This document shows positions 1-64,000 of a stretch of 64,000 nucleotides of DNA, piece after piece. The notes below the pieces were generated by a model. It made no database searches. It was not told where the DNA came from and saw only the letters and a list, made by a program, of their open reading frames with translations. Origin of the DNA: Haloarcula taiwanensis (GTDB taxonomy: Archaea > Halobacteriota > Halobacteria > Halobacteriales > Haloarculaceae); NCBI GenBank assembly GCA_002844335.1, contig CP019154.1, positions 2,790,001 to 2,854,000 of the forward strand, given 5' to 3'. Positions within the stretch are counted from its first letter, which is position 1, and each line of letters begins with the position of its first letter. Both the position numbers and the translations under genes were made by a program.

Positions 1-45
1 AATTGGACTCGAACCTTATTATACAGTGTAAAAAAAAAGGAGCGT

Positions 46-1749
46 ATGCTCACAGCCCTCGTCGAACAGTACAAGTCGGTGATACGTGGATCACTCGATA
101 TTTTCGGTGTCTCCGGTTCAGTCGAGCGGAAAGTGCTCGCGGCCGTCGGTCTGCAGTTTGCCGCGTCTGTCGCACTGGCAGTTGTCTCGCTTGTCGCCAG
201 CGGGACCGTCCGGTTCGTCGTCACGGGCGTGTTGCTTGCTGGCGCTATCGTCGCGTTCGCCAACACGGTGTTCATTACCCGCGAGGACTTCGTCGAACCC
301 ATCACAGCGATGGCCGCGGGTGCGGACCATATCGCGGCTGGCGAACTCGACGTGGAACTGCCCGAGAGCGAGCGCGACGACGAGGTCGCCGAACTGCTCT
401 CCTCGTTTCGCTCGATGCAATCCTATCTGCTGACAGTGTCCGAACAGGCCGACGCGCTCTCCCGGCAGGAGTTCGACGCCGACGTTCTCGACGAGGACGT
501 GCCCGGGACCTTCGGGCAGTCGCTGGAGAAGATGGCCGCTAGTATGGACGATTATACCACCGAACTCAAGACGATGACCAGCGACCTCGAACGGCGCTCC
601 CAGGCGCTTAACGACCTCGTCGTCGCCTTCGGTGACGCCGCTGAACGGGCAAAAGACGGGGATCTGACGGCCACGATAGACGAGGACTTCGACGCCGACG
701 ACGAGCAGTTCGACGCCGTCGTCGAGAACTACAACGACCTCGTGACGACGCTCGGAGGGACGGTGGCAACCGTCGCCGCGTTCGCAGAGGACGTCGACGA
801 GACGAGCGATCACGTCACCCGAAGCATCGAAGAGATTGACGACGCGAGCGACGAGATCTCCCGGTCGATTCAGGAAATCTCGGCTGGTGCCAGCCAGCAG
901 GCGTCACGTCACGACGACGTCGCTTCCGAGATGAACACGCTGTCTGCCACCGTCGAAGAGATCGCTGCGACCGCCGAGAACGCGGCCGACACCGCCGAGA
1001 AGGCGACACAGCGAGGGCGCGAGGGACGCGCGGACGCCGAGCAGGCGATCGACGAACTCGACGAGATGGAGGCCCGTATCGACGATATCGCCGTTGCGGT
1101 CGAAAGTCTGGTCGACCAGATCAGCGAGATCGACGACATCGTCGAGGTCATCACAGACATCGCCGAGCAGACCAACATGCTCGCACTGAACGCCTCCATC
1201 GAGGCGGCCCGCGCGGACGCAAGCGGGGACGGGTTCGCCGTCGTCGCCGACGAGGTGAAAACACTCGCAGAAGAGACCCGCGACGCCGCAACAGACGTAT
1301 CAGACCGGATACAGGCAGTCCAGCACGAGGCCAGCGAGACCGTCAGCGACGTGGAGGCGACGAACCAGCAGGTGACCGACAGCGCCGCGACAATCGAGTC
1401 GGCGCTCCGGGACTTCGAGGACATCGTCGACGTGCTCGGCGAGGTCAACGCCTCGATTCAGGAGATATCGGGAGCCACCGCCGAGCAGGCGGAAACCACG
1501 CAGGAGGTCGTCGATATGGTCGACGAGGTCGCCGAAGTGAGCGAGCAGACAAACGAGGAGTCAGAGGCCGTTGCCGCCGCGACAGAGGAACAGACCGCGA
1601 CGATTACCGAAGTGACCACCGAGGTACAGGAGATGGCAACACAGACCGACGAGTTGCGTGAGGTGCTTGCGGAGTTCGAGGTTACAGAGGACGCAGCAGG
1701 GCCATCGAGGACCGTTTCTGCACCCACGATAACGACCGCTGACGACTGA
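46..1749 (+). CDS. Methyl-accepting chemotaxis-type transducer (Htr family)
   Basis: A 567-residue membrane transducer that should pass a signal to CheA/CheW and set archaellum switching. Two hydrophobic segments (about residues 30-51 and 56-78) are separated by only a few residues, so there is no extracellular sensor domain. A HAMP region follows (about 79-132) and a second HAMP-like stretch lies near 190-245. A long coiled coil then carries the signalling-hairpin tip with EQTNMLALNASIEAARA near residue 375. Glu/Gln-rich pairs in the flanking helices are plausible methylation sites. The ATG is preceded by a purine-rich AAGGAG at good spacing. With no external domain it probably senses a membrane or cytoplasmic cue, or works through a partner protein. 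The family is certain; the stimulus is unknown. Confidence 0.93.
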   Translation: MLTALVEQYKSVIRGSLDIFGVSGSVERKVLAAVGLQFAASVALAVVSLVASGTVRFVVTGVLLAGAIVAFANTVFITREDFVEPITAMAAGADHIAAGELDVELPESERDDEVAELLSSFRSMQSYLLTVSEQADALSRQEFDADVLDEDVPGTFGQSLEKMAASMDDYTTELKTMTSDLERRSQALNDLVVAFGDAAERAKDGDLTATIDEDFDADDEQFDAVVENYNDLVTTLGGTVATVAAFAEDVDETSDHVTRSIEEIDDASDEISRSIQEISAGASQQASRHDDVASEMNTLSATVEEIAATAENAADTAEKATQRGREGRADAEQAIDELDEMEARIDDIAVAVESLVDQISEIDDIVEVITDIAEQTNMLALNASIEAARADASGDGFAVVADEVKTLAEETRDAATDVSDRIQAVQHEASETVSDVEATNQQVTDSAATIESALRDFEDIVDVLGEVNASIQEISGATAEQAETTQEVVDMVDEVAEVSEQTNEESEAVAAATEEQTATITEVTTEVQEMATQTDELREVLAEFEVTEDAAGPSRTVSAPTITTADD

Positions 1750-1756
1750 TGACTCG

Positions 1757-2233
1757 CTATGCGCGTGGGTCCCGATCTGGACCGGGATACTCGCCGTTCT
1801 CGACGACGGGATACAGTGACTCCGGATCGAACAGGCGAGCAAAGGCATCCGGCGGTCTGACACTCAGGGACATATGACGGTTGAGCGACGCGCTGGTCCG
1901 GGCGCTACGCAGGTCGTCCGCATAGGACAGGAGGTGCTGTGCGCCGCCCCGGTAAGCCGAGGCCAGCGCGGGATGGTCTCCGGCCGGGTGGTCGACAATA
2001 TCACAGTCGGGTTCGATCCGCGCCCGCCAGTCGGCCGCCAGATCGGCGTCAGCAAGGTCGGTGATGACGGCAGCGGCATCATCTAACAGGTGGTCGCTCG
2101 CGACGAGCGTGACCCACGAGTGCCGGCGGACGTGGTCGATAGCGGCACGGGCATCGCTGTCTGGCCCACACAACAGGTCGGCCGCGAGGACATCGGCATC
2201 GGCAACGACACGCGCTGGCGACGACTCATGCAT
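1757..2233 (-). CDS. PIN-like haloarchaeal protein (DUF7384-like)
   Basis: A 158-residue protein starting MHESSPARVVADADVLAADLL. The acidic VVADADVL strand near the N-terminus, followed by a helix, a HSWVTLVASD strand and a second acidic cluster (LLDDAAAVITDLADADLA), resembles the fold of PIN-type nucleases. The match is by eye and the full set of four PIN acids is not proven. The ATG at 2233 is favoured over an upstream in-frame codon because it overlaps the end of a 35-residue gene by 8 nt, which implies translational coupling. It converges on the transducer gene with only 7 nt between stops. I know the family as an uncharacterised haloarchaeal group. An RNase or toxin role is inference. 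Confidence 0.75.
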   Translation of the reverse strand: MHESSPARVVADADVLAADLLCGPDSDARAAIDHVRRHSWVTLVASDHLLDDAAAVITDLADADLAADWRARIEPDCDIVDHPAGDHPALASAYRGGAQHLLSYADDLRSARTSASLNRHMSLSVRPPDAFARLFDPESLYPVVENGEYPGPDRDPRA

Positions 2234-2333
2234 CGTCTTTGTCCTCCGCGCGGTGCGCTTCGAGGGCCGCACAGACAGCGTCGACCGTGATCTGGTGGTC
2301 CGCCGCACGTTCAAACAGCGTCGCCCATGTCAT
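2226..2333 (-). CDS. 35-residue protein coupled to the PIN-like gene
   Basis: A short reading frame encoding MTWATLFERAADHQITVDAV and a further 15 residues rich in Ala and acids. Its stop lies inside the start region of the PIN-like gene (8 nt overlap). The peptide looks like one amphipathic helix with the normal haloarchaeal acidic bias, which an accidental frame would rarely show. No Shine-Dalgarno sequence precedes the ATG (the upstream bases on this strand are pyrimidine-rich), so the message may be leaderless. A small protein directly ahead of a PIN-like protein recalls VapB/VapC order, but I see no ribbon-helix-helix or AbrB motif. Function unknown. Confidence 0.55.
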   Translation of the reverse strand: MTWATLFERAADHQITVDAVCAALEAHRAEDKDDA

Positions 2334-2613
2334 AGGAGAAAACAGTGGTCGAACGATGAAAAACCCGTGCCGTCTGTCGTCTGTCGGCCGCCTGTCTGAC
2401 GGGCATTTATGCCTACCGGTAGCATTCCACCCGGTACGGGCGCGCTTCCACGGCTGCAGTGGATGTCGGTGACACTGCGTGCCATCCTATCCTCCCCAGG
2501 CGCGCCCGGACACCGCGATCCTCCCTTTCATATCCTACTTCCCCCCGGCTTTCGTCGAAGACAGCGAAACTGTCAGTCTGAGAGCGACTGCGGCAGAGCG
2601 GACCCGGGAAGTT

Positions 2614-3279
2614 TCAGGCTGATGCGTCGCCCCGGAGCGTTGCCCGGATGTCGTCCAGCCCGCCGGGGTCGGCCATAATGGCGACGCTGTCGCCGGGCTC
2701 GATCTCGGTCTGTGGGAGCGGAATCGTCATCGGTTCGTGATCCTTTCCGTGGGCGTAGATGCGGGCGTCGCCGGGGAGGTCCACCTCAACGACTCGTTTG
2801 CCGACGAACGGCGAGTCATCGGGGATTCGGATACTCGCGACCGATAGCTGTTCGGTCAGGTCGGCGAGAACGTTGAAGTCACCGCCAAGCAGTGCCGTCT
2901 TCGCGCCGGCCGCGCCCAGCCGCTCGGGGTAGATTATCTCGTCTACATCAGCGGCGTACTTCTCGTAGATTTCCTCGCGGTAGTCGGCGTCGATTCGTAG
3001 AACAGTTCGACAGCCGAACTCTTTGCCGATCATACAGGCAGTGAAGTTCGTGTTCAGATCGCCCGTGAGGCCGCCGATAGCGTCTGCGCTTTCGATGCCG
3101 GCATCGACGAGGACGCTTTCCTCGTTGCCATCACCCTGGATAGTCTCGAATCCGGTTTCCCTGGCCCGTTCGACCTTCACAGGGTCGTTGTCGACGATAA
3201 CGACTTCGTGGCCCTCGCTTTGCAGAATCCGTGCGGTCCGGATGCCGACGCGGCCATAGCCAACGATAACGAACTTCAT
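2614..3279 (-). CDS. trkA: TrkA-type RCK potassium uptake regulatory protein
   Basis: A 221-residue cytoplasmic protein with one RCK_N and one RCK_C domain. The Rossmann signature VIVGYGRVG lies at residues 4-12, and the second strand ends VIVDND, which fits NAD(H) binding. RCK_C (about 137-218) contains the usual hydrophobic-Gly pattern ending in PGDSVAIMAD. Such proteins gate Trk/Ktr potassium transporters; no TrkH membrane subunit lies next to it here, so its partner is elsewhere. The ATG is about 23 nt downstream of a TATA-like TTTTTAAT, consistent with a leaderless transcript. It could instead serve another RCK-gated channel. Confidence 0.9.
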   Translation of the reverse strand: MKFVIVGYGRVGIRTARILQSEGHEVVIVDNDPVKVERARETGFETIQGDGNEESVLVDAGIESADAIGGLTGDLNTNFTACMIGKEFGCRTVLRIDADYREEIYEKYAADVDEIIYPERLGAAGAKTALLGGDFNVLADLTEQLSVASIRIPDDSPFVGKRVVEVDLPGDARIYAHGKDHEPMTIPLPQTEIEPGDSVAIMADPGGLDDIRATLRGDASA

Positions 3280-3301
3280 GGACTACGGTACGACGGCCAC
3301 C

Positions 3302-3309
3302 ATTAAAAA
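3302..3309 (-). promoter_or_regulatory. TATA-like element for trkA; may also end transcription of the upstream gene
   Basis: Reading the minus strand, CATTTTTAATGG lies about 23-30 nt upstream of the trkA ATG, the right distance for an archaeal TATA box on a leaderless message. The same T-run lies just past the stop of the CARDB-like gene at 3337 and could also act as its T-rich terminator. Confidence 0.45.
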
Positions 3310-3336
3310 TGTGAACGGGTGACAGGGTGACGGGGC

Positions 3337-4263
3337 TTAGCTTTCTGACGTCGCGTTTCCTTCAGTCCCGTTGTCCGTTTCGTCAGTTTCGTCGCCTTCG
3401 TCAGCCTCCTCAGTCTCATTGGCTGGCGGTTCTTCAGTTTCGTCGGCGGGCGGTTCTTCAGTTTCGTCGGCGGGCGGCTCTTCAGTCTCGTTGGCTGGGG
3501 GCTCTTCGGTCTCGTTGGCTGGTGGCTCTTCAGTCTCGTTGGCTGGGGGCTCTTCGGTCTCATTCGCTGGTGGCTCGATAGTGATCTCGGCGAACGCACC
3601 GTCGTCGCGCGTGAAGACGCTATGGATGTACGTGTCCGGCCCGACACCGGTCGTGTCGACGGTAAACGTCACGTCAGCAGATTCGTTCGCGTCGAGGCTC
3701 ACGGACTCAGAGACCAGCGGCTGGCCGTTCAGTCGGAACTCGACGCTCTGGGTCGTGTTGAACTCGTTCGGGTTGGCGACAGTTGCGGTGACCGTGACGT
3801 TGTCACCGGCGGTGGCGTTCGTCGGTGCGTCGAGGCTCTCCAGCGTGAACGAGTCAGAGATGGTAACCGCGGCGACCTGTCCGTCGTCGCTGGTGAAGAC
3901 ACCGTGGCGGTAGTCACCGGGTTCGATGCCGGTCGTGTCCGCCGAGAACTGAACGGTTGCGCTCTCGTTAGGCTCAAGCGTGACGAGCGTCCGGTCGACG
4001 ACGGCCCCGTCGAACCGGAACGCCACGGATTCAGTCACCGCGGTGTTTTGATTGTTCGTGACCGTCGCGGCCACGTCAGCAGTCGAGTTGGGAGCGACGC
4101 TCTGGGGTGCGGTCAGGGAATCGAGAGTGACCCCCGTGTTCGCGGCTTGTTCTGACGGCGATTCCTGTTGCGCTGTCACGCCCGGTACGGCCCCGACCTG
4201 TGCGGTGAGGCCGCCGACGACGAGGAGCGCAGCGAAAACGGCGAGTGTGCGAGTTCGTATCAT
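3337..4263 (-). CDS. Secreted CARDB-like protein with PPANETEE tail repeats
   Basis: A 308-residue exported protein. The N-terminus (MIRTRTLAVFAALLVVGGL) is a signal peptide ending near VTAQQ. Two tandem beta-sandwich units of about 95 residues follow. Each contains a stretch of the form NESA-V-F--DTTG--P--Y-H-VFT-DDG, as in CARDB/BatA-like adhesion domains. The C-terminus is an eight-residue repeat (see 3410-3577) and then an acidic tail with further N-x-T/S sequons. There is no C-terminal membrane anchor, so it is released or held by partners. The ATG at 4263 is chosen because it directly precedes the basic-hydrophobic signal and has a TTTAT element about 60 nt upstream. It is probably an N-glycosylated surface protein; its ligand is unknown. 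Confidence 0.85.
   Translation of the reverse strand: MIRTRTLAVFAALLVVGGLTAQVGAVPGVTAQQESPSEQAANTGVTLDSLTAPQSVAPNSTADVAATVTNNQNTAVTESVAFRFDGAVVDRTLVTLEPNESATVQFSADTTGIEPGDYRHGVFTSDDGQVAAVTISDSFTLESLDAPTNATAGDNVTVTATVANPNEFNTTQSVEFRLNGQPLVSESVSLDANESADVTFTVDTTGVGPDTYIHSVFTRDDGAFAEITIEPPANETEEPPANETEEPPANETEEPPANETEEPPADETEEPPADETEEPPANETEEADEGDETDETDNGTEGNATSES
3410..3577 (-). repeat. Seven 24-bp tandem repeats encoding EPPANETE
   Basis: Seven head-to-tail 24-bp units at the 3' end of the CARDB-like gene encode EPPANETE. Five units carry Asn-Glu-Thr, an N-glycosylation sequon; two adjacent units have Asp in place of Asn and lose it. The DNA copies are very similar, so the array is probably young and able to change length. 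Confidence 0.95.
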
Positions 4264-4641
4264 GGTTCGATTCTGCGGTGATCGGCAGGCAATGCGAACT
4301 GTTCGACGGGTGAACGACACATAAACCGGCGAGACAGTTCAGCAGAGACTAATAACCTGCTAAGCCGTTCGCTGTGACTGCTGGCTCGGGAAAGTGAGAC
4401 TGAGCGATAGATACGTGGTATTAAAAATTTTTGCCGGTGATTAAGCTCTCGGCAGAGAAGCGCGTACGCTGGCGAGAGATGGCGGAAAGCAGCCGTTATT
4501 TTGGGTTAGTACGAATAGCCATGGGACAACCACACATACAGACGACCGCCGCAGCGACCCGAGCGAACAAGACGGCGGGTGCTACCCTACACTGACAGCG
4601 CCCTTTCGACACCGGTTTACCCGTCGACAGTAGAGGATGCG
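4264..4641. other. Divergent intergenic region, CARDB-like gene / RNase Z
   Basis: 378 bp without a convincing gene. On the minus side a TTTAT near 4321-4325 suits the CARDB-like gene. An AT-rich patch (ATTAAAAATTTTTG, about 4420-4434) and TTATTTTGG near 4496 are the best TATA candidates for the rightward RNase Z transcript. A 23-codon frame beginning at 4520 is not acidic and has no other support. Confidence 0.5.
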
Positions 4642-5577
4642 ATGACCATGCGCGTGACGTTTCTCGGGACGAGTGGGGCCGTGCCGACGACCCAGCGCAA
4701 CACGAGCAGCATCTTCGTCAACCGCGACGGCGACTACCTCCTCTTCGACTGCGGCGAGGGCACACAGCGACAGATGATGCGCTTTGGGACCGGCTTCGCT
4801 ATCGACCACCTGTTCGTCACGCATCTCCACGGCGACCACGTCCTCGGGATTCCGGGCCTGCTCCAGACGTGGGACTTCAACGAACGCGACCGCGCCATCG
4901 CCGTCCACACGCCGGCGGGCACGCGCGGGAACATCAAACAGCTCATTCAGGCCAACGGGACGACACCGTCGTTTCCCGTCCGCATCAACGAGGTGTCGGC
5001 TGGAGACGTCGTCCTCGACCGGCCGGAGTACGAGATTCGAGCCATCGAGACGGCTCATCGCTGTGCCAGCGTCGGCTACGTCCTCGACGAGGACGACCGG
5101 AAGGGGAAGTTCGACCGGGAGAAAGCCGAAGAAGAGTTCGGCATCCCGCCGGGGCCGAAATACTCCAAGCTCCACCGCGGTGAGGCCATCGAACACGAGG
5201 GCGAGACCATCCAGCCGGAGGCCGTCGTCGGGCCGCCCCGTCCCGGTCGGCGGTTGGTCTACACCGGCGACACGCTGCCGACCGAGAGCGTCATCGAAGC
5301 GAGCGAGGGCGCTGACCTGCTGGTCCACGACGCCACCTTCGCCGAGGACCGGAAAGAGCGGGCGAAGGCGACAGCCCACTCTACTGCCCGGGAGGCCGCC
5401 GACGTAGCGCGACAGGCCGGCGCGTCGACACTGGCACTGACGCACATCTCGACGCGTTACGCCGCGAGCGCCGACAAGCTAGTTGACGAAGCTCGGGACG
5501 CGTTCGACGGCGAGGTCGTGCTCGCCGAAGACGGGATGGAGCGCCGCGTCGAGTTCCCGGACGCGGGCGAATCCTGA
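4642..5577 (+). CDS. rnz: Ribonuclease Z (tRNA 3' endonuclease)
   Basis: 311 residues, the normal length for short-form RNase Z. It cuts the 3' trailer from pre-tRNAs so that CCA can be added. It shows the metallo-beta-lactamase signature THLHGDH, which binds the two zinc ions, an N-terminal FLGTSGAVPT, the FDCGEGTQ strand, VYTGDT with a metal-binding Asp, and a late HIS motif (LTHISTRY). The ATG at 4642 (MTMRVTFLG) follows AGAGG at good spacing. An open frame continues upstream, but it lacks homology-like sequence. The single tRNA gene in the window encodes no CCA, in line with the need for this enzyme. Confidence 0.96.
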   Translation: MTMRVTFLGTSGAVPTTQRNTSSIFVNRDGDYLLFDCGEGTQRQMMRFGTGFAIDHLFVTHLHGDHVLGIPGLLQTWDFNERDRAIAVHTPAGTRGNIKQLIQANGTTPSFPVRINEVSAGDVVLDRPEYEIRAIETAHRCASVGYVLDEDDRKGKFDREKAEEEFGIPPGPKYSKLHRGEAIEHEGETIQPEAVVGPPRPGRRLVYTGDTLPTESVIEASEGADLLVHDATFAEDRKERAKATAHSTAREAADVARQAGASTLALTHISTRYAASADKLVDEARDAFDGEVVLAEDGMERRVEFPDAGES

Positions 5578-5619
5578 TGAGATAGTGCAGCATTTATTCG
5601 TTGAAGCAGTAGCGGAGCC

Positions 5620-6693
5620 ATGACATACCGATTAGTCCACGTCGGTCTGGGGGGCCAAGGGTCCACCTGGGCGACGGACGCGATCCCACCGAACGTTCGC
5701 GACGACCGGATCGAGGTCGTCGCCGCGGTCGACACCGACCCCGAGCGGCACGAACTGGCCGAGCGGGAACTCGGCCTGTCGCCCGAAGAGTGTTACGCCG
5801 ACCTCGAAACCGCGCTCTCTGAGCGGCCGGCCGACATCTGTTCTATCGTGACGCCGCCGTCGACACACGAGGCCGTCGTGGAGACGGCACTCGCCCACGA
5901 CCTGCATATCATTTCGGAGAAGCCGATTGCCGACACGCTGGAGGCGTCGGTCCGCGTCGCCGAAAAAGTCGACGAGGCCGGCAAAAAAATGGGCGTTACG
6001 ATGAGCCACCGGTTCGACCGGGACAAGGCGACGTTCCAGCGGGCCGTCGAGGACGCCGGCCCCGTCGATTATCTGACGGCGCGGTACACGGGGAACGTCC
6101 GCGAACGAGACTTCTACGCCGACTACGTCTACGAAATGGAGAACATGCTGTTGCTCGACGGCGCAATCCACCACCTCGACATCCTCGCGTCGCTGGCCGA
6201 TTCGCCCTGTGAGCGGGTGTATGCCGAAACGTGGACGCCCGAGGAAGCCGACTACGACGGTGACTGCACCGGCTTCGTGACGCTGCATTTCGCCGACGGA
6301 ACCCGCGCCCAGTACGAGGGCAGCTACGCCAACGCGACCACGCTGAACGGCTGGGGACACGAACAGTTCCGCGCCGAGTGTGCGGACCAGACCGTCGTCC
6401 TCGACCGCCGCGACGTCGAGCGGTTCCACGCCGAGGACTACCACACCGGGAACTTCGAGAGCATCGGCAAGGGCGACGGCGAGTCGGTGCCACTCGCCGA
6501 GCGCCCCCACTGGAAGAACGCCTGGCTCATCGAGCAGTTCTGTGACTGGATCGACGGCGGCGAGCCGATGCCGACGAACGTCGACAGCGTCCTCCAGTCG
6601 ATGGCCATCGTCTTCGCCGCCATCGAGAGCAGCGAGACCGGCGAGGCCGTCGACGTGCAAGCGCTGCTTGAAGACGCCCGCGCGAACGCCTGA
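5620..6693 (+). CDS. Gfo/Idh/MocA-family NAD(P)-dependent oxidoreductase
   Basis: A 357-residue soluble dehydrogenase. The N-terminal Rossmann fold has GLGGQGSTWA (about residues 9-18) and an acidic end to strand 2 (AVDTD), suggesting NAD(H). The family's EKPIAD motif with the catalytic Lys lies near residue 105. In the C-terminal alpha/beta domain, GAIHHLDIL places a conserved His pair in the substrate pocket. It starts 42 nt after the RNase Z stop, so the two may be cotranscribed. The substrate is probably a sugar, inositol or sugar-acid derivative, but the sequence does not say which. Confidence 0.9.
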   Translation: MTYRLVHVGLGGQGSTWATDAIPPNVRDDRIEVVAAVDTDPERHELAERELGLSPEECYADLETALSERPADICSIVTPPSTHEAVVETALAHDLHIISEKPIADTLEASVRVAEKVDEAGKKMGVTMSHRFDRDKATFQRAVEDAGPVDYLTARYTGNVRERDFYADYVYEMENMLLLDGAIHHLDILASLADSPCERVYAETWTPEEADYDGDCTGFVTLHFADGTRAQYEGSYANATTLNGWGHEQFRAECADQTVVLDRRDVERFHAEDYHTGNFESIGKGDGESVPLAERPHWKNAWLIEQFCDWIDGGEPMPTNVDSVLQSMAIVFAAIESSETGEAVDVQALLEDARANA

Positions 6694-6708
6694 GCCGCTC
6701 GGTCGCTC

Positions 6709-7320
6709 TTATCCCGATTCGCCGCGGAACACGTCGTCCCGTTGTTCGTACTCCATCTCCTCACAGACAGCGGCGGCCACGTCCGCGCCCCACTCGCGTT
6801 CGACGAGGTGGACGGCGAGATCCAGACCGGACGTGACGCCGCCACAGGTCAGCACGTCGCCGTCGTCGACAACCCGGGCATCGACCACGGTCGCGTCCGT
6901 CGCTCGCAGGTCCTCTAGTGCACCGCCGTGTGTCACCGCCGGCCGACCGTCGAGCAGGCCGGCGCGGGCAAGCACCATCCCGCCGGTACAGACGCCGGCG
7001 ACGGTCGCGCCGCGGTCGTGGGCTGCCGCCACAGCCTCGGGTAGGTCTCCGCGCTCGGTCTCCATCCAGACGCCAGCATCGCTTCGGTCGTTCCACCCGC
7101 CGCCAGCAACGACAAGCAGGTCCGGGGTCACGTCGGCGAGCGGGCCGTCCGGTTCGACCCGGAGTCCGTGGCTCGCGGTGACGGTCCCGCTCTCCCGGAC
7201 TGAACGGAGGGTCACGTCCCACGACGCGCCAAAGCGCGCCGCGTTCTCGAACACCTCGTAGGGGCCGATTGCGTCCAGTTCGTCGAACCCGTCGAAACAG
7301 GCGATTGCGACAGCGTCCAT
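6709..7320 (-). CDS. DJ-1/PfpI-family protein (class I glutamine amidotransferase-like)
   Basis: A 203-residue single-domain protein. The nucleophile elbow GVCTGGMVLA places Cys near residue 111, and GFDELDAIGPYEVF carries the conserved acidic residue near residue 14. This layout fits the isonitrile hydratase/ThiJ branch of DJ-1 proteins rather than a protease. The start is taken as ATG at 7320; a GTG two codons upstream is possible. It converges on the oxidoreductase gene with 15 nt between stops. The biochemical activity (hydratase, glyoxalase or chaperone-like) cannot be told from the sequence. Confidence 0.87.
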   Translation of the reverse strand: MDAVAIACFDGFDELDAIGPYEVFENAARFGASWDVTLRSVRESGTVTASHGLRVEPDGPLADVTPDLLVVAGGGWNDRSDAGVWMETERGDLPEAVAAAHDRGATVAGVCTGGMVLARAGLLDGRPAVTHGGALEDLRATDATVVDARVVDDGDVLTCGGVTSGLDLAVHLVEREWGADVAAAVCEEMEYEQRDDVFRGESG

Positions 7321-7427
7321 GCCCACAAGATGGGTGACAGCGAGAAATAGCCGGTGGCTTCAGGTGATTTGGTATTATACAGCAGGCAGCCGGAGTGTTC
7401 TTTGGGGACGCCACCGAGCGAACAGGT

Positions 7428-8306
7428 ATGTCCCACCCGTTTCACATCGTCGACGTGTTCGCCCGGGAGCGATACACCGGGAACCAGTTGGCCGTCGTGA
7501 CCGACGCCGGCGACCTGCACGAGGACGAGATGCAGGCCATCGCCGCCGAGATAGACTACTCGGAGACGACGTTCGTCACCGGGGAGCCAAGCGACGGCGC
7601 GTGGCCGGTCCGTATCTTCACGCCCGCAGCCGAGATACCCTTCGCCGGCCATCCAACCCTCGGAACGGTACAGGTCATCCGAGACCAGATCGCTGACGGA
7701 ACCCCCGAAACGGTGACGCTGGACCTGCCCGTCGGTGAAGTCCCGGTCGACATCGGGGAGCGCGACGGCCGCGAGACGCTGTGGATGACACAGCCGACCC
7801 CCGAGTTCGGTGAGCAATTAGCCCACGAAGACCTCGCTGCCGTCCTCGGCCTGTCGGCTGACCGACTGGACCACGATTGGCCGGTGGAAATCGTCTCGAC
7901 GGGGCTGGCGACAATTGTCGTCCCGGTGGCCGACCGCGACGCGCTGGAAGCCATCGATGTGGATCGGGACGCCTACGACGCCGTGACCGGCGACCGCGAC
8001 GCGAAGAACGTCCTAGCAGTCTGTCGAGCGCCGCGGAGCGAGGCCAACGACCTCGCAGTCCGCGTGTTCGCGCCGTTCTACGACGTGCCCGAGGACCCCG
8101 CGACCGGCTCCTCGAACGGCTGTCTCGCGGCCTACCTCGCCCGCCACGAGATGCTCGGGAGCCCTGCCGTCGAGGCCCGTGTCGAGCAGGGCTACGAGAT
8201 GGGGCGACCGTCGCTGTTGCATCTCTCGACTGACGGCAGCGGCGAGGATATCAACGTCCGGGTCGGCGGCAGCGTCGTTCCCGTTGCTCGCGGTGACCTG
8301 CTGTAA
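7428..8306 (+). CDS. PhzF-family isomerase
   Basis: A 292-residue protein of the PhzF/diaminopimelate epimerase-like fold, built as two similar halves. The general acid/base Glu is in IDYSETTFV, the first half carries PFAGHPTLG, and the second half carries EDPATGSSNGCLAAY, a hallmark of the family. The ATG at 7428 begins MSHPFHIVDVFA, the usual N-terminus. It is transcribed away from the DJ-1-like gene across a 107-bp gap. In bacteria PhzF isomerises a phenazine precursor. No phenazine genes are present here, so the substrate is open. Confidence 0.9.
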   Translation: MSHPFHIVDVFARERYTGNQLAVVTDAGDLHEDEMQAIAAEIDYSETTFVTGEPSDGAWPVRIFTPAAEIPFAGHPTLGTVQVIRDQIADGTPETVTLDLPVGEVPVDIGERDGRETLWMTQPTPEFGEQLAHEDLAAVLGLSADRLDHDWPVEIVSTGLATIVVPVADRDALEAIDVDRDAYDAVTGDRDAKNVLAVCRAPRSEANDLAVRVFAPFYDVPEDPATGSSNGCLAAYLARHEMLGSPAVEARVEQGYEMGRPSLLHLSTDGSGEDINVRVGGSVVPVARGDLL

Positions 8307-8365
8307 CTGGCCGCGCCACCGGCGGTACCGCCACACTCATTTCGACCCGTCCACAACGCCGCGGC

Positions 8366-8737
8366 ATGGATCTCGCACACACCGCTATCTGCGTCTCGGA
8401 CCTCGACCGTGCGATAGAGTTCTACGACACGCTGGGCTTCGAGGAAACGAACCGCTTCACGTTAGACGGCGTCGAGAACGTCTACCTCGGCCGGGGCGGC
8501 GACGGTGACCTGCAATTGCGTTACGACCCGGACCGGACCACCCCGATTGCCCCAAACCGCGCCGACGTGGACCACATCGCGTTCACCGTCGACGACGTCG
8601 AGGGGACCTACGAGACGGCCATCGACGCCGGCGCTGCGCCGGTCCTCGAACCGACGGAAGTCGACGCCGCTGATGCCTTCGCCGCGTTCGTCGAAGACCC
8701 CGAGGGGTACACGCTCGAGTTCTACCGCTGGCTCTGA
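8366..8737 (+). CDS. VOC-family (glyoxalase/dioxygenase fold) protein
   Basis: 123 residues forming one vicinal-oxygen-chelate domain of two beta-alpha-beta-beta-beta modules. Metal-ligand candidates are His5 (AHTAICV), the VDHIAFTVDD His in the second module, and Glu in the final YTLEFYRW strand. The length suits lactoylglutathione lyase-like or methylmalonyl-CoA epimerase-like members. It follows the PhzF gene by 59 nt in the same direction. VOC proteins vary widely in reaction, so no substrate is proposed. Confidence 0.87.
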   Translation: MDLAHTAICVSDLDRAIEFYDTLGFEETNRFTLDGVENVYLGRGGDGDLQLRYDPDRTTPIAPNRADVDHIAFTVDDVEGTYETAIDAGAAPVLEPTEVDAADAFAAFVEDPEGYTLEFYRWL

Positions 8738-8761
8738 ACGGCAGCGACAAACGGCCAGCGC

Positions 8762-10240
8762 TCACCCGAGCAGGGAGCGAGCGCGACTGCGCCACAGCGT
8801 TGCCGTCCGAGCAGCGACGAGTCTGGCCGGTGAGGACACGGCGACGAGGAAGCCGCCGAAGCCGGCGAGACACGTCACGGCGGCCACGCTGGCGACGACA
8901 ATCGGAGAGAGACCAGCGCGCGTGAGGCCAGCGACTGCACCGGTCGTGAGTGCGAACGAGACGCCGAGGCCGACGGTGAGGGCTGTTGCTACCCCGGGTT
9001 CGAGCGGAATCCGTCCGAAGACAGACCGGGAGTAGTAGAGGACGTACCCGAAGATGACCAGATTCATCACTCCGTACCCGGCGGCCCCGGCGACAGCTCC
9101 GAACTCCGCACCGAATATCGCCGGGACTGGAACGCTGAACGCCAGTCCGTAGAGCTTTGTCCGAAAGCTCACGCTCGGTTTCCCGACCCCTTCTATGGCA
9201 TGTGACGTGAGCGTCCAGAAGCCACGGAGGATGTTCACGCCGCCGACGAGCAGGACCGTCGCCGAGAAGACACCCTCCGAGCCGGTGAAGGCGATCCGTG
9301 CGACCACGTCGTGTGCGGCCAGCAGGTAGCCGAACACGACGAACGTGACGCCCGTTCCGCCGGTGACCGCACCGTCGAGGTAGGCGAGACGCGTGTCGCC
9401 GACAGAGGAGTCCCCGCTGACCTTCGTGAGTAGCGGAGAGGAGAGATGCCAAGAAATCGTCGCGCCGAAGTCGGCGAACCGATCGGCCGCCTCGTAGATA
9501 CCGACGGCCGCTGGGGTCGCGACGATGCCCAGTACGTACACCGGCATGTTGTACGACAGGCGGTCGAAAATCTGGTCCGGAATGCTCCACTTGGCGAAGT
9601 CCCAGGCACGCTCGATGGCGTGTCGGTCGGGCAGCGTCGGGACGACACCCAGCGCGACGGCGACCGGACCGAGCACCGCCAGCCGGACGCCGGCAACAAC
9701 AAGTAGCAGGTCGACAGCGGTCGTCAGTGTCGGAGCCAGCGCCAGCAGGACGACGAGTTGGATGGCGCTCTGCGTGCTGGTGAGCCACGTCTCCACGCTC
9801 GGGTAGCCGATGGCACCAACCAGGCTCGACACAATCATCGACACCGCGACCGAAAGCGCGTAGAGGCCGATTGGGACGAGCAGTCCCGGCGAAACCACCG
9901 TGTTGCGGACGATTACACCGGCCAGCGCAGCCACGATCACACCGACGATGAGAAGATACCCGAGGGCGAACAGCGCCGCCAGACCGAGATACGGACCGAC
10001 GAGTTCACCCCGTTCGCTGCCGACCTTCTTCAGCGCCTGGCTGATGCCCCGAATCGGACGCAGGACCAGCGAGACAGAGAGGGCGATGAAAAAATAGGTC
10101 CCGGTCGCCGCAGGTGACGTGACGAACGCGTAGACGATGCCACTGAGAACGAACAACGTCGTTGACACCAGCGCTCCGCTGGTCGTCCGAATCGAGGAGT
10201 CCAGCAAGTCGATCTCGTCACCGTCGCGCTGTTCGACCAT
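8762..10240 (-). CDS. Polysaccharide/oligosaccharide flippase (MATE/MOP superfamily)
   Basis: A 492-residue integral membrane protein with about 12-14 hydrophobic helices. The N-terminal GALVSTTLFVLSGIVYAFV and the following SVSLVLRPIRGISQALKKVGSE resemble archaeal Wzx/RfbX-type flippases. These move lipid-linked sugars across the membrane for N-glycan, S-layer or exopolysaccharide assembly. No glycosyltransferase genes lie nearby, so it stands alone next to a tRNA gene. A long opposite-strand open frame across it is a high-GC shadow. The fold is clear; the cargo is unknown. Confidence 0.85.
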   Translation of the reverse strand: MVEQRDGDEIDLLDSSIRTTSGALVSTTLFVLSGIVYAFVTSPAATGTYFFIALSVSLVLRPIRGISQALKKVGSERGELVGPYLGLAALFALGYLLIVGVIVAALAGVIVRNTVVSPGLLVPIGLYALSVAVSMIVSSLVGAIGYPSVETWLTSTQSAIQLVVLLALAPTLTTAVDLLLVVAGVRLAVLGPVAVALGVVPTLPDRHAIERAWDFAKWSIPDQIFDRLSYNMPVYVLGIVATPAAVGIYEAADRFADFGATISWHLSSPLLTKVSGDSSVGDTRLAYLDGAVTGGTGVTFVVFGYLLAAHDVVARIAFTGSEGVFSATVLLVGGVNILRGFWTLTSHAIEGVGKPSVSFRTKLYGLAFSVPVPAIFGAEFGAVAGAAGYGVMNLVIFGYVLYYSRSVFGRIPLEPGVATALTVGLGVSFALTTGAVAGLTRAGLSPIVVASVAAVTCLAGFGGFLVAVSSPARLVAARTATLWRSRARSLLG

Positions 10241-10375
10241 CGACCGAGTATCAGTACTGGCGGCGGGAAAACGGTGCGGTGGTTACACTACGCTGTTAGA
10301 AGCGGTCGCTCCTCACTCGCAGTCAGTCATAAAAATACTCGCTCACGGTTCACTGTGCGCACCGTTCGCGTTTTC

Positions 10376-10402
10376 CGAGGTTCGCACACCGTTCGAACCT
10401 CG
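10376..10402. repeat. Perfect 9-bp inverted repeat beside tRNA-Ser
   Basis: CGAGGTTCG and CGAACCTCG flank a 9-nt loop, giving a perfect hairpin that ends 3 nt from the 3' end of the tRNA. It lies downstream of the tRNA in its transcription direction. It could affect 3'-end processing or termination, or be a recombination scar. A GCACACCGTTCG/GCGCACCGTTCG near-direct repeat overlaps it. Confidence 0.7.
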
Positions 10403-10405
10403 CTA

Positions 10406-10489
10406 CGCCAGGACTGGGATTTGAACCCAGAATCCCAGATGGGAACACGCTTTCCAGGCGTGCGCCTTACCAGATTCGGCCATCCTGGC
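10406..10489 (-). tRNA. tRNA-Ser (GGA anticodon)
   Basis: An 84-nt class II tRNA folded by eye. The acceptor stem is GCCAGGA/TCCTGGC with discriminator G. The D arm is GCC/GGC around a GGTAA-containing loop. The anticodon stem CACGC/GCGTG encloses CTGGAAA, giving anticodon GGA for UCC/UCU. A long variable arm has a CCCA/TGGG stem. The T arm is CTGGG/CCCAG with loop TTCAAAT. No 3' CCA is encoded and there is no intron. The long variable arm and discriminator G are standard for serine tRNA. Confidence 0.97.
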
Positions 10490-10518
10490 ACGCACTTCGA
10501 GAGTGCGAGGGCGGGCGA

Positions 10519-10722
10519 TTAAGGGCTTTCGTTTCCGACCAGCCGTGGCTGCAGACGGTAAGAGGCGAGCGTCGCACCGATGCCGACGGCGACGGCGACA
10601 CCGGCTTTGGCCGGTATTGACACCGGAATCCCGGCCAGCAGTTCGTACCCCTGGACGAGAACCAGAAACGCGAGGCCCCCGACGACGCCCCACAGGAGGC
10701 TGGCCTTCGTTCGCGGGTCCAT
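10519..10722 (-). CDS. Small two-helix membrane protein (haloarchaeal)
   Basis: A 67-residue protein, MDPRTKASLLWGVVGGLAFL onward, with two hydrophobic segments (about residues 8-30 and 36-54) and a short basic-to-acidic tail. The ATG at 10722 is chosen because the residues upstream in the same frame are Arg-rich and unlike a haloarchaeal protein. I recognise the pattern as a conserved haloarchaeal family without known function. It lies between the tRNA-Ser and threonine ammonia-lyase genes, all on the minus strand. Confidence 0.7.
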   Translation of the reverse strand: MDPRTKASLLWGVVGGLAFLVLVQGYELLAGIPVSIPAKAGVAVAVGIGATLASYRLQPRLVGNESP

Positions 10723-10894
10723 CAACGCCCTCCGCTCCGTGCTGTTGTCTCGGCAGGGACTGTCCGTGCGAGCCGTCGCATACACGAAGCGGGGGCCGCC
10801 GCGGCTAAAACCCCGCCGAAATCGGCGCAGGCCAGTGACAGATACAAGTATCGAGAGGACGCCGTCGGGACGGGCGCGACGCAGGCGCGTCGAG

Positions 10895-12106
10895 TCAGAC
10901 CAGCACGTCGACCTCGTACCCCTCGTCGGTGAGCGCGTCGATGAGTTCGTCGACGTGGTCGTGGCCGCGGGTCTCAAGGTCCAGTTCGACCTCGGCCGAA
11001 CTCATCGCCACGTCACGACTGGTCCGGTCGTGCTCGATGCCGTAGATGTTGACTTGCTCGCGTGACAGGACCTCGACGAGTTCTTCCAGCGCGCCGGGTT
11101 GGTCCTGGAGGACGGTCCGAATCTTGAGATAGCGGCCGGTCTCGACGAGGCCGCGCATGATGACGTTGGTCAGCATATTCAGGTCGATGTTCCCGCCACA
11201 CAGCGCGGGGACGATTGTCTCGTCGTCCTCGAAATCGAACTTCTCCTCCATGACGGCGGCCAGCGCCACGGCACCCGCGCCCTCAGCAAGCGTTTTCGAA
11301 CGCTCTAACAGCGTCGTCAGCGCGACAGCGATTTCCGAGTCCGACACCGTCACGACCTCGTCGACCCGCTCACTGATGACCGCAAACGTCTGCTCGCCGA
11401 CGGTACGAGTGGCGATACCGTCGGCGATGGTCTCGACACTGTCACGCTCAATGCGATAGCCCTTCTCCAGTGACTCGGCGACGCTTGACGCCCCCTCGGC
11501 CTGAACGCCGATAACGCGAATATCTTCGTCTTTGCCCTTCAGCGCTGTGGCGATACCGCTGATGAGTCCGCCGCCGCCGATTGGCACGACGACCGTATCA
11601 ACGCCGGGGAGGTCCTCGTAGATTTCCAGTCCGATGGTCCCCTGCCCCGCCATCACTTTCTCGTCGTCGAAGGCGTGGACGTAGGTCCGGCCCTCCTCTC
11701 GCTCAAGGTCGTGGGCGTGTTCGGCGGCCGCGTCGTAGTCCCGACCGTGAAGGACCACGTTGCCACCGTAGCTTCGGGTCGCCTTCACTTTCGAAACCGG
11801 GGCCCGTTCCGGCATCACGATTTTCGAATCAACGCCGATTCGCGTGGCGGCCAGTGCGACCCCCTGGGCGTGGTTACCGGCGCTCGCTGTGACGACGCCA
11901 GCTGCCCGCTCGGCGTCCGAGAGCGACGCGATGCGGTTGGTCGCGCCCCGTATCTTAAACGACCCCGTACGCTGGAACAGCTCGAGTTTGAGATGGATAT
12001 CCGCGCCCGTCATCGCGGAAAAGGTGTGCGAGTAATCCAGCGGTGTGTGTCTGGCTGTCTCAGAAACAGTGTCCTGTGCTGCGAGGACATCCTCAAATGA
12101 GAGCAT
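10895..12106 (-). CDS. ilvA: Threonine ammonia-lyase (threonine dehydratase)
   Basis: A 403-residue PLP enzyme that converts L-threonine to 2-oxobutanoate and ammonia, feeding isoleucine synthesis. The PLP lysine lies in GSFKIRGA (about residues 47-54), the SAGNHAQG loop binds the substrate carboxylate, and PIGGGGL binds the cofactor phosphate. A C-terminal ACT domain (about 325-403, beginning RYLKIRTVLQDQPGALEEL) suggests allosteric control or dimerisation. The length and ACT domain fit the TdcB/IlvA short form. Serine could be a side substrate. Confidence 0.94.
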   Translation of the reverse strand: MLSFEDVLAAQDTVSETARHTPLDYSHTFSAMTGADIHLKLELFQRTGSFKIRGATNRIASLSDAERAAGVVTASAGNHAQGVALAATRIGVDSKIVMPERAPVSKVKATRSYGGNVVLHGRDYDAAAEHAHDLEREEGRTYVHAFDDEKVMAGQGTIGLEIYEDLPGVDTVVVPIGGGGLISGIATALKGKDEDIRVIGVQAEGASSVAESLEKGYRIERDSVETIADGIATRTVGEQTFAVISERVDEVVTVSDSEIAVALTTLLERSKTLAEGAGAVALAAVMEEKFDFEDDETIVPALCGGNIDLNMLTNVIMRGLVETGRYLKIRTVLQDQPGALEELVEVLSREQVNIYGIEHDRTSRDVAMSSAEVELDLETRGHDHVDELIDALTDEGYEVDVLV

Positions 12107-12361
12107 GGGAGTGGCTATTCACCGGACCATGTTATACTGTCGGCCGACCATGCAGTATCGGCGGTTGGGACAGCCGGGACTGCTCGGGTAGTGTCCTGAA
12201 ACGGAAAGGGGGAGCGTGTGACTGCATATAGGAGAACGAACGCGATTAACTTAAATCCGGTCGTAGCGCGGTGAAAGTGAAAGTGCAGGACTGCGAGCGG
12301 GTAGAGCCGCTCACCCTGCCGCGCATCCCGTCAAGTAGATCTGGCTAGCCGGACAGAACTG

Positions 12362-12368
12362 TTTTACA
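12362..12368 (+). promoter_or_regulatory. TATA-like element for the potassium channel gene
   Basis: TTTTACA lies about 25-30 nt upstream of the ATG at 12392, the spacing of a leaderless haloarchaeal promoter. A second strong candidate (GATTAACTTAAATCC, about 12243-12257) lies further upstream and would give a long leader. Confidence 0.4.
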
Positions 12369-12391
12369 CTCGGTATCCCAGAAAGTAGTAG

Positions 12392-14026
12392 ATGGATACC
12401 TGGCTGCGACGGACGCTGGTGTATATCGTCGCGCTCGGCGGCATCATTCTGGGGTATGCGTTCGCATACGACTACGGAATGGCGGCGTTCGAAAACGACC
12501 CGCAACCGTTTCTGCGGTCGCTTCGCGTCGTGGTCGAAACGTTCACCACGACCGGATACGGCTCGGACGCGCCGTGGAGCACCACAGAGATGCGGCTACT
12601 CGTTATTGTGATGGATATCACCGGCGTCGTGCTCATCTTTCTCGCGCTGCCAGTGTTGCTGTTTCCGCTGTTCGAAGAGGCGATGGAGACGACAGCCCCG
12701 AACACGGTCGAGAACGGCCTCAGCGACCACGTCGTTATCTGTCAGTTCTCTCCCCGCGGTGAGACGCTCGTCACCGAACTCGACACCTGGGACGTCGACT
12801 ACGTCATCGTCGAACCGGACCGGGACCGGGCCAACGACCTCTACGAGGACGGGTACTACGTCATTCACGCCGACCCGCAGTCCGTCGACGGGCTTGAGCG
12901 GGCCCACCTGTCGTCCGCCCGTGCGCTCGTCGCTGACGCATCCGACCAGGTGAACACCAGTATCATCCTCACCGCCCGCGAAGTCGACGAGTCCGTCCAG
13001 ACCGTCAGCGTCGTCAAGGAGCCCGACCGCGCGAAGTATCACGACCTCGCCGGTGCCGACGCCGTTCTCTCACCGCGAGGCCTACTCGGCGAGAGCCTCG
13101 CAAGCAAGGTGACGACCGGCATTTCGACGACGCTCGGGGACTCCATCGAGATCGGCGAGGACTTCGATATCGCGGAACTCCCGATCCACCGGGGGAGCGA
13201 CCTCGTCGGAACGACGCTGGCCGACAGCGGCATCCGCGAGGAGACCGGCGTCAACGTCATCGGCGCGTGGTTCCGCGGCCAGTTCGTGAGTCCGCCCGAC
13301 CCCGAATCTGAACTCGACGGTAGTACGGTTCTACTGGTGTCAGGGACCGAGTCACAGCTGGAGCAACTCAAGCAGATGACCCTCTCCAGCGTGCGTGGCT
13401 TCCGCCGCGGGGAGACGGTGATCATCGGTGCCGGCGAGGTCGGTCAGACCATCACGTCGGCGCTTACCAACGCCGGGGTGCCACATACGGTGCTCGATCA
13501 GGCCGACGCGCCGGGCGTCGATGTCGTCGGGGACGCCACAGAACCCGAGGAGCTTCGGCACGCTGGCGTCGGCACAGCCAGAACGGTTATCCTCGCCCTG
13601 TCGTCGGATACCGATACCGAGTTCGCGACGCTTGTCATCCGTGATCTCAATCCGGACGTCGAAATCATCGCCCGTGCCGAGGAAAGTGAGAACGTCCAGA
13701 AGATGTACCGTGCGGGCGCTGACTACGTCCTCGCACTGTCGACGGTCAGCGGCCGGATGCTCGCATCTACGATTCTCGAAGACGAAGACGTCATCTCGAT
13801 GGACCAGCAAGTCGAGGTCATCCGCGTCGCCGCCAACAGCCTTGGGAATACGACACTCGGCGAGGCCGATGTCCGCTCGCGGACGGGCTGTACGGTCGTC
13901 GCCATCGAGCGCAACGGCACCGTTGTCACCGACCTCGGTCCTGATGTGACTATCGAACCGAGCGATAAGCTCGTCATCGCCGGCACCGACGACGGCGTGA
14001 CGCGGTTCAAATCGGTGTTTGGCTAA
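12392..14026 (+). CDS. Two-TM potassium channel with two tandem RCK modules
   Basis: A 544-residue channel subunit. An N-terminal helix (about 8-28) is followed by a pore loop with filter TTTGYG (about residues 52-57) and a second helix (about 70-95). Two complete TrkA units follow: RCK_N (from DHVVICQFSPRG) with RCK_C, then a second RCK_N (ETVIIGAGEVGQ) with RCK_C. The second Rossmann motif GAGEVG is canonical; the first (CQFSPRG) is degenerate. This MthK/GsuK-like layout gates K+ flux by nucleotide or ion binding in the cytoplasmic ring. Pore and RCK domains share one chain, so no separate TrkA is needed. It should help keep the molar K+ typical of salt-in cells. Confidence 0.92.
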   Translation: MDTWLRRTLVYIVALGGIILGYAFAYDYGMAAFENDPQPFLRSLRVVVETFTTTGYGSDAPWSTTEMRLLVIVMDITGVVLIFLALPVLLFPLFEEAMETTAPNTVENGLSDHVVICQFSPRGETLVTELDTWDVDYVIVEPDRDRANDLYEDGYYVIHADPQSVDGLERAHLSSARALVADASDQVNTSIILTAREVDESVQTVSVVKEPDRAKYHDLAGADAVLSPRGLLGESLASKVTTGISTTLGDSIEIGEDFDIAELPIHRGSDLVGTTLADSGIREETGVNVIGAWFRGQFVSPPDPESELDGSTVLLVSGTESQLEQLKQMTLSSVRGFRRGETVIIGAGEVGQTITSALTNAGVPHTVLDQADAPGVDVVGDATEPEELRHAGVGTARTVILALSSDTDTEFATLVIRDLNPDVEIIARAEESENVQKMYRAGADYVLALSTVSGRMLASTILEDEDVISMDQQVEVIRVAANSLGNTTLGEADVRSRTGCTVVAIERNGTVVTDLGPDVTIEPSDKLVIAGTDDGVTRFKSVFG

Positions 14027-14390
14027 CCACCTTTTTCCGCCTCGGGTGCGCTTCACGCACCGCTCGGCGCAAAAACGTGGTCTTGCTGAGCGGAGCAAAG
14101 CAAGGCTCGAAAGACGAGCCTCGCGAGTCTTTCGGTGGCGAAAAAGGCCGAACGCTCGCTATGCTCGCGTTCGGTGAACCGCTCACTTCGTTCGCGGACA
14201 GTCGCTACGCGTCCGTTACCGCAGAGTTCGATATTGGAGAGACTCGACAGGAGATGCATCTTGGGCCGATTCCGAGAACCGGCGGCGTCGCCGCCGGATG
14301 CTGGCCGCCCTGCCCGTCCCCGGTTCGCGCGGTGAAACGCGCTCACGGCCGTCAGTAACCCACTCTTCAGACGAAAAGTAGCGGTAGGGC
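14027..14390. repeat. Hairpin-dense intergenic region
   Basis: 364 bp between the channel gene (ending here) and citrate synthase (converging). It opens with a T-run just after the stop (ACCACCTTTTTCC), a likely terminator for the channel transcript. Successive short inverted repeats follow: GGTGCG/CGCACC (14045-14061), CTTGCT/AGCAAG (14082-14104), GGCTCG/CGAGCC (14104-14120) and CGAACGC/GCGTTCG (14149-14173), then weaker ones to about 14220. I see no convincing gene. A Pro/Arg-rich open frame on each strand is a composition artefact. Confidence 0.75.
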
Positions 14391-15536
14391 CTATCGCTCG
14401 TCCAGCGGCACAAACGTGGTCTCGTCGGGGTTCTTGCCGACGTAGCGGGCGCGCGGGCGAATCAGGCGGTTGTCCTCGATGTACTCGAAGACGTGGGCGA
14501 CCCAGCCACCGACGCGGGACATCGCGAAGATGGGGGTGTAGATGTCGATGGGGATGCCCATCTGGTAGTACGTCGACGCCGAGTAGAAGTCGACGTTCGG
14601 GGCCAGACCTTTCTCTTCCATGAGGTAGTCTTCGATGGTGGTCGACATCTCGTACCACTTGAGCGTGCCGGCGGCCTCGCCGAGTTCCTTCGAGCGCTCG
14701 CCGAGAATCTTTGCCCGCGGGTCCTTGACGTTGTAGACGCGGTGGCCGAAGCCGGAGACGCGGCGGCCCTCGTCAAGGGCGTTTTTGACCCAGTCGAGCG
14801 GATCGGATTCGGCGTCGTCGACCTCTTTGAGCATCTCCATAACGTCCTGGTTGGCGCCGCCGTGGAGCGGTCCTTTCAGCGTTCCAATGGCGGAGGTGAC
14901 CGCGCTGTGAACGTCCGACAGCGTCGACGCCGTCGTGATGGCCGAGAACGTCGAGGCGTTGAGACCGTGGTCGGCGTGGAGCACGAGCGCCTGGTCGAAC
15001 ACGTCAGCGAGCACGTCGTCGGGCTCCTCGCCGTTGAGCATGTAGAGGAAATTCGCCGCGTGGTCGAGGTCGTCACGAGGGTCGACAGGCTCCTTGCCGT
15101 CGCGGATGCGGGTAAATGCCGCGATGATGGTCGGGATTTTGGCGGTGATCCGCCGTCCGGTTTCGAGGTTGACCGTCTCGTCGGTCGGTTCGGCGTCCTC
15201 GGGCGCGGGGTCGTACGCCGAGAGCATCGACACCGCAGTCCGGAGCGCTGCCATCGGGTCCTCGTCCGCCTCGGCGAGCTGTCGGACGGTCGAGATGACG
15301 TCGTCGTCCACGTCGCGTGCGTCCACCATCGCACGCTTGAACTCGGAGAGTTCGTCCCGGTTGGGCAGGTGGCCATGCCAGAGCAGGTACAGCACCTCTT
15401 CGTAGCTGGCACCCTTGGCGAGGTCCTCGATGGTGTACCCCCGATACACGAGTTTGCCAGCGTCGCCGTCGATAACGCTGAGTTCGGACTCGGCGACGAT
15501 GACACCCTCGAGTCCCTTCTTGAGGTCGTCGGACAT
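14391..15536 (-). CDS. gltA: Citrate synthase
   Basis: A 381-residue enzyme that condenses oxaloacetate with acetyl-CoA to form citrate, the entry step of the TCA cycle. Catalytic and substrate residues are visible: LHGGANQ (His near 225), GFGHRVY (His near 265) and the Asp in APNVDFYSA (near 316). It lacks the N-terminal extension of the bacterial hexameric type, so it is the short dimeric archaeal/Gram-positive form. The start is taken at ATG 15536 (MSDDLKKGLEG); a TTG two codons upstream is less likely. A 2-methylcitrate synthase activity cannot be excluded, but no prp genes are nearby. Confidence 0.95.
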   Translation of the reverse strand: MSDDLKKGLEGVIVAESELSVIDGDAGKLVYRGYTIEDLAKGASYEEVLYLLWHGHLPNRDELSEFKRAMVDARDVDDDVISTVRQLAEADEDPMAALRTAVSMLSAYDPAPEDAEPTDETVNLETGRRITAKIPTIIAAFTRIRDGKEPVDPRDDLDHAANFLYMLNGEEPDDVLADVFDQALVLHADHGLNASTFSAITTASTLSDVHSAVTSAIGTLKGPLHGGANQDVMEMLKEVDDAESDPLDWVKNALDEGRRVSGFGHRVYNVKDPRAKILGERSKELGEAAGTLKWYEMSTTIEDYLMEEKGLAPNVDFYSASTYYQMGIPIDIYTPIFAMSRVGGWVAHVFEYIEDNRLIRPRARYVGKNPDETTFVPLDER

Positions 15537-15595
15537 ACGCAATCAGTTCCCTACCTTCCGGGAAAAACATTTTCTTTCTGAGCGTGTGTGGCACA

Positions 15596-15673
15596 ATGTC
15601 AGGATCGCGAGACTGGACGTTCGTTCAGTTGTTAGTCGCCGTCACCGCCGTTTCAGTAGGCTCAGCCCTGTGA
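15596..15673 (+). CDS. Possible 25-residue single-helix membrane peptide
   Basis: An ATG frame in the gap between two minus-strand genes encodes MSGSRDWTFVQLLVAVTAVS and five more residues. It has a short polar head with one Trp at the interface and one transmembrane helix. The composition is that of a real haloarchaeal membrane peptide rather than a random GC-rich frame. An AT-rich ACATTTTCTTT lies about 20-28 nt upstream and could be its TATA box. Without comparison to other genomes this remains tentative. Confidence 0.35.
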   Translation: MSGSRDWTFVQLLVAVTAVSVGSAL

Positions 15674-15716
15674 TGGTGACTGGTCAGCCTGTGGTCCCAC
15701 CGCCGTCGAGCAGCCG

Positions 15717-16079
15717 CTACCGGTCCGACCGCGTTTCCGAGACTGCCCTCACGAGGTCGTTCACGGGGAAGCTGTCGTCATAATCGAAGGACGCAAAGAC
15801 CCCCTCGTATCGTTTCGATGGGAAGAAAAACACGATAATGTCCTCGAAAAACAACGTCTGTGCGTTGAATCGCCCCTCGCCGATGAGCGACTTGAAATCG
15901 TCGCCGGTGACGGTGTGTGCCATGATGAGTTTGTACGCTTTGTCGAGATCTCTATCGGAGTACCTGCCCGCCACGTCGTCGCGGATGTACTCGATTTCGA
16001 AGGTGGTGCTGTGGAGGTCAGCGACGACACGGGGCGTAGACTCTCCGAAATCGTGGATAGTGTCGGCTATTTCGGACAT
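15717..16079 (-). CDS. Conserved haloarchaeal hypothetical protein
   Basis: A 120-residue soluble protein starting MSEIADTIHDFGESTPRVVA. It has no transmembrane helix, metal motif or recognisable catalytic site. Visible features are a central hydrophobic FFEDIIVFFFPSKRYEGVFASFDY segment and a long helical N-terminal half, so a mixed alpha/beta fold is likely. I recall similar proteins in many haloarchaea (possibly DUF7522) without known function. It is divergent from the PhoU/RCK_C gene across about 155 bp. Confidence 0.7.
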   Translation of the reverse strand: MSEIADTIHDFGESTPRVVADLHSTTFEIEYIRDDVAGRYSDRDLDKAYKLIMAHTVTGDDFKSLIGEGRFNAQTLFFEDIIVFFFPSKRYEGVFASFDYDDSFPVNDLVRAVSETRSDR

Positions 16080-16235
16080 GCCGAAACAAATTTCGCTGGA
16101 CTGAAAAGTAGCGTGAATCGACCCGAGCCGTACATAGTCGCCGCCCGCGCCGGCACGTCGGGGGCCGTCGAGAAATCACGCTACCGTTCCACACAGTGAG
16201 GAACGCTTTTGCTCGGGGCCGTCGAACCGGCGGCT

Positions 16236-17459
16236 ATGGACCCGACAGGGACGGTCGAGTACGAACCGGTCAGCGTCAAGCAGGTGCTGGCCGAGATGAA
16301 AGACACCGCTGAGCTGCTCATCGACCTCTCGTACTCGGCCGTCCTGCTGGGGAGCGACGACGTGGCCGCAGAGGTGCTTGAACTGGAGGAGAAGATGGAC
16401 GTGCTCCAGTTGCGCGCACGCATGAGCCTCCTGATGGCCTGCCGGTCGACAGCGGACGCGGAATCGCTCGCCCCAGTTCTGGGGATGGTCGGGGCCGCAG
16501 AAAAAATAAGCGACGCCGCCGGCGACATCGCCAAGGTCGTACTGGAGGACATCGGCCTCCCGGACACGATGCGGGCGGCGCTGCCCGAGGCGGTCGAGAC
16601 GCTCGTGCGGGCGACAATCGGCTCGGCCTCCCCGCTAGCCGGCGAGACGCTCGGGGGTCTGAACCTCGAAACCGAGACCGGCGTCCGCGCGCTGGCGATT
16701 CGCCGGCAGGGGAACTGGCTGCTCAATCCCAACCGGGAGACGCGCCTCGAAGCGGGCGACGTGGTGCTGTTTCGCGGCCCCGAGACCGGCGTCGCCGAAG
16801 TCTACCGGGACGCCACCGGGGACGCGTACGAGCCGCCGGAGCCGCCCGAAGGTGGCGTCCGCGACCTCGAACGCGCCGTCGACTCCATCGTGTTGATGAA
16901 AGACATGGGCGAACTGGCGGTCGACCTGGCCTACGGCGCGGTGCTGTTCGACAGCACGGAGGTCGCCGAGGAGGTCGTCGAGCTCGAAGCCGAGGTCGAC
17001 GCGCTCCAGTCCCGGTTCGAGGCCTGGACGCTCCGGGCCGCCGCCGACATCGACGACCCCGTGTCGCTGCGGGGCCTCGTCCACCTAGCCCGGTCGACGG
17101 AGGTCATCTCAGACGCCGCACTGGAGATGAGCGAGGGCGTCCTGCGGGGGCTGTCGACCCACCCGGTCGTCGCCGAGGCCGTCCAGGAGTCCGACGAGGT
17201 TATCGTTCGGACCACGGTGTACCCCGACAGCGACCTCGCCGGGCGGACCATCGGCGACGCGGAAGTCAAGACGGCGACCGGCATGCGCATCATCGCTGTC
17301 CGGCGGGCGGCCGGCGAGAGCGAACGCACCGGCCGGAAAGGCGGCGACTGGGTTATCTCGCCGGGACCGGAAACGGAGATTCGAACCGGCGACGTACTCA
17401 TCGCGAAAGGAACTCGAACCGGGGGCGACCGGCTTACGGACCTGACCGGGGGAGAGTAG
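16236..17459 (+). CDS. Duplicated PhoU-RCK_C protein
   Basis: A 407-residue cytoplasmic protein made of two copies of one module: a PhoU-like helical domain (about 1-118 and 200-310) and a TrkA_C/RCK_C domain (about 122-192 and 315-400). The paired motifs are DTAELLIDLSYSAVL/DMGELAVDLAYGAVL, then ETETGVRALAIRR/KTATGMRIIAVRR, each ending in a gDVl strand. RCK_C binds small ligands and PhoU domains dock on transporters, so a regulatory role for an ion or phosphate transporter is likely. No transporter is fused or adjacent. The ATG at 16236 (MDPTGTVEYEP) is the natural start. A small membrane protein gene converges from the right with 4 nt between stops. Confidence 0.88.
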   Translation: MDPTGTVEYEPVSVKQVLAEMKDTAELLIDLSYSAVLLGSDDVAAEVLELEEKMDVLQLRARMSLLMACRSTADAESLAPVLGMVGAAEKISDAAGDIAKVVLEDIGLPDTMRAALPEAVETLVRATIGSASPLAGETLGGLNLETETGVRALAIRRQGNWLLNPNRETRLEAGDVVLFRGPETGVAEVYRDATGDAYEPPEPPEGGVRDLERAVDSIVLMKDMGELAVDLAYGAVLFDSTEVAEEVVELEAEVDALQSRFEAWTLRAAADIDDPVSLRGLVHLARSTEVISDAALEMSEGVLRGLSTHPVVAEAVQESDEVIVRTTVYPDSDLAGRTIGDAEVKTATGMRIIAVRRAAGESERTGRKGGDWVISPGPETEIRTGDVLIAKGTRTGGDRLTDLTGGE

Positions 17460-17463
17460 CTCG

Positions 17464-17715
17464 TTACTGCCTGGCGAGCCGAACAGCCGAGACCGCCGTG
17501 AACAGCGCTGTCAGCAGCCCGCCCAGCGACGTCGCGAGGACGAACGCCAGCGCCACGTAGAATCCGATCGGTCGCTGGGCCCCTGGCAGGACGAACAGAG
17601 CGAACAGCCCCGCGGTAAACAGGCCAGCGAGCACGAATCCGATTTTCGCGTTGCGTGGCACGTTCAGCGCCGCGACCATTGCCGCTTTGCCGCTCTGTGG
17701 CTCGGACTGGGACAC
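17464..17715 (-). CDS. Small two-helix membrane protein (DUF7536-like)
   Basis: About 83 residues if started at the GTG (MSQSEPQSGKAAMVAALNVP), or 71 from an internal ATG at 17679. Two hydrophobic segments are separated by a short loop (FVLPGAQRPIGFYVA) and the protein ends in basic RLARQ. The N-terminal AALNVPRNAKIG is a pattern I recall from a conserved haloarchaeal membrane family, and the residues upstream of that ATG look like part of it, hence the GTG choice. Function unknown. Confidence 0.65.
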   Translation of the reverse strand: MSQSEPQSGKAAMVAALNVPRNAKIGFVLAGLFTAGLFALFVLPGAQRPIGFYVALAFVLATSLGGLLTALFTAVSAVRLARQ

Positions 17716-17814
17716 ACCAGCCAGTAGGGTCGGCGTCCCCAAGATGCCGTCGATCCGGCGCAACTGTTGGCGAAATCCGAACCAGTAAAGGCTCCCAAGG
17801 CAAACGTGGGAACA

Positions 17815-18771
17815 ATGGTTACTTTCGGTACGGCGACCGCCGCTCCCGGTGAGAAAGACACGGGGCGGCTGGAGGTCGGTGAGACCCGCGACGGGTCGAC
17901 GTTCGGGCTACCGGTCGCCGTCGTCAACGGTGTCGACGACGGACGGACGCTCTACATTCAGGCGGCCAGCGACGGCGACGAACTGAACGGTGTCGGCGTC
18001 ATCCAGCGGACGCTCCCGCAACTCGACCCGACGGAACTGTCCGGGACGATTCTGGTCTGTGGCGTCGTCAACTACCACGCGTTTCAGGTCGCCGAGCACC
18101 GTAATCCAATCGACGACACGAAGATGAACCGGGCGTATCCGGGCGACAAGACTGGAACGTCGAGCGAGCGCATTGCCGCGGCGACGTTCAACGCCGCCAT
18201 CAGCGCCGACTACGTGCTCGACCTGCATCAGGGCTCGACCTCACAGATGATCGACGAGGTGCGGGTCCGGTGTGGCACCCGCCATCGCCTCCACGAGGAG
18301 TGTCTCGAACTCGCGAAAGTGTTCGGTTGTGGCTACATCCTCGACCAGAAAGGTCCCGACGGGCAGTTGGCCCGCGCTGCCCCAGACGAGGGCGTGCCGA
18401 CGATCGACCCCGAACTCGGCGGCTGTGTCGGCTGGGACGAAGGCTCTATCCAGCGGGGCGTCAACGGCGTCTTCAACGTCCTGCACTACTACGGCTTCCT
18501 CGACGGCCACCACGATACGCGCCCCCAGACTCGTGCCACCGGGTTCGAACAGTACGGCTCCCCCGTTGGCGGCCTCATCGACCTCAAGCCCGACCTCGGT
18601 GACCGCGTCTCCCGCGGCGAGACGCTGTTCGAGGTGACCGACGTGTTCGGCGACCCGAAGGCCGAAATCACTGCCGACTCCAGTGGCGTGTTCTGGCGTG
18701 CTCGCCGGCTCCCGCAGGTTGCGACCGGCGAATACGTCTGTTCAGTCGGGACGAACATCGATACCTACTAG
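17815..18771 (+). CDS. Succinylglutamate desuccinylase/aspartoacylase-family protein
   Basis: A 318-residue member of the AstE/AspA branch of M14-like zinc hydrolases, which cleave N-acyl amino acids. The fold markers are TLYIQAASDGDELNGVGVI (about 46-64), a central MNRAYPGD and DLHQGST (His near 138). In the usual H-x-x-E zinc motif the His is replaced by Asp (SDGDE, Asp53), while Glu56 and His138 remain. A C-terminal beta-rich domain (about 245-318) is present. The ATG at 17815 follows a gap after the divergent small membrane gene. The substrate is unknown and metal binding may be altered. Confidence 0.83.
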   Translation: MVTFGTATAAPGEKDTGRLEVGETRDGSTFGLPVAVVNGVDDGRTLYIQAASDGDELNGVGVIQRTLPQLDPTELSGTILVCGVVNYHAFQVAEHRNPIDDTKMNRAYPGDKTGTSSERIAAATFNAAISADYVLDLHQGSTSQMIDEVRVRCGTRHRLHEECLELAKVFGCGYILDQKGPDGQLARAAPDEGVPTIDPELGGCVGWDEGSIQRGVNGVFNVLHYYGFLDGHHDTRPQTRATGFEQYGSPVGGLIDLKPDLGDRVSRGETLFEVTDVFGDPKAEITADSSGVFWRARRLPQVATGEYVCSVGTNIDTY

Positions 18772-19035
18772 GAACCACTTTTCACCGCAAGGGAGTCGCT
18801 ACGCGAACTCCGCTTACAAGAGCTTGGAAAACGCGGGACCTCGCTCCGCTCGGTCCTGTGAAACGCGGCGCTTCGCGCCGCGTCTGCTCGCTTGCTGACC
18901 TGCCTTTCCCCGGGGCGGCCGACGGAGCGGCCGCCCGGCCACCGCGCTATGGGCTCCACAACACTGGCCGCAGGCACCGACGACCGCGACCGCAGACGCC
19001 GCCAGCTTTTGGACGGTTCGCCACGGAGCAAGCCC
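18772..19035. repeat. Second hairpin-dense intergenic region
   Basis: 264 bp between two rightward genes. ACCACTTTTC sits just after the stop, a likely T-rich terminator. Four clear hairpins follow: GGAGT/ACTCC with an inner CGC/GCG (18792-18811), GGACC/GGTCC (18837-18857), perfect 8-bp CGCGGCGC/GCGCCGCG with a 3-nt loop (18865-18883), and perfect 8-bp GGGCGGCC/GGCCGCCC (18913-18936). No gene is supported. Confidence 0.75.
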
Positions 19036-20100
19036 ATGCGAACCTGTAGCGTCTGCGACCGAGAGTACCCCCGCGAGAGTCCCTGGCGGTGTTCCTGTGG
19101 GGCACCGCTTGATTACGCCAGCCAGCCACTGCCCGACAGCCAACCAGGGCAGTTCTCACGGACCAGCGGCGTCTGGGACTTCGCCGAGTTCCTCCCTGTG
19201 GACGAGCGAGTCAGCCTCGGCGAGGGCTGGACGCCGCTGGTCGACGCGCCCGGGTGGGACGCCTCGTTTAAACTGGAGTATCTCCACCCGACTGGGAGTT
19301 TCAAGGACCGCGGCGCGGCAACGGTCATCGCCGAAGCGCTTGACGTCGGGGCCGACCGGGTACTCGAAGACTCCTCGGGCAACGCTGGGTTGGCAGTCGC
19401 GTCCTACGCGGCGCGGGCGGGGCTGGACGCGGAGATATACATCCCCGCGAGCGCAAAAGACGCGAAGGTTCGCCGCATCAAACGAACCGGCGCAGACGTG
19501 CTCCCAGTCGAGGGAAGTAGAGAGGCCGTAACCGAGGCCTGTATCGACGCCGTGGAGAGCGGGTCGGGGTGGTACGCCAGCCACGCCTGGAACCCCGCCT
19601 TCTTCGCCGGGACGGCGACGACCGCCTACGAGATCGCCGCCCAGCGGGACTGGACCGTCCCGGACGCCGTCGTCACGCCGCTCGGTCACGGGACGCTGTA
19701 TCTCGGCCTCTACCGCGGATTTCGGGCACTTGAGCAAGCTGGATGGACGGATGCTGTCCCTCGGATACTGGGGACGCAAGCGGTCGGGTACAGTCCTATC
19801 GCTGACGAGGACGGGAGCAGTTCAGACGATGCTGCTGCCAACGAGCTCGCCGACGGGATTCACATCCGGGACCCGCCGCGTGGCCAGCAAATACGGCACG
19901 CCATCGACGAGACCGATGGGGCCACCATCGCTGTCTCCGCGGCAGCAACGGCGCGGGAACGTGATCGGCTCGGTGCAGCGGGGTTTCACGTTGAACCGAC
20001 CTGTGCGACGGCGACAGCGGCGCTGACGCAGTTCAGAGAGCGGGGAGAACTCCAGGACGGTGACGACGTGGTTGTCGCGTTGACCGGACGAAACAACTAA
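19036..20100 (+). CDS. Threonine synthase-like PLP enzyme with N-terminal zinc ribbon
   Basis: A 354-residue fold-type II PLP enzyme. The N-terminal CSVCDREYP and CSCG pairs (about residues 3-21) form a zinc ribbon common in archaeal threonine synthases. The PLP lysine is in TGSFKDRGA (about 91-99), the substrate loop is EDSSGNAG, and the cofactor phosphate loop is PLGHGTL. Threonine synthase converts O-phosphohomoserine to threonine, which would feed the IlvA of this window. A sister clade includes cysteate and other synthases, so the exact reaction is probable rather than certain. Its stop overlaps that of the converging DUF7511-like gene in the tetranucleotide CTAA. Confidence 0.87.
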   Translation: MRTCSVCDREYPRESPWRCSCGAPLDYASQPLPDSQPGQFSRTSGVWDFAEFLPVDERVSLGEGWTPLVDAPGWDASFKLEYLHPTGSFKDRGAATVIAEALDVGADRVLEDSSGNAGLAVASYAARAGLDAEIYIPASAKDAKVRRIKRTGADVLPVEGSREAVTEACIDAVESGSGWYASHAWNPAFFAGTATTAYEIAAQRDWTVPDAVVTPLGHGTLYLGLYRGFRALEQAGWTDAVPRILGTQAVGYSPIADEDGSSSDDAAANELADGIHIRDPPRGQQIRHAIDETDGATIAVSAAATARERDRLGAAGFHVEPTCATATAALTQFRERGELQDGDDVVVALTGRNN

Positions 20101-20300
20101 CGCATCAGCAGCGTCGAGACCGGAAAGTCGGCATCGACGGAGAGCCACTGGTCCTCTACGTCTGCCGTGTCGACATCTGGCGCGTAACAGATGAGCCGCT
20201 CGGTGCCGTCGGGACGGGAGCGTACCACGGCAGGCAGCGTTCCCTCGTCGTCAGCAGTCGCCGCCGTCACCTCGCTCGTCGACCGGGTATCGGAGTCCAT
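20097..20300 (-). CDS. Small DUF7511-like haloarchaeal protein (copy 1)
   Basis: A 67-residue acidic protein whose C-terminal half carries RLICYAPD...WLSVDADFPVSTLLM. This matches the layout of the 63-residue protein at 57966-58157 (ELTIFPSD...WVTADRTAAVSLDEL), so the two look like paralogues of one small family. The start is ATG at 20300 (MDSDTRSTSEV); residues upstream in the frame are Arg-rich and not native-looking. Function unknown. The compact beta-strand pattern and size suggest a regulatory or partner protein. Confidence 0.65.
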   Translation of the reverse strand: MDSDTRSTSEVTAATADDEGTLPAVVRSRPDGTERLICYAPDVDTADVEDQWLSVDADFPVSTLLMR

Positions 20301-20808
20301 GTCCGGACTCACGACAGGTGTTACTATTGTTACCAGTCGATTATCGGGCGTAAGGACTACTGAACGTCGTCGAGAGAGACGAGAAGGTTCGACGAAACGG
20401 CCAGCCAGTCCGGAGCCCGTGCTGCTGGGCGGATAGAGAACTGAACGCTGGCCACCACCCGCAGCCGGCTCGTGTTCGAGAGTCAATAGCTTCTCGGCGA
20501 TGTCGCCGTCTGCCGTATGTCACCGCTGAGTATCCGACCCGTCCGTGCTCATGGTCCCACATAACGGTATATCAACATTGTTATCCGTAGTCTAAATTGA
20601 CGTATATCCCCGTATTACTGGAACATTCGTGGTGCTTACTCGCCAGTAGCCAATTCGAACCGAATAGCAGGCAAAAGCTGAACGCCGAATGACCACCGGG
20701 CGAGCGGAGTACACAGCTCCGCCAACCACACACAAACGCTGTCAGCGCTCTCCTGATCGTCCCGCCCCGTGTTCGACACGTTTCGGGGAGACAGCGAACC
20801 ACTTCCTC
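20301..20808. other. 508-bp intergenic region without a supported gene
   Basis: Holds the upstream region of the DUF7511-like gene (AT-rich GTTACTATTGTTACC at about 20320-20334, read on the other strand as its TATA region) and the 3' flank of tiaS. A second AT-rich stretch (about 20560-20635, including ATAACGGTATATC and TCTAAATTGACG) could carry a promoter. Frames here are Arg/Ser-rich and not acidic, so none is called; a decayed gene is possible. Confidence 0.5.
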
Positions 20809-22074
20809 TCAGCGAGACGGGTGAGTAGGCGCGTCGAAGCCGCCGCGAACCAGCGGTTTCGCGATGTGGCGGCGCGCGACCGGCGGCACTTCGTACCACC
20901 CGTACTCCAGTCCTCGCTCGATGGACTGTTCAGCTTTGCCGTCAGCGCTGGTCCCGCAGTCCCGACACCGATAGCCCTGGTTCCGGCCAGCGGATTTCAT
21001 CGACCGACCACAGTCCGGACAGTCCGGTGTGACGGATTCTGTCCGGACGAGGTTCCGGACCGCGAACTTCTCCAGTTTGAGCGTCCCGTCAGTCACTTCC
21101 CCACAGGCGGTGATTCGGTCGCCGACTCTGAGCGAGCGGACCCGGTCGCGAAAGCCCTTCGTCGGCTCGAAAGCCGCACAGTCGAGGGTCGCGCTGTCGC
21201 CTTCGAGGGTGAGAAACACGTGTCCCCCCGCCCGCGTCTCCGGAGTTTCGACCACGTTGCCGGTAACGCGGTAGGCGCTGTCGGCCGTGACCGCGTCGAC
21301 AGCGGCATCCTGTAGATGCACATCGGTCCCTTGATTCGTCACGAACGTCGCCCGACGAGCAATGGGCTCGCTGTCGATAGCGTCGGCGGCGGCGCGGCAG
21401 GCGTCGGGGTCGTCGCCGCGAATCCCGTAGAGAATCGGACACGGCGTCCGCGGCACACAGACCGGATAGCCAGATGCACGGTCGACGGTATCCCACACGT
21501 TGGGGTAGTACTCCTCAGCCGCGGCCCGGACGCTCGCGCTGTCGACCGTCCGCTCGGTGCCCCACCGGTCTTGCTCCCGGTAGGCGATGTGTTCGTAGGT
21601 CCAGTCCGACAGCGCGGCCCAGGCCCCGACCGCCGCAAGCGCGCCGACCAGTCCGCGGCCGTTGCCCCGCTGAGAGCGGGCGAACCCGACCACGTCAGCG
21701 AGCGTCGTCGCGGCCATCGGGTCCTGTATCGACTGGATTGCCTCGCGGGCGAACGTTGCGACCTGCGGCGGGACGGCGTCGGGGTCACAGTCGGCGACGA
21801 TTGCGCCGGGATTGGTCCGTGGGTCGTCGGTCTCGGCCATGTCAAACACGTCTTCGACTAGCCCCAGCGCCACGTCGGCGTCGAGGTCAGTATGGACCGC
21901 CAGCGCCGCGTTCCCGCGGGTCTTGTGTTCGACGGCGGGGTTCAGACGGACGAGGAGCAGTCGCTCGACAGTCCCCCCAGCGTTCCGTATCGACTCTGCG
22001 AGGGTGGCGGCGGCGTAGGTCGTACACATTCCCCGTTCGCGCGAGTCCGTATCATCGAGGCCGACGACAGTCAC
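20809..22074 (-). CDS. tiaS: tRNA(Ile2) 2-agmatinylcytidine synthetase
   Basis: A 421-residue enzyme that ligates agmatine to C34 of the CAU-anticodon tRNA-Ile2, using ATP, so that it reads AUA. The N-terminus has GLDDTDSRERGMCTTY, the ATP/Mg-binding catalytic stretch of the family. An OB-fold follows (VTGNVVETPETRAGGHVFLTLEG), and a C-terminal zinc ribbon has two CxxC pairs (CPDCGRS, CRDCG). The GTG at 22074 is chosen because it begins exactly at TVVGLDDTD; an ATG upstream would add an Arg-rich stretch not seen in the family. Essential in archaea. Confidence 0.93.
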   Translation of the reverse strand: MTVVGLDDTDSRERGMCTTYAAATLAESIRNAGGTVERLLLVRLNPAVEHKTRGNAALAVHTDLDADVALGLVEDVFDMAETDDPRTNPGAIVADCDPDAVPPQVATFAREAIQSIQDPMAATTLADVVGFARSQRGNGRGLVGALAAVGAWAALSDWTYEHIAYREQDRWGTERTVDSASVRAAAEEYYPNVWDTVDRASGYPVCVPRTPCPILYGIRGDDPDACRAAADAIDSEPIARRATFVTNQGTDVHLQDAAVDAVTADSAYRVTGNVVETPETRAGGHVFLTLEGDSATLDCAAFEPTKGFRDRVRSLRVGDRITACGEVTDGTLKLEKFAVRNLVRTESVTPDCPDCGRSMKSAGRNQGYRCRDCGTSADGKAEQSIERGLEYGWYEVPPVARRHIAKPLVRGGFDAPTHPSR

Positions 22075-22203
22075 GCTACGCTGTAGCCCCGAAGCGGTCA
22101 AACGCCTTTCGTCACGGACCCCCCAATTCGGCCTGAGAGGCAACGGACGGCGCAATACATATAATGGGTGAGCGGGCTAGACTCAGTAGAGGTACAGAGT
22201 ACT

Positions 22204-23172
22204 ATGTCACGGTCGGCGCTGGTGGAAAACGTCATGGCGATGCTCGAAGACGCTGGCTTCCTCGTCAGCGACCGCTGTGCGATTCGCCCGAAGAGTTTCG
22301 ACATCGCTGCCCGTCGCGGCGAGGACGTGTTGCTCCTGAAGATACTGGGCAACATCGACGCCTTCGACGCACAGACCGGGGGCGAGATGCGGCGACTGGG
22401 CACGTATCTGAATGCCACACCGATCGTGATCGGCCTCCGGACGCGCGACGAGGAGCTGAAACCCGGTGTTGTGTACTTCCGGCACGGCGTCCCCGTGTTG
22501 TCTCCCGACACCGCGATGGACCTGTTCGTCGAGGAGGTCCCGCCGCTCATCTACGCCGCCCCGGGCGGACTCTACGTCAACATCGACTCCGAGATCCTCG
22601 CCGACGTGCGCGAGGACCGCGACTGGTCGCTTGGCCGGCTGGCGAAGGAACTGGGCGTCTCCCGGCGGACAGTCTCGAAATACGAGGACGGGATGGACGC
22701 CTCAGTCGAGGTGGCCGCCGAACTGGAAGACCTGTTCGACGCGCCGCTGACCTCGCCGGTGAGCGTCCTCAACGGCGCTGAAGAAGTCCGAGACGACGAG
22801 CCGACACCGGACGACCCCGACGTTGCACCGGAAGACGAGCCGATTGTGACGGTGTTCACGCGTATCGGCTTCGAGGTCCACCCGACGGACCGCGCGCCGT
22901 TCAAGAGCGTCAACGAGAGCGAGGACGAACACGGGCAGGTCCTTGCCGGTCACTCGGCGTTCACCGAAACGGCCGAAAAGCGAGCGCGCATCATGTCCTC
23001 AGTCGGCGAGGTGACCCGGACCCGGTCGGTGTACGTCGTCGACGAGCTCCGACGCGAATCCGTCGAGGGGACCGCGCTCATCGAGAAAGAGGAGATGGAA
23101 AACATCGAGGACGCCATCGACCTGCGCGACCTCATTATGGAGCGTGGCGAAGACCGCGAGGAAGTCGCCTGA
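22204..23172 (+). CDS. HTH transcriptional regulator (COG1395-type)
   Basis: A 322-residue archaeal regulator. The N-terminal third ([31 protein letters not shown]) is an alpha/beta domain resembling a nuclease-like or ligand-binding fold. A Cro/C1-type helix-turn-helix follows ([21 protein letters not shown], about 144-164). A long C-terminal domain (about 215-322) starts [19 protein letters not shown]. It is divergent from tiaS across 129 bp containing an ATACATATAATGG TATA box. This family is conserved in euryarchaea and its target is not known to me. Confidence 0.88.
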
Positions 23173-23230
23173 GCGGGCGCTCTCAGTCTTCGCTGTCACA
23201 TAAAAACGAGAACTACCGTAAGCGCCGAGT

Positions 23231-23479
23231 CTACTGCCCGTACGTTTCTTCCAGATACTCGACGATGTCGTCGGATTCAGGCATCCCGTCGACGCCGTTG
23301 TCCTCGTCGACGAGGACTGGAACGCCCGTCTGGCCCGAAACCTCCTTCACTTCGGTCCGCTCGTCGTGGGACCGCGGGACCATGTGGGATTCGTAGTCGA
23401 GGCCCAGCTCGTCGAGTTTCTTGATTACCTTTGCACAGTACGGACAGCCTTCGAGCTCATAGAGTTCGAGATTAGCCAT
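23231..23479 (-). CDS. Glutaredoxin-like protein
   Basis: An 82-residue thioredoxin-fold protein with the dithiol motif CPYC at residues 12-15, the cis-proline region TGVPVLVDED and the acidic C-terminal helix PESDDIVEYLEETYG. Length and motifs match glutaredoxin and the N-terminal domain of GST-like proteins. Haloarchaea use gamma-glutamylcysteine rather than glutathione, so the physiological reductant is likely that thiol or a thioredoxin reductase. Expected role: reducing disulfides in the cytoplasm. Confidence 0.9.
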   Translation of the reverse strand: MANLELYELEGCPYCAKVIKKLDELGLDYESHMVPRSHDERTEVKEVSGQTGVPVLVDEDNGVDGMPESDDIVEYLEETYGQ

Positions 23480-23563
23480 TACACCGGTTGTAAGCGAGCC
23501 AGCGTCAAGAACACATCGGTGCTGTGTCTCGGCCGCGCACCGTCGACAGCGATTCCGCCTGCG

Positions 23564-24115
23564 CTACACGTCGATATCGTCGGGTGCGTCGGCGAGCAGG
23601 TCAGAGGCAGTCACGAGCGAGGACAGTTCGAGGTCGTGGTCGGCGAGGTTCTCGCTGGCCCCCTCCTCGCGGTCGACGACGACGAGCACGCGGTTGACAA
23701 CAGCGCCGGCCTCGCGAAGTGCCTCGGCGGCGTCGACCGCGCTCTGGCCGGTCGTGGCGATGTCTTCAAGAATGATGACCTCGTCACCGTCGGTCAGGTC
23801 ACCTTCGATTCGGTTGCCCGTGCCGTACTCCTTTGCCTGCTTGCGGGCGATGACGTAGGGAATGCCCGTCTCGACACTGGTGACCGCGACCAGCGGGACT
23901 GCACCGAGGGCAACACCAGCGAGTGTGGCGTCCGTGTCCCACTCAGCGATTCGCTCGGCGAAAGCCCCGGCAATGAGGTCCAGACAGTCGGGGTTGGTCT
24001 CGAAGACGTACTTATCGACGTAGTAGTTCGACGTGCCGCCGTGAGAGAGTTCGAACTCCCCGAACTTGACGGCGTCAGCGTCTCGCAGCGCCGCGATGAG
24101 GTCGTCGTTTACCAT
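23564..24115 (-). CDS. pyrE: Orotate phosphoribosyltransferase
   Basis: A 183-residue type I phosphoribosyltransferase that makes OMP from orotate and PRPP in pyrimidine synthesis. The PRPP-binding motif [13 protein letters not shown] (about 111-123) is intact. The flexible loop [16 protein letters not shown] carries the catalytic lysines, and [18 protein letters not shown] is the orotate-binding N-terminal region. The length suits archaeal PyrE. No other pyr gene is nearby. Confidence 0.95.
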
Positions 24116-24201
24116 ACGCTCACTGCACGGTCACGGGGCTAATGACTGTTGAATTCGGACAGCGACATTCCTAAGCCCCTCCGCATCAGACACTCGCTCG
24201 A

Positions 24202-25581
24202 ATGCAAGTGTTCGGGTCGAGTGGCGTCCGAGGTGTCGCGGGCGATGAGCTGACACCGCGGTACGTCCTTCGGGTTGCACAGGCCGCCGGGGACGTCTGG
24301 CGTGACGACCACGACCGCGTCGCGATCGCCCGGGATACGCGGACGACCGGACGGACGTTCATTAACGCCGCGACAAGCGGCCTGACGACCGTCGGGTTCG
24401 ACGTCGACCGCCTCGGCGTCGTGCCGACACCGGGATTGCAGGCCTACTGCGAGCGTGAGGCAGTCCCGGGCGTGATGATCACCGCGAGCCACAATCCGGC
24501 CGCGTACAACGGGGTAAAACTCATCGGCGCGGACGGCGTCGAACTGACGCGGAATACGCTCGACCGCGTCGAACAGTCCCTCCGGGACGATACGCCGGCC
24601 TACGCGGACTGGGAGACGGTCGGGTCCGACACCGCCATCGAGAGCGCCCGCCGCCGCTACCGCGAGCAGGTACTGTCTGCCGTCGACCGCGACCGCATCG
24701 CCGACGCCGACCTCACCATCGTCGTCGACCCCGGCCACGGTGCTGGCTCCCTCACCAGCCCCGACCTGTTCCGCGAACTCGGCTGTGAAGTCCACACCGT
24801 CAACACCCAGCCCGACGGCCACTTCCCCGGCCGCGACCCCGAACCCGTCGCGGAGAACCTCGAAGACCTGCGGGCGTTCGTCCGGGCGACCGACGCCGAC
24901 CTCGGTTTCGCCCACGACGGCGACGCCGACCGCGGGATGTTCGTCGACGAGGCCGGAACCCACATCGAGGGCGACGCCGCGCTGGCCGCGCTCGCGGCGG
25001 CAAAAATCGAGTCGGACGACGGCGTCGTCTCGGCGGTCAACGCCTCCCAGCGCCTTGTGGACGTGGTCGAAGACGCCGGCGCGACTCTCTCACTTACCCC
25101 CATCGGCTCGACGTATATCGTCAGCCGTATCCGCAAACTCCAGAACGAGGGGACCCACGTCGCGATTGCCGGCGAAGGCAACGGCGGCATCCTCTTCCCC
25201 GACTACCGCATTGCCCGGGACGGCGCGTTCACCGCCGCGAAGTTCCTCGAACTCGTCGCCGAACGGCCCGCAAGCGAGGTGGCCGCGGACTACGACGACT
25301 ACTACAACGTCCGGCGGAACCTCGAATACGAGACCGAAGACGAGCGCGAAGCGATGCTCGAAGGCATTGAGGCCCACGCGAACGACGCGACGGCCGACCT
25401 CGACACGACGGACGGCTATCGCCTCGACTACGGCGACGGCTGGGTGCTGGCTCGGCCGTCCGGCACAGAGCCCGTCGTCCGTGTCTATGCCGAAGCGCGC
25501 ACGCTCGACCGCGCGGAAGAGTTGGCCGAAACGATGGTCAGTCGCGCGACCCAGCGGACAGACACCTACAGCGGCGAATAA
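24202..25581 (+). CDS. glmM: Phosphoglucosamine mutase/phosphomannomutase family protein
   Basis: A 459-residue alpha-D-phosphohexomutase. The phosphoserine motif VMITASHNPAAYNG places Ser near residue 96. The metal-binding loop is DGDADRGMF, the sugar-specificity loop is GEGNGG, and the phosphate-binding C-terminal motif is RPSGTEPVVRVYAE. It interconverts hexose 1- and 6-phosphates for nucleotide-sugar synthesis (glucosamine, mannose or glucose); archaeal members are often multispecific, so the symbol is a best guess. The last 16 nt overlap the 3' end of the converging coiled-coil gene. Confidence 0.88.
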   Translation: MQVFGSSGVRGVAGDELTPRYVLRVAQAAGDVWRDDHDRVAIARDTRTTGRTFINAATSGLTTVGFDVDRLGVVPTPGLQAYCEREAVPGVMITASHNPAAYNGVKLIGADGVELTRNTLDRVEQSLRDDTPAYADWETVGSDTAIESARRRYREQVLSAVDRDRIADADLTIVVDPGHGAGSLTSPDLFRELGCEVHTVNTQPDGHFPGRDPEPVAENLEDLRAFVRATDADLGFAHDGDADRGMFVDEAGTHIEGDAALAALAAAKIESDDGVVSAVNASQRLVDVVEDAGATLSLTPIGSTYIVSRIRKLQNEGTHVAIAGEGNGGILFPDYRIARDGAFTAAKFLELVAERPASEVAADYDDYYNVRRNLEYETEDEREAMLEGIEAHANDATADLDTTDGYRLDYGDGWVLARPSGTEPVVRVYAEARTLDRAEELAETMVSRATQRTDTYSGE

Positions 25582-26717
25582 GTCTCCAGCGCGTCGTCGA
25601 TAGCCGCCCTGGCCTCGCGGGCGGTCGATAGTTCCTGTTCGACAGCGCCGCTTGCCAGTCGCTCGCGCTCTGATTCCGTGAGTTCCGAGCGAGCGACGGC
25701 GCTCTCCCGGAGCCGCTCGTAGTCGTCCCGCTCCGCGAGTCCACGCACCTCCCGTAGCGCCGCGACCACGGACTCGTCGGCAAATCGGGCGACGACCGAG
25801 CGGTACTCCCGGCAGTACCACGGCAGGGCATCGGCCGACGGCGGCGGCCAGTTGATCCGTACCGGCTCGGCGTCGAGCCGCCGGAGGTACGTCTGTCGGG
25901 TGGCGACGGCGCTGCGGAGCGCCGCGGCGTCGTCGACGTAGTGGTCTAGCTTCGAGGTAGAGTAGTCGGCGTACTCCAGTAGCTTCGGAATCGGCTCCCG
26001 GCCGGCGTCGTGCTCGCGAACGTAGGTCAGCAGTTCCGCAGGTGGGGACCGGAACTCGACCAGCGGGTACGCGTCCGCCCGGTCGATGACTGCCAGCGCG
26101 TCCTTAGCCGGCGTATTGCGCCGAAACTCGGCAAACGCCTCGGTGACGGCGTCGTTGTAGCGCTCGATTGGCTCACGGAGGCGCTCGACCGGGGCATCGA
26201 GGTCGGCGTCGCCGAGACGCTGGAGGCGTTCCAGATCGTCGATGCGGTCGCTCAGTTCGTTGCGTCGACGGTTCGCCTCGGTCCGGGCCTTCTTGTACCG
26301 CTCGCGTGCGTCGTCGAGTTCGTCGAGCCGCCCGACGAGGTCGCCGATGGGCGACAGCATCTCGCGGGCCTGCTCGAAGTCGCCCTCGGTGAGCCGCCGT
26401 TGCTGGAGGAAGTCGTCGATTTCCTCGAAGGTATCGCGCTCGGGCAGGTCCTCGGGAAGGTCGTCGGTCAGCGTCCCGACGCGGCCCTGAAACTCCATGA
26501 ACGCCTCGAAGTCGCCGCCGCCGGTCGCCCGCCCGTCGTAGCTTTCGAGCAGGTTCCGCAGTTCGCTGTAGATGTCACGGCAGTCACGGAGCGCGTCTGC
26601 GCCGACCTCCTCGACGCGCGTCTGTGCCCGGTCGTGCGCCTCGGCGACCTGTTCGAGGCGCTCGACGACGTCCGGGGTGCCCGCGCTGAGTTCGGTCTCA
26701 GTATCGGACCGCGCCAT
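25566..26717 (-). CDS. Coiled-coil haloarchaeal protein cotranslated with HisI (DUF7118-like)
   Basis: A 383-residue soluble, highly charged, mainly helical protein. Residues about 10-200 read as long coiled coils (DDARERYKKARTEANRRRNEL). A central RNTPAKDALAVIDRADAYPLVEF is followed by a second helical half with a conserved-looking RINWPPPSADALPWYCREY. No catalytic motif is recognised. Its ATG shares one base with the hisI stop (TGATG-type overlap), so translation is coupled to HisI, though a role in histidine synthesis is only a guess. The 3' end overlaps glmM by 16 nt. I recall it as an uncharacterised haloarchaeal family. Confidence 0.82.
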   Translation of the reverse strand: MARSDTETELSAGTPDVVERLEQVAEAHDRAQTRVEEVGADALRDCRDIYSELRNLLESYDGRATGGGDFEAFMEFQGRVGTLTDDLPEDLPERDTFEEIDDFLQQRRLTEGDFEQAREMLSPIGDLVGRLDELDDARERYKKARTEANRRRNELSDRIDDLERLQRLGDADLDAPVERLREPIERYNDAVTEAFAEFRRNTPAKDALAVIDRADAYPLVEFRSPPAELLTYVREHDAGREPIPKLLEYADYSTSKLDHYVDDAAALRSAVATRQTYLRRLDAEPVRINWPPPSADALPWYCREYRSVVARFADESVVAALREVRGLAERDDYERLRESAVARSELTESERERLASGAVEQELSTAREARAAIDDALETYSPL

Positions 26718-27079
26718 CAGTACACGTCGTCGGGGTCGAACACTTGCTCGCCGACCGTCTCGCCGTCGACAGTCCGGTGGAAGCAGGACTCGTAGCCGGT
26801 GTGGCAGGCGCCGCCGGTCTGGTCGACGACGTACAGCAGCGCGTCCCCGTCACAGTCGACCCGCACCTCTTCGACGGCCTGTGTATGGCCGCTCGTCGCG
26901 CCCTTGTGCCAGAGTTCGTCCCGGCTCCGCGAGTAGTAGTGAGCCTCCCCTGTCTCGCGGGTCTTCCGGAGCGCTTCCTCTGTGACGTAGGCGAGCATGA
27001 GCACCTCGCCGGAGTCTGCGTCCTGCGCGACAGCCGGGATGTACTCCTGCTCGTCGAACGCAAGGTCGACGTCGGTCAT
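26717..27079 (-). CDS. hisI: Phosphoribosyl-AMP cyclohydrolase
   Basis: A 120-residue enzyme that opens the adenine ring of PR-AMP, the third step of histidine synthesis. Family marks are [15 protein letters not shown], the [18 protein letters not shown] substrate loop, [13 protein letters not shown] and the zinc cysteines in [12 protein letters not shown]. The length fits the free-standing archaeal form; the HisE domain is not fused. The start is [10 protein letters not shown] at 27079. The stop overlaps the start of the downstream coiled-coil gene. Confidence 0.95.
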
Positions 27080-27126
27080 ACTCAGGCCGAGGCGTGTCCG
27101 GAAAATAGGTCTTCTGCTGTCTGGGG

Positions 27127-28155
27127 TCAGGCCAGCCCGACTGCCTGCAACAGCGAGAACAGCACGTCGCCGTAGGTGAGTGAAACGACCAGCCCCGCGA
27201 ACATCGGGACGAGGAACGGAATCCCGGGCGAAATCCACACCTCGTCCTGTTCGACCAGCACGTCCAGCCCATCACGGAGCTGGGCCGGTGACGTGCCGTA
27301 GGCCGAGTGGTCGATATCGTCAAGGAACCGCTCGGCACCCCACGGGTCGTCGACGGCGTCGGTGTCATCAGTCACAGCCTGGGAGGATGCGTCGTCACCG
27401 CGACCGCCCGTCCCGTTCACGTCGTCGGCCACCGGGTCGCCGCCGTCGGTCGCCAGCGAGCCGTCGCCGGGGTCGTTGGGAACCCGCGGTAGCGAGGTCG
27501 GGAGGCGATGCCGGTCCGGGTCGGCGCGGATATCGGCAAGCGAGCAGCCACGCCACTGGAGGTACATCCGGAGCGCATCGAGGTCGAGACCGCCGCGGTC
27601 GAATCCGTCGGGCGATTCGAGCAGCCGACCGTACTCCTCGGTGACGGCGGAGACGGAAACGGGCCGCCCGATGAACATCGCCAGCGAAAAACGACCCCGG
27701 GCGAGGTTCCCGGCGGCGACGGCCAGCGGGTAGACGACGCCGGCGAGCACGGTGTTCGAGAGAATCGTCAGCGAGAAGACGCCGATGGCGCTCTGCTGGA
27801 GCGGGAGCGCGACAGTCGGCAGGTAGTACACCGGATACACCGGAAAGAGGACAGCGACGAGCATGAACGCCTTCGCGTCGGCCCCGCCGAACCCACCGAT
27901 GAGCCAGAAGCCGTACGACAGCGGGATGACGAAGCCGAGGCTGATGGCGACCCTGATGAGAAACAGCCGCTGGCCGACCGCTGTCGGGCCGGTCCAGACG
28001 GTGTAGGCGTCCCACAGCAGGAGGACGACCGCCAGCGCGGCAAGCGGGGTCCAGGTCCGGTTCGGCACCCGGCGGGTTTTCACATCGCGGTAGGCCGCCC
28101 ACCCGAATACCGGGACGGCGACCAGCCGAAGCAGGTCCGGTATCGACCCAAGCAC
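27127..28155 (-). CDS. pibD: Archaeal prepilin/prearchaellin peptidase (A24 family)
   Basis: A 342-residue membrane aspartic protease that removes class III signal peptides from archaellins and pilins. The two catalytic aspartates are Asp24 ([12 protein letters not shown]) and Asp93 in the GxGD-like GGADAKAF. About six helices occupy the first 170 residues and one more lies at the C-terminus. A roughly 130-residue acidic cytoplasmic insertion before the last helix ([18 protein letters not shown]) makes it longer than bacterial or crenarchaeal members. It precedes the hisI operon by 47 nt. The archaellin at 61354-61986 is a plausible substrate. Confidence 0.9.
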
Positions 28156-28257
28156 GGCTATACGCAGTACAGCGGCCCCCCTAATGGTTCCGGTACAACA
28201 GCTGTCAGTGGCAGTCGCTACTGGAAGCAGAAAGTGTAGTGCGCTGCAGGAGCCGCG

Positions 28258-28647
28258 TTAGATGACGCGGTTCTGCAGGTAGTCGAGGTGCTTGGCGTTG
28301 TAGACGATTTTGACCTCGTCGGCGTCCGGGCTGCCGATGCAGGTCAGGCGAACGTTCTTGTCTTCGACTTCCTCGTCGCTGAGGATCTGCTGCATATCCA
28401 TGTCGATGTCGCCTTCGAGAACGATGGCGGCACAGTTCGCACAGGCACCGGCGCGACACGAGAAGGGCCAGTCGTAGCCCTGCGCCTCGGCGGCTTCCAG
28501 AATGTACTCGCCTTCGTTCACGTCAAGGGACCCGTGGTCCTCGTCGTCGAGGTCGAGGTCCGACGCCTCTGCGAAGACGTCGTCGTCGTACATGTCCCAG
28601 CCGTTGTCGTCCACTACTTCGTAGTTAAGGTACTCTACCGTGGGCAT
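28258..28647 (-). CDS. fer: [2Fe-2S] ferredoxin of halophilic type
   Basis: A 129-residue acidic plant-type ferredoxin that carries electrons for 2-oxoacid:ferredoxin oxidoreductases. Cluster ligands are Cys64, Cys69, Cys72 and Cys103 ([10 protein letters not shown] and LTCIGSP). The N-terminal acidic insertion (about residues 15-45) is the haloadaptation known from Haloarcula ferredoxin crystal structures. From memory the sequence is nearly that of H. marismortui, which supports the organism call. The start is ATG at 28647 ([10 protein letters not shown]). An AAAACGG-flanked AT patch near 28690 may be its promoter. Confidence 0.96.
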
Positions 28648-28772
28648 CACCTGATTGGTTCGAACCCCGCCCTGTTAGACTTTGCCCTTCCGTTTTAGGT
28701 CGTGCAAAATAATGAGGGACAACGCGGGGATTCGCCGTGAATCGAGGACTGCTGTGCGGGGCCGATTACTGC

Positions 28773-29981
28773 TCAGGTGATCGGGAGGAACCTGAACACC
28801 AGATACGCCGCGAGGGTCGCGATCGAGGGGACGACGTTCTGGAGGAAAATTACTCTCGCAGTGGTCCCGGGTTCGAACAGATCCGACGCCGACGGGATGT
28901 CCTCACGCGATTCCTCGCCGATGGGGTCGGTCTCGGCCGGCTTCGGCGTCCCTTTGTTGCCACCGACAGTCGGGGCGTCTGCGGCTTCCGCGTCGGTGGT
29001 CAGCGCACCGACAGACGCGACGGGTGCTTCTCCCTGCACAGTGTCTGAGAGGCTCGTCGTTCGCGTCGCACGACCCCACCCGAGTCCGACGATGCTCATT
29101 GTGGCGATGATGACGAAACTGGCAGGGATACCCAGCGCGGAAAGGAAGGTGACGATAGTCGAGGCGACTGCCGCGACGACGATGGCGGCGACCAGCGGGA
29201 GGTCGGTCAGGTCGTTGCCGACCGTGTCCATCGTCCGGCGGGCGATGGTGAACGCACCGAGGCCGATAGCGCCGCCACCGAGCAGGATCGCCGGGTACAG
29301 CTCCAGAGAGCCGTTGCCGACAAGCGGTGCAACGGCATTGGCGACGTTCGATGCTCCCGCAGAGAAGCCCATGTAACATCCGATACCGATGACGACGACG
29401 GTCCCGACGAACTCACGTGGTGTCGTGTTCTCGCCGAGCGCCGGCCGCGGAATCGCACCGGAGCGGTCGAAATCCAGTAGCGCCCCCTCGCTCTGTGAGA
29501 CGGCGAACCACTCGACGAGTCTCGGATAGAAGTACCGCCCGATGACGCCGCTGACCCAGAAGGCGATAATCGGCGAGACGAGCCACCACGAGACGATTTC
29601 GAGCATCAGGGCGGCGTTCAACGTCCCGCGAGCGAGGCCCAGGCCAGCGATAGCGCCGACGGCCGTCATCGACGTCGACGCCGGAACCCCGACCACGTTC
29701 GAGAGGAACAGCGCGACGCCGATGAAAAACAGGACGACGATGCTGATCAGCGGCGAGAACTGCGTGGCGACGAGGTCACTGCCCAGGCTCTGGACGACGG
29801 CCGGGCCGACAAGGAGCCCGCCAGCCATCGCGAATATCGTCATCAGGGCCGCTGCCGAGAGTTTCGAAAGCGTGTTCGATCCGACCGCAGGCCCGAACGC
29901 GACACCCGTGGATGACCCCCCGATGTTGAAGCCGACGAAGATAGCTACCAGAACACCGAGGGCAAAGAGAACTTCGACCAT
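28773..29981 (-). CDS. PiT-family inorganic phosphate transporter (copy 1)
   Basis: A 402-residue integral membrane protein with about 10 helices, which should import phosphate with Na+ or H+. The second internal repeat carries SAGASNVANAVAPLVG, the usual PiT signature. The first repeat has FNIGGSSTGVAFGPAVGS where most PiT proteins have GANDVANAFG. Acidic hydrophilic residues (about 310-375) separate the last two helices. It is a paralogue of the next gene upstream (30123-31286) and is transcribed in the same direction across a 141-bp gap. Sulfate or another anion is less likely but possible. Confidence 0.87.
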   Translation of the reverse strand: MVEVLFALGVLVAIFVGFNIGGSSTGVAFGPAVGSNTLSKLSAAALMTIFAMAGGLLVGPAVVQSLGSDLVATQFSPLISIVVLFFIGVALFLSNVVGVPASTSMTAVGAIAGLGLARGTLNAALMLEIVSWWLVSPIIAFWVSGVIGRYFYPRLVEWFAVSQSEGALLDFDRSGAIPRPALGENTTPREFVGTVVVIGIGCYMGFSAGASNVANAVAPLVGNGSLELYPAILLGGGAIGLGAFTIARRTMDTVGNDLTDLPLVAAIVVAAVASTIVTFLSALGIPASFVIIATMSIVGLGWGRATRTTSLSDTVQGEAPVASVGALTTDAEAADAPTVGGNKGTPKPAETDPIGEESREDIPSASDLFEPGTTARVIFLQNVVPSIATLAAYLVFRFLPIT

Positions 29982-30122
29982 ACGCTACCAACTGTCGTCG
30001 TCAGGTAAAGGGTACCGCCTTCGCCAGCGCGTTGTGCGACCGAGGTGGCGAGACGCAGTGATGCACCGTTCTGTCGGTGACGACTGTCGGGGCCGGGAGC
30101 GAATATCCCAGACGTGAGTGAA

Positions 30123-31286
30123 TCAGTAGGCGAGAACGTACTGGAATACCAGAAACGACGCAAGGGCTGACATCGACGGTGCCAGTATCCAGAGCATGAC
30201 AACGCGACCAGTCGCGGCGGGGTCGAAGAGGTCTGCCGCCGAGGTTACGGACTCCGGGTCTTCCTGACCGATTGGTTCGACTTCGCGCTCCTCCGGTGGC
30301 GACCACGCAGCTTCATCGCGGTCGGTCGTCAGCGCGTCAACGGTAACGCTACCACCTCCACCGCTAGCGGCGGCCCCGGTGACAGCCGCGCCCGCTGCGT
30401 CAGCCAGAGTTGTCGTCCGGGTGGCCCGGCCCCACCCCAGACCGACGACGCACATTGTTGCTGAGACCGCCAGACTCGCTGGGATTCCGGCCCAGGATAA
30501 CAACCCGATGATTGTCGCACTCACGGTCTCGACGATGAGCGCCGCGAGAATCGGGAGTTCGGTGAGATCGTTCCCGACCGTATCGAGTGTTCGCCGAGCG
30601 ATGGTGAACGCACCGATGCTGATAGCGCCACCAGCGAGCGCGACGCCCGGATAGAGCCCCAGCTCGCCGCTGCCGACAAGGGGAGCGACAGCGTTGGCGA
30701 CGTTCGACGCCCCCGCGGAAAACGCCATATAACAGCCGATAGCGACGACCAGAAACTGTCCGATCCGCTCACGCCGCGACGTGTCCGGCCCCGTGCTCTC
30801 GAAGGCGACCCTGACTTCGAGATGTGGGTAGAGGTAGCGCCCGACGACTGCCGACAGCCAGAACGCAGTGATAGGCGCGACGAGCCACCACGAGACGATA
30901 CGCCCCATCACGGTCCAGTCGATAGTCCCGGTCGCGACGCCGAGACCGGCAATAGCACCGACGGCAGTCATCGAAGTCGATGCCGGCACCCCAAACAGGT
31001 TCGAGACCAGCAGGGCAAGTCCAACGAAAAAGAGGATGACGACGCTCGCGAGGAGGGTAAACTGTCCGCTCGGGACGATGCGACCGCCCATCGTATCGAT
31101 GACCTCCGTTCCGATGGTTGCCCCGCCGAGGAGTGCGAACGCCGACATCAGGACGGCGGCCCACTCCTTCGAGAGCGTGTCCGACCCCACTGCCGGACCA
31201 AAAGCAACACCGGTCGAAGAGCCACCGATGTTGAAACCGACGAAAATGGCAACCAGAAGCCCGATAGCGAAGAGAATCGAGACCAT
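30123..31286 (-). CDS. PiT-family inorganic phosphate transporter (copy 2)
   Basis: A 387-residue paralogue of the previous entry with the same order of helices and motifs: FNIGGSSTGVAFGPAVGS near the N-terminus, GVPASTSMTAVGAIAGLG, SAGASNVANAVAPLVGSG, and an acidic loop before the last helix. The strong match along the whole length indicates tandem duplication followed by divergence, mainly in the acidic loop. ATG 31286 (MVSILFAIG) is preferred over an upstream TTG. The two copies may differ in affinity, or one may supply a different anion. Confidence 0.87.
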   Translation of the reverse strand: MVSILFAIGLLVAIFVGFNIGGSSTGVAFGPAVGSDTLSKEWAAVLMSAFALLGGATIGTEVIDTMGGRIVPSGQFTLLASVVILFFVGLALLVSNLFGVPASTSMTAVGAIAGLGVATGTIDWTVMGRIVSWWLVAPITAFWLSAVVGRYLYPHLEVRVAFESTGPDTSRRERIGQFLVVAIGCYMAFSAGASNVANAVAPLVGSGELGLYPGVALAGGAISIGAFTIARRTLDTVGNDLTELPILAALIVETVSATIIGLLSWAGIPASLAVSATMCVVGLGWGRATRTTTLADAAGAAVTGAAASGGGGSVTVDALTTDRDEAAWSPPEEREVEPIGQEDPESVTSAADLFDPAATGRVVMLWILAPSMSALASFLVFQYVLAY

Positions 31287-31439
31287 GTCCAACAGCAACT
31301 CCTGACGGGTCTAAATAATACCGTTCGTGACCGCTCTCGGAGACACACGATTCAACGCTGGCGTCTCGTCGGGATGGGCCACAGAGCAGCCCGTACGCCC
31401 GTCCATCGCGCACAATCGATGGCCGACCGTCACAGCCGT

Positions 31440-32312
31440 TCAGTCGCGGTCGCCATCGCCGTTGTCAGCCGGCACCGTCTCTTCGACTTCTGACGCTGTC
31501 TCCTCGACCTCGCTTGCCGTTTCCTTGGCCGCTTCGACCTCGTCGGTGACTGATTCAGCGGTCTGTTTCGCATCGCTGGTCCTATCCTTGACATCAGTCG
31601 TTTTGTCTTTCAGTTCAGTCGTTTTGTCTTTCGCTTCTGTCGCTTTGTCCTTGACCTCGGTTGTCTTGTCTTTGACTTCCGTTGTCTTGTCCTTGACTTC
31701 GGTCGTCTTGTCCTTGACCTCGGTGACCTTCTCAGCGGCGTCCTCGTCGCCAGCCTCGGTCGCAGTCTGTTCGACTTCGTCGGCCGTCCGCTCGACTTCG
31801 TCGGCTGTCTGTTCGACCTCGTCGACGGTTTCCTCCACTTCGTCAGCAGTCTGTTCCACCTCGTCGGCGGTCTGCTCAACTTCGTCGGCGGTCTGCTCGA
31901 CATCCTCGGCGGCCTTGTCGACCGTCTCAGCGGCGGTTTCGACCTCGTCGGCGGTCGTCTCTAGCTCCTCAGCTGTCGTTTCCAGTTGCTCGGCGGCCTC
32001 TTCGAGTTCAGCGGCTTTGGTGGCGACATCCTCGTTCGTCCGTTCGAGGACGTTCGCGAGGACGAGAAACTGTAGCAACCCGACGACGACGAACGCCGAA
32101 ATGGCGATGCTGGCCGCGGTCGCAAGTACCGACACCGCGCCGGCACCGAGCGGGAGAACGCCGAACTCGGCCAGCCCCCAGGCCAGCGCCAGACCGGCGG
32201 CGACGACCATCACGGCCTGTTCGAAGAGCTGGTACTCACGCTCGTACGGCCCAAACATGAGCGCTTCGAGCCGGCGGGCGAGCGGTGTGAGGACGAGTGT
32301 AGCAGTACCCAT
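31440..32312 (-). CDS. Membrane-anchored heptad-repeat coiled-coil protein
   Basis: A 290-residue protein. Two hydrophobic helices (about 31-52 and 59-84) anchor it. Residues about 93-285 are an almost perfect seven-residue repeat: an EQTADEV block (about 137-186), then a KDKTTEV block (about 199-248), then an acidic SEVEETA tail. There is no Cys or Trp in the repeats and no enzymatic motif. The KDKT block resembles LEA group 3 or apolipoprotein-like helices. The cytoplasmic rod would be about 28 nm long if fully helical. It follows the PiT genes on the same strand and is divergent from hisA. A membrane-organising, stress or scaffold role is inference. Confidence 0.8.
   Translation of the reverse strand: MGTATLVLTPLARRLEALMFGPYEREYQLFEQAVMVVAAGLALAWGLAEFGVLPLGAGAVSVLATAASIAISAFVVVGLLQFLVLANVLERTNEDVATKAAELEEAAEQLETTAEELETTADEVETAAETVDKAAEDVEQTADEVEQTADEVEQTADEVEETVDEVEQTADEVERTADEVEQTATEAGDEDAAEKVTEVKDKTTEVKDKTTEVKDKTTEVKDKATEAKDKTTELKDKTTDVKDRTSDAKQTAESVTDEVEAAKETASEVEETASEVEETVPADNGDGDRD
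31569..31904 (-). repeat. 21-bp periodic repeats encoding EQTADEV and KDKTTEV
   Basis: Two blocks inside the coiled-coil gene. About seven units code for EQTADEV (31755-31904) and about seven for KDKTTEV (31569-31718). Codons differ between copies while the amino acids stay the same, which points to selection on the protein rather than very recent DNA duplication. Confidence 0.9.
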
Positions 32313-32411
32313 GGCGGACCTTTCCCATCACAGCGTAAAAGCATGCGGGTCACTGGCGTCCGCACGCATCGGACCGACACGCTTTCGACGGCTGCCGCCG
32401 GACCACCGGCC

Positions 32412-33152
32412 ATGTTTCCCGAGTTCGAGGTCATCCCCGCGGTCGATATGCAGGACGGACAAGTGGTCCAGCTTGTCGGCGGCGAACGCGGCACGGAGAA
32501 AACCTACGGCGACCCGGTCGAGGCCGCTCAGCGGTGGGTCGACGCCGGGGCGAAGACGCTCCACCTCGTCGACCTCGACGGCGCGTTCGAGGGCGAGCGA
32601 CAGAACGCGGCGGCCATCGACGCCGTCCTTGACGCAGTAGGAGCCGATGTGGACGTGCAGTTGGGCGGCGGCATCCGAACCGCCGAGGACGCCGTCTCGC
32701 TGCTGGACCGCGGACTGGACCGCGTCATCCTCGGAACCGCCGCCGTCGAGACGCCGGAAGTCGTCGGCGAAATCAGCGCCGAACACCCCGGCAGTGTGCT
32801 GGTGAGCCTCGACGCGAAGGACGGCGAAGTCGTGGTGTCGGGCTGGACCGAGGGGACCGGACTGGACCCCGCTGACGCTGCCGAGCGGTACGCCGACCTC
32901 GGGGCCGGCGGCATCCTGTTTACCGACGTGGACGTGGAAGGCCAGTTAGAGGGCGTTCGCACCGAGCCGGTCCGCCGGCTGGTCGAAGCCGTCGACATCC
33001 CCGTCGTCGCCAGCGGCGGCGTGGCGACCGTCGACGACGTGCTGGCGCTCCGGTCGGCCGGGGCCGCCGCCGTCGTCGTCGGCAGCGCGCTCTACGAGGG
33101 CCAGTTCACGCTCGGCGCGGCGATTGACGCCCTCGACGAGTCATCGGAATAG
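32412..33152 (+). CDS. hisA: ProFAR isomerase
   Basis: A 246-residue (beta/alpha)8 barrel that isomerises ProFAR to PRFAR, the fourth step of histidine synthesis. The first catalytic Asp is in VIPAVDMQDGQVV and the second is in the second half-barrel (LFTDVDVEGQLEG). Phosphate-binding glycines are in QLGGGIRT and VVASGGVAT, and the two-fold pattern of half-barrels is clear. The start is ATG 32412 (MFPEFEVIPAVD). It lies 46 nt ahead of a methyltransferase gene, while hisI and hisB are elsewhere in the window. Confidence 0.95.
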   Translation: MFPEFEVIPAVDMQDGQVVQLVGGERGTEKTYGDPVEAAQRWVDAGAKTLHLVDLDGAFEGERQNAAAIDAVLDAVGADVDVQLGGGIRTAEDAVSLLDRGLDRVILGTAAVETPEVVGEISAEHPGSVLVSLDAKDGEVVVSGWTEGTGLDPADAAERYADLGAGGILFTDVDVEGQLEGVRTEPVRRLVEAVDIPVVASGGVATVDDVLALRSAGAAAVVVGSALYEGQFTLGAAIDALDESSE

Positions 33153-33198
33153 GTCGGGGTAGCTGAACGCATAACTGTGTGGCGCGCTCACAAGATGT

Positions 33199-33801
33199 AT
33201 GGACCGCAACGAGGTGCGCCGCGCGTGGGACAGCGTCTCTGAAACCTACGCCGAGCGGCGTGACCCGACCGGATCGGACGCAGCTCTGCTCGACGATTTA
33301 CTCGAACGCCTCTCCGAAGCGCCGACTGTCCTCGACGTGGGCTGTGGTGACGGCGCGCGGACGCTTGCGAACCTCCCGCCGAACAGCGTCGGTCTCGACT
33401 TCTCCAGAGCGGGGCTGGACCTCGCCGCCGAGACAGTGCCCGACAGCCGGCTTGTACAGGGGGACATGACGGCGCTCCCAGTTGCGACCGACAGCGTGGA
33501 CGCCGTCACTGCCTATCACGCCGTCTTTCACGTCCCGCGAGACCAGCACCCGACTGTCTACCGTGAGTTCGCTCGCGTGCTCCGTCCGGGCGGTGTCGTG
33601 TTGCTGACGCTGCCGAGCGGCCAATTCGAGACCGTCCGGCGGGGCTGGATGGGCGGGTCGATGTTCTTTTCGGCACCGGGTCGGCGGGCGACGCTCGACC
33701 AGTTGGCCGACGCCGGCTTCACCGGGACGGAGACGGTCACTGCGACGGACCCGCTCGGGAGCGACAGCGAGTTCGTCTTCGCCACGCTCGCCGCGGACTG
33801 A
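33199..33801 (+). CDS. Class I SAM-dependent methyltransferase
   Basis: A 200-residue Methyltransf_11-type enzyme. Motif I is VLDVGCGDGART (about residues 44-55), an acidic residue ends strand 2 (GLDFSRAGLD), motif II/III are VDAVTAYHAVFHVP and LRPGGVVLLTLPS. The substrate-specific C-terminus is short. Small archaeal members methylate metabolites, quinone-like lipids or tRNA; nothing here fixes the substrate. It converges on the NTF2-like gene with 1 nt between stops. Confidence 0.88.
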   Translation: MDRNEVRRAWDSVSETYAERRDPTGSDAALLDDLLERLSEAPTVLDVGCGDGARTLANLPPNSVGLDFSRAGLDLAAETVPDSRLVQGDMTALPVATDSVDAVTAYHAVFHVPRDQHPTVYREFARVLRPGGVVLLTLPSGQFETVRRGWMGGSMFFSAPGRRATLDQLADAGFTGTETVTATDPLGSDSEFVFATLAAD

Positions 33802-33802
33802 G

Positions 33803-34195
33803 TCACGCACGCAGGTCGTCGGCAGTGCTGACGTGCATCCCAACGAACTGCCACGGGCGAGCGTCGTCTGTGGCCACCAGCGTCCCGCTCCAACGGGTGT
33901 CGTACTCGTGACGGGCCCCGCTCTCGGCGTCGGTCCAGCACAGTCGCACGACGTCGCTGAACCACGCGTAGCCATCGCGCTCTGTCACCTCGAGCGCCTG
34001 GCTCTCGACGGCCCAGTCGGTCGTCGTCTCGGTCTGTTCCCGCAGTCCTGTCCTGATAGCGTCGGTCCCGGCCAACTGTTCAGAGATACCGAATTTGACC
34101 ACCGAGCGGTCTTCGTCGGCGGCGAAAAAGGGGCCGAGCGGCTCGCCGGCCCGCAACGCTGCGTAGTAAGCCTCGATGGTCTCTGTCGCATCCAT
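33803..34195 (-). CDS. SnoaL/NTF2-like protein
   Basis: A 130-residue cone-shaped alpha+beta domain: an N-terminal helix (TETIEAYYAALRAGE), the PLGPFFAADEDRSVV strand region, then curved strands ending in WRYD-like TRWSGTLVATDD and WQFVGMHVS. This matches the SnoaL-like/calcium-calmodulin kinase association-like fold, whose members are isomerases, hydrolases or simple binding proteins. ATG 34195 is preferred over an upstream frame start. It is divergent from mutS across 105 bp. Confidence 0.8.
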   Translation of the reverse strand: MDATETIEAYYAALRAGEPLGPFFAADEDRSVVKFGISEQLAGTDAIRTGLREQTETTTDWAVESQALEVTERDGYAWFSDVVRLCWTDAESGARHEYDTRWSGTLVATDDARPWQFVGMHVSTADDLRA

Positions 34196-34300
34196 ATTCG
34201 ACACTTGAGCCTGTGGCCCCTTCACTGGTCACGTCCGGCGGCTTCGACCACACTCTCCCGACCCGCAATCCTTACGCCGCGGACGGCCACACGGACGTGT

Positions 34301-37066
34301 ATGACAGAGGCGACGGGAATCGTCGGAGAGTTCCTCACGCTCAAGGAGGGGACCGACGCGGACCTGCTGGCGATGCAGTGTGGCGACTTCTACGAGTTCT
34401 TCGCCGAGGACGCCGAGATCGTCGCCGACGAGCTCGACCTGAAGGTGAGCCAGAAGTCCTCACATGGCTCGTCGTATCCGATGGCCGGGGTCCCGGTCGA
34501 CGACCTGACACCGTACGTCTCCGCGCTGGTCGAACGGGGCTACCGGGTCGCCATCGCCGACCAGCATGAGACCGAGAACGGCCACGCTCGCGAGATAACG
34601 CGGGTCGTCACGCCCGGGACGCATCTGGAGACCGGCGACGAGTCGGCCCAATATCTCGCCGCGGTGGTTCGAGAGGCCGGCCGGGACGGCGGTGACACCT
34701 ACGGCATCGCCGCGACGGACGTGACCACGGGCCAGTTTCAGGTTACAGAACTGGACGACGCCGACGCGGGCGAGGCGCTGACAGAGCTGTATACGTTCGG
34801 GCCGGCCGAGATTCTTCCCGGCCCGGAACTCCGGAACGACGACGCGTTTCTGGACCGCCTGCGCGAACGGACGGACGCGGCGCTGACGCTTCATGATTCA
34901 GCGTCGTTCGAACCGGGGCGGGCGAGCCACACCGTCCGCGAGCAGTTCGGGAGCGAGACGGTCGACAGCGTCGGTATCGGGGATCAGGACGTGGCACTGC
35001 GAGCCGCCGGCGCGGTGCTTTCCTACGTCGACGACACCGGTGTCGGGACGCTGGCGGCGGTCACGCGCCTCCAGGCGTACGGCGAGCGCGACCACGTCGA
35101 CCTCGACGCAACGACCCAGCGCAACCTCGAACTCACCGAGACCATGCAAGGCGACAGCTCGGGGTCGCTGTTCGACACCATCGACCACACCGTCACGGCC
35201 GCCGGCGGGCGGCTGCTCCAGCAGTGGCTCCAGCGACCACGGCGAAACCGGGCCGAACTCCAGCGCCGACAGGCCTGCGTGGCGGCGCTGTCGGAGGCAG
35301 CGATGGCCCGCGAGCGGATTCGAGAGACACTGTCGGACGCCTACGACCTCGAACGGCTGGCCGCCCGGGCCACGTCAGGCAGTGCAGACGCACGGGACCT
35401 GCGAGCGGTCCAGGAGACGCTGGCGTTGCTGGGACAGGTTGCCGACGCCGTCACCGAGACGGAGCGGCTGGCCGAGTCACCGCTCGCCGAGGCGCTCGAC
35501 GGCGCTGACCGCGAGGCGGCCGACGCGCTGGCTGCGGAACTCGACAGGGCACTGGTCGCGGACCCGCCGGGGACAGTGCGCCAGGGCGGCCTGTTCAAGC
35601 GCGGGTACGACGACGACCTCGACGAAATCATCGACGAGCACGAGGCCGCCCTGGAGTGGCTGGAGACGCTGCCGGACCGCGAGAAGGAGCGGACCGGCAT
35701 CACCCACCTCTCGGTCGACCGGAACAAGACCGACGGCTACTACATCCAGGTCGGTAAGAGCGAGACCGGCACCGTTCCCGACGACTACCAGCACATCAAG
35801 ACGCTCAAGAACTCCAAACGCTACACGACGCCCGAACTCGACGAGAAAGAACGGGACGTGTTGCGCCTGGAGGAGCGCCGCCACGACATGGAGTACGAGC
35901 GCTTCCAGGAACTCCGCGAGCGCGTGGCCCAGCGCGCGACGCTACTGCAGGACGTGGGCCGGACGCTGGCGGAACTCGACGCCTTTGCGTCACTGGCGGT
36001 CCATGCCGTCGAGAACGACTGGACCCGGCCGGCGGTCGTCGACGGCAACGAACTGTCCATCGAGGCCGGCCGTCATCCGGTCGTCGAACAGACCACCGAG
36101 TTCGTCCCGAACGACCTCTACATGGACGACGAACGGCAGTTCCTCATCGTCACCGGCCCGAACATGAGCGGGAAGTCGACGTACATGCGCCAGGCGGCGC
36201 TCATCACGCTGCTCGCCCAGGTGGGCAGTTTCGTGCCGGCGCGGTCGGCGACCGTCGGTCTGGTGGACGGCATCTTCACCCGCGTCGGCGCGCTGGACGA
36301 ACTCGCACAGGGGCGCTCGACGTTCATGGTCGAGATGCAGGAGCTGTCGAACATCCTCCATTCGGCGACAGACGAATCACTCGTGATACTGGACGAGGTC
36401 GGCCGCGGGACGGCTACCTTCGACGGCATTTCAATTGCCTGGGCAGCGACGGAGTACATCGTCAACTCCGTCCGGTCGAAGACGCTGTTTGCGACCCACT
36501 ACCACGAGCTGACGGCGCTGGGCGAGGAGCTGCCGACCGTCGAGAACGTGCACGTCGCGGTCGACGGCGAGCCACGCTCCGCGGAGGGCGACGGCGACGT
36601 GACGTTCCTCCGAACAGTCCGAGACGGACCGACCGACCGCTCGTACGGCGTCCACGTCGCCGATCTCGCCGGCGTCCCAGAGCCCGTCGTCGACCGGTCA
36701 CACGAGGTACTCGACCGACTTCGTGACGACAAGGCCATCGAGGTGCGTGGCAGCGAGGGGGACGGCGGCGGAACGACACAGGCTGTGTTCGACTTGGAGT
36801 CGGGACAGTTCAGAGACGGCGTGGCCCAGTCGGGGGACACGACGGCTGGTTCGGCTGCTGAGCCGGTTGCGACCGACGGTGATCCCGAACACGTGCCCGG
36901 CGAGACCGCGGCTGATGCCGTCGATGGCGATGCAGCAACAGCGTCGCTCGACCCGGAAACCGAGGCTGTCCTGTCGGAGCTGACGGAGCTGGATGTCAAC
37001 GAGACGCCGCCGGTCGAACTGATGGCGAAAGTACAGGAGTGGCAGGCCGAGCTGGACGACGCGTAG
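34301..37066 (+). CDS. mutS: DNA mismatch repair protein MutS
   Basis: A 921-residue ATPase that binds mismatches and small loops and recruits MutL. The N-terminal CGDFYEFF holds the Phe-x-Glu mismatch-reading motif. The clamp and lever domains follow. The ATPase has Walker A GPNMSGKST, the ABC-type signature STFMVEM, Walker B SLVILDEVGRGT and THYHEL. A hydrophilic, acidic linker (about 815-880) leads to a short C-terminal helix for tetramer or MutL contact. ATG 34301 is certain: an open frame extends 156 codons upstream, but only through the opposite-strand NTF2-like gene. mutL lies about 10 kb downstream. Confidence 0.97.
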   Translation: MTEATGIVGEFLTLKEGTDADLLAMQCGDFYEFFAEDAEIVADELDLKVSQKSSHGSSYPMAGVPVDDLTPYVSALVERGYRVAIADQHETENGHAREITRVVTPGTHLETGDESAQYLAAVVREAGRDGGDTYGIAATDVTTGQFQVTELDDADAGEALTELYTFGPAEILPGPELRNDDAFLDRLRERTDAALTLHDSASFEPGRASHTVREQFGSETVDSVGIGDQDVALRAAGAVLSYVDDTGVGTLAAVTRLQAYGERDHVDLDATTQRNLELTETMQGDSSGSLFDTIDHTVTAAGGRLLQQWLQRPRRNRAELQRRQACVAALSEAAMARERIRETLSDAYDLERLAARATSGSADARDLRAVQETLALLGQVADAVTETERLAESPLAEALDGADREAADALAAELDRALVADPPGTVRQGGLFKRGYDDDLDEIIDEHEAALEWLETLPDREKERTGITHLSVDRNKTDGYYIQVGKSETGTVPDDYQHIKTLKNSKRYTTPELDEKERDVLRLEERRHDMEYERFQELRERVAQRATLLQDVGRTLAELDAFASLAVHAVENDWTRPAVVDGNELSIEAGRHPVVEQTTEFVPNDLYMDDERQFLIVTGPNMSGKSTYMRQAALITLLAQVGSFVPARSATVGLVDGIFTRVGALDELAQGRSTFMVEMQELSNILHSATDESLVILDEVGRGTATFDGISIAWAATEYIVNSVRSKTLFATHYHELTALGEELPTVENVHVAVDGEPRSAEGDGDVTFLRTVRDGPTDRSYGVHVADLAGVPEPVVDRSHEVLDRLRDDKAIEVRGSEGDGGGTTQAVFDLESGQFRDGVAQSGDTTAGSAAEPVATDGDPEHVPGETAADAVDGDAATASLDPETEAVLSELTELDVNETPPVELMAKVQEWQAELDDA

Positions 37067-37140
37067 CGGGCAGCATCCAATTTTCAACGGAGATACTCGC
37101 GGGGGAAGGTGTATACGGGAGTTTTCACTGCTAGAAGCCA

Positions 37141-39081
37141 ATGACCGACCGGATTCGCGTTCTCCACGTCGACGACGACACGGCTATCGTCGAGGCGGCC
37201 ACGAGCGCTCTGGAACAGGCGCACTGTGGCATTACGGTCGAGACGGAGACGAGCGTCGCCGACGGACTCGAACGGCTCGACAGTGGGACGTTCGGCTGTG
37301 TCGTCGCGGGCTATGAGCTGCCGGAGCAGACCGGCGTCGAGTTCCTCGATGCGGTCCGCAAGCGAGCGCCGGACCTGCCGTTCGTGCTGTTCGCCAGTGA
37401 GGGGAGCGAAGCAGCCGCAAGCGACGCGATTTCCGCGGGCGTCACCGAGTACATCCGGGCCGATGGCGGGGCCGAACCGTACGCACGACTGGCACACACC
37501 GTCGTCGACGCCGTCGAGCGGACGGCCGATGACATCGAATACACACAGAGTACACGTCGTGAACGCGCTATTGAAGAGCTTCACTCCACCGCCAGGGCGT
37601 TCATGCGAGCCACGACTGCGGATGCGGTTGCGCAGATCACAGTGGACACTGCCAGGACAATCCTCAACATGCCGGCCAACGGCGTCCACTTCGCCGACGG
37701 CGAGCGTCTGTATCCGGTCGCCTGGACCGAACAGGTCGAGGAATTCCTCGGCACGCCGCCGGTGTTCGAGGCCGGAGAATCACTCGCGTGGCAGGCTTTC
37801 GAAACCGGTGAGGCGAAGGTCCACGACGATATCACGTCGGTTCCGGGCCGGTACAATCCAGAGACCGATATCCGTAGCGAGATCATCCTCCCGCTCGGGG
37901 ACCACGGCGTCCTCCTCGTCGGCTCGTGCGAGACAGGTGCATTCGATGAGACGGACGTTACGCTCGCACAGACGCTCTCCGTCCACGCGACAGCGGCCCT
38001 CAATCGTCTCGACCGCGACCACCAGCTCCGCGAGGAACGGGAGTTCATCGATCAAGCGCTCGATACGCTTGACGACCTCTTCTACGTCGTCGACACGGAC
38101 GGCAGCCTCCGGCGGTGGAACGAGCGCATCCCCGAAGTCACAGGATACAGCGACGACGAGATCGACGGGATGTCCGTCTCTGAGTTCTTCCCGGGTGACG
38201 AGCACGAGACGATCGCTTCGGCGATACATGAGACACGAAGCGGCGGCCGGGTAACTGTCGAAGCAGAGGTCCTGACTGCCGATGGAGAGCGGATTCCATA
38301 CGAGTTTTCGGGTACTCGGTTGACAGACACCGATGGAGCAGTTTCTGGGACGGTGGGTATCGGCCGGGACATCTCCCAGCACAGGGCATACGAACAGCAG
38401 TTGGAACGCCAGAACGAGCGCCTCAATGAGTTCACAAGCATCGTCAGCCACGACCTCCGGAACCCGCTGACTATCGCGGAGGGGAATCTGGAACTGGCCA
38501 GAGAAGAATGTGACAGCGACGCACTCGACACGGTATCGCGTGCCCACGAGCGAATGCGAGCGCTGATAGACGACCTCCTAGCGTTTGCACGTGCCGGAGA
38601 AACGGCGACCGACCTCGAAACCGTCGCGCTCGCCGACATCGTTGAGGAATGCTGGCAGAGCGTCAAAGATGAACAGGCAACGCTCGTCGTCGAGGACGAC
38701 CGACAGATTCGGGCAGACACGGCAAAGCTCCGTCGACTGTTATCGAACCTTATCCGCAACAGTGTGGAACACGGGTCCGCGGGCGCTCAGATGTCGGCTG
38801 ACGGAGACGCTGACCAGCGTGGCGGGGGCGTAACTGTGCGAATCGGTGTCATTGAAGAGCTGGACCAGCACGGCTTCTACGTCGCCGACGACGGGCCGGG
38901 CATCCCTGAGGACGACCGCCAGCAGGCGTTTGAAGGAGGCTATTCGACTGGCGAGAGCGGGACCGGGTTCGGTCTCAAAATCGTCCAGCGAATCGCCGAG
39001 GTCCACGGGTGGACGGTCACAGCTACCGAGAGCGAGGCCGGCGGCGCACGGTTCGAGGTGACAGGCCTCGACCCCGCCTGA
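37141..39081 (+). CDS. Histidine kinase with receiver, GAF and PAS domains
   Basis: A 646-residue soluble sensor kinase. Order: receiver-like domain (about 5-125), GAF (about 145-290), PAS (about 300-415), HisKA with SHDLRNPL (His437), and HATPase (N-box RNSVEHG, DDGPGIP, GTGFGLKI). In the receiver the acidic pocket (VDDD, 11-13) is present, but the phospho-acceptor Asp is Gly57 (VVAGYELP) and the usual C-terminal Lys is absent, so it is a pseudo-receiver. No transmembrane segment: it senses a cytoplasmic cue. The gene stands alone 74 nt after mutS, without a separate response regulator. Confidence 0.9.
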   Translation: MTDRIRVLHVDDDTAIVEAATSALEQAHCGITVETETSVADGLERLDSGTFGCVVAGYELPEQTGVEFLDAVRKRAPDLPFVLFASEGSEAAASDAISAGVTEYIRADGGAEPYARLAHTVVDAVERTADDIEYTQSTRRERAIEELHSTARAFMRATTADAVAQITVDTARTILNMPANGVHFADGERLYPVAWTEQVEEFLGTPPVFEAGESLAWQAFETGEAKVHDDITSVPGRYNPETDIRSEIILPLGDHGVLLVGSCETGAFDETDVTLAQTLSVHATAALNRLDRDHQLREEREFIDQALDTLDDLFYVVDTDGSLRRWNERIPEVTGYSDDEIDGMSVSEFFPGDEHETIASAIHETRSGGRVTVEAEVLTADGERIPYEFSGTRLTDTDGAVSGTVGIGRDISQHRAYEQQLERQNERLNEFTSIVSHDLRNPLTIAEGNLELAREECDSDALDTVSRAHERMRALIDDLLAFARAGETATDLETVALADIVEECWQSVKDEQATLVVEDDRQIRADTAKLRRLLSNLIRNSVEHGSAGAQMSADGDADQRGGGVTVRIGVIEELDQHGFYVADDGPGIPEDDRQQAFEGGYSTGESGTGFGLKIVQRIAEVHGWTVTATESEAGGARFEVTGLDPA

Positions 39082-39176
39082 GCAGACCAGCCAGTCCCGA
39101 ATGTGGGACAGCGACGACGACAGACCTACCGCGAGACGTGACTGGCCTTTTGGTTCTGAAGCCCTCAGTACTGGTC

Positions 39177-40208
39177 ATGTCATCCCAGCGCCCTGCTCGG
39201 CAGGGTCCGCGGACCGCCGAGCAGTCGGCTGCGTCGAGAGACGGAGCGACGCCTGCACTCGCCGTCGAGGGGCTGTCGAAGCAGTTCGGCAGCGGTTCGG
39301 ACGCGGTGACGGCCGTCGACGACGTGTCGTTTCGCATCGAGCAGGGCACGGTCGTCGGCCTGCTGGGACCCAACGGGGCGGGCAAGACGACGACGATAAA
39401 ATCGATTCTCGGGCTGGTGTTGCCTGATTCCGGGAGTGTCCGGGTGCAAGGTATCGACATGAGCGAGCACCCGCGGGCAGCGTACCGTCACGTCGACGGG
39501 ATGCTCGAAGGGGCGCGAAACGACTACTGGCGGCTGACTGTCCGTGAGAACCTGCGCTATTTCTCGACCATCAAGGGTGTCAAGCCGGCTGCTGTTGCCG
39601 ACCGACACGAGCGCCTGCTGGCGAAACTCGACCTCCTGGAGAAGGCCGACGAACCGGTCCGAGACCTCTCCCGCGGGATGAAACAGAAGGTGTCGCTGGC
39701 GAGTGTACTTGCCAGCGAGTCCGAACTGGTGTTTCTCGACGAGCCGACGCTTGGGCTGGACGTCGAAAGCTCGCTGACGTTGCGGCGGGAACTGCGCCGC
39801 ATCGTCGACGAGCGCGACCTCACAGCGGTCGTCAGCAGCCACGACATGGACGTCATCGAGGACGTCTGTGACCGGGTTATCATCATGAACGACGGGGAGA
39901 TCATCGCAGACGACAGCGTGGCGGCTGTGCTCGACCAGTTCACCGCGAACGCCTTCGCCGTCACCAGTCCGGACATCACCGATGCCCTGCTTGCGACGAT
40001 TCGGGAGCGCTTCGAGGTGGTCGACGTGACGAACGTCGAGCGGGGGCGGCGAGTCGAGGTGGCGACCGACAGCGACGGGTTCTACCGCTTGCTGGCCCTG
40101 TGCCGGGACCACAGCGTGACGCTGACTGGCGTCGGCACAGTCGAACCAGACCTTGAGGACGTGTTCGTCGAGATTACCGGGCAGGAACGGAAGGGGCCGG
40201 GCCGATGA
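39177..40208 (+). CDS. ABC-2 type transporter ATP-binding protein
   Basis: A 343-residue ATPase. Walker A is GPNGAGKTTT (about 64-73), the signature is LSRGMKQK, Walker B is ELVFLDEPTLGLD, and the H-loop is SSHDMD. A C-terminal extension of about 90 residues is typical of exporter ATPases of the DrrA/NodI/CcmA type. The first 26 residues are a low-complexity leader. The stop overlaps the permease start by 4 nt (ATGA), so the two are coupled. Likely cargo is a drug, lipid or polysaccharide. Confidence 0.93.
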   Translation: MSSQRPARQGPRTAEQSAASRDGATPALAVEGLSKQFGSGSDAVTAVDDVSFRIEQGTVVGLLGPNGAGKTTTIKSILGLVLPDSGSVRVQGIDMSEHPRAAYRHVDGMLEGARNDYWRLTVRENLRYFSTIKGVKPAAVADRHERLLAKLDLLEKADEPVRDLSRGMKQKVSLASVLASESELVFLDEPTLGLDVESSLTLRRELRRIVDERDLTAVVSSHDMDVIEDVCDRVIIMNDGEIIADDSVAAVLDQFTANAFAVTSPDITDALLATIRERFEVVDVTNVERGRRVEVATDSDGFYRLLALCRDHSVTLTGVGTVEPDLEDVFVEITGQERKGPGR

Positions 40209-41035
40209 CCGCGAGCGCCGACACGCACACGGACGGCAGTGAGGATGCCCGTGCCGGCATGCAGGCGGGCTATCTCGATCTCGCACGGGCGGTGCTGTAC
40301 CGCGAGTACCTCATCTTCGTCCGCTATCCGGCCAACGCCGTCGGCGGGGTCGTCATCTCGGTGTTTTTCTTCGGCCTGCTGTTTTACGGCGGTCGGATGC
40401 TCGCCGGGCAGGCGATAACAGACTCCATCGAGGGAATCATCGTCGGCTACTTCCTGTGGTCGCTTTCGGTCGGGGCCTACCAGTCGATTTCGAACGATAT
40501 CGGCAGCGAAGCCCAGTGGGGCACCCTCGAACGGCACGTCATGACGCCGTTTGGCTTCGCGCCGGTCGCGTTCTGCAAGGGGGTCGCGAAAGTTGTCCGG
40601 ACGTTCATCACCTCGACAGTGGTGCTTGCAGTGATGCTTGCGATTACCGGAACGTCGCTCCAGTTGAACGTCCTCACCGTCGTCGTGGTCGCGTCGCTGA
40701 CTATCGCCTCGGTGCTGGGGCTGGGCTTCGCGGCCGGCGGCGTCGCGGTACTGTACAAACGCATCGGGAACTGGCTCAATCTGCTCCAGTTCGGGTTCAT
40801 CATCCTCATCTCCGCGCCCGTGTTCGAACTCGGCTGGACGCGAATTCTGCCGCTGGCTCACGGGAGTGCGCTCCTGCAGCGAGCGATGGTCGACGGGACC
40901 CGACTCTGGCAGTTTTCCCCCGTCGACCTGGGTCTCCTCATCGGTGTCCCGGTCGGCTACGTCCTGTTCGGGTACGTCGTGTTCCAGTACACGACCCGGC
41001 GAGCCAGACGGCTCGGCGTGCTCGGCGACTACTGA
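40205..41035 (+). CDS. ABC-2 type transporter permease
   Basis: A 276-residue membrane subunit with six hydrophobic helices. The cytoplasmic N-terminus leads to REYLIFVRYPAN before helix 1, and the EAQWGTLERHVMTPF segment matches the conserved loop of ABC-2 permeases that contacts the ATPase. Together with the preceding ATPase it would form a homodimeric exporter. The next gene downstream encodes a secreted LolA-like protein that may share the pathway. Confidence 0.9.
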   Translation: MTASADTHTDGSEDARAGMQAGYLDLARAVLYREYLIFVRYPANAVGGVVISVFFFGLLFYGGRMLAGQAITDSIEGIIVGYFLWSLSVGAYQSISNDIGSEAQWGTLERHVMTPFGFAPVAFCKGVAKVVRTFITSTVVLAVMLAITGTSLQLNVLTVVVVASLTIASVLGLGFAAGGVAVLYKRIGNWLNLLQFGFIILISAPVFELGWTRILPLAHGSALLQRAMVDGTRLWQFSPVDLGLLIGVPVGYVLFGYVVFQYTTRRARRLGVLGDY

Positions 41036-41142
41036 CCGAGGTAGACAGATGCTTTTACTTATGATGCCGGTAATGTGATACGTAACGCTGTCACTCGGAC
41101 TGACCGCACAGCGTCAGGCAGTCCCCGCCCTGTACCCCACAA

Positions 41143-42327
41143 ATGGTCACTCGACACCTCACCTCGGAACGACTGGTGCTCACCATCGCGACGGTGGTCG
41201 TCATTGGTGTGCTTGCGGTTGCGGTCTGGTCGCTCGCATTCGCGAGTACCGGGACCGCCGATCAACCTCAGATCAGCGCGGACGTGCAACAACGCTACGA
41301 GGCGATAGACGGCGTCAATTCGACACAGACAACCACTATCAGCCGGAACGGAACGGTCGCGAGTCGGACGACCTACGACGCCGTACTCCAGCCAGGGACA
41401 CAGAAGAAACGGCTGGCAGTCATCAGCAGCACTGTCGACCGATACGATCTCCGGGTGTCGAACGGATCGGCGCTGTGGCTGTACGACCAGCGCCGCGCGA
41501 GCGCCACGCGAATCTCTCTCAGCAGGACAGAGTCAGACCGGGGTGAACGGCTGCAGCGCCTGGTTGCGAGTCTCAATACGTCCACGGCAGCCAACGCGAC
41601 AAGCGAGCCACAGTCAGTTGAGCCGTTGCCCGTTGTGCCCCGCGGCGAGCAGCGGCCGAGCGTGTCCGCCGGCTCGATGATGGTCGGCTACCGCGGTATT
41701 GAATCGATTGACGGGCGTGAGGCGTACGTCATCCACGTGGCACCGAAAGACGACACAGCGGCCTACGAACAGACGATCTGGGTAGACACAGAGCGGTTCT
41801 TCCCGGTGAAAAAACGCACCGCATGGACAGCCGACAGTGAGCGAACAGTCGTGACGACGACGCATACGAACGTCACCTACGACACCGGTGTGTCAGCGGA
41901 CGTGTTTACCCCTGACTTCCCGGACAACACGACTGTCACCGTCCCAGAGACACCGGACCAACAGACCTACGAGTCGATCGGTGCGCTCGAAGCCGACACC
42001 GAGGTCCGGGTTCCAAAACCCGACATTCCGCCGGGGTACGAACTGACCTACGCGACCCAGACGCAGGGACGAATCCACAGCGTCGGCCTCCGCTACGCGA
42101 ACCGAACCAGTCTGATCACTGTTGCCAAGTACGACCGGCTGGTTGTCGGAGAGAACGCCAGCGAGGGAGTGACAATCGACGGGCAACCGGTACAGATCAG
42201 CTATGGGCTGACAACATCGGTGTCGTGGAACTGTGAGCGCTACCGGTACACGATTCGTGGTGAAGGAGTGCCTGCGGACCGACTCGTCACGGTCGGCCAG
42301 TCAATCGGCTGTCCCGGTAGCATGTGA
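41143..42327 (+). CDS. Secreted LolA-like (DUF4367/RseB-like) protein
   Basis: A 394-residue exported protein. One hydrophobic helix (about 12-34) at the N-terminus acts as signal or anchor, followed by the extracellular domain. Residues about 45-270 show the half-barrel pattern of LolA/RseB-like proteins (LWLYDQRRA, IWVDTERFFPVKKRT). A C-terminal DUF4367-like part (about 285-394) has PPGYELTYATQTQGRIHSVGLRY. Many N-x-T/S sequons suggest glycosylation. No lipobox Cys is seen. It follows the ABC-2 exporter genes by 107 nt; haloarchaea have no outer membrane, so a sensing or lipid-binding role outside the cell is more likely than lipoprotein sorting. Confidence 0.8.
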   Translation: MVTRHLTSERLVLTIATVVVIGVLAVAVWSLAFASTGTADQPQISADVQQRYEAIDGVNSTQTTTISRNGTVASRTTYDAVLQPGTQKKRLAVISSTVDRYDLRVSNGSALWLYDQRRASATRISLSRTESDRGERLQRLVASLNTSTAANATSEPQSVEPLPVVPRGEQRPSVSAGSMMVGYRGIESIDGREAYVIHVAPKDDTAAYEQTIWVDTERFFPVKKRTAWTADSERTVVTTTHTNVTYDTGVSADVFTPDFPDNTTVTVPETPDQQTYESIGALEADTEVRVPKPDIPPGYELTYATQTQGRIHSVGLRYANRTSLITVAKYDRLVVGENASEGVTIDGQPVQISYGLTTSVSWNCERYRYTIRGEGVPADRLVTVGQSIGCPGSM

Positions 42328-42491
42328 AACACCCACGCTGGCATATCAAGCCGCCGTTTTCTGGGTCAGAAGTTCGACTGCACGTTATATTATGGAACCA
42401 CTCCTCACTACAAGTGCAGCGGCCCTAACAACACCGTGCCACCACCGCCCTCCGGCGATAGCCGCTGTCTGTCCACCACACTGCCTAGGGT

Positions 42492-42514
42492 TCCCCGGGG
42501 TGCCACCCTGGGGA
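42492..42514. repeat. Strong 11-bp hairpin
   Basis: A 23-nt near-palindrome: TCCCCGGGGTG pairs with the following CACCCTGGGGA around a single-base loop (or a 3-nt loop with 10 pairs). All pairs are Watson-Crick except one G-T. It is the most stable element of the C-rich intergenic region. Confidence 0.75.
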
Positions 42515-42657
42515 GGAATGTGGGCCACGCCGCCCGTGAACTGGTCCCCTCCCTCGCCCCACCTTCGCCCGAAGGAACTGCCCTGATCGCGCCGGTCTCC
42601 GCTGACACTGCGCCCTTCTCTAATGTGGCTGACTTCTGACTCGGAAACTGACGGGAC

Positions 42658-42664
42658 CTTTTAT
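42658..42664 (+). promoter_or_regulatory. TATA box of the winged-helix gene
   Basis: CCTTTTATTCAGGG lies about 27-33 nt before the GTG at 42691, the normal distance for a leaderless haloarchaeal transcript. It supports that GTG as the start. Confidence 0.6.
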
Positions 42665-42690
42665 TCAGGGACGGGGCGTTGGTCCAGTAC

Positions 42691-43062
42691 GTGAGTGAGG
42701 ACCCGGCCGTGGGCGACATCCTCGACCTGCTCAGTGACGAGTATGCCCGGGACATCCTCGCAGCAACGAGTGTCAAGCCTATGTCCGCGAAACAGCTCGC
42801 CGACCAGTGTGAGATGTCACAACCGACCGTGTACAGACGGGTCGAGTGGCTTCAGGAGTACGGCCTCATCGAGGAACAGACCCAGATAGAGACGGGCGGC
42901 AACGACTACAGCGTCTTCGCTGCCACGCTCTCGGAGTTCTCGCTGGCGCTTGCTGACGGTGATTTCGAAACCGAAATCGAGCGGACCGAACCCCCGGCGT
43001 TCCCGGGACAGGACGAACAGGACACCGCGGACCGATTCACAAAAATGTGGGAGAATCTCTGA
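42691..43062 (+). CDS. ArsR-like winged-helix transcriptional regulator
   Basis: A 123-residue DNA-binding protein. The winged helix (about 8-75) has the recognition region MSAKQLADQCEMSQPTVYRRVEWLQEYGLIEEQ, then a wing and the acidic tail TEPPAFPGQDEQDTADRF. No metal-binding cysteines are placed as in ArsR/SmtB sensors. The GTG start fits the TATA box 30 nt upstream; a TTG four codons earlier would lie before the likely transcript start. The next gene starts 1 nt after its stop, so the two form one unit. Confidence 0.88.
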   Translation: MSEDPAVGDILDLLSDEYARDILAATSVKPMSAKQLADQCEMSQPTVYRRVEWLQEYGLIEEQTQIETGGNDYSVFAATLSEFSLALADGDFETEIERTEPPAFPGQDEQDTADRFTKMWENL

Positions 43063-43063
43063 C

Positions 43064-43375
43064 ATGGTTGCCATCGAGACACTGATGAACTGGCTCATCA
43101 CCGCCCTTGCGTTTGGCTCGACAGTACTGGGTGGGTACGTTGGCTACCAGGCCTACCGCGGGTATCGACGGCACAACAGTCGCGCGATGCAGTACCTCTC
43201 TGTCGGGCTGTTCTGCCTCACGGCGGTGGCCTTCGTCGTCGCGTTTGTCGGCTCAGTCCTCCTTCGCCAGGGCCTGCTTCCCAGCCAGTTCCAGCAACCG
43301 CTGACGCTCGTCACTCGCGCCTTCCAGTTCGTTGGCGTGCTCTTTATCGCGTACTCGCTTCACTCTCGGGAGTGA
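43064..43375 (+). CDS. Three-helix membrane protein paired with the winged-helix regulator (DUF7521-like)
   Basis: A 103-residue membrane protein with three hydrophobic helices (about 8-26, 42-65 and 80-98). A basic loop, YRGYRRHNSRAMQYLSVGL, follows helix 1. It begins 1 nt after the winged-helix gene. I recall this winged-helix/small-membrane-protein pair as common in haloarchaea, where the membrane protein often lies beside an HTH gene. It may sense a membrane state for the regulator; that is inference. Confidence 0.8.
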   Translation: MVAIETLMNWLITALAFGSTVLGGYVGYQAYRGYRRHNSRAMQYLSVGLFCLTAVAFVVAFVGSVLLRQGLLPSQFQQPLTLVTRAFQFVGVLFIAYSLHSRE

Positions 43376-43453
43376 GGCTCCGAGTGGTCTGCCCGGTGGA
43401 CCGCGCGGTCTAACGACGAACATCTCAAGTCCGTCCGGTCAGAAGTTGTACCT

Positions 43454-43903
43454 ATGGGGCAAACGTCGGAGGAACGGCCGACGGTCCGAATCGACGGGAC
43501 CGACCCACTACTGGTCCCCTGGGACGTGGCGCCCGCACAGCTCCCGTTCGATGTCGTCCGCGGGCCGGTCGCGTTCGAGTGTGCCTCCGGCGACCGGATC
43601 GAACGGAGGTACACCGGCGTCGCCGTGTTCGACCTGCTGGAGGCGGCGGCGATGCCCGGCGATACAACCCACGTCCAGTTCGAATCGATGAACGGCGACT
43701 TGGCGTGCATCCCGCTCGTCGACCTCAACGGCGCAGTACTCGCGCTGGGCGACGGTCCCGGAACTGAGCCGGAGCGACCGCGGTTCGTCTCGCCCCGCGT
43801 GCTTGGTCCGCGTACCGTGAAGAACGTCTGTCGACTGCGACCGCGCACGCTCGCTGCCGGCGCTGACCGCGAGGCCTACGAGCGGCTCCCGCTGGGGGAG
43901 TGA
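43454..43903 (+). CDS. Small molybdopterin-oxidoreductase-like domain protein
   Basis: A 149-residue protein resembling the sulfite-oxidase-type molybdopterin-binding domain. FECASGDRIERRYTGVAVFDLLEAA has the CA-x-G-R region in which sulfite oxidases place the Mo-ligand Cys (Cys43 here). GDLACIPLVD and PRFVSPRVLGPRTVKNVCRL match later strands of the fold. It is shorter than a full catalytic domain (usually about 200 residues or more), has no signal peptide and no haem or dimer domain. It may be a minimal enzyme or a non-catalytic relative. Confidence 0.7.
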   Translation: MGQTSEERPTVRIDGTDPLLVPWDVAPAQLPFDVVRGPVAFECASGDRIERRYTGVAVFDLLEAAAMPGDTTHVQFESMNGDLACIPLVDLNGAVLALGDGPGTEPERPRFVSPRVLGPRTVKNVCRLRPRTLAAGADREAYERLPLGE

Positions 43904-43931
43904 TACGATACGAGTGACACTGGTCGAGTGG

Positions 43932-44132
43932 CTACTCCAGCAGGCCGATGTCCTTCGCGAGTCGGTCGGCGAGTTCCTCCAGTACGTCGGGGTCGACTTC
44001 GGCGACTGGCTCACCGTCGTGGAGCTGTTCGTTGTGGCGGGCGACGGCGTCCTCAACGTCCTCGAACGCGACCGATGTCCGTGTCCCGCACTCCTCGCAC
44101 ACGACCGGGATTTCGGGCTGATCGGCTGTCAT
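43932..44132 (-). CDS. Small single-CxxC haloarchaeal protein
   Basis: A 66-residue acidic protein, MTADQPEIPVVCEECGTRTS onward, with one CEEC pair near residues 12-15. A helical DAVARHNEQLHDGEPVAEV contributes a His that could complete a metal site; otherwise dimerisation through the Cys pair is likely. A helical acidic tail ends DIGLLE. The ATG at 44132 is preferred because residues upstream are Ser/Arg-rich. It resembles zinc-ribbon-like small proteins conserved in haloarchaea. Function unknown. Confidence 0.75.
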   Translation of the reverse strand: MTADQPEIPVVCEECGTRTSVAFEDVEDAVARHNEQLHDGEPVAEVDPDVLEELADRLAKDIGLLE

Positions 44133-44181
44133 TGGCGGCAATTTATTTCGCTGCCCGATAAACGGTCCGGACCACGGGCTC

Positions 44182-44688
44182 TCACTCCAGAACGCTTTTC
44201 GGCCGCTTGAGGTAGAACGCCTGCTCAGTGACGCGTTCGTACACTGCATACAGCGTCTCGACGGCGCTCGGGTCGGGGTCGAACCGCAGATGCGGGGCCG
44301 TATGGTATGCCTTGCAACTGGTCAAGAAGAAGTACAGCGTCCGGTGGTGAGCCGGTGTCGCGTCCACAACACCCATTGATCGCTCGCCCAAGTCTCCCGA
44401 AAAGTCGTTGAGCAAGGCCGCGATATCGTCGTGCAGCTGCTCATCCGGTCGGGTGAGCGGCGCACCGAGTGTCTGCTGGAGGAACTCGCTGGTCGCCCGC
44501 AGGAACGGGTTCGAGTCCATGCCCGTCGGGTCCACGGTACTGAACGCGTCGTACAGGTCAAGCAGCGCAGTCAGTTCGCCGGCGGTCAGTGCGACCGGTT
44601 TGACGGGGTCGCCCTGCGGGAGCGAGTAGTCCGGGAACGAGTACGACTGCGGGTCCGGCACCTGTCCGAACACGGTATCAAGACTCAT
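44182..44688 (-). CDS. Hypothetical helical protein
   Basis: A 168-residue soluble protein starting MSLDTVFGQVPDPQSYSFPD. No known motif is seen. It is largely helical, with a proline-rich first 30 residues and a conserved-looking HHRTLYFFLTSCKAYHTAPHLRF that contains four His and one Cys. Transcribed ahead of the small CxxC gene (49-nt gap) on the same strand, so the two may be cotranscribed. I do not recognise the family. Confidence 0.7.
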   Translation of the reverse strand: MSLDTVFGQVPDPQSYSFPDYSLPQGDPVKPVALTAGELTALLDLYDAFSTVDPTGMDSNPFLRATSEFLQQTLGAPLTRPDEQLHDDIAALLNDFSGDLGERSMGVVDATPAHHRTLYFFLTSCKAYHTAPHLRFDPDPSAVETLYAVYERVTEQAFYLKRPKSVLE

Positions 44689-44773
44689 GGCGGCAGTTCG
44701 GTCGGCGGACGCCTAACAGTTGGGTGCAGTCTCACCAGAACGCATATTGTTGCGTGTACGGATATCCGAGCCG

Positions 44774-44887
44774 ATGCCCTCCAGTACCCGGACGAACGCT
44801 CCACAGCGACGCCTCGAACCGACGGTCCCGCAGACGCCAGACGGCGTGGCACCCGCTCAGACGGAATCAGCGAGGGACCACGACTGA
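44774..44887 (+). CDS. Possible 37-residue leader peptide overlapping the next gene
   Basis: A frame of 37 codons (MPSSTRTNAPQRRLEPTVPQ onward, ending ARDHD) whose TGA shares one base with the ATG of the membrane protein gene. A TATA-like CATATTGTT (about 44740-44748) lies the right distance upstream for a nearly leaderless start. The peptide is Pro/Thr/Arg-rich and unlike typical haloarchaeal proteins, so it could be chance. Confidence 0.25.
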   Translation: MPSSTRTNAPQRRLEPTVPQTPDGVAPAQTESARDHD

Positions 44888-45744
44888 TGCCGTCATTCAC
44901 CGTTCGGCTGGCCGACGGGTGGCAGCGGGCGCGCGAACAACTGCCGCTGGCACTGGTTCCAATGCTGCTGGCGGTCACGCAGGCGGACAGTATCCGACAG
45001 ATACTCACCTACGACGGAATCCACATCGGCATTAAGTTCGGCGTCCCCGCGTCCGTCGTGACTGTCTGGCAGTTCGTGAGTTTACCTGGCAGCGGTGTCA
45101 CGGCAAATGTTGGCCTCCCTCTGTCGGCTCCGTTTGCGATGGTGGTCGTACCGGGAGTGCTATTACTACGTGCCGGTCTGAGTGCGGGTTACTTCGGAAC
45201 TATCGCGGCAGAACTCCTCGGTCGACATGAGGGCTTCGCGATGAGCGTGCTAGCATACTTTGTCCCGTTTCTGGTGATAACTGCCCTCCCGTATGTTGTT
45301 CTCGTTCCACTGGCACTGGGGCTGTTTGGCTTCGGGAGCCTCGGTGAGGGGGGCGCGATAGTCGGCGCTGTGCTTCTTCTGATTCCAGCATTCATAGCTG
45401 CCGGGTATCTGTTCTGGGCCACGCCGTATCTGATTGTCCTGCGCCGGACTGGGTTTGTGGCAGCAGCCAGAGGCTCGTACCAACTGGCTGTCAACGGTGG
45501 GGCGTACTTCGCCTACACAGTCGGCTATCTGGGACTCGTTTTGCTCGTCTCAGCGGTGGCGACCGCTGTTGTCGTCAACATCCCTGCGGTCGGCCTGCTC
45601 ATCGGAATCGTAGGCGGCGGGTTTCTGGGGCTCGTACTCAATATCACGACGATGCGGTTCGTCGCTGACATCGACCCGCAGTGCCCCGCTGCCGGCGAGT
45701 GGCCCGAGCAGCACCGCAACGGCGACAGTGTGGTCAATACGTAG
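44887..45744 (+). CDS. Hypothetical multi-helix membrane protein
   Basis: A 285-residue integral membrane protein with about six hydrophobic helices, small loops and the acidic tail PQCPAAGEWPEQHRNGD. The first helix follows an amphipathic MPSFTVRLADGWQRAREQLP, which is reminiscent of DUF4013-like membrane proteins that expand in haloarchaea. The helices are rich in Val, Gly and Leu without charged transport residues, so a transporter role is doubtful. An upstream extension of the frame runs through the opposite-strand gene and is rejected. Confidence 0.8.
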   Translation: MPSFTVRLADGWQRAREQLPLALVPMLLAVTQADSIRQILTYDGIHIGIKFGVPASVVTVWQFVSLPGSGVTANVGLPLSAPFAMVVVPGVLLLRAGLSAGYFGTIAAELLGRHEGFAMSVLAYFVPFLVITALPYVVLVPLALGLFGFGSLGEGGAIVGAVLLLIPAFIAAGYLFWATPYLIVLRRTGFVAAARGSYQLAVNGGAYFAYTVGYLGLVLLVSAVATAVVVNIPAVGLLIGIVGGGFLGLVLNITTMRFVADIDPQCPAAGEWPEQHRNGDSVVNT

Positions 45745-45753
45745 GGAGCGGGC

Positions 45754-47010
45754 TCACTCGCCCTGCTCGTCCAGTTGCTCGATCAGGCTGATGCCGTAGA
45801 CAGTTCGCAGGACCGTGCTGGCGTCGCCGGCCTCGTACACCAGGTCGTCGCGCGAACTGACGTGATCGAGTACGTCGGGCGAGGAATGGGCGGGGGCAGC
45901 GGCGATACCGGCGTCGCTTTCGTCGATCCAGCGCATCACCCGCAAGTCGCTCTTGCTGTCGCCCATCACGAGCGCGAACGGGTCATCAATGCCGAGCACG
46001 TCGAAGGCTTCCTCAACGCCGGCGGACTTGTCCAGTTCGAGGCTCACGAGTTCGGCCGCGTCGCCCTCGTAATAGCCGAGGTCGACGCGTTCGAGGATGT
46101 CGCGGAACGCCGCAGGCGCGTCGTCGATGTCGGCATCGGTCGACAGGTCGCCCGCCTCCAAGACATCGTGAATCTCCGGGTCGCGGCTGAAGTAGGCCCG
46201 TGCGTACGCTGCCGGGTCCGACACGTCAGCATCGACCTGCCCCGCGATAGCGTCGCCGACCAGTCCACAGAGGTACCGCAGGGACTCGTCGATGATTTCC
46301 ACGGCGTTGTCGCTGCCGACCTCGGCGTTGGGCTTTAGCGTGACGTTGAACTCGTTGCCCTGGAGGTGGCAGCGCTTGCCGACGGCCTCGGGGGCCTCAG
46401 AGAGGACACGGCGGCGGACCGACTCGAACACGTCCACGACCGCGCCGTCGAGGCGTTCATACAGGAGTCGCTTCGTGTCCGCGCCGTGTTTGGGCGTGAA
46501 CACGCCGTTGCCGGACTCGTAGACGATGCTCATCTGTCCGGAGGAGACGAGGTCGTTACCAAGGCCCTGTATCATGAATCCCTTGACGTTTTCGAGGGTC
46601 TGGCCGGTGCAGACGACGATGGGGACGCCCGCCTCGTGGAACTGCGTCAGGAGGTACAGCGTGTCGCGAGGGATTTCGTTGTCGGTGTCGCCGGCCGAGC
46701 GGAGCGTCTCGTCGACATCCAGTACGAGCACGTTCGCCGACCGGCCGTACTTCGAGTAGAGGTCCAAGGCGGTGAAGGCCTCGTCGCGGGTCAGCCGGGC
46801 CGCGATTTCCGCGTAGGTCTCGCCGGTTCCGGGGAACTCCTCGGTGATGTCGGCCTTGAGGTCGTCGAGGCGGTCACTGGCGGTCTCCCACTGTTCCAGC
46901 GCGACGGTCGAACTGAGCGGGGGAAACAGGTCGACGAACTCCTGATAGCCGCGCAGCGTTGTCGTGTCTACGCTCTTGTAGAGACGGTATAGTTGGTCGT
47001 ATTGTTCCAT
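45754..47010 (-). CDS. HAD-superfamily hydrolase with N-terminal helical extension
   Basis: A 418-residue cytoplasmic protein. About 90 helical residues (MEQYDQLYRLYKSVDTTTLR onward) precede a HAD core: motif I VLDVDETLR, motif II VVCTGQT and motif III/IV VMGDSKSDLRVM. The order and the large cap (about 170-320) suggest a Cof-type phosphatase of sugar phosphates. The ATG at 47010 is preferred over a GTG four codons upstream. The cap contains FNVTLKPNAEVGS, typical of substrate-binding strands of phosphomannomutase-like HADs. The substrate is unknown. Confidence 0.87.
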   Translation of the reverse strand: MEQYDQLYRLYKSVDTTTLRGYQEFVDLFPPLSSTVALEQWETASDRLDDLKADITEEFPGTGETYAEIAARLTRDEAFTALDLYSKYGRSANVLVLDVDETLRSAGDTDNEIPRDTLYLLTQFHEAGVPIVVCTGQTLENVKGFMIQGLGNDLVSSGQMSIVYESGNGVFTPKHGADTKRLLYERLDGAVVDVFESVRRRVLSEAPEAVGKRCHLQGNEFNVTLKPNAEVGSDNAVEIIDESLRYLCGLVGDAIAGQVDADVSDPAAYARAYFSRDPEIHDVLEAGDLSTDADIDDAPAAFRDILERVDLGYYEGDAAELVSLELDKSAGVEEAFDVLGIDDPFALVMGDSKSDLRVMRWIDESDAGIAAAPAHSSPDVLDHVSSRDDLVYEAGDASTVLRTVYGISLIEQLDEQGE

Positions 47011-47156
47011 GTCGAGATCCACAGGATAGTGGCGACTGACGGCGAGCGTACTTTAGCTATCGGGTTTGCGATACCCACACATGACGGAATTGCGTGTTTG
47101 CGGGACACGGCAAAGAAGGGCTGGTTTGCCAACACCGCTGCCGAGGGGAACCCCTG

Positions 47157-47300
47157 CTACGCCTCGTCGCCGCCGTCGGTCAGCACCTCGGTTTCGGGCG
47201 CCTCCTCGTTGAGGAAGGACGGGAGTTCCTCCTCGTCCTCGTCAGTTGCCTCGTCGTCCGCCGTCGCTTCGGTCCAAGAGCGTTCTCTGTGGTGGCACAT
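47157..47300 (-). CDS. 47-residue acidic haloarchaeal protein (MCHHR-type)
   Basis: A 47-codon gene: MCHHRERSWTEATADDEATD, then a run of acids, PSFLNEEAPETEVLTDGGDEA. The pattern of an N-terminal MCH, a Trp, an acidic middle, a short hydrophobic PSFLNE and a closing VLTDGGD is one I recall in many haloarchaeal proteomes. That recurrence and the extreme acidity make it a real gene despite its length. The Cys-His-His start could bind metal. Function unknown. It lies alone between the HAD gene and mutL. Confidence 0.7.
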   Translation of the reverse strand: MCHHRERSWTEATADDEATDEDEEELPSFLNEEAPETEVLTDGGDEA

Positions 47301-47434
47301 GGGTCGTCACCATCCGACGGTCAGGACTGGTTTGTGTTAACTATTTTCATGATCGGACTGATAGGCGCGGCGAAGGCAGACAGTATCAAGTCGCTTCGCT
47401 CGTTAGCCGGTAGCAGTCACATGCGGGGGCACGT

Positions 47435-49585
47435 ATGACCGATATCCAGCGACTCGACGACCGGACCGTCGAACGCATCGCGGCCGGCGAGGTGGTCGAG
47501 CGACCGGCCTCCGTCGTCAAGGAGCTAGTCGAGAACGCCATCGACGCCGACGCGAACCGGGTCGATGTCGTCGTCGAGGCCGGCGGAACCGACGGGATTC
47601 GCGTCACGGACGACGGCGTCGGGATGGACCGCGAGGCTGTCGAGACAGCCGTCGAGAAACACACCACCTCGAAGATCCGCGACATCGCAGACCTGGAGGG
47701 CGGCGTCGGCACGCTCGGCTTCCGCGGCGAGGCCCTGCACGCAATCGGGGCGGTCTCGCGGCTGACGATTCGGACCCGGCCCCGCGGGGGCGACGTGGGG
47801 ACGGAGTTGGTGCTGGAGGGCGGCGAGGTCACGTCGGTCGGCCCCGCGGGCTGTCCCGAGGGGACGACCATCGAGGTCGCGGACCTCTTCTACAACGTCC
47901 CGGCCCGCCGGAAGTACCTCAAACAGGAGTCGACGGAGTTCGCCCACGTCAACACCGTCGTCGCCAGTTACGCGCTGGCGAACCCGGACGTGGCCGTGTC
48001 GCTGACCCACGGCGACCGGGAGACGTTCTCGACGACCGGCCAGGGCGACCTGCGCGAGACCGTCATGTCTGTCTACGGCCGGGAGGTGGCCGAGTCGATG
48101 ATTTCGGTCGGTGCGGGTTCGGGAGCAAACGGGGGTGGCGACGAGGCGGAGAGTTTCCCTGACGGGCCACTCGACGGCGTGCACGGCCTCGTCTCCCACC
48201 CCGAGACGAACCGCGCGGGCCGCGAGTACCTCTCGACGTACGTCAACGGCCGGTACGTCCGCGCCGGGACGGTCCGGGACGCCGTCGTCGACGCCTACGG
48301 GACCCAGATCGCGCCGGACCGCTACCCCTTCGCCGTCCTCTTCCTGGACGTGCCCGCGGGCGACGTGGACGTGAACGTCCACCCCCGGAAAATGGAGGTC
48401 AGATTCGCCGACGACGAGGGCGTCCGGGAGCAGGTCCGGACCGCCGTCGAGGACGCGCTGTTACGAGAAGGGCTGCTGCGCTCGACAGCGCCGCGTGGCC
48501 GGTCAGCACCAGAGCAGACAGAGATAACGCCGGAATCGGAGGGAGCGAGCAGTGGCGAGCGCCAGCTGTCGCGTCCGGACGGCCGGGACACCGCGGACGA
48601 AACAGCACCATCAGCGCGGACGGACAGCACAACAGCGGAGAGCAGTGCTGATACGACAGGACAATCGGCTGCTGAACCCACAGAGCGGTCTGACGGAGCC
48701 CAGACGGAGACAGCGGCTCATCAGTCCGGCGACACGACCGCAGCAGAGCAGTCAGTCGACACGAAACGCCCCTCCACAGCCGAGACGAAAGACGATACGT
48801 CAGGCAACTTCGAGAATCGGCAGGCAGAGGGTAGCGTTTCGAGTGGAGATAGCCCCGATGCGCGCCGGGAAGCGTCCACAGCGGGCCGGACGGAGACAGA
48901 GCGCGGCGACCGGAAGTTCACCGGCGGACAGGAGCAGGCACGCCTCGGCGACGACCCAGAGGCGACCCACGAATCGCTGCCTTCGATGCGGATTCTCGGG
49001 CAGTTAGCCGACACCTACGTCGTCGCGGAGACGGACGACGGCCTCGTACTGGTCGACCAGCACGCGGCGGACGAGCGAGTCAACTACGAACGGCTCAAGG
49101 CCAGGTTCGAGGGCGAGACGACGACGCAGGCGCTCGCGGAACCGGTGGAACTGGAACTGACCGCCCGCGAGGCCGAGGTGTTCGACCGGCGCAGCGACGC
49201 GCTGGCGAGCCTGGGCTTTCACACGGCGCGGACAGGCGAGCGGACCGTCGAGGTCCGAACCCTCCCAGGCGTCATCGCCGACGCGGCCGGCCCGGACATC
49301 GTCAGGGATGTACTGGGCGCGTTCGTCGCCGGCGACGACGAAGCGGCGGCGACGGTCGAGGCTGCGGCAGACGAACTGCTCGGCGACCTGGCGTGTTACC
49401 CCTCTGTGACCGGGAACACGTCGCTGACTGAGGGGTCCGTCAGGGAGCTACTCGCCGCGCTGGACGACTGTGAGAACCCCTACGCGTGTCCCCACGGACG
49501 ACCGACGGTCATCCACATCGACCGGCAAGAACTCGAAGACCGGTTCGAGCGTGATTACCCCGGTCACGGCGGTCGGCGGCGATAG
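47435..49585 (+). CDS. mutL: DNA mismatch repair protein MutL (endonuclease type)
   Basis: A 716-residue GHKL ATPase acting after MutS. The N-terminal domain (about 1-335) has VKELVENAIDA, DDGVGM, TSKI and GFRGEAL motifs. A Ser/Thr/Glu-rich linker (about 345-510) follows. The C-terminal domain (about 520-716) has DQHAADERVNYE, which fits the DQHA-x2-E-x4-E metal motif of MutL endonucleases, and a late ACPHGRPT. This predicts nicking activity, expected where MutH is absent. The start is ATG 47435. Its partner mutS lies upstream in the same direction. Confidence 0.97.
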   Translation: MTDIQRLDDRTVERIAAGEVVERPASVVKELVENAIDADANRVDVVVEAGGTDGIRVTDDGVGMDREAVETAVEKHTTSKIRDIADLEGGVGTLGFRGEALHAIGAVSRLTIRTRPRGGDVGTELVLEGGEVTSVGPAGCPEGTTIEVADLFYNVPARRKYLKQESTEFAHVNTVVASYALANPDVAVSLTHGDRETFSTTGQGDLRETVMSVYGREVAESMISVGAGSGANGGGDEAESFPDGPLDGVHGLVSHPETNRAGREYLSTYVNGRYVRAGTVRDAVVDAYGTQIAPDRYPFAVLFLDVPAGDVDVNVHPRKMEVRFADDEGVREQVRTAVEDALLREGLLRSTAPRGRSAPEQTEITPESEGASSGERQLSRPDGRDTADETAPSARTDSTTAESSADTTGQSAAEPTERSDGAQTETAAHQSGDTTAAEQSVDTKRPSTAETKDDTSGNFENRQAEGSVSSGDSPDARREASTAGRTETERGDRKFTGGQEQARLGDDPEATHESLPSMRILGQLADTYVVAETDDGLVLVDQHAADERVNYERLKARFEGETTTQALAEPVELELTAREAEVFDRRSDALASLGFHTARTGERTVEVRTLPGVIADAAGPDIVRDVLGAFVAGDDEAAATVEAAADELLGDLACYPSVTGNTSLTEGSVRELLAALDDCENPYACPHGRPTVIHIDRQELEDRFERDYPGHGGRRR

Positions 49586-49665
49586 CGAAGGACTCCGGTC
49601 TGACCACCGACACAGCAGTCGATACAGCCGATTAAACTAAACCTTCGTCTCCCGATGCACGCGGT

Positions 49666-50610
49666 ATGTCACTCGTAACGTTCGGCGAGACTGCTCTCAG
49701 ATTTGCACCCCCAGACGGACAGCGGTTCGAAACGGCCCGCGAGGCGTCGATTCGGGTCGACGGGACAGCAAGCGGGGTTGCGGCGACGGCCGGCCGACTT
49801 GGAGCCGACGCGCGGTGGCTCTCGAAGGTCCCCGATACGCCGCTGGGCCGGCGCGTCGTCGCCGAATTGCAGGAGTTCGGACTGGAGACCGAGGTCGTCT
49901 GGGCCGACCCGGCGGCCGGCCGGCAGGGACTTACCTTCCACGAGGACGCCGACCCGCCCCGTGCTGAGCGGCTGCTACAGGACCGCGGCGACACCGCGAT
50001 GGCGACGTTGACACCCGGCGAGTTGCCGATGGGCGAGATACAGAACGCAGACGTAGTGTTCACTTCGGGCGCAACCCTCTCACTGTCGGACACAGCTGCC
50101 GACACGACAGGGGCGTTGCTCAGGGCGGCCGCGGGGATGCGGGCGCTGGACCTCGATTTCCACCCCGGGCTGTGGGACGCCGAGGACGCGCGGGCCGCGC
50201 TCGCGGACCTGCTGCCGGCCGTCGACACCCTCTTCGCCGCCGAGGAGCAGGTCGCCGCGGTGTTCGACACGACGGGGGGCCCCCGGGAAATCGTCCACAC
50301 GCTCGCGACGGAGTACGACCTCACCCGCGTGGTGCTCACGCGGAGCGAGTACGGCGCGGTCGCCTACCACGACGGCGTCGTCCACGAGCAAGACGCTATC
50401 GAGACGACCGCCGTCGACGAATCGGGGCAACACGAGGCCTTTATTGGCGCGACGCTCCGGCAACTGGCCGCCGGTGCTGACACGGACGAAGCGCTGCTCC
50501 ACGGCGTCGCGGCGGCAGCACTCTCTCGAACAATGTCCGGGCCGTTGACGCCGCTTGAGCCGTCCGAAGTTGAGCGGGTCGTCGATTCACAGCAGTCGAG
50601 ACGGCCGTAG
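49666..50610 (+). CDS. PfkB-family sugar kinase-like protein with altered catalytic motif
   Basis: A 314-residue ribokinase-fold protein similar to 2-keto-3-deoxygluconate/fructose kinases: an N-terminal VTFGETALRFAPPDG, then a Gly-rich strand (GTASGVAATAGRLGA) and a late nucleotide region. The second PfkB signature, normally D-T-x-G-A-G-D-A-F, here reads DESGQHEAF (251-259), so the catalytic Asp is Glu257 and the anion-hole Gly-Ala is Gln-His. It may be a divergent but active haloarchaeal kinase or a non-catalytic relative. It begins 80 nt after mutL. Confidence 0.82.
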   Translation: MSLVTFGETALRFAPPDGQRFETAREASIRVDGTASGVAATAGRLGADARWLSKVPDTPLGRRVVAELQEFGLETEVVWADPAAGRQGLTFHEDADPPRAERLLQDRGDTAMATLTPGELPMGEIQNADVVFTSGATLSLSDTAADTTGALLRAAAGMRALDLDFHPGLWDAEDARAALADLLPAVDTLFAAEEQVAAVFDTTGGPREIVHTLATEYDLTRVVLTRSEYGAVAYHDGVVHEQDAIETTAVDESGQHEAFIGATLRQLAAGADTDEALLHGVAAAALSRTMSGPLTPLEPSEVERVVDSQQSRRP

Positions 50611-50661
50611 GGAGTCCCTACCGGCAGTACTGATTTACGTCCACCCATTTATTAATCAGGT

Positions 50662-51897
50662 ATGCGCTGTCACCGTACCGTGTTACCAGCTGTATTGCTG
50701 GCACTGCTGGTAGGGGCCGGTGTGGTGGCGGGAACAGCTGCCGGACAGTCACAGGTGACCCTCACCGTCACCGTCGTCGACGGGGACGGCGACCCGCTCA
50801 GTGGTATCGACATCTCGGCGACGTGGGACGGCGGCGCGGGCGGCCCGTCTAACGAGACGACGCGGGCAAACGGGCAGGCACTTATCGATGTCCCCGAGGG
50901 GGCGGACGTCATGCTCCAGATAGATGACGGCGAGTACGTCAGAAACGTCCCCTACGTCGTCGAAGATGCCGAGGCGGAGTCCGTCGAGATAATGGTCTCG
51001 GAGGCAGCGACAGCCACAGTCAGCGCGGTGACGGCGGACGGCCAGCCGGCCGAGACCGCACGCATCCGACTGTATCGGGACGGGAACTACGTGGTCGACA
51101 GGAACGCGGGCAGCGACGGGACCATCACGACACAGCCCGTCGAGGAAGGCGAATACAGCGTCATCGTCACCAAGCCGGGGTTCTACCGCAACCTGACGAC
51201 CGTGTCCGTCTCCGGCGAGACGACGGCGACGGTCCGGATTAGCGAGGGGTCGGTCCTGCTGCAAGCCGAGGTCGTCGACGACCATTTCAACGACTCCAGA
51301 CCGATCCGGGACGCGACCGTTCAGGTCGAATCGGACAACGGGTTCGACGGCACCGTGCCGACGCTCTCCGACGGGACGGCGTCGGTCAGCGTGCCGGTCA
51401 ACGACCGCTATGCCCTCACAGTGACGAAGGAGGGCTACGAGACGGTCGAGAGACGCGTCAGGGTGGCTGAAGACGAAACGTCGGTCGACGTGGAGATCCG
51501 ACGCACCCCGGAGATTACGCTCACACCGGACAACAGGCAGGTCATCGTCGACGCGAACGTCCGGTTCACGGTCACCAACGAGTACGACGACCCAGTGGCG
51601 AACGTGACCGTGTCTCGGAACGGAACTGAAGTCGGAGAGACTGATGCGGACGGCGAAGTAACGGCGACGGTCCCCACAGCCGGGAACGTCACGTTCACCG
51701 CGACAGCCGGAGACCTCACCACGACAACGAACGTGACTGCGTTCAGGCCGGACGAGGAGGCGACGACGGGCGGGGCGGCCACAACGCCAGCCCGGACGGC
51801 GACCGAAACGACAGACGGCAGCGGCCCGGGTTTTACCGTCGCTGTGACGATTGCCGCGCTGGTCGCGGTGGCCGTCCTAGCTCGCCGGCGACGCTAA
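50662..51897 (+). CDS. Surface protein with PEGA/carboxypeptidase-regulatory-like repeats and PGF-CTERM anchor
   Basis: A 411-residue exported protein. A signal peptide (about 1-30) is followed by four Ig-like or carboxypeptidase-regulatory-like beta domains: GDPLSGIDIS, ADGQPAETARIRLY, FNDSRPIRDATVQV and DDPVANVTVS. A Thr-rich stretch (about 360-385) leads to PGFTVAVTIAALVAVAVLARR, the PGF-CTERM motif, hydrophobic helix and basic end used by archaeosortase ArtA for lipid attachment. N-x-T/S sequons are frequent. Expected on the cell surface as a structural or adhesive protein. TTTATTAATC just before the ATG region may serve as promoter. Confidence 0.87.
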   Translation: MRCHRTVLPAVLLALLVGAGVVAGTAAGQSQVTLTVTVVDGDGDPLSGIDISATWDGGAGGPSNETTRANGQALIDVPEGADVMLQIDDGEYVRNVPYVVEDAEAESVEIMVSEAATATVSAVTADGQPAETARIRLYRDGNYVVDRNAGSDGTITTQPVEEGEYSVIVTKPGFYRNLTTVSVSGETTATVRISEGSVLLQAEVVDDHFNDSRPIRDATVQVESDNGFDGTVPTLSDGTASVSVPVNDRYALTVTKEGYETVERRVRVAEDETSVDVEIRRTPEITLTPDNRQVIVDANVRFTVTNEYDDPVANVTVSRNGTEVGETDADGEVTATVPTAGNVTFTATAGDLTTTTNVTAFRPDEEATTGGAATTPARTATETTDGSGPGFTVAVTIAALVAVAVLARRRR

Positions 51898-51935
51898 CGG
51901 GACGTTTTTCCCCGCGAAGGCCGCATACCCGTGCA

Positions 51936-53021
51936 ATGACTGTTCTCGAGTCCGTTCACGAGGCCCACGGAGCGACGTTCAGGGAGGTCGGTGGCCGGCG
52001 CGTCGTCGACAACTACGGGCGACCGGAGCGGACCCACCGCGCGGTTCGGAACGTCGTTGGAGCGATAGAGTACGGCTACGGCGTCATCGTCGTCACCGGC
52101 GAGGACCGCGTCGACTACGTCGACAACGCCGTCTCGAACCGCGTGCCCGACGAGGACGGCGCGGGCTGTTACGCGCTCTTGCTCGACCCCGACGGCCGCG
52201 TCGACACGGATATGTACGTGTACAACGCCGGCGAGCGACTGCTCGTGTTCACGCCGCCACAGGAAGCCCAAGACCTGGCCGCGGAGTGGGCGGACAAGAC
52301 CTTCATCCAGGACGTCGAGTTCGAGGTGGCGACCGACGACTTCGCCGTCTTCGGCGTCCACGGGCCGAAAGCGACCGAGAAAATCGCCAGCGTCCTCCAC
52401 CAGACCGGGACGCCCGAGGGCGTACTGACCTTCGAGCGGGGCGAACTCGGCGACGCCGGCGTCTCCGTCATCCGGACGGACAACCTCGCCGGCGAGGAGA
52501 GCTACGACGTGGTCTGTAGCGCCGACGACGCCGAACCCGTCTTCGACACGCTGGTCAACCGCGGGCTCAACGCCGTCCCCTTCGGCTACCGGACGTGGGA
52601 GACGCTCACACTGGAGGCGGGGACGCCGCTGTTCGACAGCGAAATCGCGGGCGCGCTCCCCAACGACCTCGGTCTCCGGAACGCCTTGGACTTCGAGAAG
52701 GGGTGTTACGTCGGCCAGGAGGTCGTCTCGCGGGTCGAGAACCGCGGCCACCCGACCCAGCGGCTGGTCGGTCTCGCCGTCGAGGCCGTCCCCGAACCCG
52801 GTGCGGCGGTGTTCGCCGGCGACGAGCACGTCGGCGACGTGACCCGCGCCGCGCAGAGCCCGATGCGGGAAGCCCCGATTGCACTGGCGAATCTTAGCTG
52901 GGACCGGCCCGAGGCGTCCCTGACGGTCCGCGTCGACGGCGACCCGGTCGGCGCACAGCAGGTCGACCTGCCCTTCATCGACGGGTCGGCAGAGTCGGCG
53001 CGGCTCCCGGCCTACGAGTAG
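51936..53021 (+). CDS. YgfZ/GcvT-like folate-binding protein
   Basis: A 361-residue member of the aminomethyltransferase family. The signature KGCYVGQEVVSRVENRG (about 252-268) is the K-G-C-Y-x-G-Q-E motif typical of YgfZ-like iron-sulfur repair factors, while the overall length is near GcvT. The N-terminal region begins with a helix, VLESVHEAHGATFRE. No gcvH or gcvP genes lie nearby, so a YgfZ role or folate-dependent demethylation is more likely than glycine cleavage. It is divergent from nothing here: it follows the PGF-CTERM gene by 38 nt and converges on YigZ. Confidence 0.87.
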   Translation: MTVLESVHEAHGATFREVGGRRVVDNYGRPERTHRAVRNVVGAIEYGYGVIVVTGEDRVDYVDNAVSNRVPDEDGAGCYALLLDPDGRVDTDMYVYNAGERLLVFTPPQEAQDLAAEWADKTFIQDVEFEVATDDFAVFGVHGPKATEKIASVLHQTGTPEGVLTFERGELGDAGVSVIRTDNLAGEESYDVVCSADDAEPVFDTLVNRGLNAVPFGYRTWETLTLEAGTPLFDSEIAGALPNDLGLRNALDFEKGCYVGQEVVSRVENRGHPTQRLVGLAVEAVPEPGAAVFAGDEHVGDVTRAAQSPMREAPIALANLSWDRPEASLTVRVDGDPVGAQQVDLPFIDGSAESARLPAYE

Positions 53022-53027
53022 CGGGCG

Positions 53028-53630
53028 TCACTCGCGCTCGATTACGGCCCGCCCGCTGGTCGCGCTCCGAATCCGGTCCCGCAGGGCGCTCCCGTCGGCG
53101 GTGGGCACGCGGACCTCGAAGACGACTTCGGCCTCGTAGTCTGCCTCGAACTCGACGCCCGCCGATTCGAGCAGGCTCCGGACGCTGCCCGAATCGTCGT
53201 AGGCGACGGTCACGGTGAACCGCTCGTGGGGCACTTCCTCGACGACGCCGGCGTCGTCGACGCCCTCTTTCACCGCCCTGGAGTAGGCACTGGCTAACCC
53301 GCCGACGCCGAGGTTCGTCCCGCCGTAGTAGCGAGTGACGACGGCGACGACGTTCTCGACCTCGCGTTGCTGGAGGACGTTCAGCGCGGGGTCGCCGGCG
53401 CTGCCGCTCGGCTCGCCGTCGTCGCTCGCATACTCCCGGAAAGGGTCGGACCGGACGCGGTAGGCGGGGACGTTGTGGGTCGCGTCGGCGTACTCCTCGC
53501 CGACGGCGTCGACGAACGCCTCGGCGGCTTCAACGGTCGCCGCCGGCGCGACGTGGCCGATGAACTCCGAGCCCCGCACCTCGAAGCGCGCCTCGCCGCG
53601 GTCCGGAACGGTCCGATAGCTGTCCGTCAC
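53028..53630 (-). CDS. YigZ/IMPACT-family protein (UPF0029)
   Basis: A 200-residue two-domain protein. The N-terminal UPF0029/IMPACT domain carries EPSGSAGDPALNVLQQREVENVVAVVTRYYGGTNLG (signature G-x2-L-x2-A-YS near residue 108-114). The C-terminal DUF1949-like ferredoxin fold is about 130-200. In yeast and mammals the domain binds the Gcn1/eIF2-alpha pathway; in prokaryotes the role is unclear. It is 50 nt downstream of the 2Fe-2S gene on the same strand and probably cotranscribed with it. Confidence 0.9.
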   Translation of the reverse strand: MTDSYRTVPDRGEARFEVRGSEFIGHVAPAATVEAAEAFVDAVGEEYADATHNVPAYRVRSDPFREYASDDGEPSGSAGDPALNVLQQREVENVVAVVTRYYGGTNLGVGGLASAYSRAVKEGVDDAGVVEEVPHERFTVTVAYDDSGSVRSLLESAGVEFEADYEAEVVFEVRVPTADGSALRDRIRSATSGRAVIERE

Positions 53631-53680
53631 GGACTGGAATACGCCGGGCGGCGGAATAGCGTTTGCCGTTGGACGGCGTC

Positions 53681-54016
53681 TCAGTCCGTGCCGTCGCCGG
53701 ACTGTCGCGACCCCCAGACCCGCTTCTCGAGCAGTTTGACTCGCATCCCGTCCTGAACCTGTAACTGACAGGAGAGCCGAGGGTAGCCAAAGCGGTCGGC
53801 GAGGTCGTCGTGCCAGTGGTCGGGGTCGGGCGGTTCGGCGAGCCGGACGCCGCAGGTGGCACAGATGCCACGGCCGCCGCAGTTGAGCCGCGTCGCGTAG
53901 CGGCCGTGTGGCGAGAGGTCAGCTTCGAGGAGTACGTCCCGGAGGACCGCGCCGGGTTCGGCGGTGAGTTCGTGGGTCTCGCCCGCGGGCGTCTCGACGG
54001 TGAGCGTCGCGGGCAT
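53681..54016 (-). CDS. 2Fe-2S ferredoxin-like protein
   Basis: A 111-residue protein with a beta-grasp fold and cluster ligands in LNCGGRGICATCGV (C-x5-C-x2-C) plus a later Cys in RLSCQLQV. The spacing is that of plant-type ferredoxins or the ferredoxin domain of reductases (expected C-x4-5-C-x2-C). The ATG overlaps the stop of the upstream ACT regulator by one base (TAATG), so the two are coupled. An electron partner is not evident. Confidence 0.88.
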   Translation of the reverse strand: MPATLTVETPAGETHELTAEPGAVLRDVLLEADLSPHGRYATRLNCGGRGICATCGVRLAEPPDPDHWHDDLADRFGYPRLSCQLQVQDGMRVKLLEKRVWGSRQSGDGTD

Positions 54017-54519
54017 TAGGCCAGTTCGATGGTCCGGACGAACGCCAGACGACGGATTTCGTTGATGAGGTCACCGGGCAGTTCCTCGTCGGTGATGACG
54101 TACAGTTTCGGCTCGTCAGTGAACTCGGGGTCTTCGCTGAGAACCTGCCGGATAGAGATGCCGCGGTCGGCGATGGCCGACGTGACTGTCGACACGATTC
54201 CGGACTCGTCGGCGGCGCGAACAGTAACAGTCACTGCATGCAGGTCGAGGACCGGGGCGAGGTCCAGCAGGCTCGGCACGGATGAGATGTTGCGGAAGAT
54301 GCGCCGCAGGTCGTCGTCGTCGAGAATCGCGTCCGTCGTGGCGTTGACCACTCGGCGGTCAACGCCGGCCTCGCGGGCGATACCCGTGTTCGGGATTTCG
54401 ATGCCGCCCGAGACGACGCGGCCGTCCTCGTTGACGGAGAACCCCCGTTCAAGCAGCAAACGGATGACATCCTGCTGGCCCGGAGAGTCTTCGAATTTCT
54501 GCATAATCTCGTCGAACAT
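54016..54519 (-). CDS. ACT-domain regulator of amino acid metabolism (COG2150-like)
   Basis: A 167-residue protein. The N-terminal half resembles a helix-turn-helix (QQDVIRLLLERGFSVNEDGRV; TGIAREAGVDRRVVNATTDAIL). The C-terminal half (about 95-167) is an ACT domain: VTVRAADESGIVSTVTSAIADRGISIRQVL, then LYVITDEELPG. HTH plus ACT is the layout of predicted regulators of amino acid metabolism. ATG 54519 gives MFDEIMQKFEDSPGQ. Translation is coupled to the 2Fe-2S gene and hisB lies 75 nt upstream on the same strand. A role in sensing an amino acid, perhaps histidine, is inference. Confidence 0.85.
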   Translation of the reverse strand: MFDEIMQKFEDSPGQQDVIRLLLERGFSVNEDGRVVSGGIEIPNTGIAREAGVDRRVVNATTDAILDDDDLRRIFRNISSVPSLLDLAPVLDLHAVTVTVRAADESGIVSTVTSAIADRGISIRQVLSEDPEFTDEPKLYVITDEELPGDLINEIRRLAFVRTIELA

Positions 54520-54594
54520 ACGGAGTGGTGGACGCGGGGCCACTAATCGGTGCCGCCAGCAGTCGAAACAGCGACGGCTTCGCACCGCCGTCGA

Positions 54595-55182
54595 CTACAG
54601 TTCGCCTTTCGTACTCGCCACGTCGGACCGGCGCTCGTCGATGCGAGTCGCGTCATCCAGCGCCCGTGCCAGCCCCTTGAACAGCGCCTCAACCTCGTGG
54701 TGGGCGTTCTCGCCCCAGACGCCACAGTGTAGCGTCAGCCCGGCGTTCATCGACAGCGAGCGACAGAAGTGCTTGGCCATGTGGCTCGTCATCCCGCCGA
54801 CGGCGTCCTGTGAGAATTCGCCGTCGAACTCGAAGTACGGTCGGCCGGAGATGTCGACGACGACGCTGGCGACGGCCTCGTCCAGCGGGACTTTGCGGTC
54901 GGCGAAGCGGCGGATGCCGCGCTTGTCGTCCAGCGCCTCGGTGAACGCCTCGCCGAGCGTGATGGCGACGTCTTCGACGGTGTGGTGGTCGTCGATATCC
55001 AGGTCGCCGTCACACTGCACGGTCAGGTCGAACAGCCCGTGCGTCGAGAACGAATCGAGCATGTGGTCGAAGAAGCCGATGCCGGTGTCGATAGTGCTGT
55101 CGCCGTCGCCGTCGACGTCAAGCGTGACCTCGATGTCAGTCTCGGCCGTGGTCCGCGTGACGGCTGCCGTCCGGTCAGTCAT
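54595..55182 (-). CDS. hisB: Imidazoleglycerol-phosphate dehydratase
   Basis: A 195-residue Mn-dependent dehydratase of histidine synthesis. The repeated metal motifs are [13 protein letters not shown]...[11 protein letters not shown] and [12 protein letters not shown]...[14 protein letters not shown], with the His/Glu ligands intact in both halves. The length is that of the single-domain archaeal enzyme. Start is ATG 55182 ([12 protein letters not shown]); a GTG three codons upstream is possible. It heads a set of same-strand genes running to YigZ. Confidence 0.95.
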
Positions 55183-55240
55183 ACTTAGCACGTATCAGGC
55201 CGTGTATTTGTGGATTGCGTCCGGCCGCCCGGTCAAGTAG

Positions 55241-56002
55241 CTACTCTGTCTGCTCGTCCAGTAGCGCCAGCAGTCGGTCGGTCACTGCCGGGGCATGCTC
55301 GACAAAACAGCAGTGGCGACCCTCGACGGCCTCGCCGGTCCCGCGGGGCAGGTCGGCCGCCAGCGACTCCGCGGCCTCCGGCGACACCACAGGGTCGTCC
55401 AGACCGTAGTAGACCTCGGCTGGCTGGGTAATCTCGTACAGCGGCGGCGCGTCGAAGCCCGTCATCGCCGCCGTCTGCGCATCGCGGGCCGCGCCGGTGG
55501 CGTCCTCTTCAGCGCGCCAGTCCGCAATCCGGTCCATCAGGTCCGGATCGTGCTCGCGGAACGCCGGCGAGAACGCCCTGTCGAGCGACGACGGAGCGTC
55601 GAGCGCGAGCGCGTCGAGTGCGTCCCGGTCGACGGCGTCACCTGACCCGGCCGTACAGTACAGCGTCAGCGAGCGGGCGCGGTTGTACCGGTGGGCGTAT
55701 TCGAGCGCGACCATCCCGCCGAGACCGGCCCCCACGAGGTGGACGGTCCCGACGCCGTGGTCGGCCAGGACGGCTTCGAGGTCGGCCGCCAACGTCGCCA
55801 CGTCGTACGGCCCTGCCGGCGCGTCCGACCGGCCGGTACCCCGCAGGTCCCACACCACCGTCTCGTAGGGGCCGGCGACGGCGTCGTAGTGCCAGCCCCA
55901 GAGCCACGCCCCGTACCCCACGTCGTTAATGAACACGACGGTCGGGCCGTCGCCGTCGGCTTCATAATAGAGAGCCACATCGCGGTTGTGTGCGGTCGGC
56001 AT
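55241..56002 (-). CDS. Alpha/beta hydrolase-fold protein lacking the nucleophile serine
   Basis: A 253-residue alpha/beta hydrolase. The nucleophile elbow, normally G-x-S-x-G, is VGAGLGGMV with Gly93 where Ser is expected. The oxyanion region is FINDVGYGAWLWG. The Asp (YYGLDDPVV) and His (EGRHCCFVEHA) positions are kept. The first strands VALYYEADGDGPTVVF fit the family. So it may be non-hydrolytic, use another residue or serve as a binding protein. It is divergent from the antiporter across 82 bp. Confidence 0.85.
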   Translation of the reverse strand: MPTAHNRDVALYYEADGDGPTVVFINDVGYGAWLWGWHYDAVAGPYETVVWDLRGTGRSDAPAGPYDVATLAADLEAVLADHGVGTVHLVGAGLGGMVALEYAHRYNRARSLTLYCTAGSGDAVDRDALDALALDAPSSLDRAFSPAFREHDPDLMDRIADWRAEEDATGAARDAQTAAMTGFDAPPLYEITQPAEVYYGLDDPVVSPEAAESLAADLPRGTGEAVEGRHCCFVEHAPAVTDRLLALLDEQTE

Positions 56003-56084
56003 TGGCCGTCGATTCCCGCGCCGGCAGTGTGTCTCTTTCGGTGAATAGGTCTATACTGCTGGCTATCGAACGCCCGCCAACCCC

Positions 56085-57947
56085 GTGTCCGGAGCAGCAT
56101 CACTTATTGGCGCCGTCGTGTTGGTCGTGAGTCTCGGCGTCGCCGCACAGCTGGTCGCCGACTGGCTCCAGATTCCGAGCGTCGCGTTCCTGCTGGTCGC
56201 CGGCGTTCTCGTCGGCCCGCAGGCGCTCGACCTTGTCGACCCCGCGATATTCGGACAGACTGGACTACAGGCTATCGTCGGTCTCAGCGTCGGTATCATC
56301 GTCTTCGAAGGGGCGTTCCACCTCACTGTCGAGCGCGTCCGCGAAGCGTCCAGAGAGGCGCTTGGGCTCGTGACAGTCGGCGCATTCGTCTCGCTCGTCG
56401 GAACAGCTATGGCCGTCAGGCTCGTGTTCGGGACGACGTGGCCGGTCGCCGTCCTCGTCGGGAGCCTGCTTATCGCCACCGGGCCGACGGTCATCACGCC
56501 GGTTATGCAAGTGGTCCCTGTCAGGGACCGGGTCGCTGCGGCCTTAGAGACCGAAGGCATCATCAACGATGTGACCGCCGCCATCCTCGCGGTGGCGACG
56601 TTCGAGTTCGTCATTGCGAGCCAGTCCTCGCCGCTGGTCGTCGTCGAGGCGTTCGTCGCCCGGCTGGCCGTCGGCCACGTCGTCGGCATCGCCGTCGGCG
56701 GCGGCATCACACTGCTGCTCCAGCGGTGGCACCTGTCCGCGGGCAATGCCCTCCAGAACGCCCGGGTCGTGGTTCTGACCGCGGCGCTGCTGGCGTACGC
56801 GCTGGGAAGTATGTGGCTCTCTGAGGCCGGTATCGCGGCCGCCGCCGTTGCCGGGATTGTGCTCGGGAATGCCGACATCCCCCACGAAGAGGAGATTGCC
56901 GAGTTCAAGGGCGGGATTACGCTGTTTGTCCTCTCGTTCGTGTTCATCGTGCTGGCGGCGCAGCTCTCACTCGGCGACCTGCGGACGCTCGGTGTTGGCG
57001 GGCTGATCGTCGTTATCGTCGTCGCTACGCTCGTCCGTCCGCTCGGCGTCTTTCTGTCGACGCTGGGCGGCCGGCTGACCGTTCGCGAGCGGCTGTTCGT
57101 CGGCGCGATGGGGCCGCGCGGTATCGTTCCAGCCAGTGTCGCCACGCTGTTTGCCATCGAACTACGGCCCGAAAACCCGGCTGCCGCGACGGTCCTCGTT
57201 GGGACTGTCTTCCTCGTTATTTTCGCGACCGTCATGTTTCAAGGCGGGCTGGCCCGTCACTTCGCGCAAGCACTTGACATCCTCCCCATGCAAACACTCA
57301 TCGTCGGGAGCGGGCGTGTCGGTCGGGAACTGGCAGTCCGCTACGAGTCACGCGGTGAGGAGGTCGTCCTTATCGACAGCGACGAGGACACGGTCGAACG
57401 GACCCGAGCCGACGGCCACCGCGTCGTGCACGGGGACGCGACGAACGCGACCGTCCTCGAAGACGCAGGGGCGAACCGGGCGTCCGTCGTCGTCGCTGCG
57501 ACTGCAGACGACGACGTGAACCTGCTCGTGGCACAGCTAGCGACGACACGGTTCGACGTCGACACCGTGGTCGCCAGAGCGAACCAGCCGGACAACGTCG
57601 AGGCCTTCGAGGACCTCGACGTCGAGACCATCTCCGCGGGCTTTGCCGTCGCCGACGCCATCGACGACGCGGTCGAACGACCGTCCCTCGCTCACTGGCT
57701 GTCGGACTCCGGACGAACGGGGGACGTGCTGGAAGTCGAACTCAGCAACGACTCGCTGGTCGACCGGACGGTCGAAGAAACTGCGGAGCGGCTCCCGGAC
57801 GGCTGTCTGGTCGCAATGGTGAGCCGTAACGGAACAGACAGAGTCCCAGACAGCGATTTCCGCCTCGCAAGCGGTGATCACCTGACGCTCGTTTGTGAGA
57901 CCAACGAGGCGATGCAGGACGCCAGAAGACTGTGTCAGCGCGGATAG
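56085..57947 (+). CDS. CPA1-type Na+/H+ antiporter with C-terminal RCK domains
   Basis: A 620-residue membrane protein. About 12-13 helices occupy residues 1-395, with the ion-binding region ATGPTVITPV and, in the next helix, EGIINDVTA, the Asn-Asp pair of electroneutral CPA1 exchangers. A C-terminal RCK_N starts TLIVGSGRVGRELA (about 405) and an RCK_C ends near 610. This layout is that of NhaP/KefC-like exchangers under nucleotide or ligand control. The GTG at 56085 is the natural start (MSGAASLIGA). It exports Na+ (or K+) in exchange for protons, of clear value in a halophile. Confidence 0.93.
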   Translation: MSGAASLIGAVVLVVSLGVAAQLVADWLQIPSVAFLLVAGVLVGPQALDLVDPAIFGQTGLQAIVGLSVGIIVFEGAFHLTVERVREASREALGLVTVGAFVSLVGTAMAVRLVFGTTWPVAVLVGSLLIATGPTVITPVMQVVPVRDRVAAALETEGIINDVTAAILAVATFEFVIASQSSPLVVVEAFVARLAVGHVVGIAVGGGITLLLQRWHLSAGNALQNARVVVLTAALLAYALGSMWLSEAGIAAAAVAGIVLGNADIPHEEEIAEFKGGITLFVLSFVFIVLAAQLSLGDLRTLGVGGLIVVIVVATLVRPLGVFLSTLGGRLTVRERLFVGAMGPRGIVPASVATLFAIELRPENPAAATVLVGTVFLVIFATVMFQGGLARHFAQALDILPMQTLIVGSGRVGRELAVRYESRGEEVVLIDSDEDTVERTRADGHRVVHGDATNATVLEDAGANRASVVVAATADDDVNLLVAQLATTRFDVDTVVARANQPDNVEAFEDLDVETISAGFAVADAIDDAVERPSLAHWLSDSGRTGDVLEVELSNDSLVDRTVEETAERLPDGCLVAMVSRNGTDRVPDSDFRLASGDHLTLVCETNEAMQDARRLCQRG

Positions 57948-57965
57948 CCGTGGGGCGCGTCCCGC

Positions 57966-58157
57966 TCAGCGCAGTTCATCGAGCGAGACGGCCGCTGTTC
58001 GGTCCGCGGTGACCCACTCCGTCACGGTCTGCTGACGGTCCGAGGGGAAGATCGTCAGCTCCGAGGGGTTCTCGGGGTCGTCGTACAGGCAATCCAGTTC
58101 GAACTCCGGGGCTTCATTCAGGTCAGTGTCCGACGGGGGCGTCGTGGTAGCACTCAT
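57966..58157 (-). CDS. Small DUF7511-like haloarchaeal protein (copy 2)
   Basis: A 63-residue acidic protein: a Thr/Pro/Asp-rich N-terminus, then FELDCLYDDPENPSELTIFP, and a C-terminal WVTADRTAAVSLDELR. The last half follows the same pattern as copy 1 at 20097-20300. It converges on the antiporter gene with an 18-nt gap. Function unknown. An AT-rich region precedes it. Confidence 0.7.
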   Translation of the reverse strand: MSATTTPPSDTDLNEAPEFELDCLYDDPENPSELTIFPSDRQQTVTEWVTADRTAAVSLDELR

Positions 58158-58505
58158 GAGTCAGGGAGTGTGGGGATCACTGCAGTTGTCACACAGTTCA
58201 TCGGGGGCGCTGCCGTTAGCAGCGAGGACAGCAGTCCCGCACCGTCGACACGTTCGTTGGGACCGAGCGTATTCGGTGTGAGAGTGAATATGTTCGATAT
58301 CACGTTTTCCGCCCATATCTGCTATAGATGGGCAATTACTAAAAATACTTTTGGAAATTCACCCAGATATTCCTAATACAACTAAATGTAATTGTATCTA
58401 TCGCGTGTATCCGAATCGTTCGGGCAGAACGTCGGTCCGCAATCGGACAGCTGTCCGAAGAACGGCGCGGGCGACAAAACCGGTACCGAGAAAAACGAGA
58501 GTGGT
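58158..58505. other. AT-rich intergenic region between alaS and the small DUF7511-like gene
   Basis: 348 bp, both neighbours on the minus strand. Next to the alaS stop, a T-run (CGTTTTTCTC on the minus strand, about 58491-58500) is a likely terminator. About 58270-58410 is much richer in A and T than its surroundings, with ACTAAAAATACTTTTGG, a promoter-like stretch. GCCCAT/ATGGGC forms a short inverted repeat near 58311-58333. No gene is convincing; a decayed insertion or an unannotated promoter array are options. Confidence 0.5.
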
Positions 58506-61289
58506 TCAGGCGTTCGCGGCAGTTCGGAGGATGTCCGCCGCGTCGTCCAGCGCGTCGTCCAGCGCGTCGGCGTCGGGACCGCCACCCTGTGCGAAGTCCG
58601 GCGGACCGCCACCGCCGCCACCGACGCGGCCAGCGAGTTCGCCGACGACCTCACCGGCGTCGACATCGATGCCATCAGGTACTGAGACGACGAACTGCGC
58701 GCCGTCGAGGCCCGAGCCAAGCACCGCGATGTTGCCTTGCTCGACAACGGCGTTGGCCTGCGCTCGGAGTTCGTCCATGTCGGCGTCGATCCGCTGAACG
58801 ACGGCGGTCGCCTCGCCTACGTCGACTTCCTCGCTGTCGCCGCCGCCGCTGGCGCGGGCCTCGGCGAGTTGCTCTTTGAGCTGTTCGATCTCTTTCCCGC
58901 GAGCCTTCCACTCGTCGAAGAACCGCTCGGCGGTCTCCGGAACGGCATCGGGCGCGACGTCCAGCACGTCGGCGGCCTCGGTGAGCGCGTCCTCGGTGCG
59001 CTGGGTGGCCTCGATAGCGGCGTTGCCCGCCGCGAAGGTCAGCCGGATGACCCCGTCCTGAATCCGCTCGGTGTTCAGGAGCTTGACGGCTCCGATGTCG
59101 CCGGTGCGGGCGACGTGGGTACCGCCACAGGCCTGCACGTCGTCGCCGACAGTGATGAGCCGAATCTGCTCGCCGGCCGGGATGCCGCCCTGGTAGAGGT
59201 CGAAGCCGTGGCGCTCCTCGGCCTCGTTGCGGTCGGGCCACTCCTGTTTGACGGCGATGTTATCCTGCACGATATCGTTTGCGAGCCGCTCGATCTCTTT
59301 GACCTCCTCGCGACTCACCGACTCGTAGTGGCGGATGTCGATGCGAGCGGAGTCAGTACCCTTCTGAGCACCGGCCTGTCTGACGTGTTCGCCGAGTACC
59401 TGCCGGGCGCTGTGGATGACAATGTGGGTCGCTGTGTGGTGTTGCATCAGGCGCTGGCGACGGGTAGCGTCGACCTGCCCGCGGACGAACTCACCCTTGC
59501 CGGGGTCGTCGTCGCAGGTGTGGACGATGACGTCGCCGTACTGCTGGACGTCGGTCACCTCGGCGGAGACGTCGTCGGTCGACAGCGTCCCTTCATCCGG
59601 CGGTTGGCCGCCACCTTCCGGGTAGAACATCGTCTGGTCGAGCACCACGTCGTAGGTGTCGTCGTCGCGGTCGAACACCTCAAGCACGACGGCCTCGAAC
59701 TCGGTCCGCTGCTGGTCTTCGTAGTAGAGCCGGTCGGTCTCGGGGAGCTCTTCGAGCCGGTCCTCGTAGGGCGTCTGTGACTCCTCTGTGGCGGTGTCGC
59801 CGCCGCCGTGGCGCTGGGCGACGACCGCGTAGAAGTCGTCGGGTACGTCGACTGAGACGCCTTTCTCGGCGGCGATCTCCTCGACCATGTCCGGCTGAAT
59901 CCCGTGGGAGTCGTACAGTTCGACCAGCTCCGCGGTCGGGATGGGCTCGCTCTTTTCGGCGTACTCGTCGGCTAGCTGGCGGACGCGCCGGCCGCCGCGG
60001 TCCAGGGTCTCGCGGTACTTCTCGACCTCGGAGCGGACGATGTCGCGGATGGTGTCGCGGTTCTCGTAGTCGAGGCGCTCGGCCTGCATATCGACGAGTT
60101 CGTCCAGCGGCGCGTCGACGCCGACACCGTCGGCCAGTCGCTTCGTCCGGCGCAGCACCATCCGGGCCAGATAGCCCGTCCCGACGTTCGACGGGACGAT
60201 ACCGTCGCCGAGCATGTACGCGAGCGTCCGGCAGTGGTCGGCGATTGCATAGATGTCTTCGAGCGGTTCCATCAGGGCCCGCATCTCCTCGACGTCGACA
60301 CCGACCTCGGCGGCGATGGTGTCTCGTTCGGCCTCGATGTCCTCGGCCTCGTCAATGTCCATCCGGCCCGCGAGCTTCGCGGCCTCGTGGACGACCTGCT
60401 CCTCCTCGTCGGTGAGTTCGATGCCGGCGTTGTCCTTGAGGAAGGCGATCATGTCGGGATAGACGGCCTCGTACACCGTCGGTGTTCCCTGGCTCATCCA
60501 GGTCCAGCGTTCGAGCCCGTAGCCGGTGTCGACGATGTAGGTGTCCATCGGCGAGTACCGGTTGCCGTCTTTCATCTCGTACTCGCCCTCTGGGTCCTGC
60601 TCCATGGACATGAAGACGAGCGTGGCGAGTTCGGCCCCGCGGTAGATGACCTCGATGGCCGGACCGGCGTTGCCGCCGCCGACCCACGGGTCCTCGATAT
60701 AGACGATTTCGTCCAGATTCGCCCCCATCTCCTCGAACAGTTCGTCGCAGTACCGGACCGTCTCGTCTTTCCAGTACACCTCGCCCTCGTAGGCGTACTG
60801 CTCGGGGTCTTCGATGTCCTCGCGCGCGTTGAACGCGTGGTGGGCCATCATCTCGAAGGCCATCGTGTGGCGACCGGTCTTGCCGACGTTGTCGATGTCC
60901 TGCATCCGGATGCAGGGCTGGCTGATGCACAGCGGGTTCGCCGGCGGCGGCGTCGTCCCCGAGGTCACGAGCGGCTGGAAGTCGTAAATCGACGCCTGCG
61001 TGAGAAGCACGTCGTCGCGCCAGCGGTTCGCCGCCACCGGGTACGGGTCGATGCGCTCGTGGTCGCGTTCCTCGAAAAAGGAGAGGAACGCCTCGCGCAT
61101 CTCCGTCAAAGAGTGGGACTCGTCGAAGCCGGGGTTGTCGATGAAGTCGTACTCCGCACACGGCGGTTCGCCGCAGGTCTCGCGCTGGACACGGGACCAG
61201 AACATGTCGCCACAGGAGACACACTCCTGTCTGTGGAAGCCTTCCTCTTCGAAGTAGTCGAGTTGGTAGGCCTCGTCGAGGTCGCTCAT
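58506..61289 (-). CDS. alaS: Alanyl-tRNA synthetase
   Basis: A 927-residue class II synthetase. The catalytic domain (about 60-400) begins with the archaeal-type N-terminal zinc-like segment [25 protein letters not shown], which marks the archaeal form. The editing domain carries [15 protein letters not shown] and later [11 protein letters not shown] (four zinc ligands), and the C-Ala domain has a glycine-rich [16 protein letters not shown] near the end. The size fits archaeal AlaRS. A 376-codon opposite-strand frame across its 5' part is a GC-driven shadow. Confidence 0.97.
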
Positions 61290-61353
61290 TGGTGTTCAGT
61301 TGGCCCACGTTCGCCTAAAACTGTTCCGAAGGGGCCGGCAGTATCCCCGGCTG

Positions 61354-61986
61354 TCAGAGCGTGACTGAGGATTCCCCGGACAGGGTCTTCGGCACGACGA
61401 CTTCCTCGGTCGTCATCCCACCCGCTGGCGAGGTAATACGCAGCGTTGCAGTCTCACCCTCGGGCAGCGGTTCGCCGAACGTGGTAGCACCGTTGATTTC
61501 CTGACTCTCGCCGAGATCAAGAGAGATCGTGAATCGGTCCTCAACGTCGTTTAACACCGGCTGAGAGCCATCGTTGTCTTGAACAGTCGAGACAACGAAC
61601 CGGCCATCAGGTTTACCCTGTGCACCGCCGGCCGCGAGCTGGTAGTACGACCCGCTCGGACCGATCCACTGAACGGTCGTCTTGTCCAGATCCACGTTCC
61701 CCGCACCCGGTGCGCGCTTGACCGTGATGTTCACCACGCCGACCTCACTGTTGCTGGTGAAATGGTCACCGGTCATGCCGACGACCTGGATGCGGTTAGT
61801 CGTCGAATCGCTGGACTGCTGACCCGTCGCCTGCGCGGAACTCTGCAGGAACCCGGCAGTGTTGATGAGTACGCCAGCTGCGATTGCCGCGACCAGCACC
61901 ATCGCGATAAACACGATCAGGGTGCCGATCCCGACCTGTCCGCGGTCCTCGCCCGTCCCCTCCGTAGATGGTCGTAAACGTTGCAT
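61354..61986 (-). CDS. Archaellin (flagellin)
   Basis: A 210-residue structural subunit of the archaellum. A class III signal ([16 protein letters not shown]) is followed by [20 protein letters not shown], the hydrophobic helix typical of archaellins; cleavage should occur between Gly16 and Gln17. The rest is the acidic outer domain with few sequons (NIT). No fla/arl accessory genes are adjacent, so this is a stand-alone subunit or an alternative filament gene. A TTTATTATG element 33-40 nt upstream is a plausible promoter. Confidence 0.92.
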
Positions 61987-62016
61987 TTCAGTTGTTGATA
62001 CTCTTATGTAGCTTTC

Positions 62017-62025
62017 ATAATAAAC
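62017..62025 (-). promoter_or_regulatory. TATA-like element for archaellin
   Basis: On the minus strand, GAAGTTTATTATGAAAG contains TTTATTAT about 32-40 nt upstream of the archaellin ATG. With a purine-rich start site this predicts a leader of about 10-12 nt. Confidence 0.55.
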
Positions 62026-62078
62026 TTCACCGACCAGTTATCAGGTGTGAAAAATTGGGAGTTCTCGGTACGAGGCCC

Positions 62079-63056
62079 TTACTCGCCCTGCGCAAGCGAG
62101 GCCAGCATCGCTTCGAGTTGCACACGCTCGTTCGCCCCACGGGTGATCCGATAATCGGTTTCGCCGATGCGTTCGAGCACCCGGACGGCTGCGTCATCGT
62201 CGATATCGAACTCCCAGATAGAACGGTGCAGTTGGTCGATGATGTCGCCGCCCGCGATACCCTCCTCTGTCAGTAGTCTATCGAGCGTTGCCCGCGAGGC
62301 GGTGAAGTCCCCGTCCAGCGCCGACTGGACCATCTCCCGGATCTCTTCCGGGCGGGCCGTCGAGGTGATCGCGTACACCGCCGACTCGTCGACCGTGTCG
62401 CCGCTGACCGAGGCCGCCTGCAGGCCGTTGATGGCTTTCCGCATATCCCCGTCGGCGGCGTAGACGAGCGCGTCGAGGCCGTCTTCAGTCAGTTCGATGT
62501 CCTCTTGCGCGGCGATATTTCGGATTTCCTCAGCCACGGCATCATCGGCCAGCGGTGAGAACCGGAAGACCGCACACCGGGACTGGATAGGGTCGATGAT
62601 CTGGCTGGAGTAGTTACACGAAAGGATAAAACGGACGTTGTTCGAGAACTGCTCCATCGTCCGGCGCAGCGCCGACTGTGCGTCGCTCGTGAGGGCGTCG
62701 GCCTCGTCGAGGAAGATGATGCGGTACTCGACGCCGCCGAAGCTCGTCCGGGCGAAGTTCTTGATGCGGTCCCGGACCACGTCGATACCGCGCTCGTCGG
62801 AGGCGTTCAGTTCGAGGAAGTGCTCGCGCCAGTCGTCACCGTACAGTTCACGGGCGATAGCCGTCGCACACGTCGTCTTTCCCGTCCCTGCCGGCCCGGA
62901 AAACAGCATGTGGCTCAGGTCGTTGCGCGAGACGTAGCTCTTGAGCCGCCCGACGATGTTCTCGTGACCCATCACGTCGTCGAGCGTCTGCGGGCGGTAC
63001 TTCTCGATCCAGACCTCCTCGCGTCCCGCCCGCGACTCGGACTCGGCCTCACTCAT
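62079..63056 (-). CDS. rfcS: Replication factor C small subunit
   Basis: A 325-residue AAA+ clamp-loader subunit that, with the large subunit, opens and loads PCNA. It has Walker [10 protein letters not shown], Walker B IIFLDEAD, the sensor-1 SCN motif (ILSCNY) and the arginine finger SRC (QSRCAVF). It has the RFC-box [13 protein letters not shown] and a C-terminal helical collar domain (about 240-325). ATG 63056 starts [22 protein letters not shown]; upstream in-frame codons run into the divergent samp2 region. Essential for DNA replication. Confidence 0.97.
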
Positions 63057-63135
63057 GGACGATGGGAGGCGTGGGCCGGTCTTAAACCCCGCGAGAGTCG
63101 ACAGTCTCAGGTGCGTCGGCGGAGTACGGCCGGGT

Positions 63136-63336
63136 ATGCACGTCACCGTCGAGATTGCCGGCGAAGACACCCACGAACTGGAGGTGGACGCGGACGCGAC
63201 CTACGGCGACCTGCTCGCACCGGTCGACCTGAACCCCCACGAGGTGTCGGTTCTCGTTGACGGCGAACACGTGCCGACTGACCAGCCCGTCGCGGCCGAC
63301 CGCGTCCGCGTCGTGCGCCTCATCAAGGGCGGATAG
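63136..63336 (+). CDS. samp2: Ubiquitin-like small archaeal modifier protein (SAMP2-type)
   Basis: A 66-residue beta-grasp protein ending in LIKGG, the diglycine tail that is activated and joined to protein lysines or carries sulfur for tRNA thiolation. From memory it matches SAMP2 of Haloferax volcanii in length and in the pattern VTVE-x-GE...LSPHEVTVLVDG...VLRLIKGG. ATG 63136 gives [11 protein letters not shown]. It is divergent from rfcS (79-bp gap) and followed after 6 nt by a GNAT gene. It should work with the E1-like UbaA, which is not in the window. Confidence 0.94.
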
Positions 63337-63342
63337 TCCGCG

Positions 63343-63726
63343 ATGCGCGTTCGCGAGGCGACCGAGGCCGATCTGCCGGCCGTGATGAACGTCCTCGACG
63401 GCGCGGCGCTCGAAATAGACGTGGCGACAGTCCGCGGCGGTATCGAGCGCGACGGCACGCTCGTCGCGGTTTCGGGCGACGGCGAGACGACGAGCGACCG
63501 CGTCCTCGGCGCGCTCGTCCTCGACGGCGACCGCGTCGCGGCCGTGGCGGTCCGTCGCCGCCGCCGCGGCCAGGGCATTGGGACGAGGCTCGTCGAGGCG
63601 GCGCTCGACCGGCGGGACCGGCTCATCGCAGAGTTTGACGCAGACGTGCGGCCGTTCTACGAGCGACTGGGGTTCGACGTAGAGCCCCTCGACAACGAGG
63701 CCGACCGGTTTCGCGGGACTCGCTAA
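63343..63726 (+). CDS. GNAT-family N-acetyltransferase
   Basis: A 127-residue acetyltransferase fold. The acetyl-CoA pyrophosphate loop is RRRRRGQGIGTRLVEAAL, the family's motif A. The C-terminal FYERLGFDVEPL is motif B. Expected substrate unknown. It begins 6 nt after samp2, so translation may be coupled, and the two share a transcript. Its stop overlaps the stop of the converging gene in CTAA. Confidence 0.92.
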   Translation: MRVREATEADLPAVMNVLDGAALEIDVATVRGGIERDGTLVAVSGDGETTSDRVLGALVLDGDRVAAVAVRRRRRGQGIGTRLVEAALDRRDRLIAEFDADVRPFYERLGFDVEPLDNEADRFRGTR

Positions 63727-64000
63727 TTCCGCCGGCCGGTCAGCTCCTCGACGGACAGTTCGTACAGCGTCACGTCCATCTCGTCGGTCGGCTCGTCGAA
63801 CACCCGGATGGGCGCGTAGCGCTCGTTAATCTCGACGGCCTCGTAGGCCGGGTCGTCCTCGGGGACGGCGGTTATGGGCCCGCGGGCGACGACGCTCCAG
63901 CCGGTCCACGACTCCGCGTCCGGCGTCGCCGCCGTCTCGGTAACGACATACGTCGCCGTTTCAGTGGCGTCGAGGTACGCCGACTTCTCGCTCTCGCTCG
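63723..64000 (-). CDS. Pyridoxamine 5'-phosphate oxidase-like flavin-binding protein (5' end beyond window)
   Basis: The C-terminal 92 codons of a protein cut by the window edge. Visible: KSAYLDATETATYVVTE, WTGWSVVARGPITAVPEDD and a tail DMDVTLYELSVEELTGR. This matches the split-barrel FMN-binding proteins of the PNPOx/nitroimidazole-resistance type, numerous in haloarchaea and ending LTGRR. Substrate unknown. The missing N-terminus would hold the flavin phosphate-binding residues. Confidence 0.8.
   Translation of the reverse strand, partial: SESEKSAYLDATETATYVVTETAATPDAESWTGWSVVARGPITAVPEDDPAYEAVEINERYAPIRVFDEPTDEMDVTLYELSVEELTGRRN

Follow-up and report, generated by a model that had tools for sequence, protein, structure and literature searches.

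The gene at positions 31440 to 32312 of the window, which is the whole 64,000-nucleotide stretch of Haloarcula taiwanensis DNA analysed here, probably encodes a headless antiparallel coiled-coil mast that is anchored in the membrane and faces the cytoplasm, and that would measure from 4 to 14 nm across the few haloarchaeal genera in which its relatives occur. An earlier note on this DNA had described a two-helix anchor followed by a rod of EQTADEV (acidic) and then KDKTTEV heptads, and this architecture was confirmed, with ~185 heptad residues. The rod is not a single run, and consists of two equal arms flanking a conserved Gly-Asp break at residue 188. The gene and its parts are distributed as follows.

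31440 to 32312, (-) strand: whole gene, 290 amino acids, two-TM anchor and predicted antiparallel coiled-coil hairpin (open reading frame and translation; orthologues)
32028 to 32312, (-) strand: anchor, residues 1-95, a short helix at 9-20 and then two TM helices
32157 to 32213, (-) strand: TM helix 1, ~residues 34-52 (hydropathy)
32058 to 32114, (-) strand: TM helix 2, core ~residues 67-85 (hydropathy; AlphaFold2 helix 57-89, low confidence)
31752 to 32027, (-) strand: arm 1, residues 96-187, acidic heptads (AlphaFold2 helix 94-187)
31740 to 31760, (-) strand: hinge, residues 185-191 (TEAGDED), centred on G188 (alignment; model break 188-189)
31473 to 31745, (-) strand: arm 2, residues 190-280, mixed-charge heptads (AlphaFold2 helix 190-279)
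31440 to 31472, (-) strand: acidic C-terminal tail, residues 281-290, and stop codon (alignment; differs among orthologues)
32334 to 32340, (-) strand: A/T-rich TATA-like element TTTTACG (by-eye comparison of 30 orthologue upstream sequences)

Two hydrophobic segments, near residues 34-52 and 62-85 of the 290-residue protein, could be distinguished by hydropathy, and the anchor loop between the TM helices is short and nearly uncharged. More Lys and Arg residues lie beside the TM helices than in the loop in all 41 family members compared, and following the positive-inside rule the N and C ends of the anchor are predicted to be cytoplasmic. Cysteine is found nowhere in the protein. The TATA-like element, which takes the form TTATCC or TTATAC in other orthologues, is situated ~23-28 nt 5' of the start codon, a position that suggests a leaderless transcript.

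Residue identity at a lag of seven reaches 0.65 in arm 1 and 0.57 in arm 2 (0 of 5000 shuffles reach each value), while identity at lag 11 in the rod of the window protein is 0.11, which equals background, and the hydrophobic power of the rod falls at a period of 3.5 and not of 3.67. The near-identical repeats are located chiefly at residues ~139-187 and ~196-245, with the membrane-near ends of both arms also consisting of heptads, of more diverse sequence. The arm 1 heptads incorporate Ala at a, Val or Leu at d, Glu at e and Thr at g (net charge -33), and those of arm 2 Thr, Ala or Val at a, Val or Ala at d and Lys at both e and g (net charge -12). Codons differ beneath these constant residues, with Glu encoded by 24 GAG and 21 GAA codons, and Thr and Ala by four different codons each. 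Among 12 equal-length orthologues (66 pairs), pN/pS was 0.054 for arm 1 and 0.080 for the hinge and arm 2, compared to 0.161 for the anchor. The amino acid pattern has therefore been selected, as the earlier note had argued from its variable codons and constant residues, and to judge by these ratios the heptad protein is under strong purifying selection.

All 32 genomes of the genus gave matches, comprising 30 intact genes and two relics, and the named members with the gene include Haloarcula argentinensis, H. sebkhae, H. japonica, H. pellucida and Halomicroarcula rubra. The relics, in G007 and G025 (both incomplete assemblies; loci L166 and L167, respectively), each retain ~30 codons between hisA and the PiT phosphate permease gene, corresponding to the end of TM helix 2 and the start of arm 1. 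As these two genomes carry only a relic, the rod gene is dispensable, or at least not essential everywhere. The anchor profile matched in 30/293 genomes of the order at E <= 0.001, and a broader anchor profile in 38/391 genomes of the class and 40/146 of the family. True relatives outside the genus, as decided by reading the matched proteins, are restricted to two genera of the same family (6 + 1 species) and two genera of another family (4 + 1), giving 42 intact members (30 in the genus, 7 in the two related genera and 5 in the other family). A decayed or frameshifted relative with anchor and arm was observed in a third haloarchaeal family (G141; L154, ~4900-5600, (-) strand), and no relative was found in the plasmid and viral-contig collections. 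Two anchor-profile matches (L121 and L122) proved to be unrelated, armless proteins and were dropped, and none of the weak matches at ten places (E 0.0004-0.01) was a relative on inspection. Five of the six weak matches covering residues 6-74 appear to belong to one transporter-like, YeeE-like family, while the sixth (L084) has no matching frame; the other four gave no convincing match.

The arms were measured in 41 of the 42 intact members (G391, L153, was left out): arm 1 was counted as starting at the Val of VATKAAELE and stopping at the hinge, where arm 2 starts and continues until the helix ends at RERL or EETV. These landmarks, as well as several hinges, were picked by reading the sequences and the zero offset is partly a choice; landmarks chosen by eye can set a zero offset, not its constancy across a threefold range of lengths. 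Arm lengths vary from ~30 to 92 residues, and the two arms are exactly equal in 29/41 members, within three residues of each other in 37/41 and within seven in 40/41. In an alignment of 30 orthologues, a conserved TGDEDAAE break occurs mid-rod with gaps equal in number on both sides, and the hinge around G188 is kept through most of the genus. The main states in the genus (92/92, 85/85, 78/78, 57/57 and 50/50) are all whole heptads apart, the exceptions being 48/43 and 46/48 in L026-L028, while states outside the genus include 60/60, 62/60, 57/62, 61/54, 35/32, 33/34 and 30/33. The H. pellucida orthologue is one of the short ones, with arms of 57/57, and as a hairpin it would be ~8.5 nm long. 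The differences of 1-7 residues between the arms of L026-L028, and of the relatives L110-L113 and L117-L120, are not whole heptads. The sole large exception among the 41 is the orthologue L020 (the same gene as L071), with arms of 92/57, which reflect either a real asymmetric deletion or a repeat collapsed in the assembly; arm equality is thus not absolute, unless the repeat array of L020 was mis-assembled. Within the genus, nearly all length changes are of whole heptads and equal in both arms. Repeats missing or scrambled in orthologues would, in the terms of the earlier note, speak against its reading, and this applies only in part: the arrays are shorter in some of these, but the heptad register is kept.

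On a tree derived from the anchor, arm base, hisA and PiT, several forks of which are weak, the 27 genus members without L026-L028 require a minimum of 8 changes in arm 1, 8 in arm 2 and 8 in the pair, and the arms therefore change on the same branches, apart from in L020. Independent contrasts across all 30 genus members gave r = 0.73, a value that none of 10,000 permutations reached. Given that the two arms carry different repeat sequences, one slippage event cannot alter both, and the matched change must thus have been selected.

Taking pairing pattern and structural models together, the rod very probably folds back as an antiparallel hairpin. Folding of the window protein about G188 places a opposite d' at 26/26 core positions, and at this centre the e-e' and g-g' contacts comprise 9 attractive and 1 repulsive, a balance matched in 4/2000 shuffles of the surface positions; a register shifted by one heptad also fits the core, with a slightly smaller overlap. 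When paired antiparallel, attractive edge contacts exceed repulsive ones in 39/41 proteins, and arm 2 is richer in Lys and Arg than arm 1 in 41/41. Two copies that exchanged arms would show a sequence pattern identical to that of a hairpin. The AlphaFold2 model of the window protein (alignment of six sequences) incorporates helices at 94-187 and 190-279 with a break at 188-189, and pLDDT values of 90-95 for residues 141 to 230 when these are taken in blocks of ten. The anchor has pLDDT <50 (pTM of the model 0.47), and its predicted arrangement hence rests on hydropathy and on the positive charges outside the loop (41/41). For a short orthologue, also modelled from six sequences, helices were predicted at 93-152 and 155-213 with lower confidence. 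Foldseek comparison of the window model yielded three matches at E <= 0.001, all chemoreceptors, and the best VIA-align neighbours were chemoreceptor hairpins, for example 2ch7 (Z 12.8, rmsd 2.8, 199 aligned), where long helices and helical bundles may routinely reach a Z of about 13. The short model gave no Foldseek match at E <= 0.001, the first four rows again being chemoreceptors. A sequence search of solved structures gave three matches at E <= 0.001: pRLB-519, a three-helix bundle and a protein origami triangle (8p4y), the last an example of the man-made coiled coils among the closest solved-structure sequences to the arms.

A straight rod, in which the arms form one long helix in a parallel dimer or trimer with other copies and the Gly-Asp is only a kink, would accord with the canonical heptads and with the match to the Pfam Alanine_zipper family (PF11839; 26.5 bits for the whole protein and 28.4 for arm 1, above the cut-off of 23.1). 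It would, however, leave the equal arm lengths unexplained, and it conflicts with the helix break at the hinge in both AlphaFold2 models and with the repulsion expected when arm 2 pairs with itself in parallel (8 repulsive versus 1 attractive contacts in the window protein; 166 versus 39 over the 41 proteins), so that we regard it as unlikely. The LEA/apolipoprotein-like identity proposed in the earlier note, taken here as a protectant without ordered structure in water that would fold when dried or when at the membrane surface, draws on the small size and very hydrophilic, Lys/Glu/Thr-rich repeats of the protein, its halophilic host and a weak ApoLp-III match. That match reaches 20.0 bits against a cut-off of 36.3 (arm 1), the top 25 Pfam hits include no LEA family, whether the query is the whole protein or either single arm, and the repeat has a period of 7 with a hydrophobic period of 3.5 and no signal at 11 residues. 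Furthermore, arms that match, a hinge between them and the charge pattern all require a paired structure, and because it is an antiparallel hairpin, and not a disordered protectant, that needs such matched arms and charges, the proposed identity is unsupported and very improbable. Neutral growth of a functionless low-complexity repeat would allow for arrays of variable length and for the two genomes of the genus with only a relic, yet is scarcely credible for a gene with pN/pS of 0.05-0.08 in its arms, paired length changes and intact copies in 30/32 genomes of the genus.

Two further alternatives concern the partners of the protein. The usual divergent neighbour of the rod gene is hisA, and a PiT phosphate permease gene occurs downstream on the same strand in 28/30 genus members and in 7/7 loci from the two related genera, as might be expected if the rod protein were an accessory or regulator of this permease. 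We consider this role doubtful, as PiT is not near the rod gene in L027/L028, the most divergent genus members, or in 5/5 loci of the other family, while hisA and PiT are adjacent without a rod gene in four relatives from other genera of the family (L170, L171, L172 and L174) and PiT is still present in the genomes that retain only a relic of the rod gene. Since the two neighbours can adjoin without the rod gene, and some rod genes are without PiT nearby, the neighbourhood may be inherited. Around L064 and at L161 and L163 of the other haloarchaeal family, inspection of the neighbouring genes by eye showed no partner in common. The window itself contains two tandem PiT-type permease paralogues (28773-29981 and 30123-31298, (-) strand), of which several relatives keep only the second beside the rod gene, and elsewhere (3406-3576) a 24-bp tandem repeat array of 7.1 copies with 87 % matches. 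Quite improbable is a chemoreceptor-like protein of derived type, acting within chemosensory arrays or modulating them. The MCPsignal family scored 15.5 bits against the whole protein and 20.5 against arm 1, below the cut-off of 34.6, and membership of the MCP chemoreceptors was rejected; the hinge motif TGDEDAAE is also unlike the CheA/CheW-binding tip. Speaking for this alternative, the top structural matches are MCPs, and the combination of two TM helices with a cytoplasmic antiparallel hairpin and symmetric heptad indels follows the MCP style outlined in PMC5907407.

In the preferred reading, that of a hairpin mast, a small integral membrane protein would project an antiparallel coiled coil from the cytoplasmic membrane face into the cell. 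Arm 1 (96-187) would exit the membrane and turn at G188, with arm 2 (190-280) coming back to the membrane surface, and the predicted stalk of ~92 residues would, at the usual helical rise, be ~14 nm long. Pairing of the arms would involve core layers of Ala/Val and Thr/Val, in which a faces d', together with Glu-Lys contacts in which e faces e'. Changes in length would arise as heptads are gained or lost in tandem within the half nearer the tip, with selection presumably holding the arms equal because an unmatched arm leaves an unpaired helix. The protein may act as a spacer or scaffold that lies close to the membrane and associates with itself, two hairpins perhaps forming a four-helix bundle. 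This role is put forward tentatively, on the grounds that no sensory, catalytic or binding domain was recognised in the window protein, and that the arm bases and tip are common to genus orthologues at every length. It is nevertheless the most likely role, that of a phosphate-transporter partner being less so. The earlier note had likewise suggested, as one possibility, a spacer that organises the inner membrane face; the location gains from the Lys and Arg bias in 41/41 members, while the spacer role is the one we infer to be likeliest. A fixed ruler is unlikely, as here the sequence is conserved and the length changes, whereas spacer coiled coils usually keep their length and not their sequence, according to PMC5082667. 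With somewhat less than even confidence, mast length can be regarded as tunable in whole heptads, both arms together, and as setting an adjustable layer or spacing of 4-14 nm at the inner membrane face.

The family represents a natural series of matched-length coiled-coil hairpins, with ~30 to 92 residues per arm and several members in named Haloarcula species. With it one can examine which route a two-arm coiled coil takes from one length to another when the intermediates are unmatched, and whether the length of a membrane stalk is sensed by anything in the haloarchaeal cytoplasm. Symmetric heptad indels are moreover a sequence signature that can expose hairpin folds among repeats usually set aside as low-complexity. 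This length pattern is best known from chemotaxis receptors and is found here in an apparently undescribed family, no description of which was found in a search of the open-access literature.

The claim of the earlier note that no described system has such a design was too strong, as chemoreceptor hairpins share the two-arm design, and their lengths differ between families by symmetric seven-residue insertions or deletions, as reported in PMC5907407. Like the MCP cytoplasmic domain, the rod protein is, on sequence and prediction and with the exception of L020, a membrane-anchored antiparallel hairpin with symmetric heptad indels. It differs in that the stretch between the TM helices is too short to hold a ligand-binding domain, and in having no conserved signalling tip and shorter arms, typical MCP arms exceeding the 30-92 residues observed here. 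The SMC/Rad50 proteins (structural matches 5nnv, 5xg2) similarly contain an antiparallel intramolecular coiled coil with a hinge, and PspA/Vipp1 (4whe, 6zvs), which are peripheral ESCRT-III-like proteins, form coiled-coil hairpins at membranes, although the Z values of these matches (10-12) are common for helical hairpins. Unlike the former, the rod protein has two TM helices in place of an ATPase head or dimerising hinge domain, and it differs from the latter in its two-TM anchor and in heptad arrays whose number varies. LEA group 3 proteins are likewise repetitive, hydrophilic and rich in Lys, Glu, Thr and Ala, but have a motif of 11 residues where the rod has 7, along with a membrane anchor and paired arms. 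The Ala-rich heptad core is shared with the alanine-zipper lipoproteins Lpp/OprI; Lpp is a lipid-anchored parallel trimer, whereas the rod protein has two TM helices and, being free of cysteine, no lipobox cysteine. Neither NCBIfam NF040598 (28.9 bits, cut-off 43) nor DUF948 (PF06103; 24.1 bits, gathering cut-off 37.2) reached its cut-off on the window protein. The window anchor had no Pfam match at E <= 10, and comparison of 13 family anchors with Pfam and NCBIfam produced scattered weak matches (<=3/13 per family; best Holin-X, E 5.6e-4). As the protein is no chemoreceptor by sequence, lacks a lipobox cysteine and has an unmatched anchor, we call this a new family built on a structural principle that is already known: an apparently undescribed haloarchaeal family with chemoreceptor-style symmetric heptad evolution but no signalling tip.
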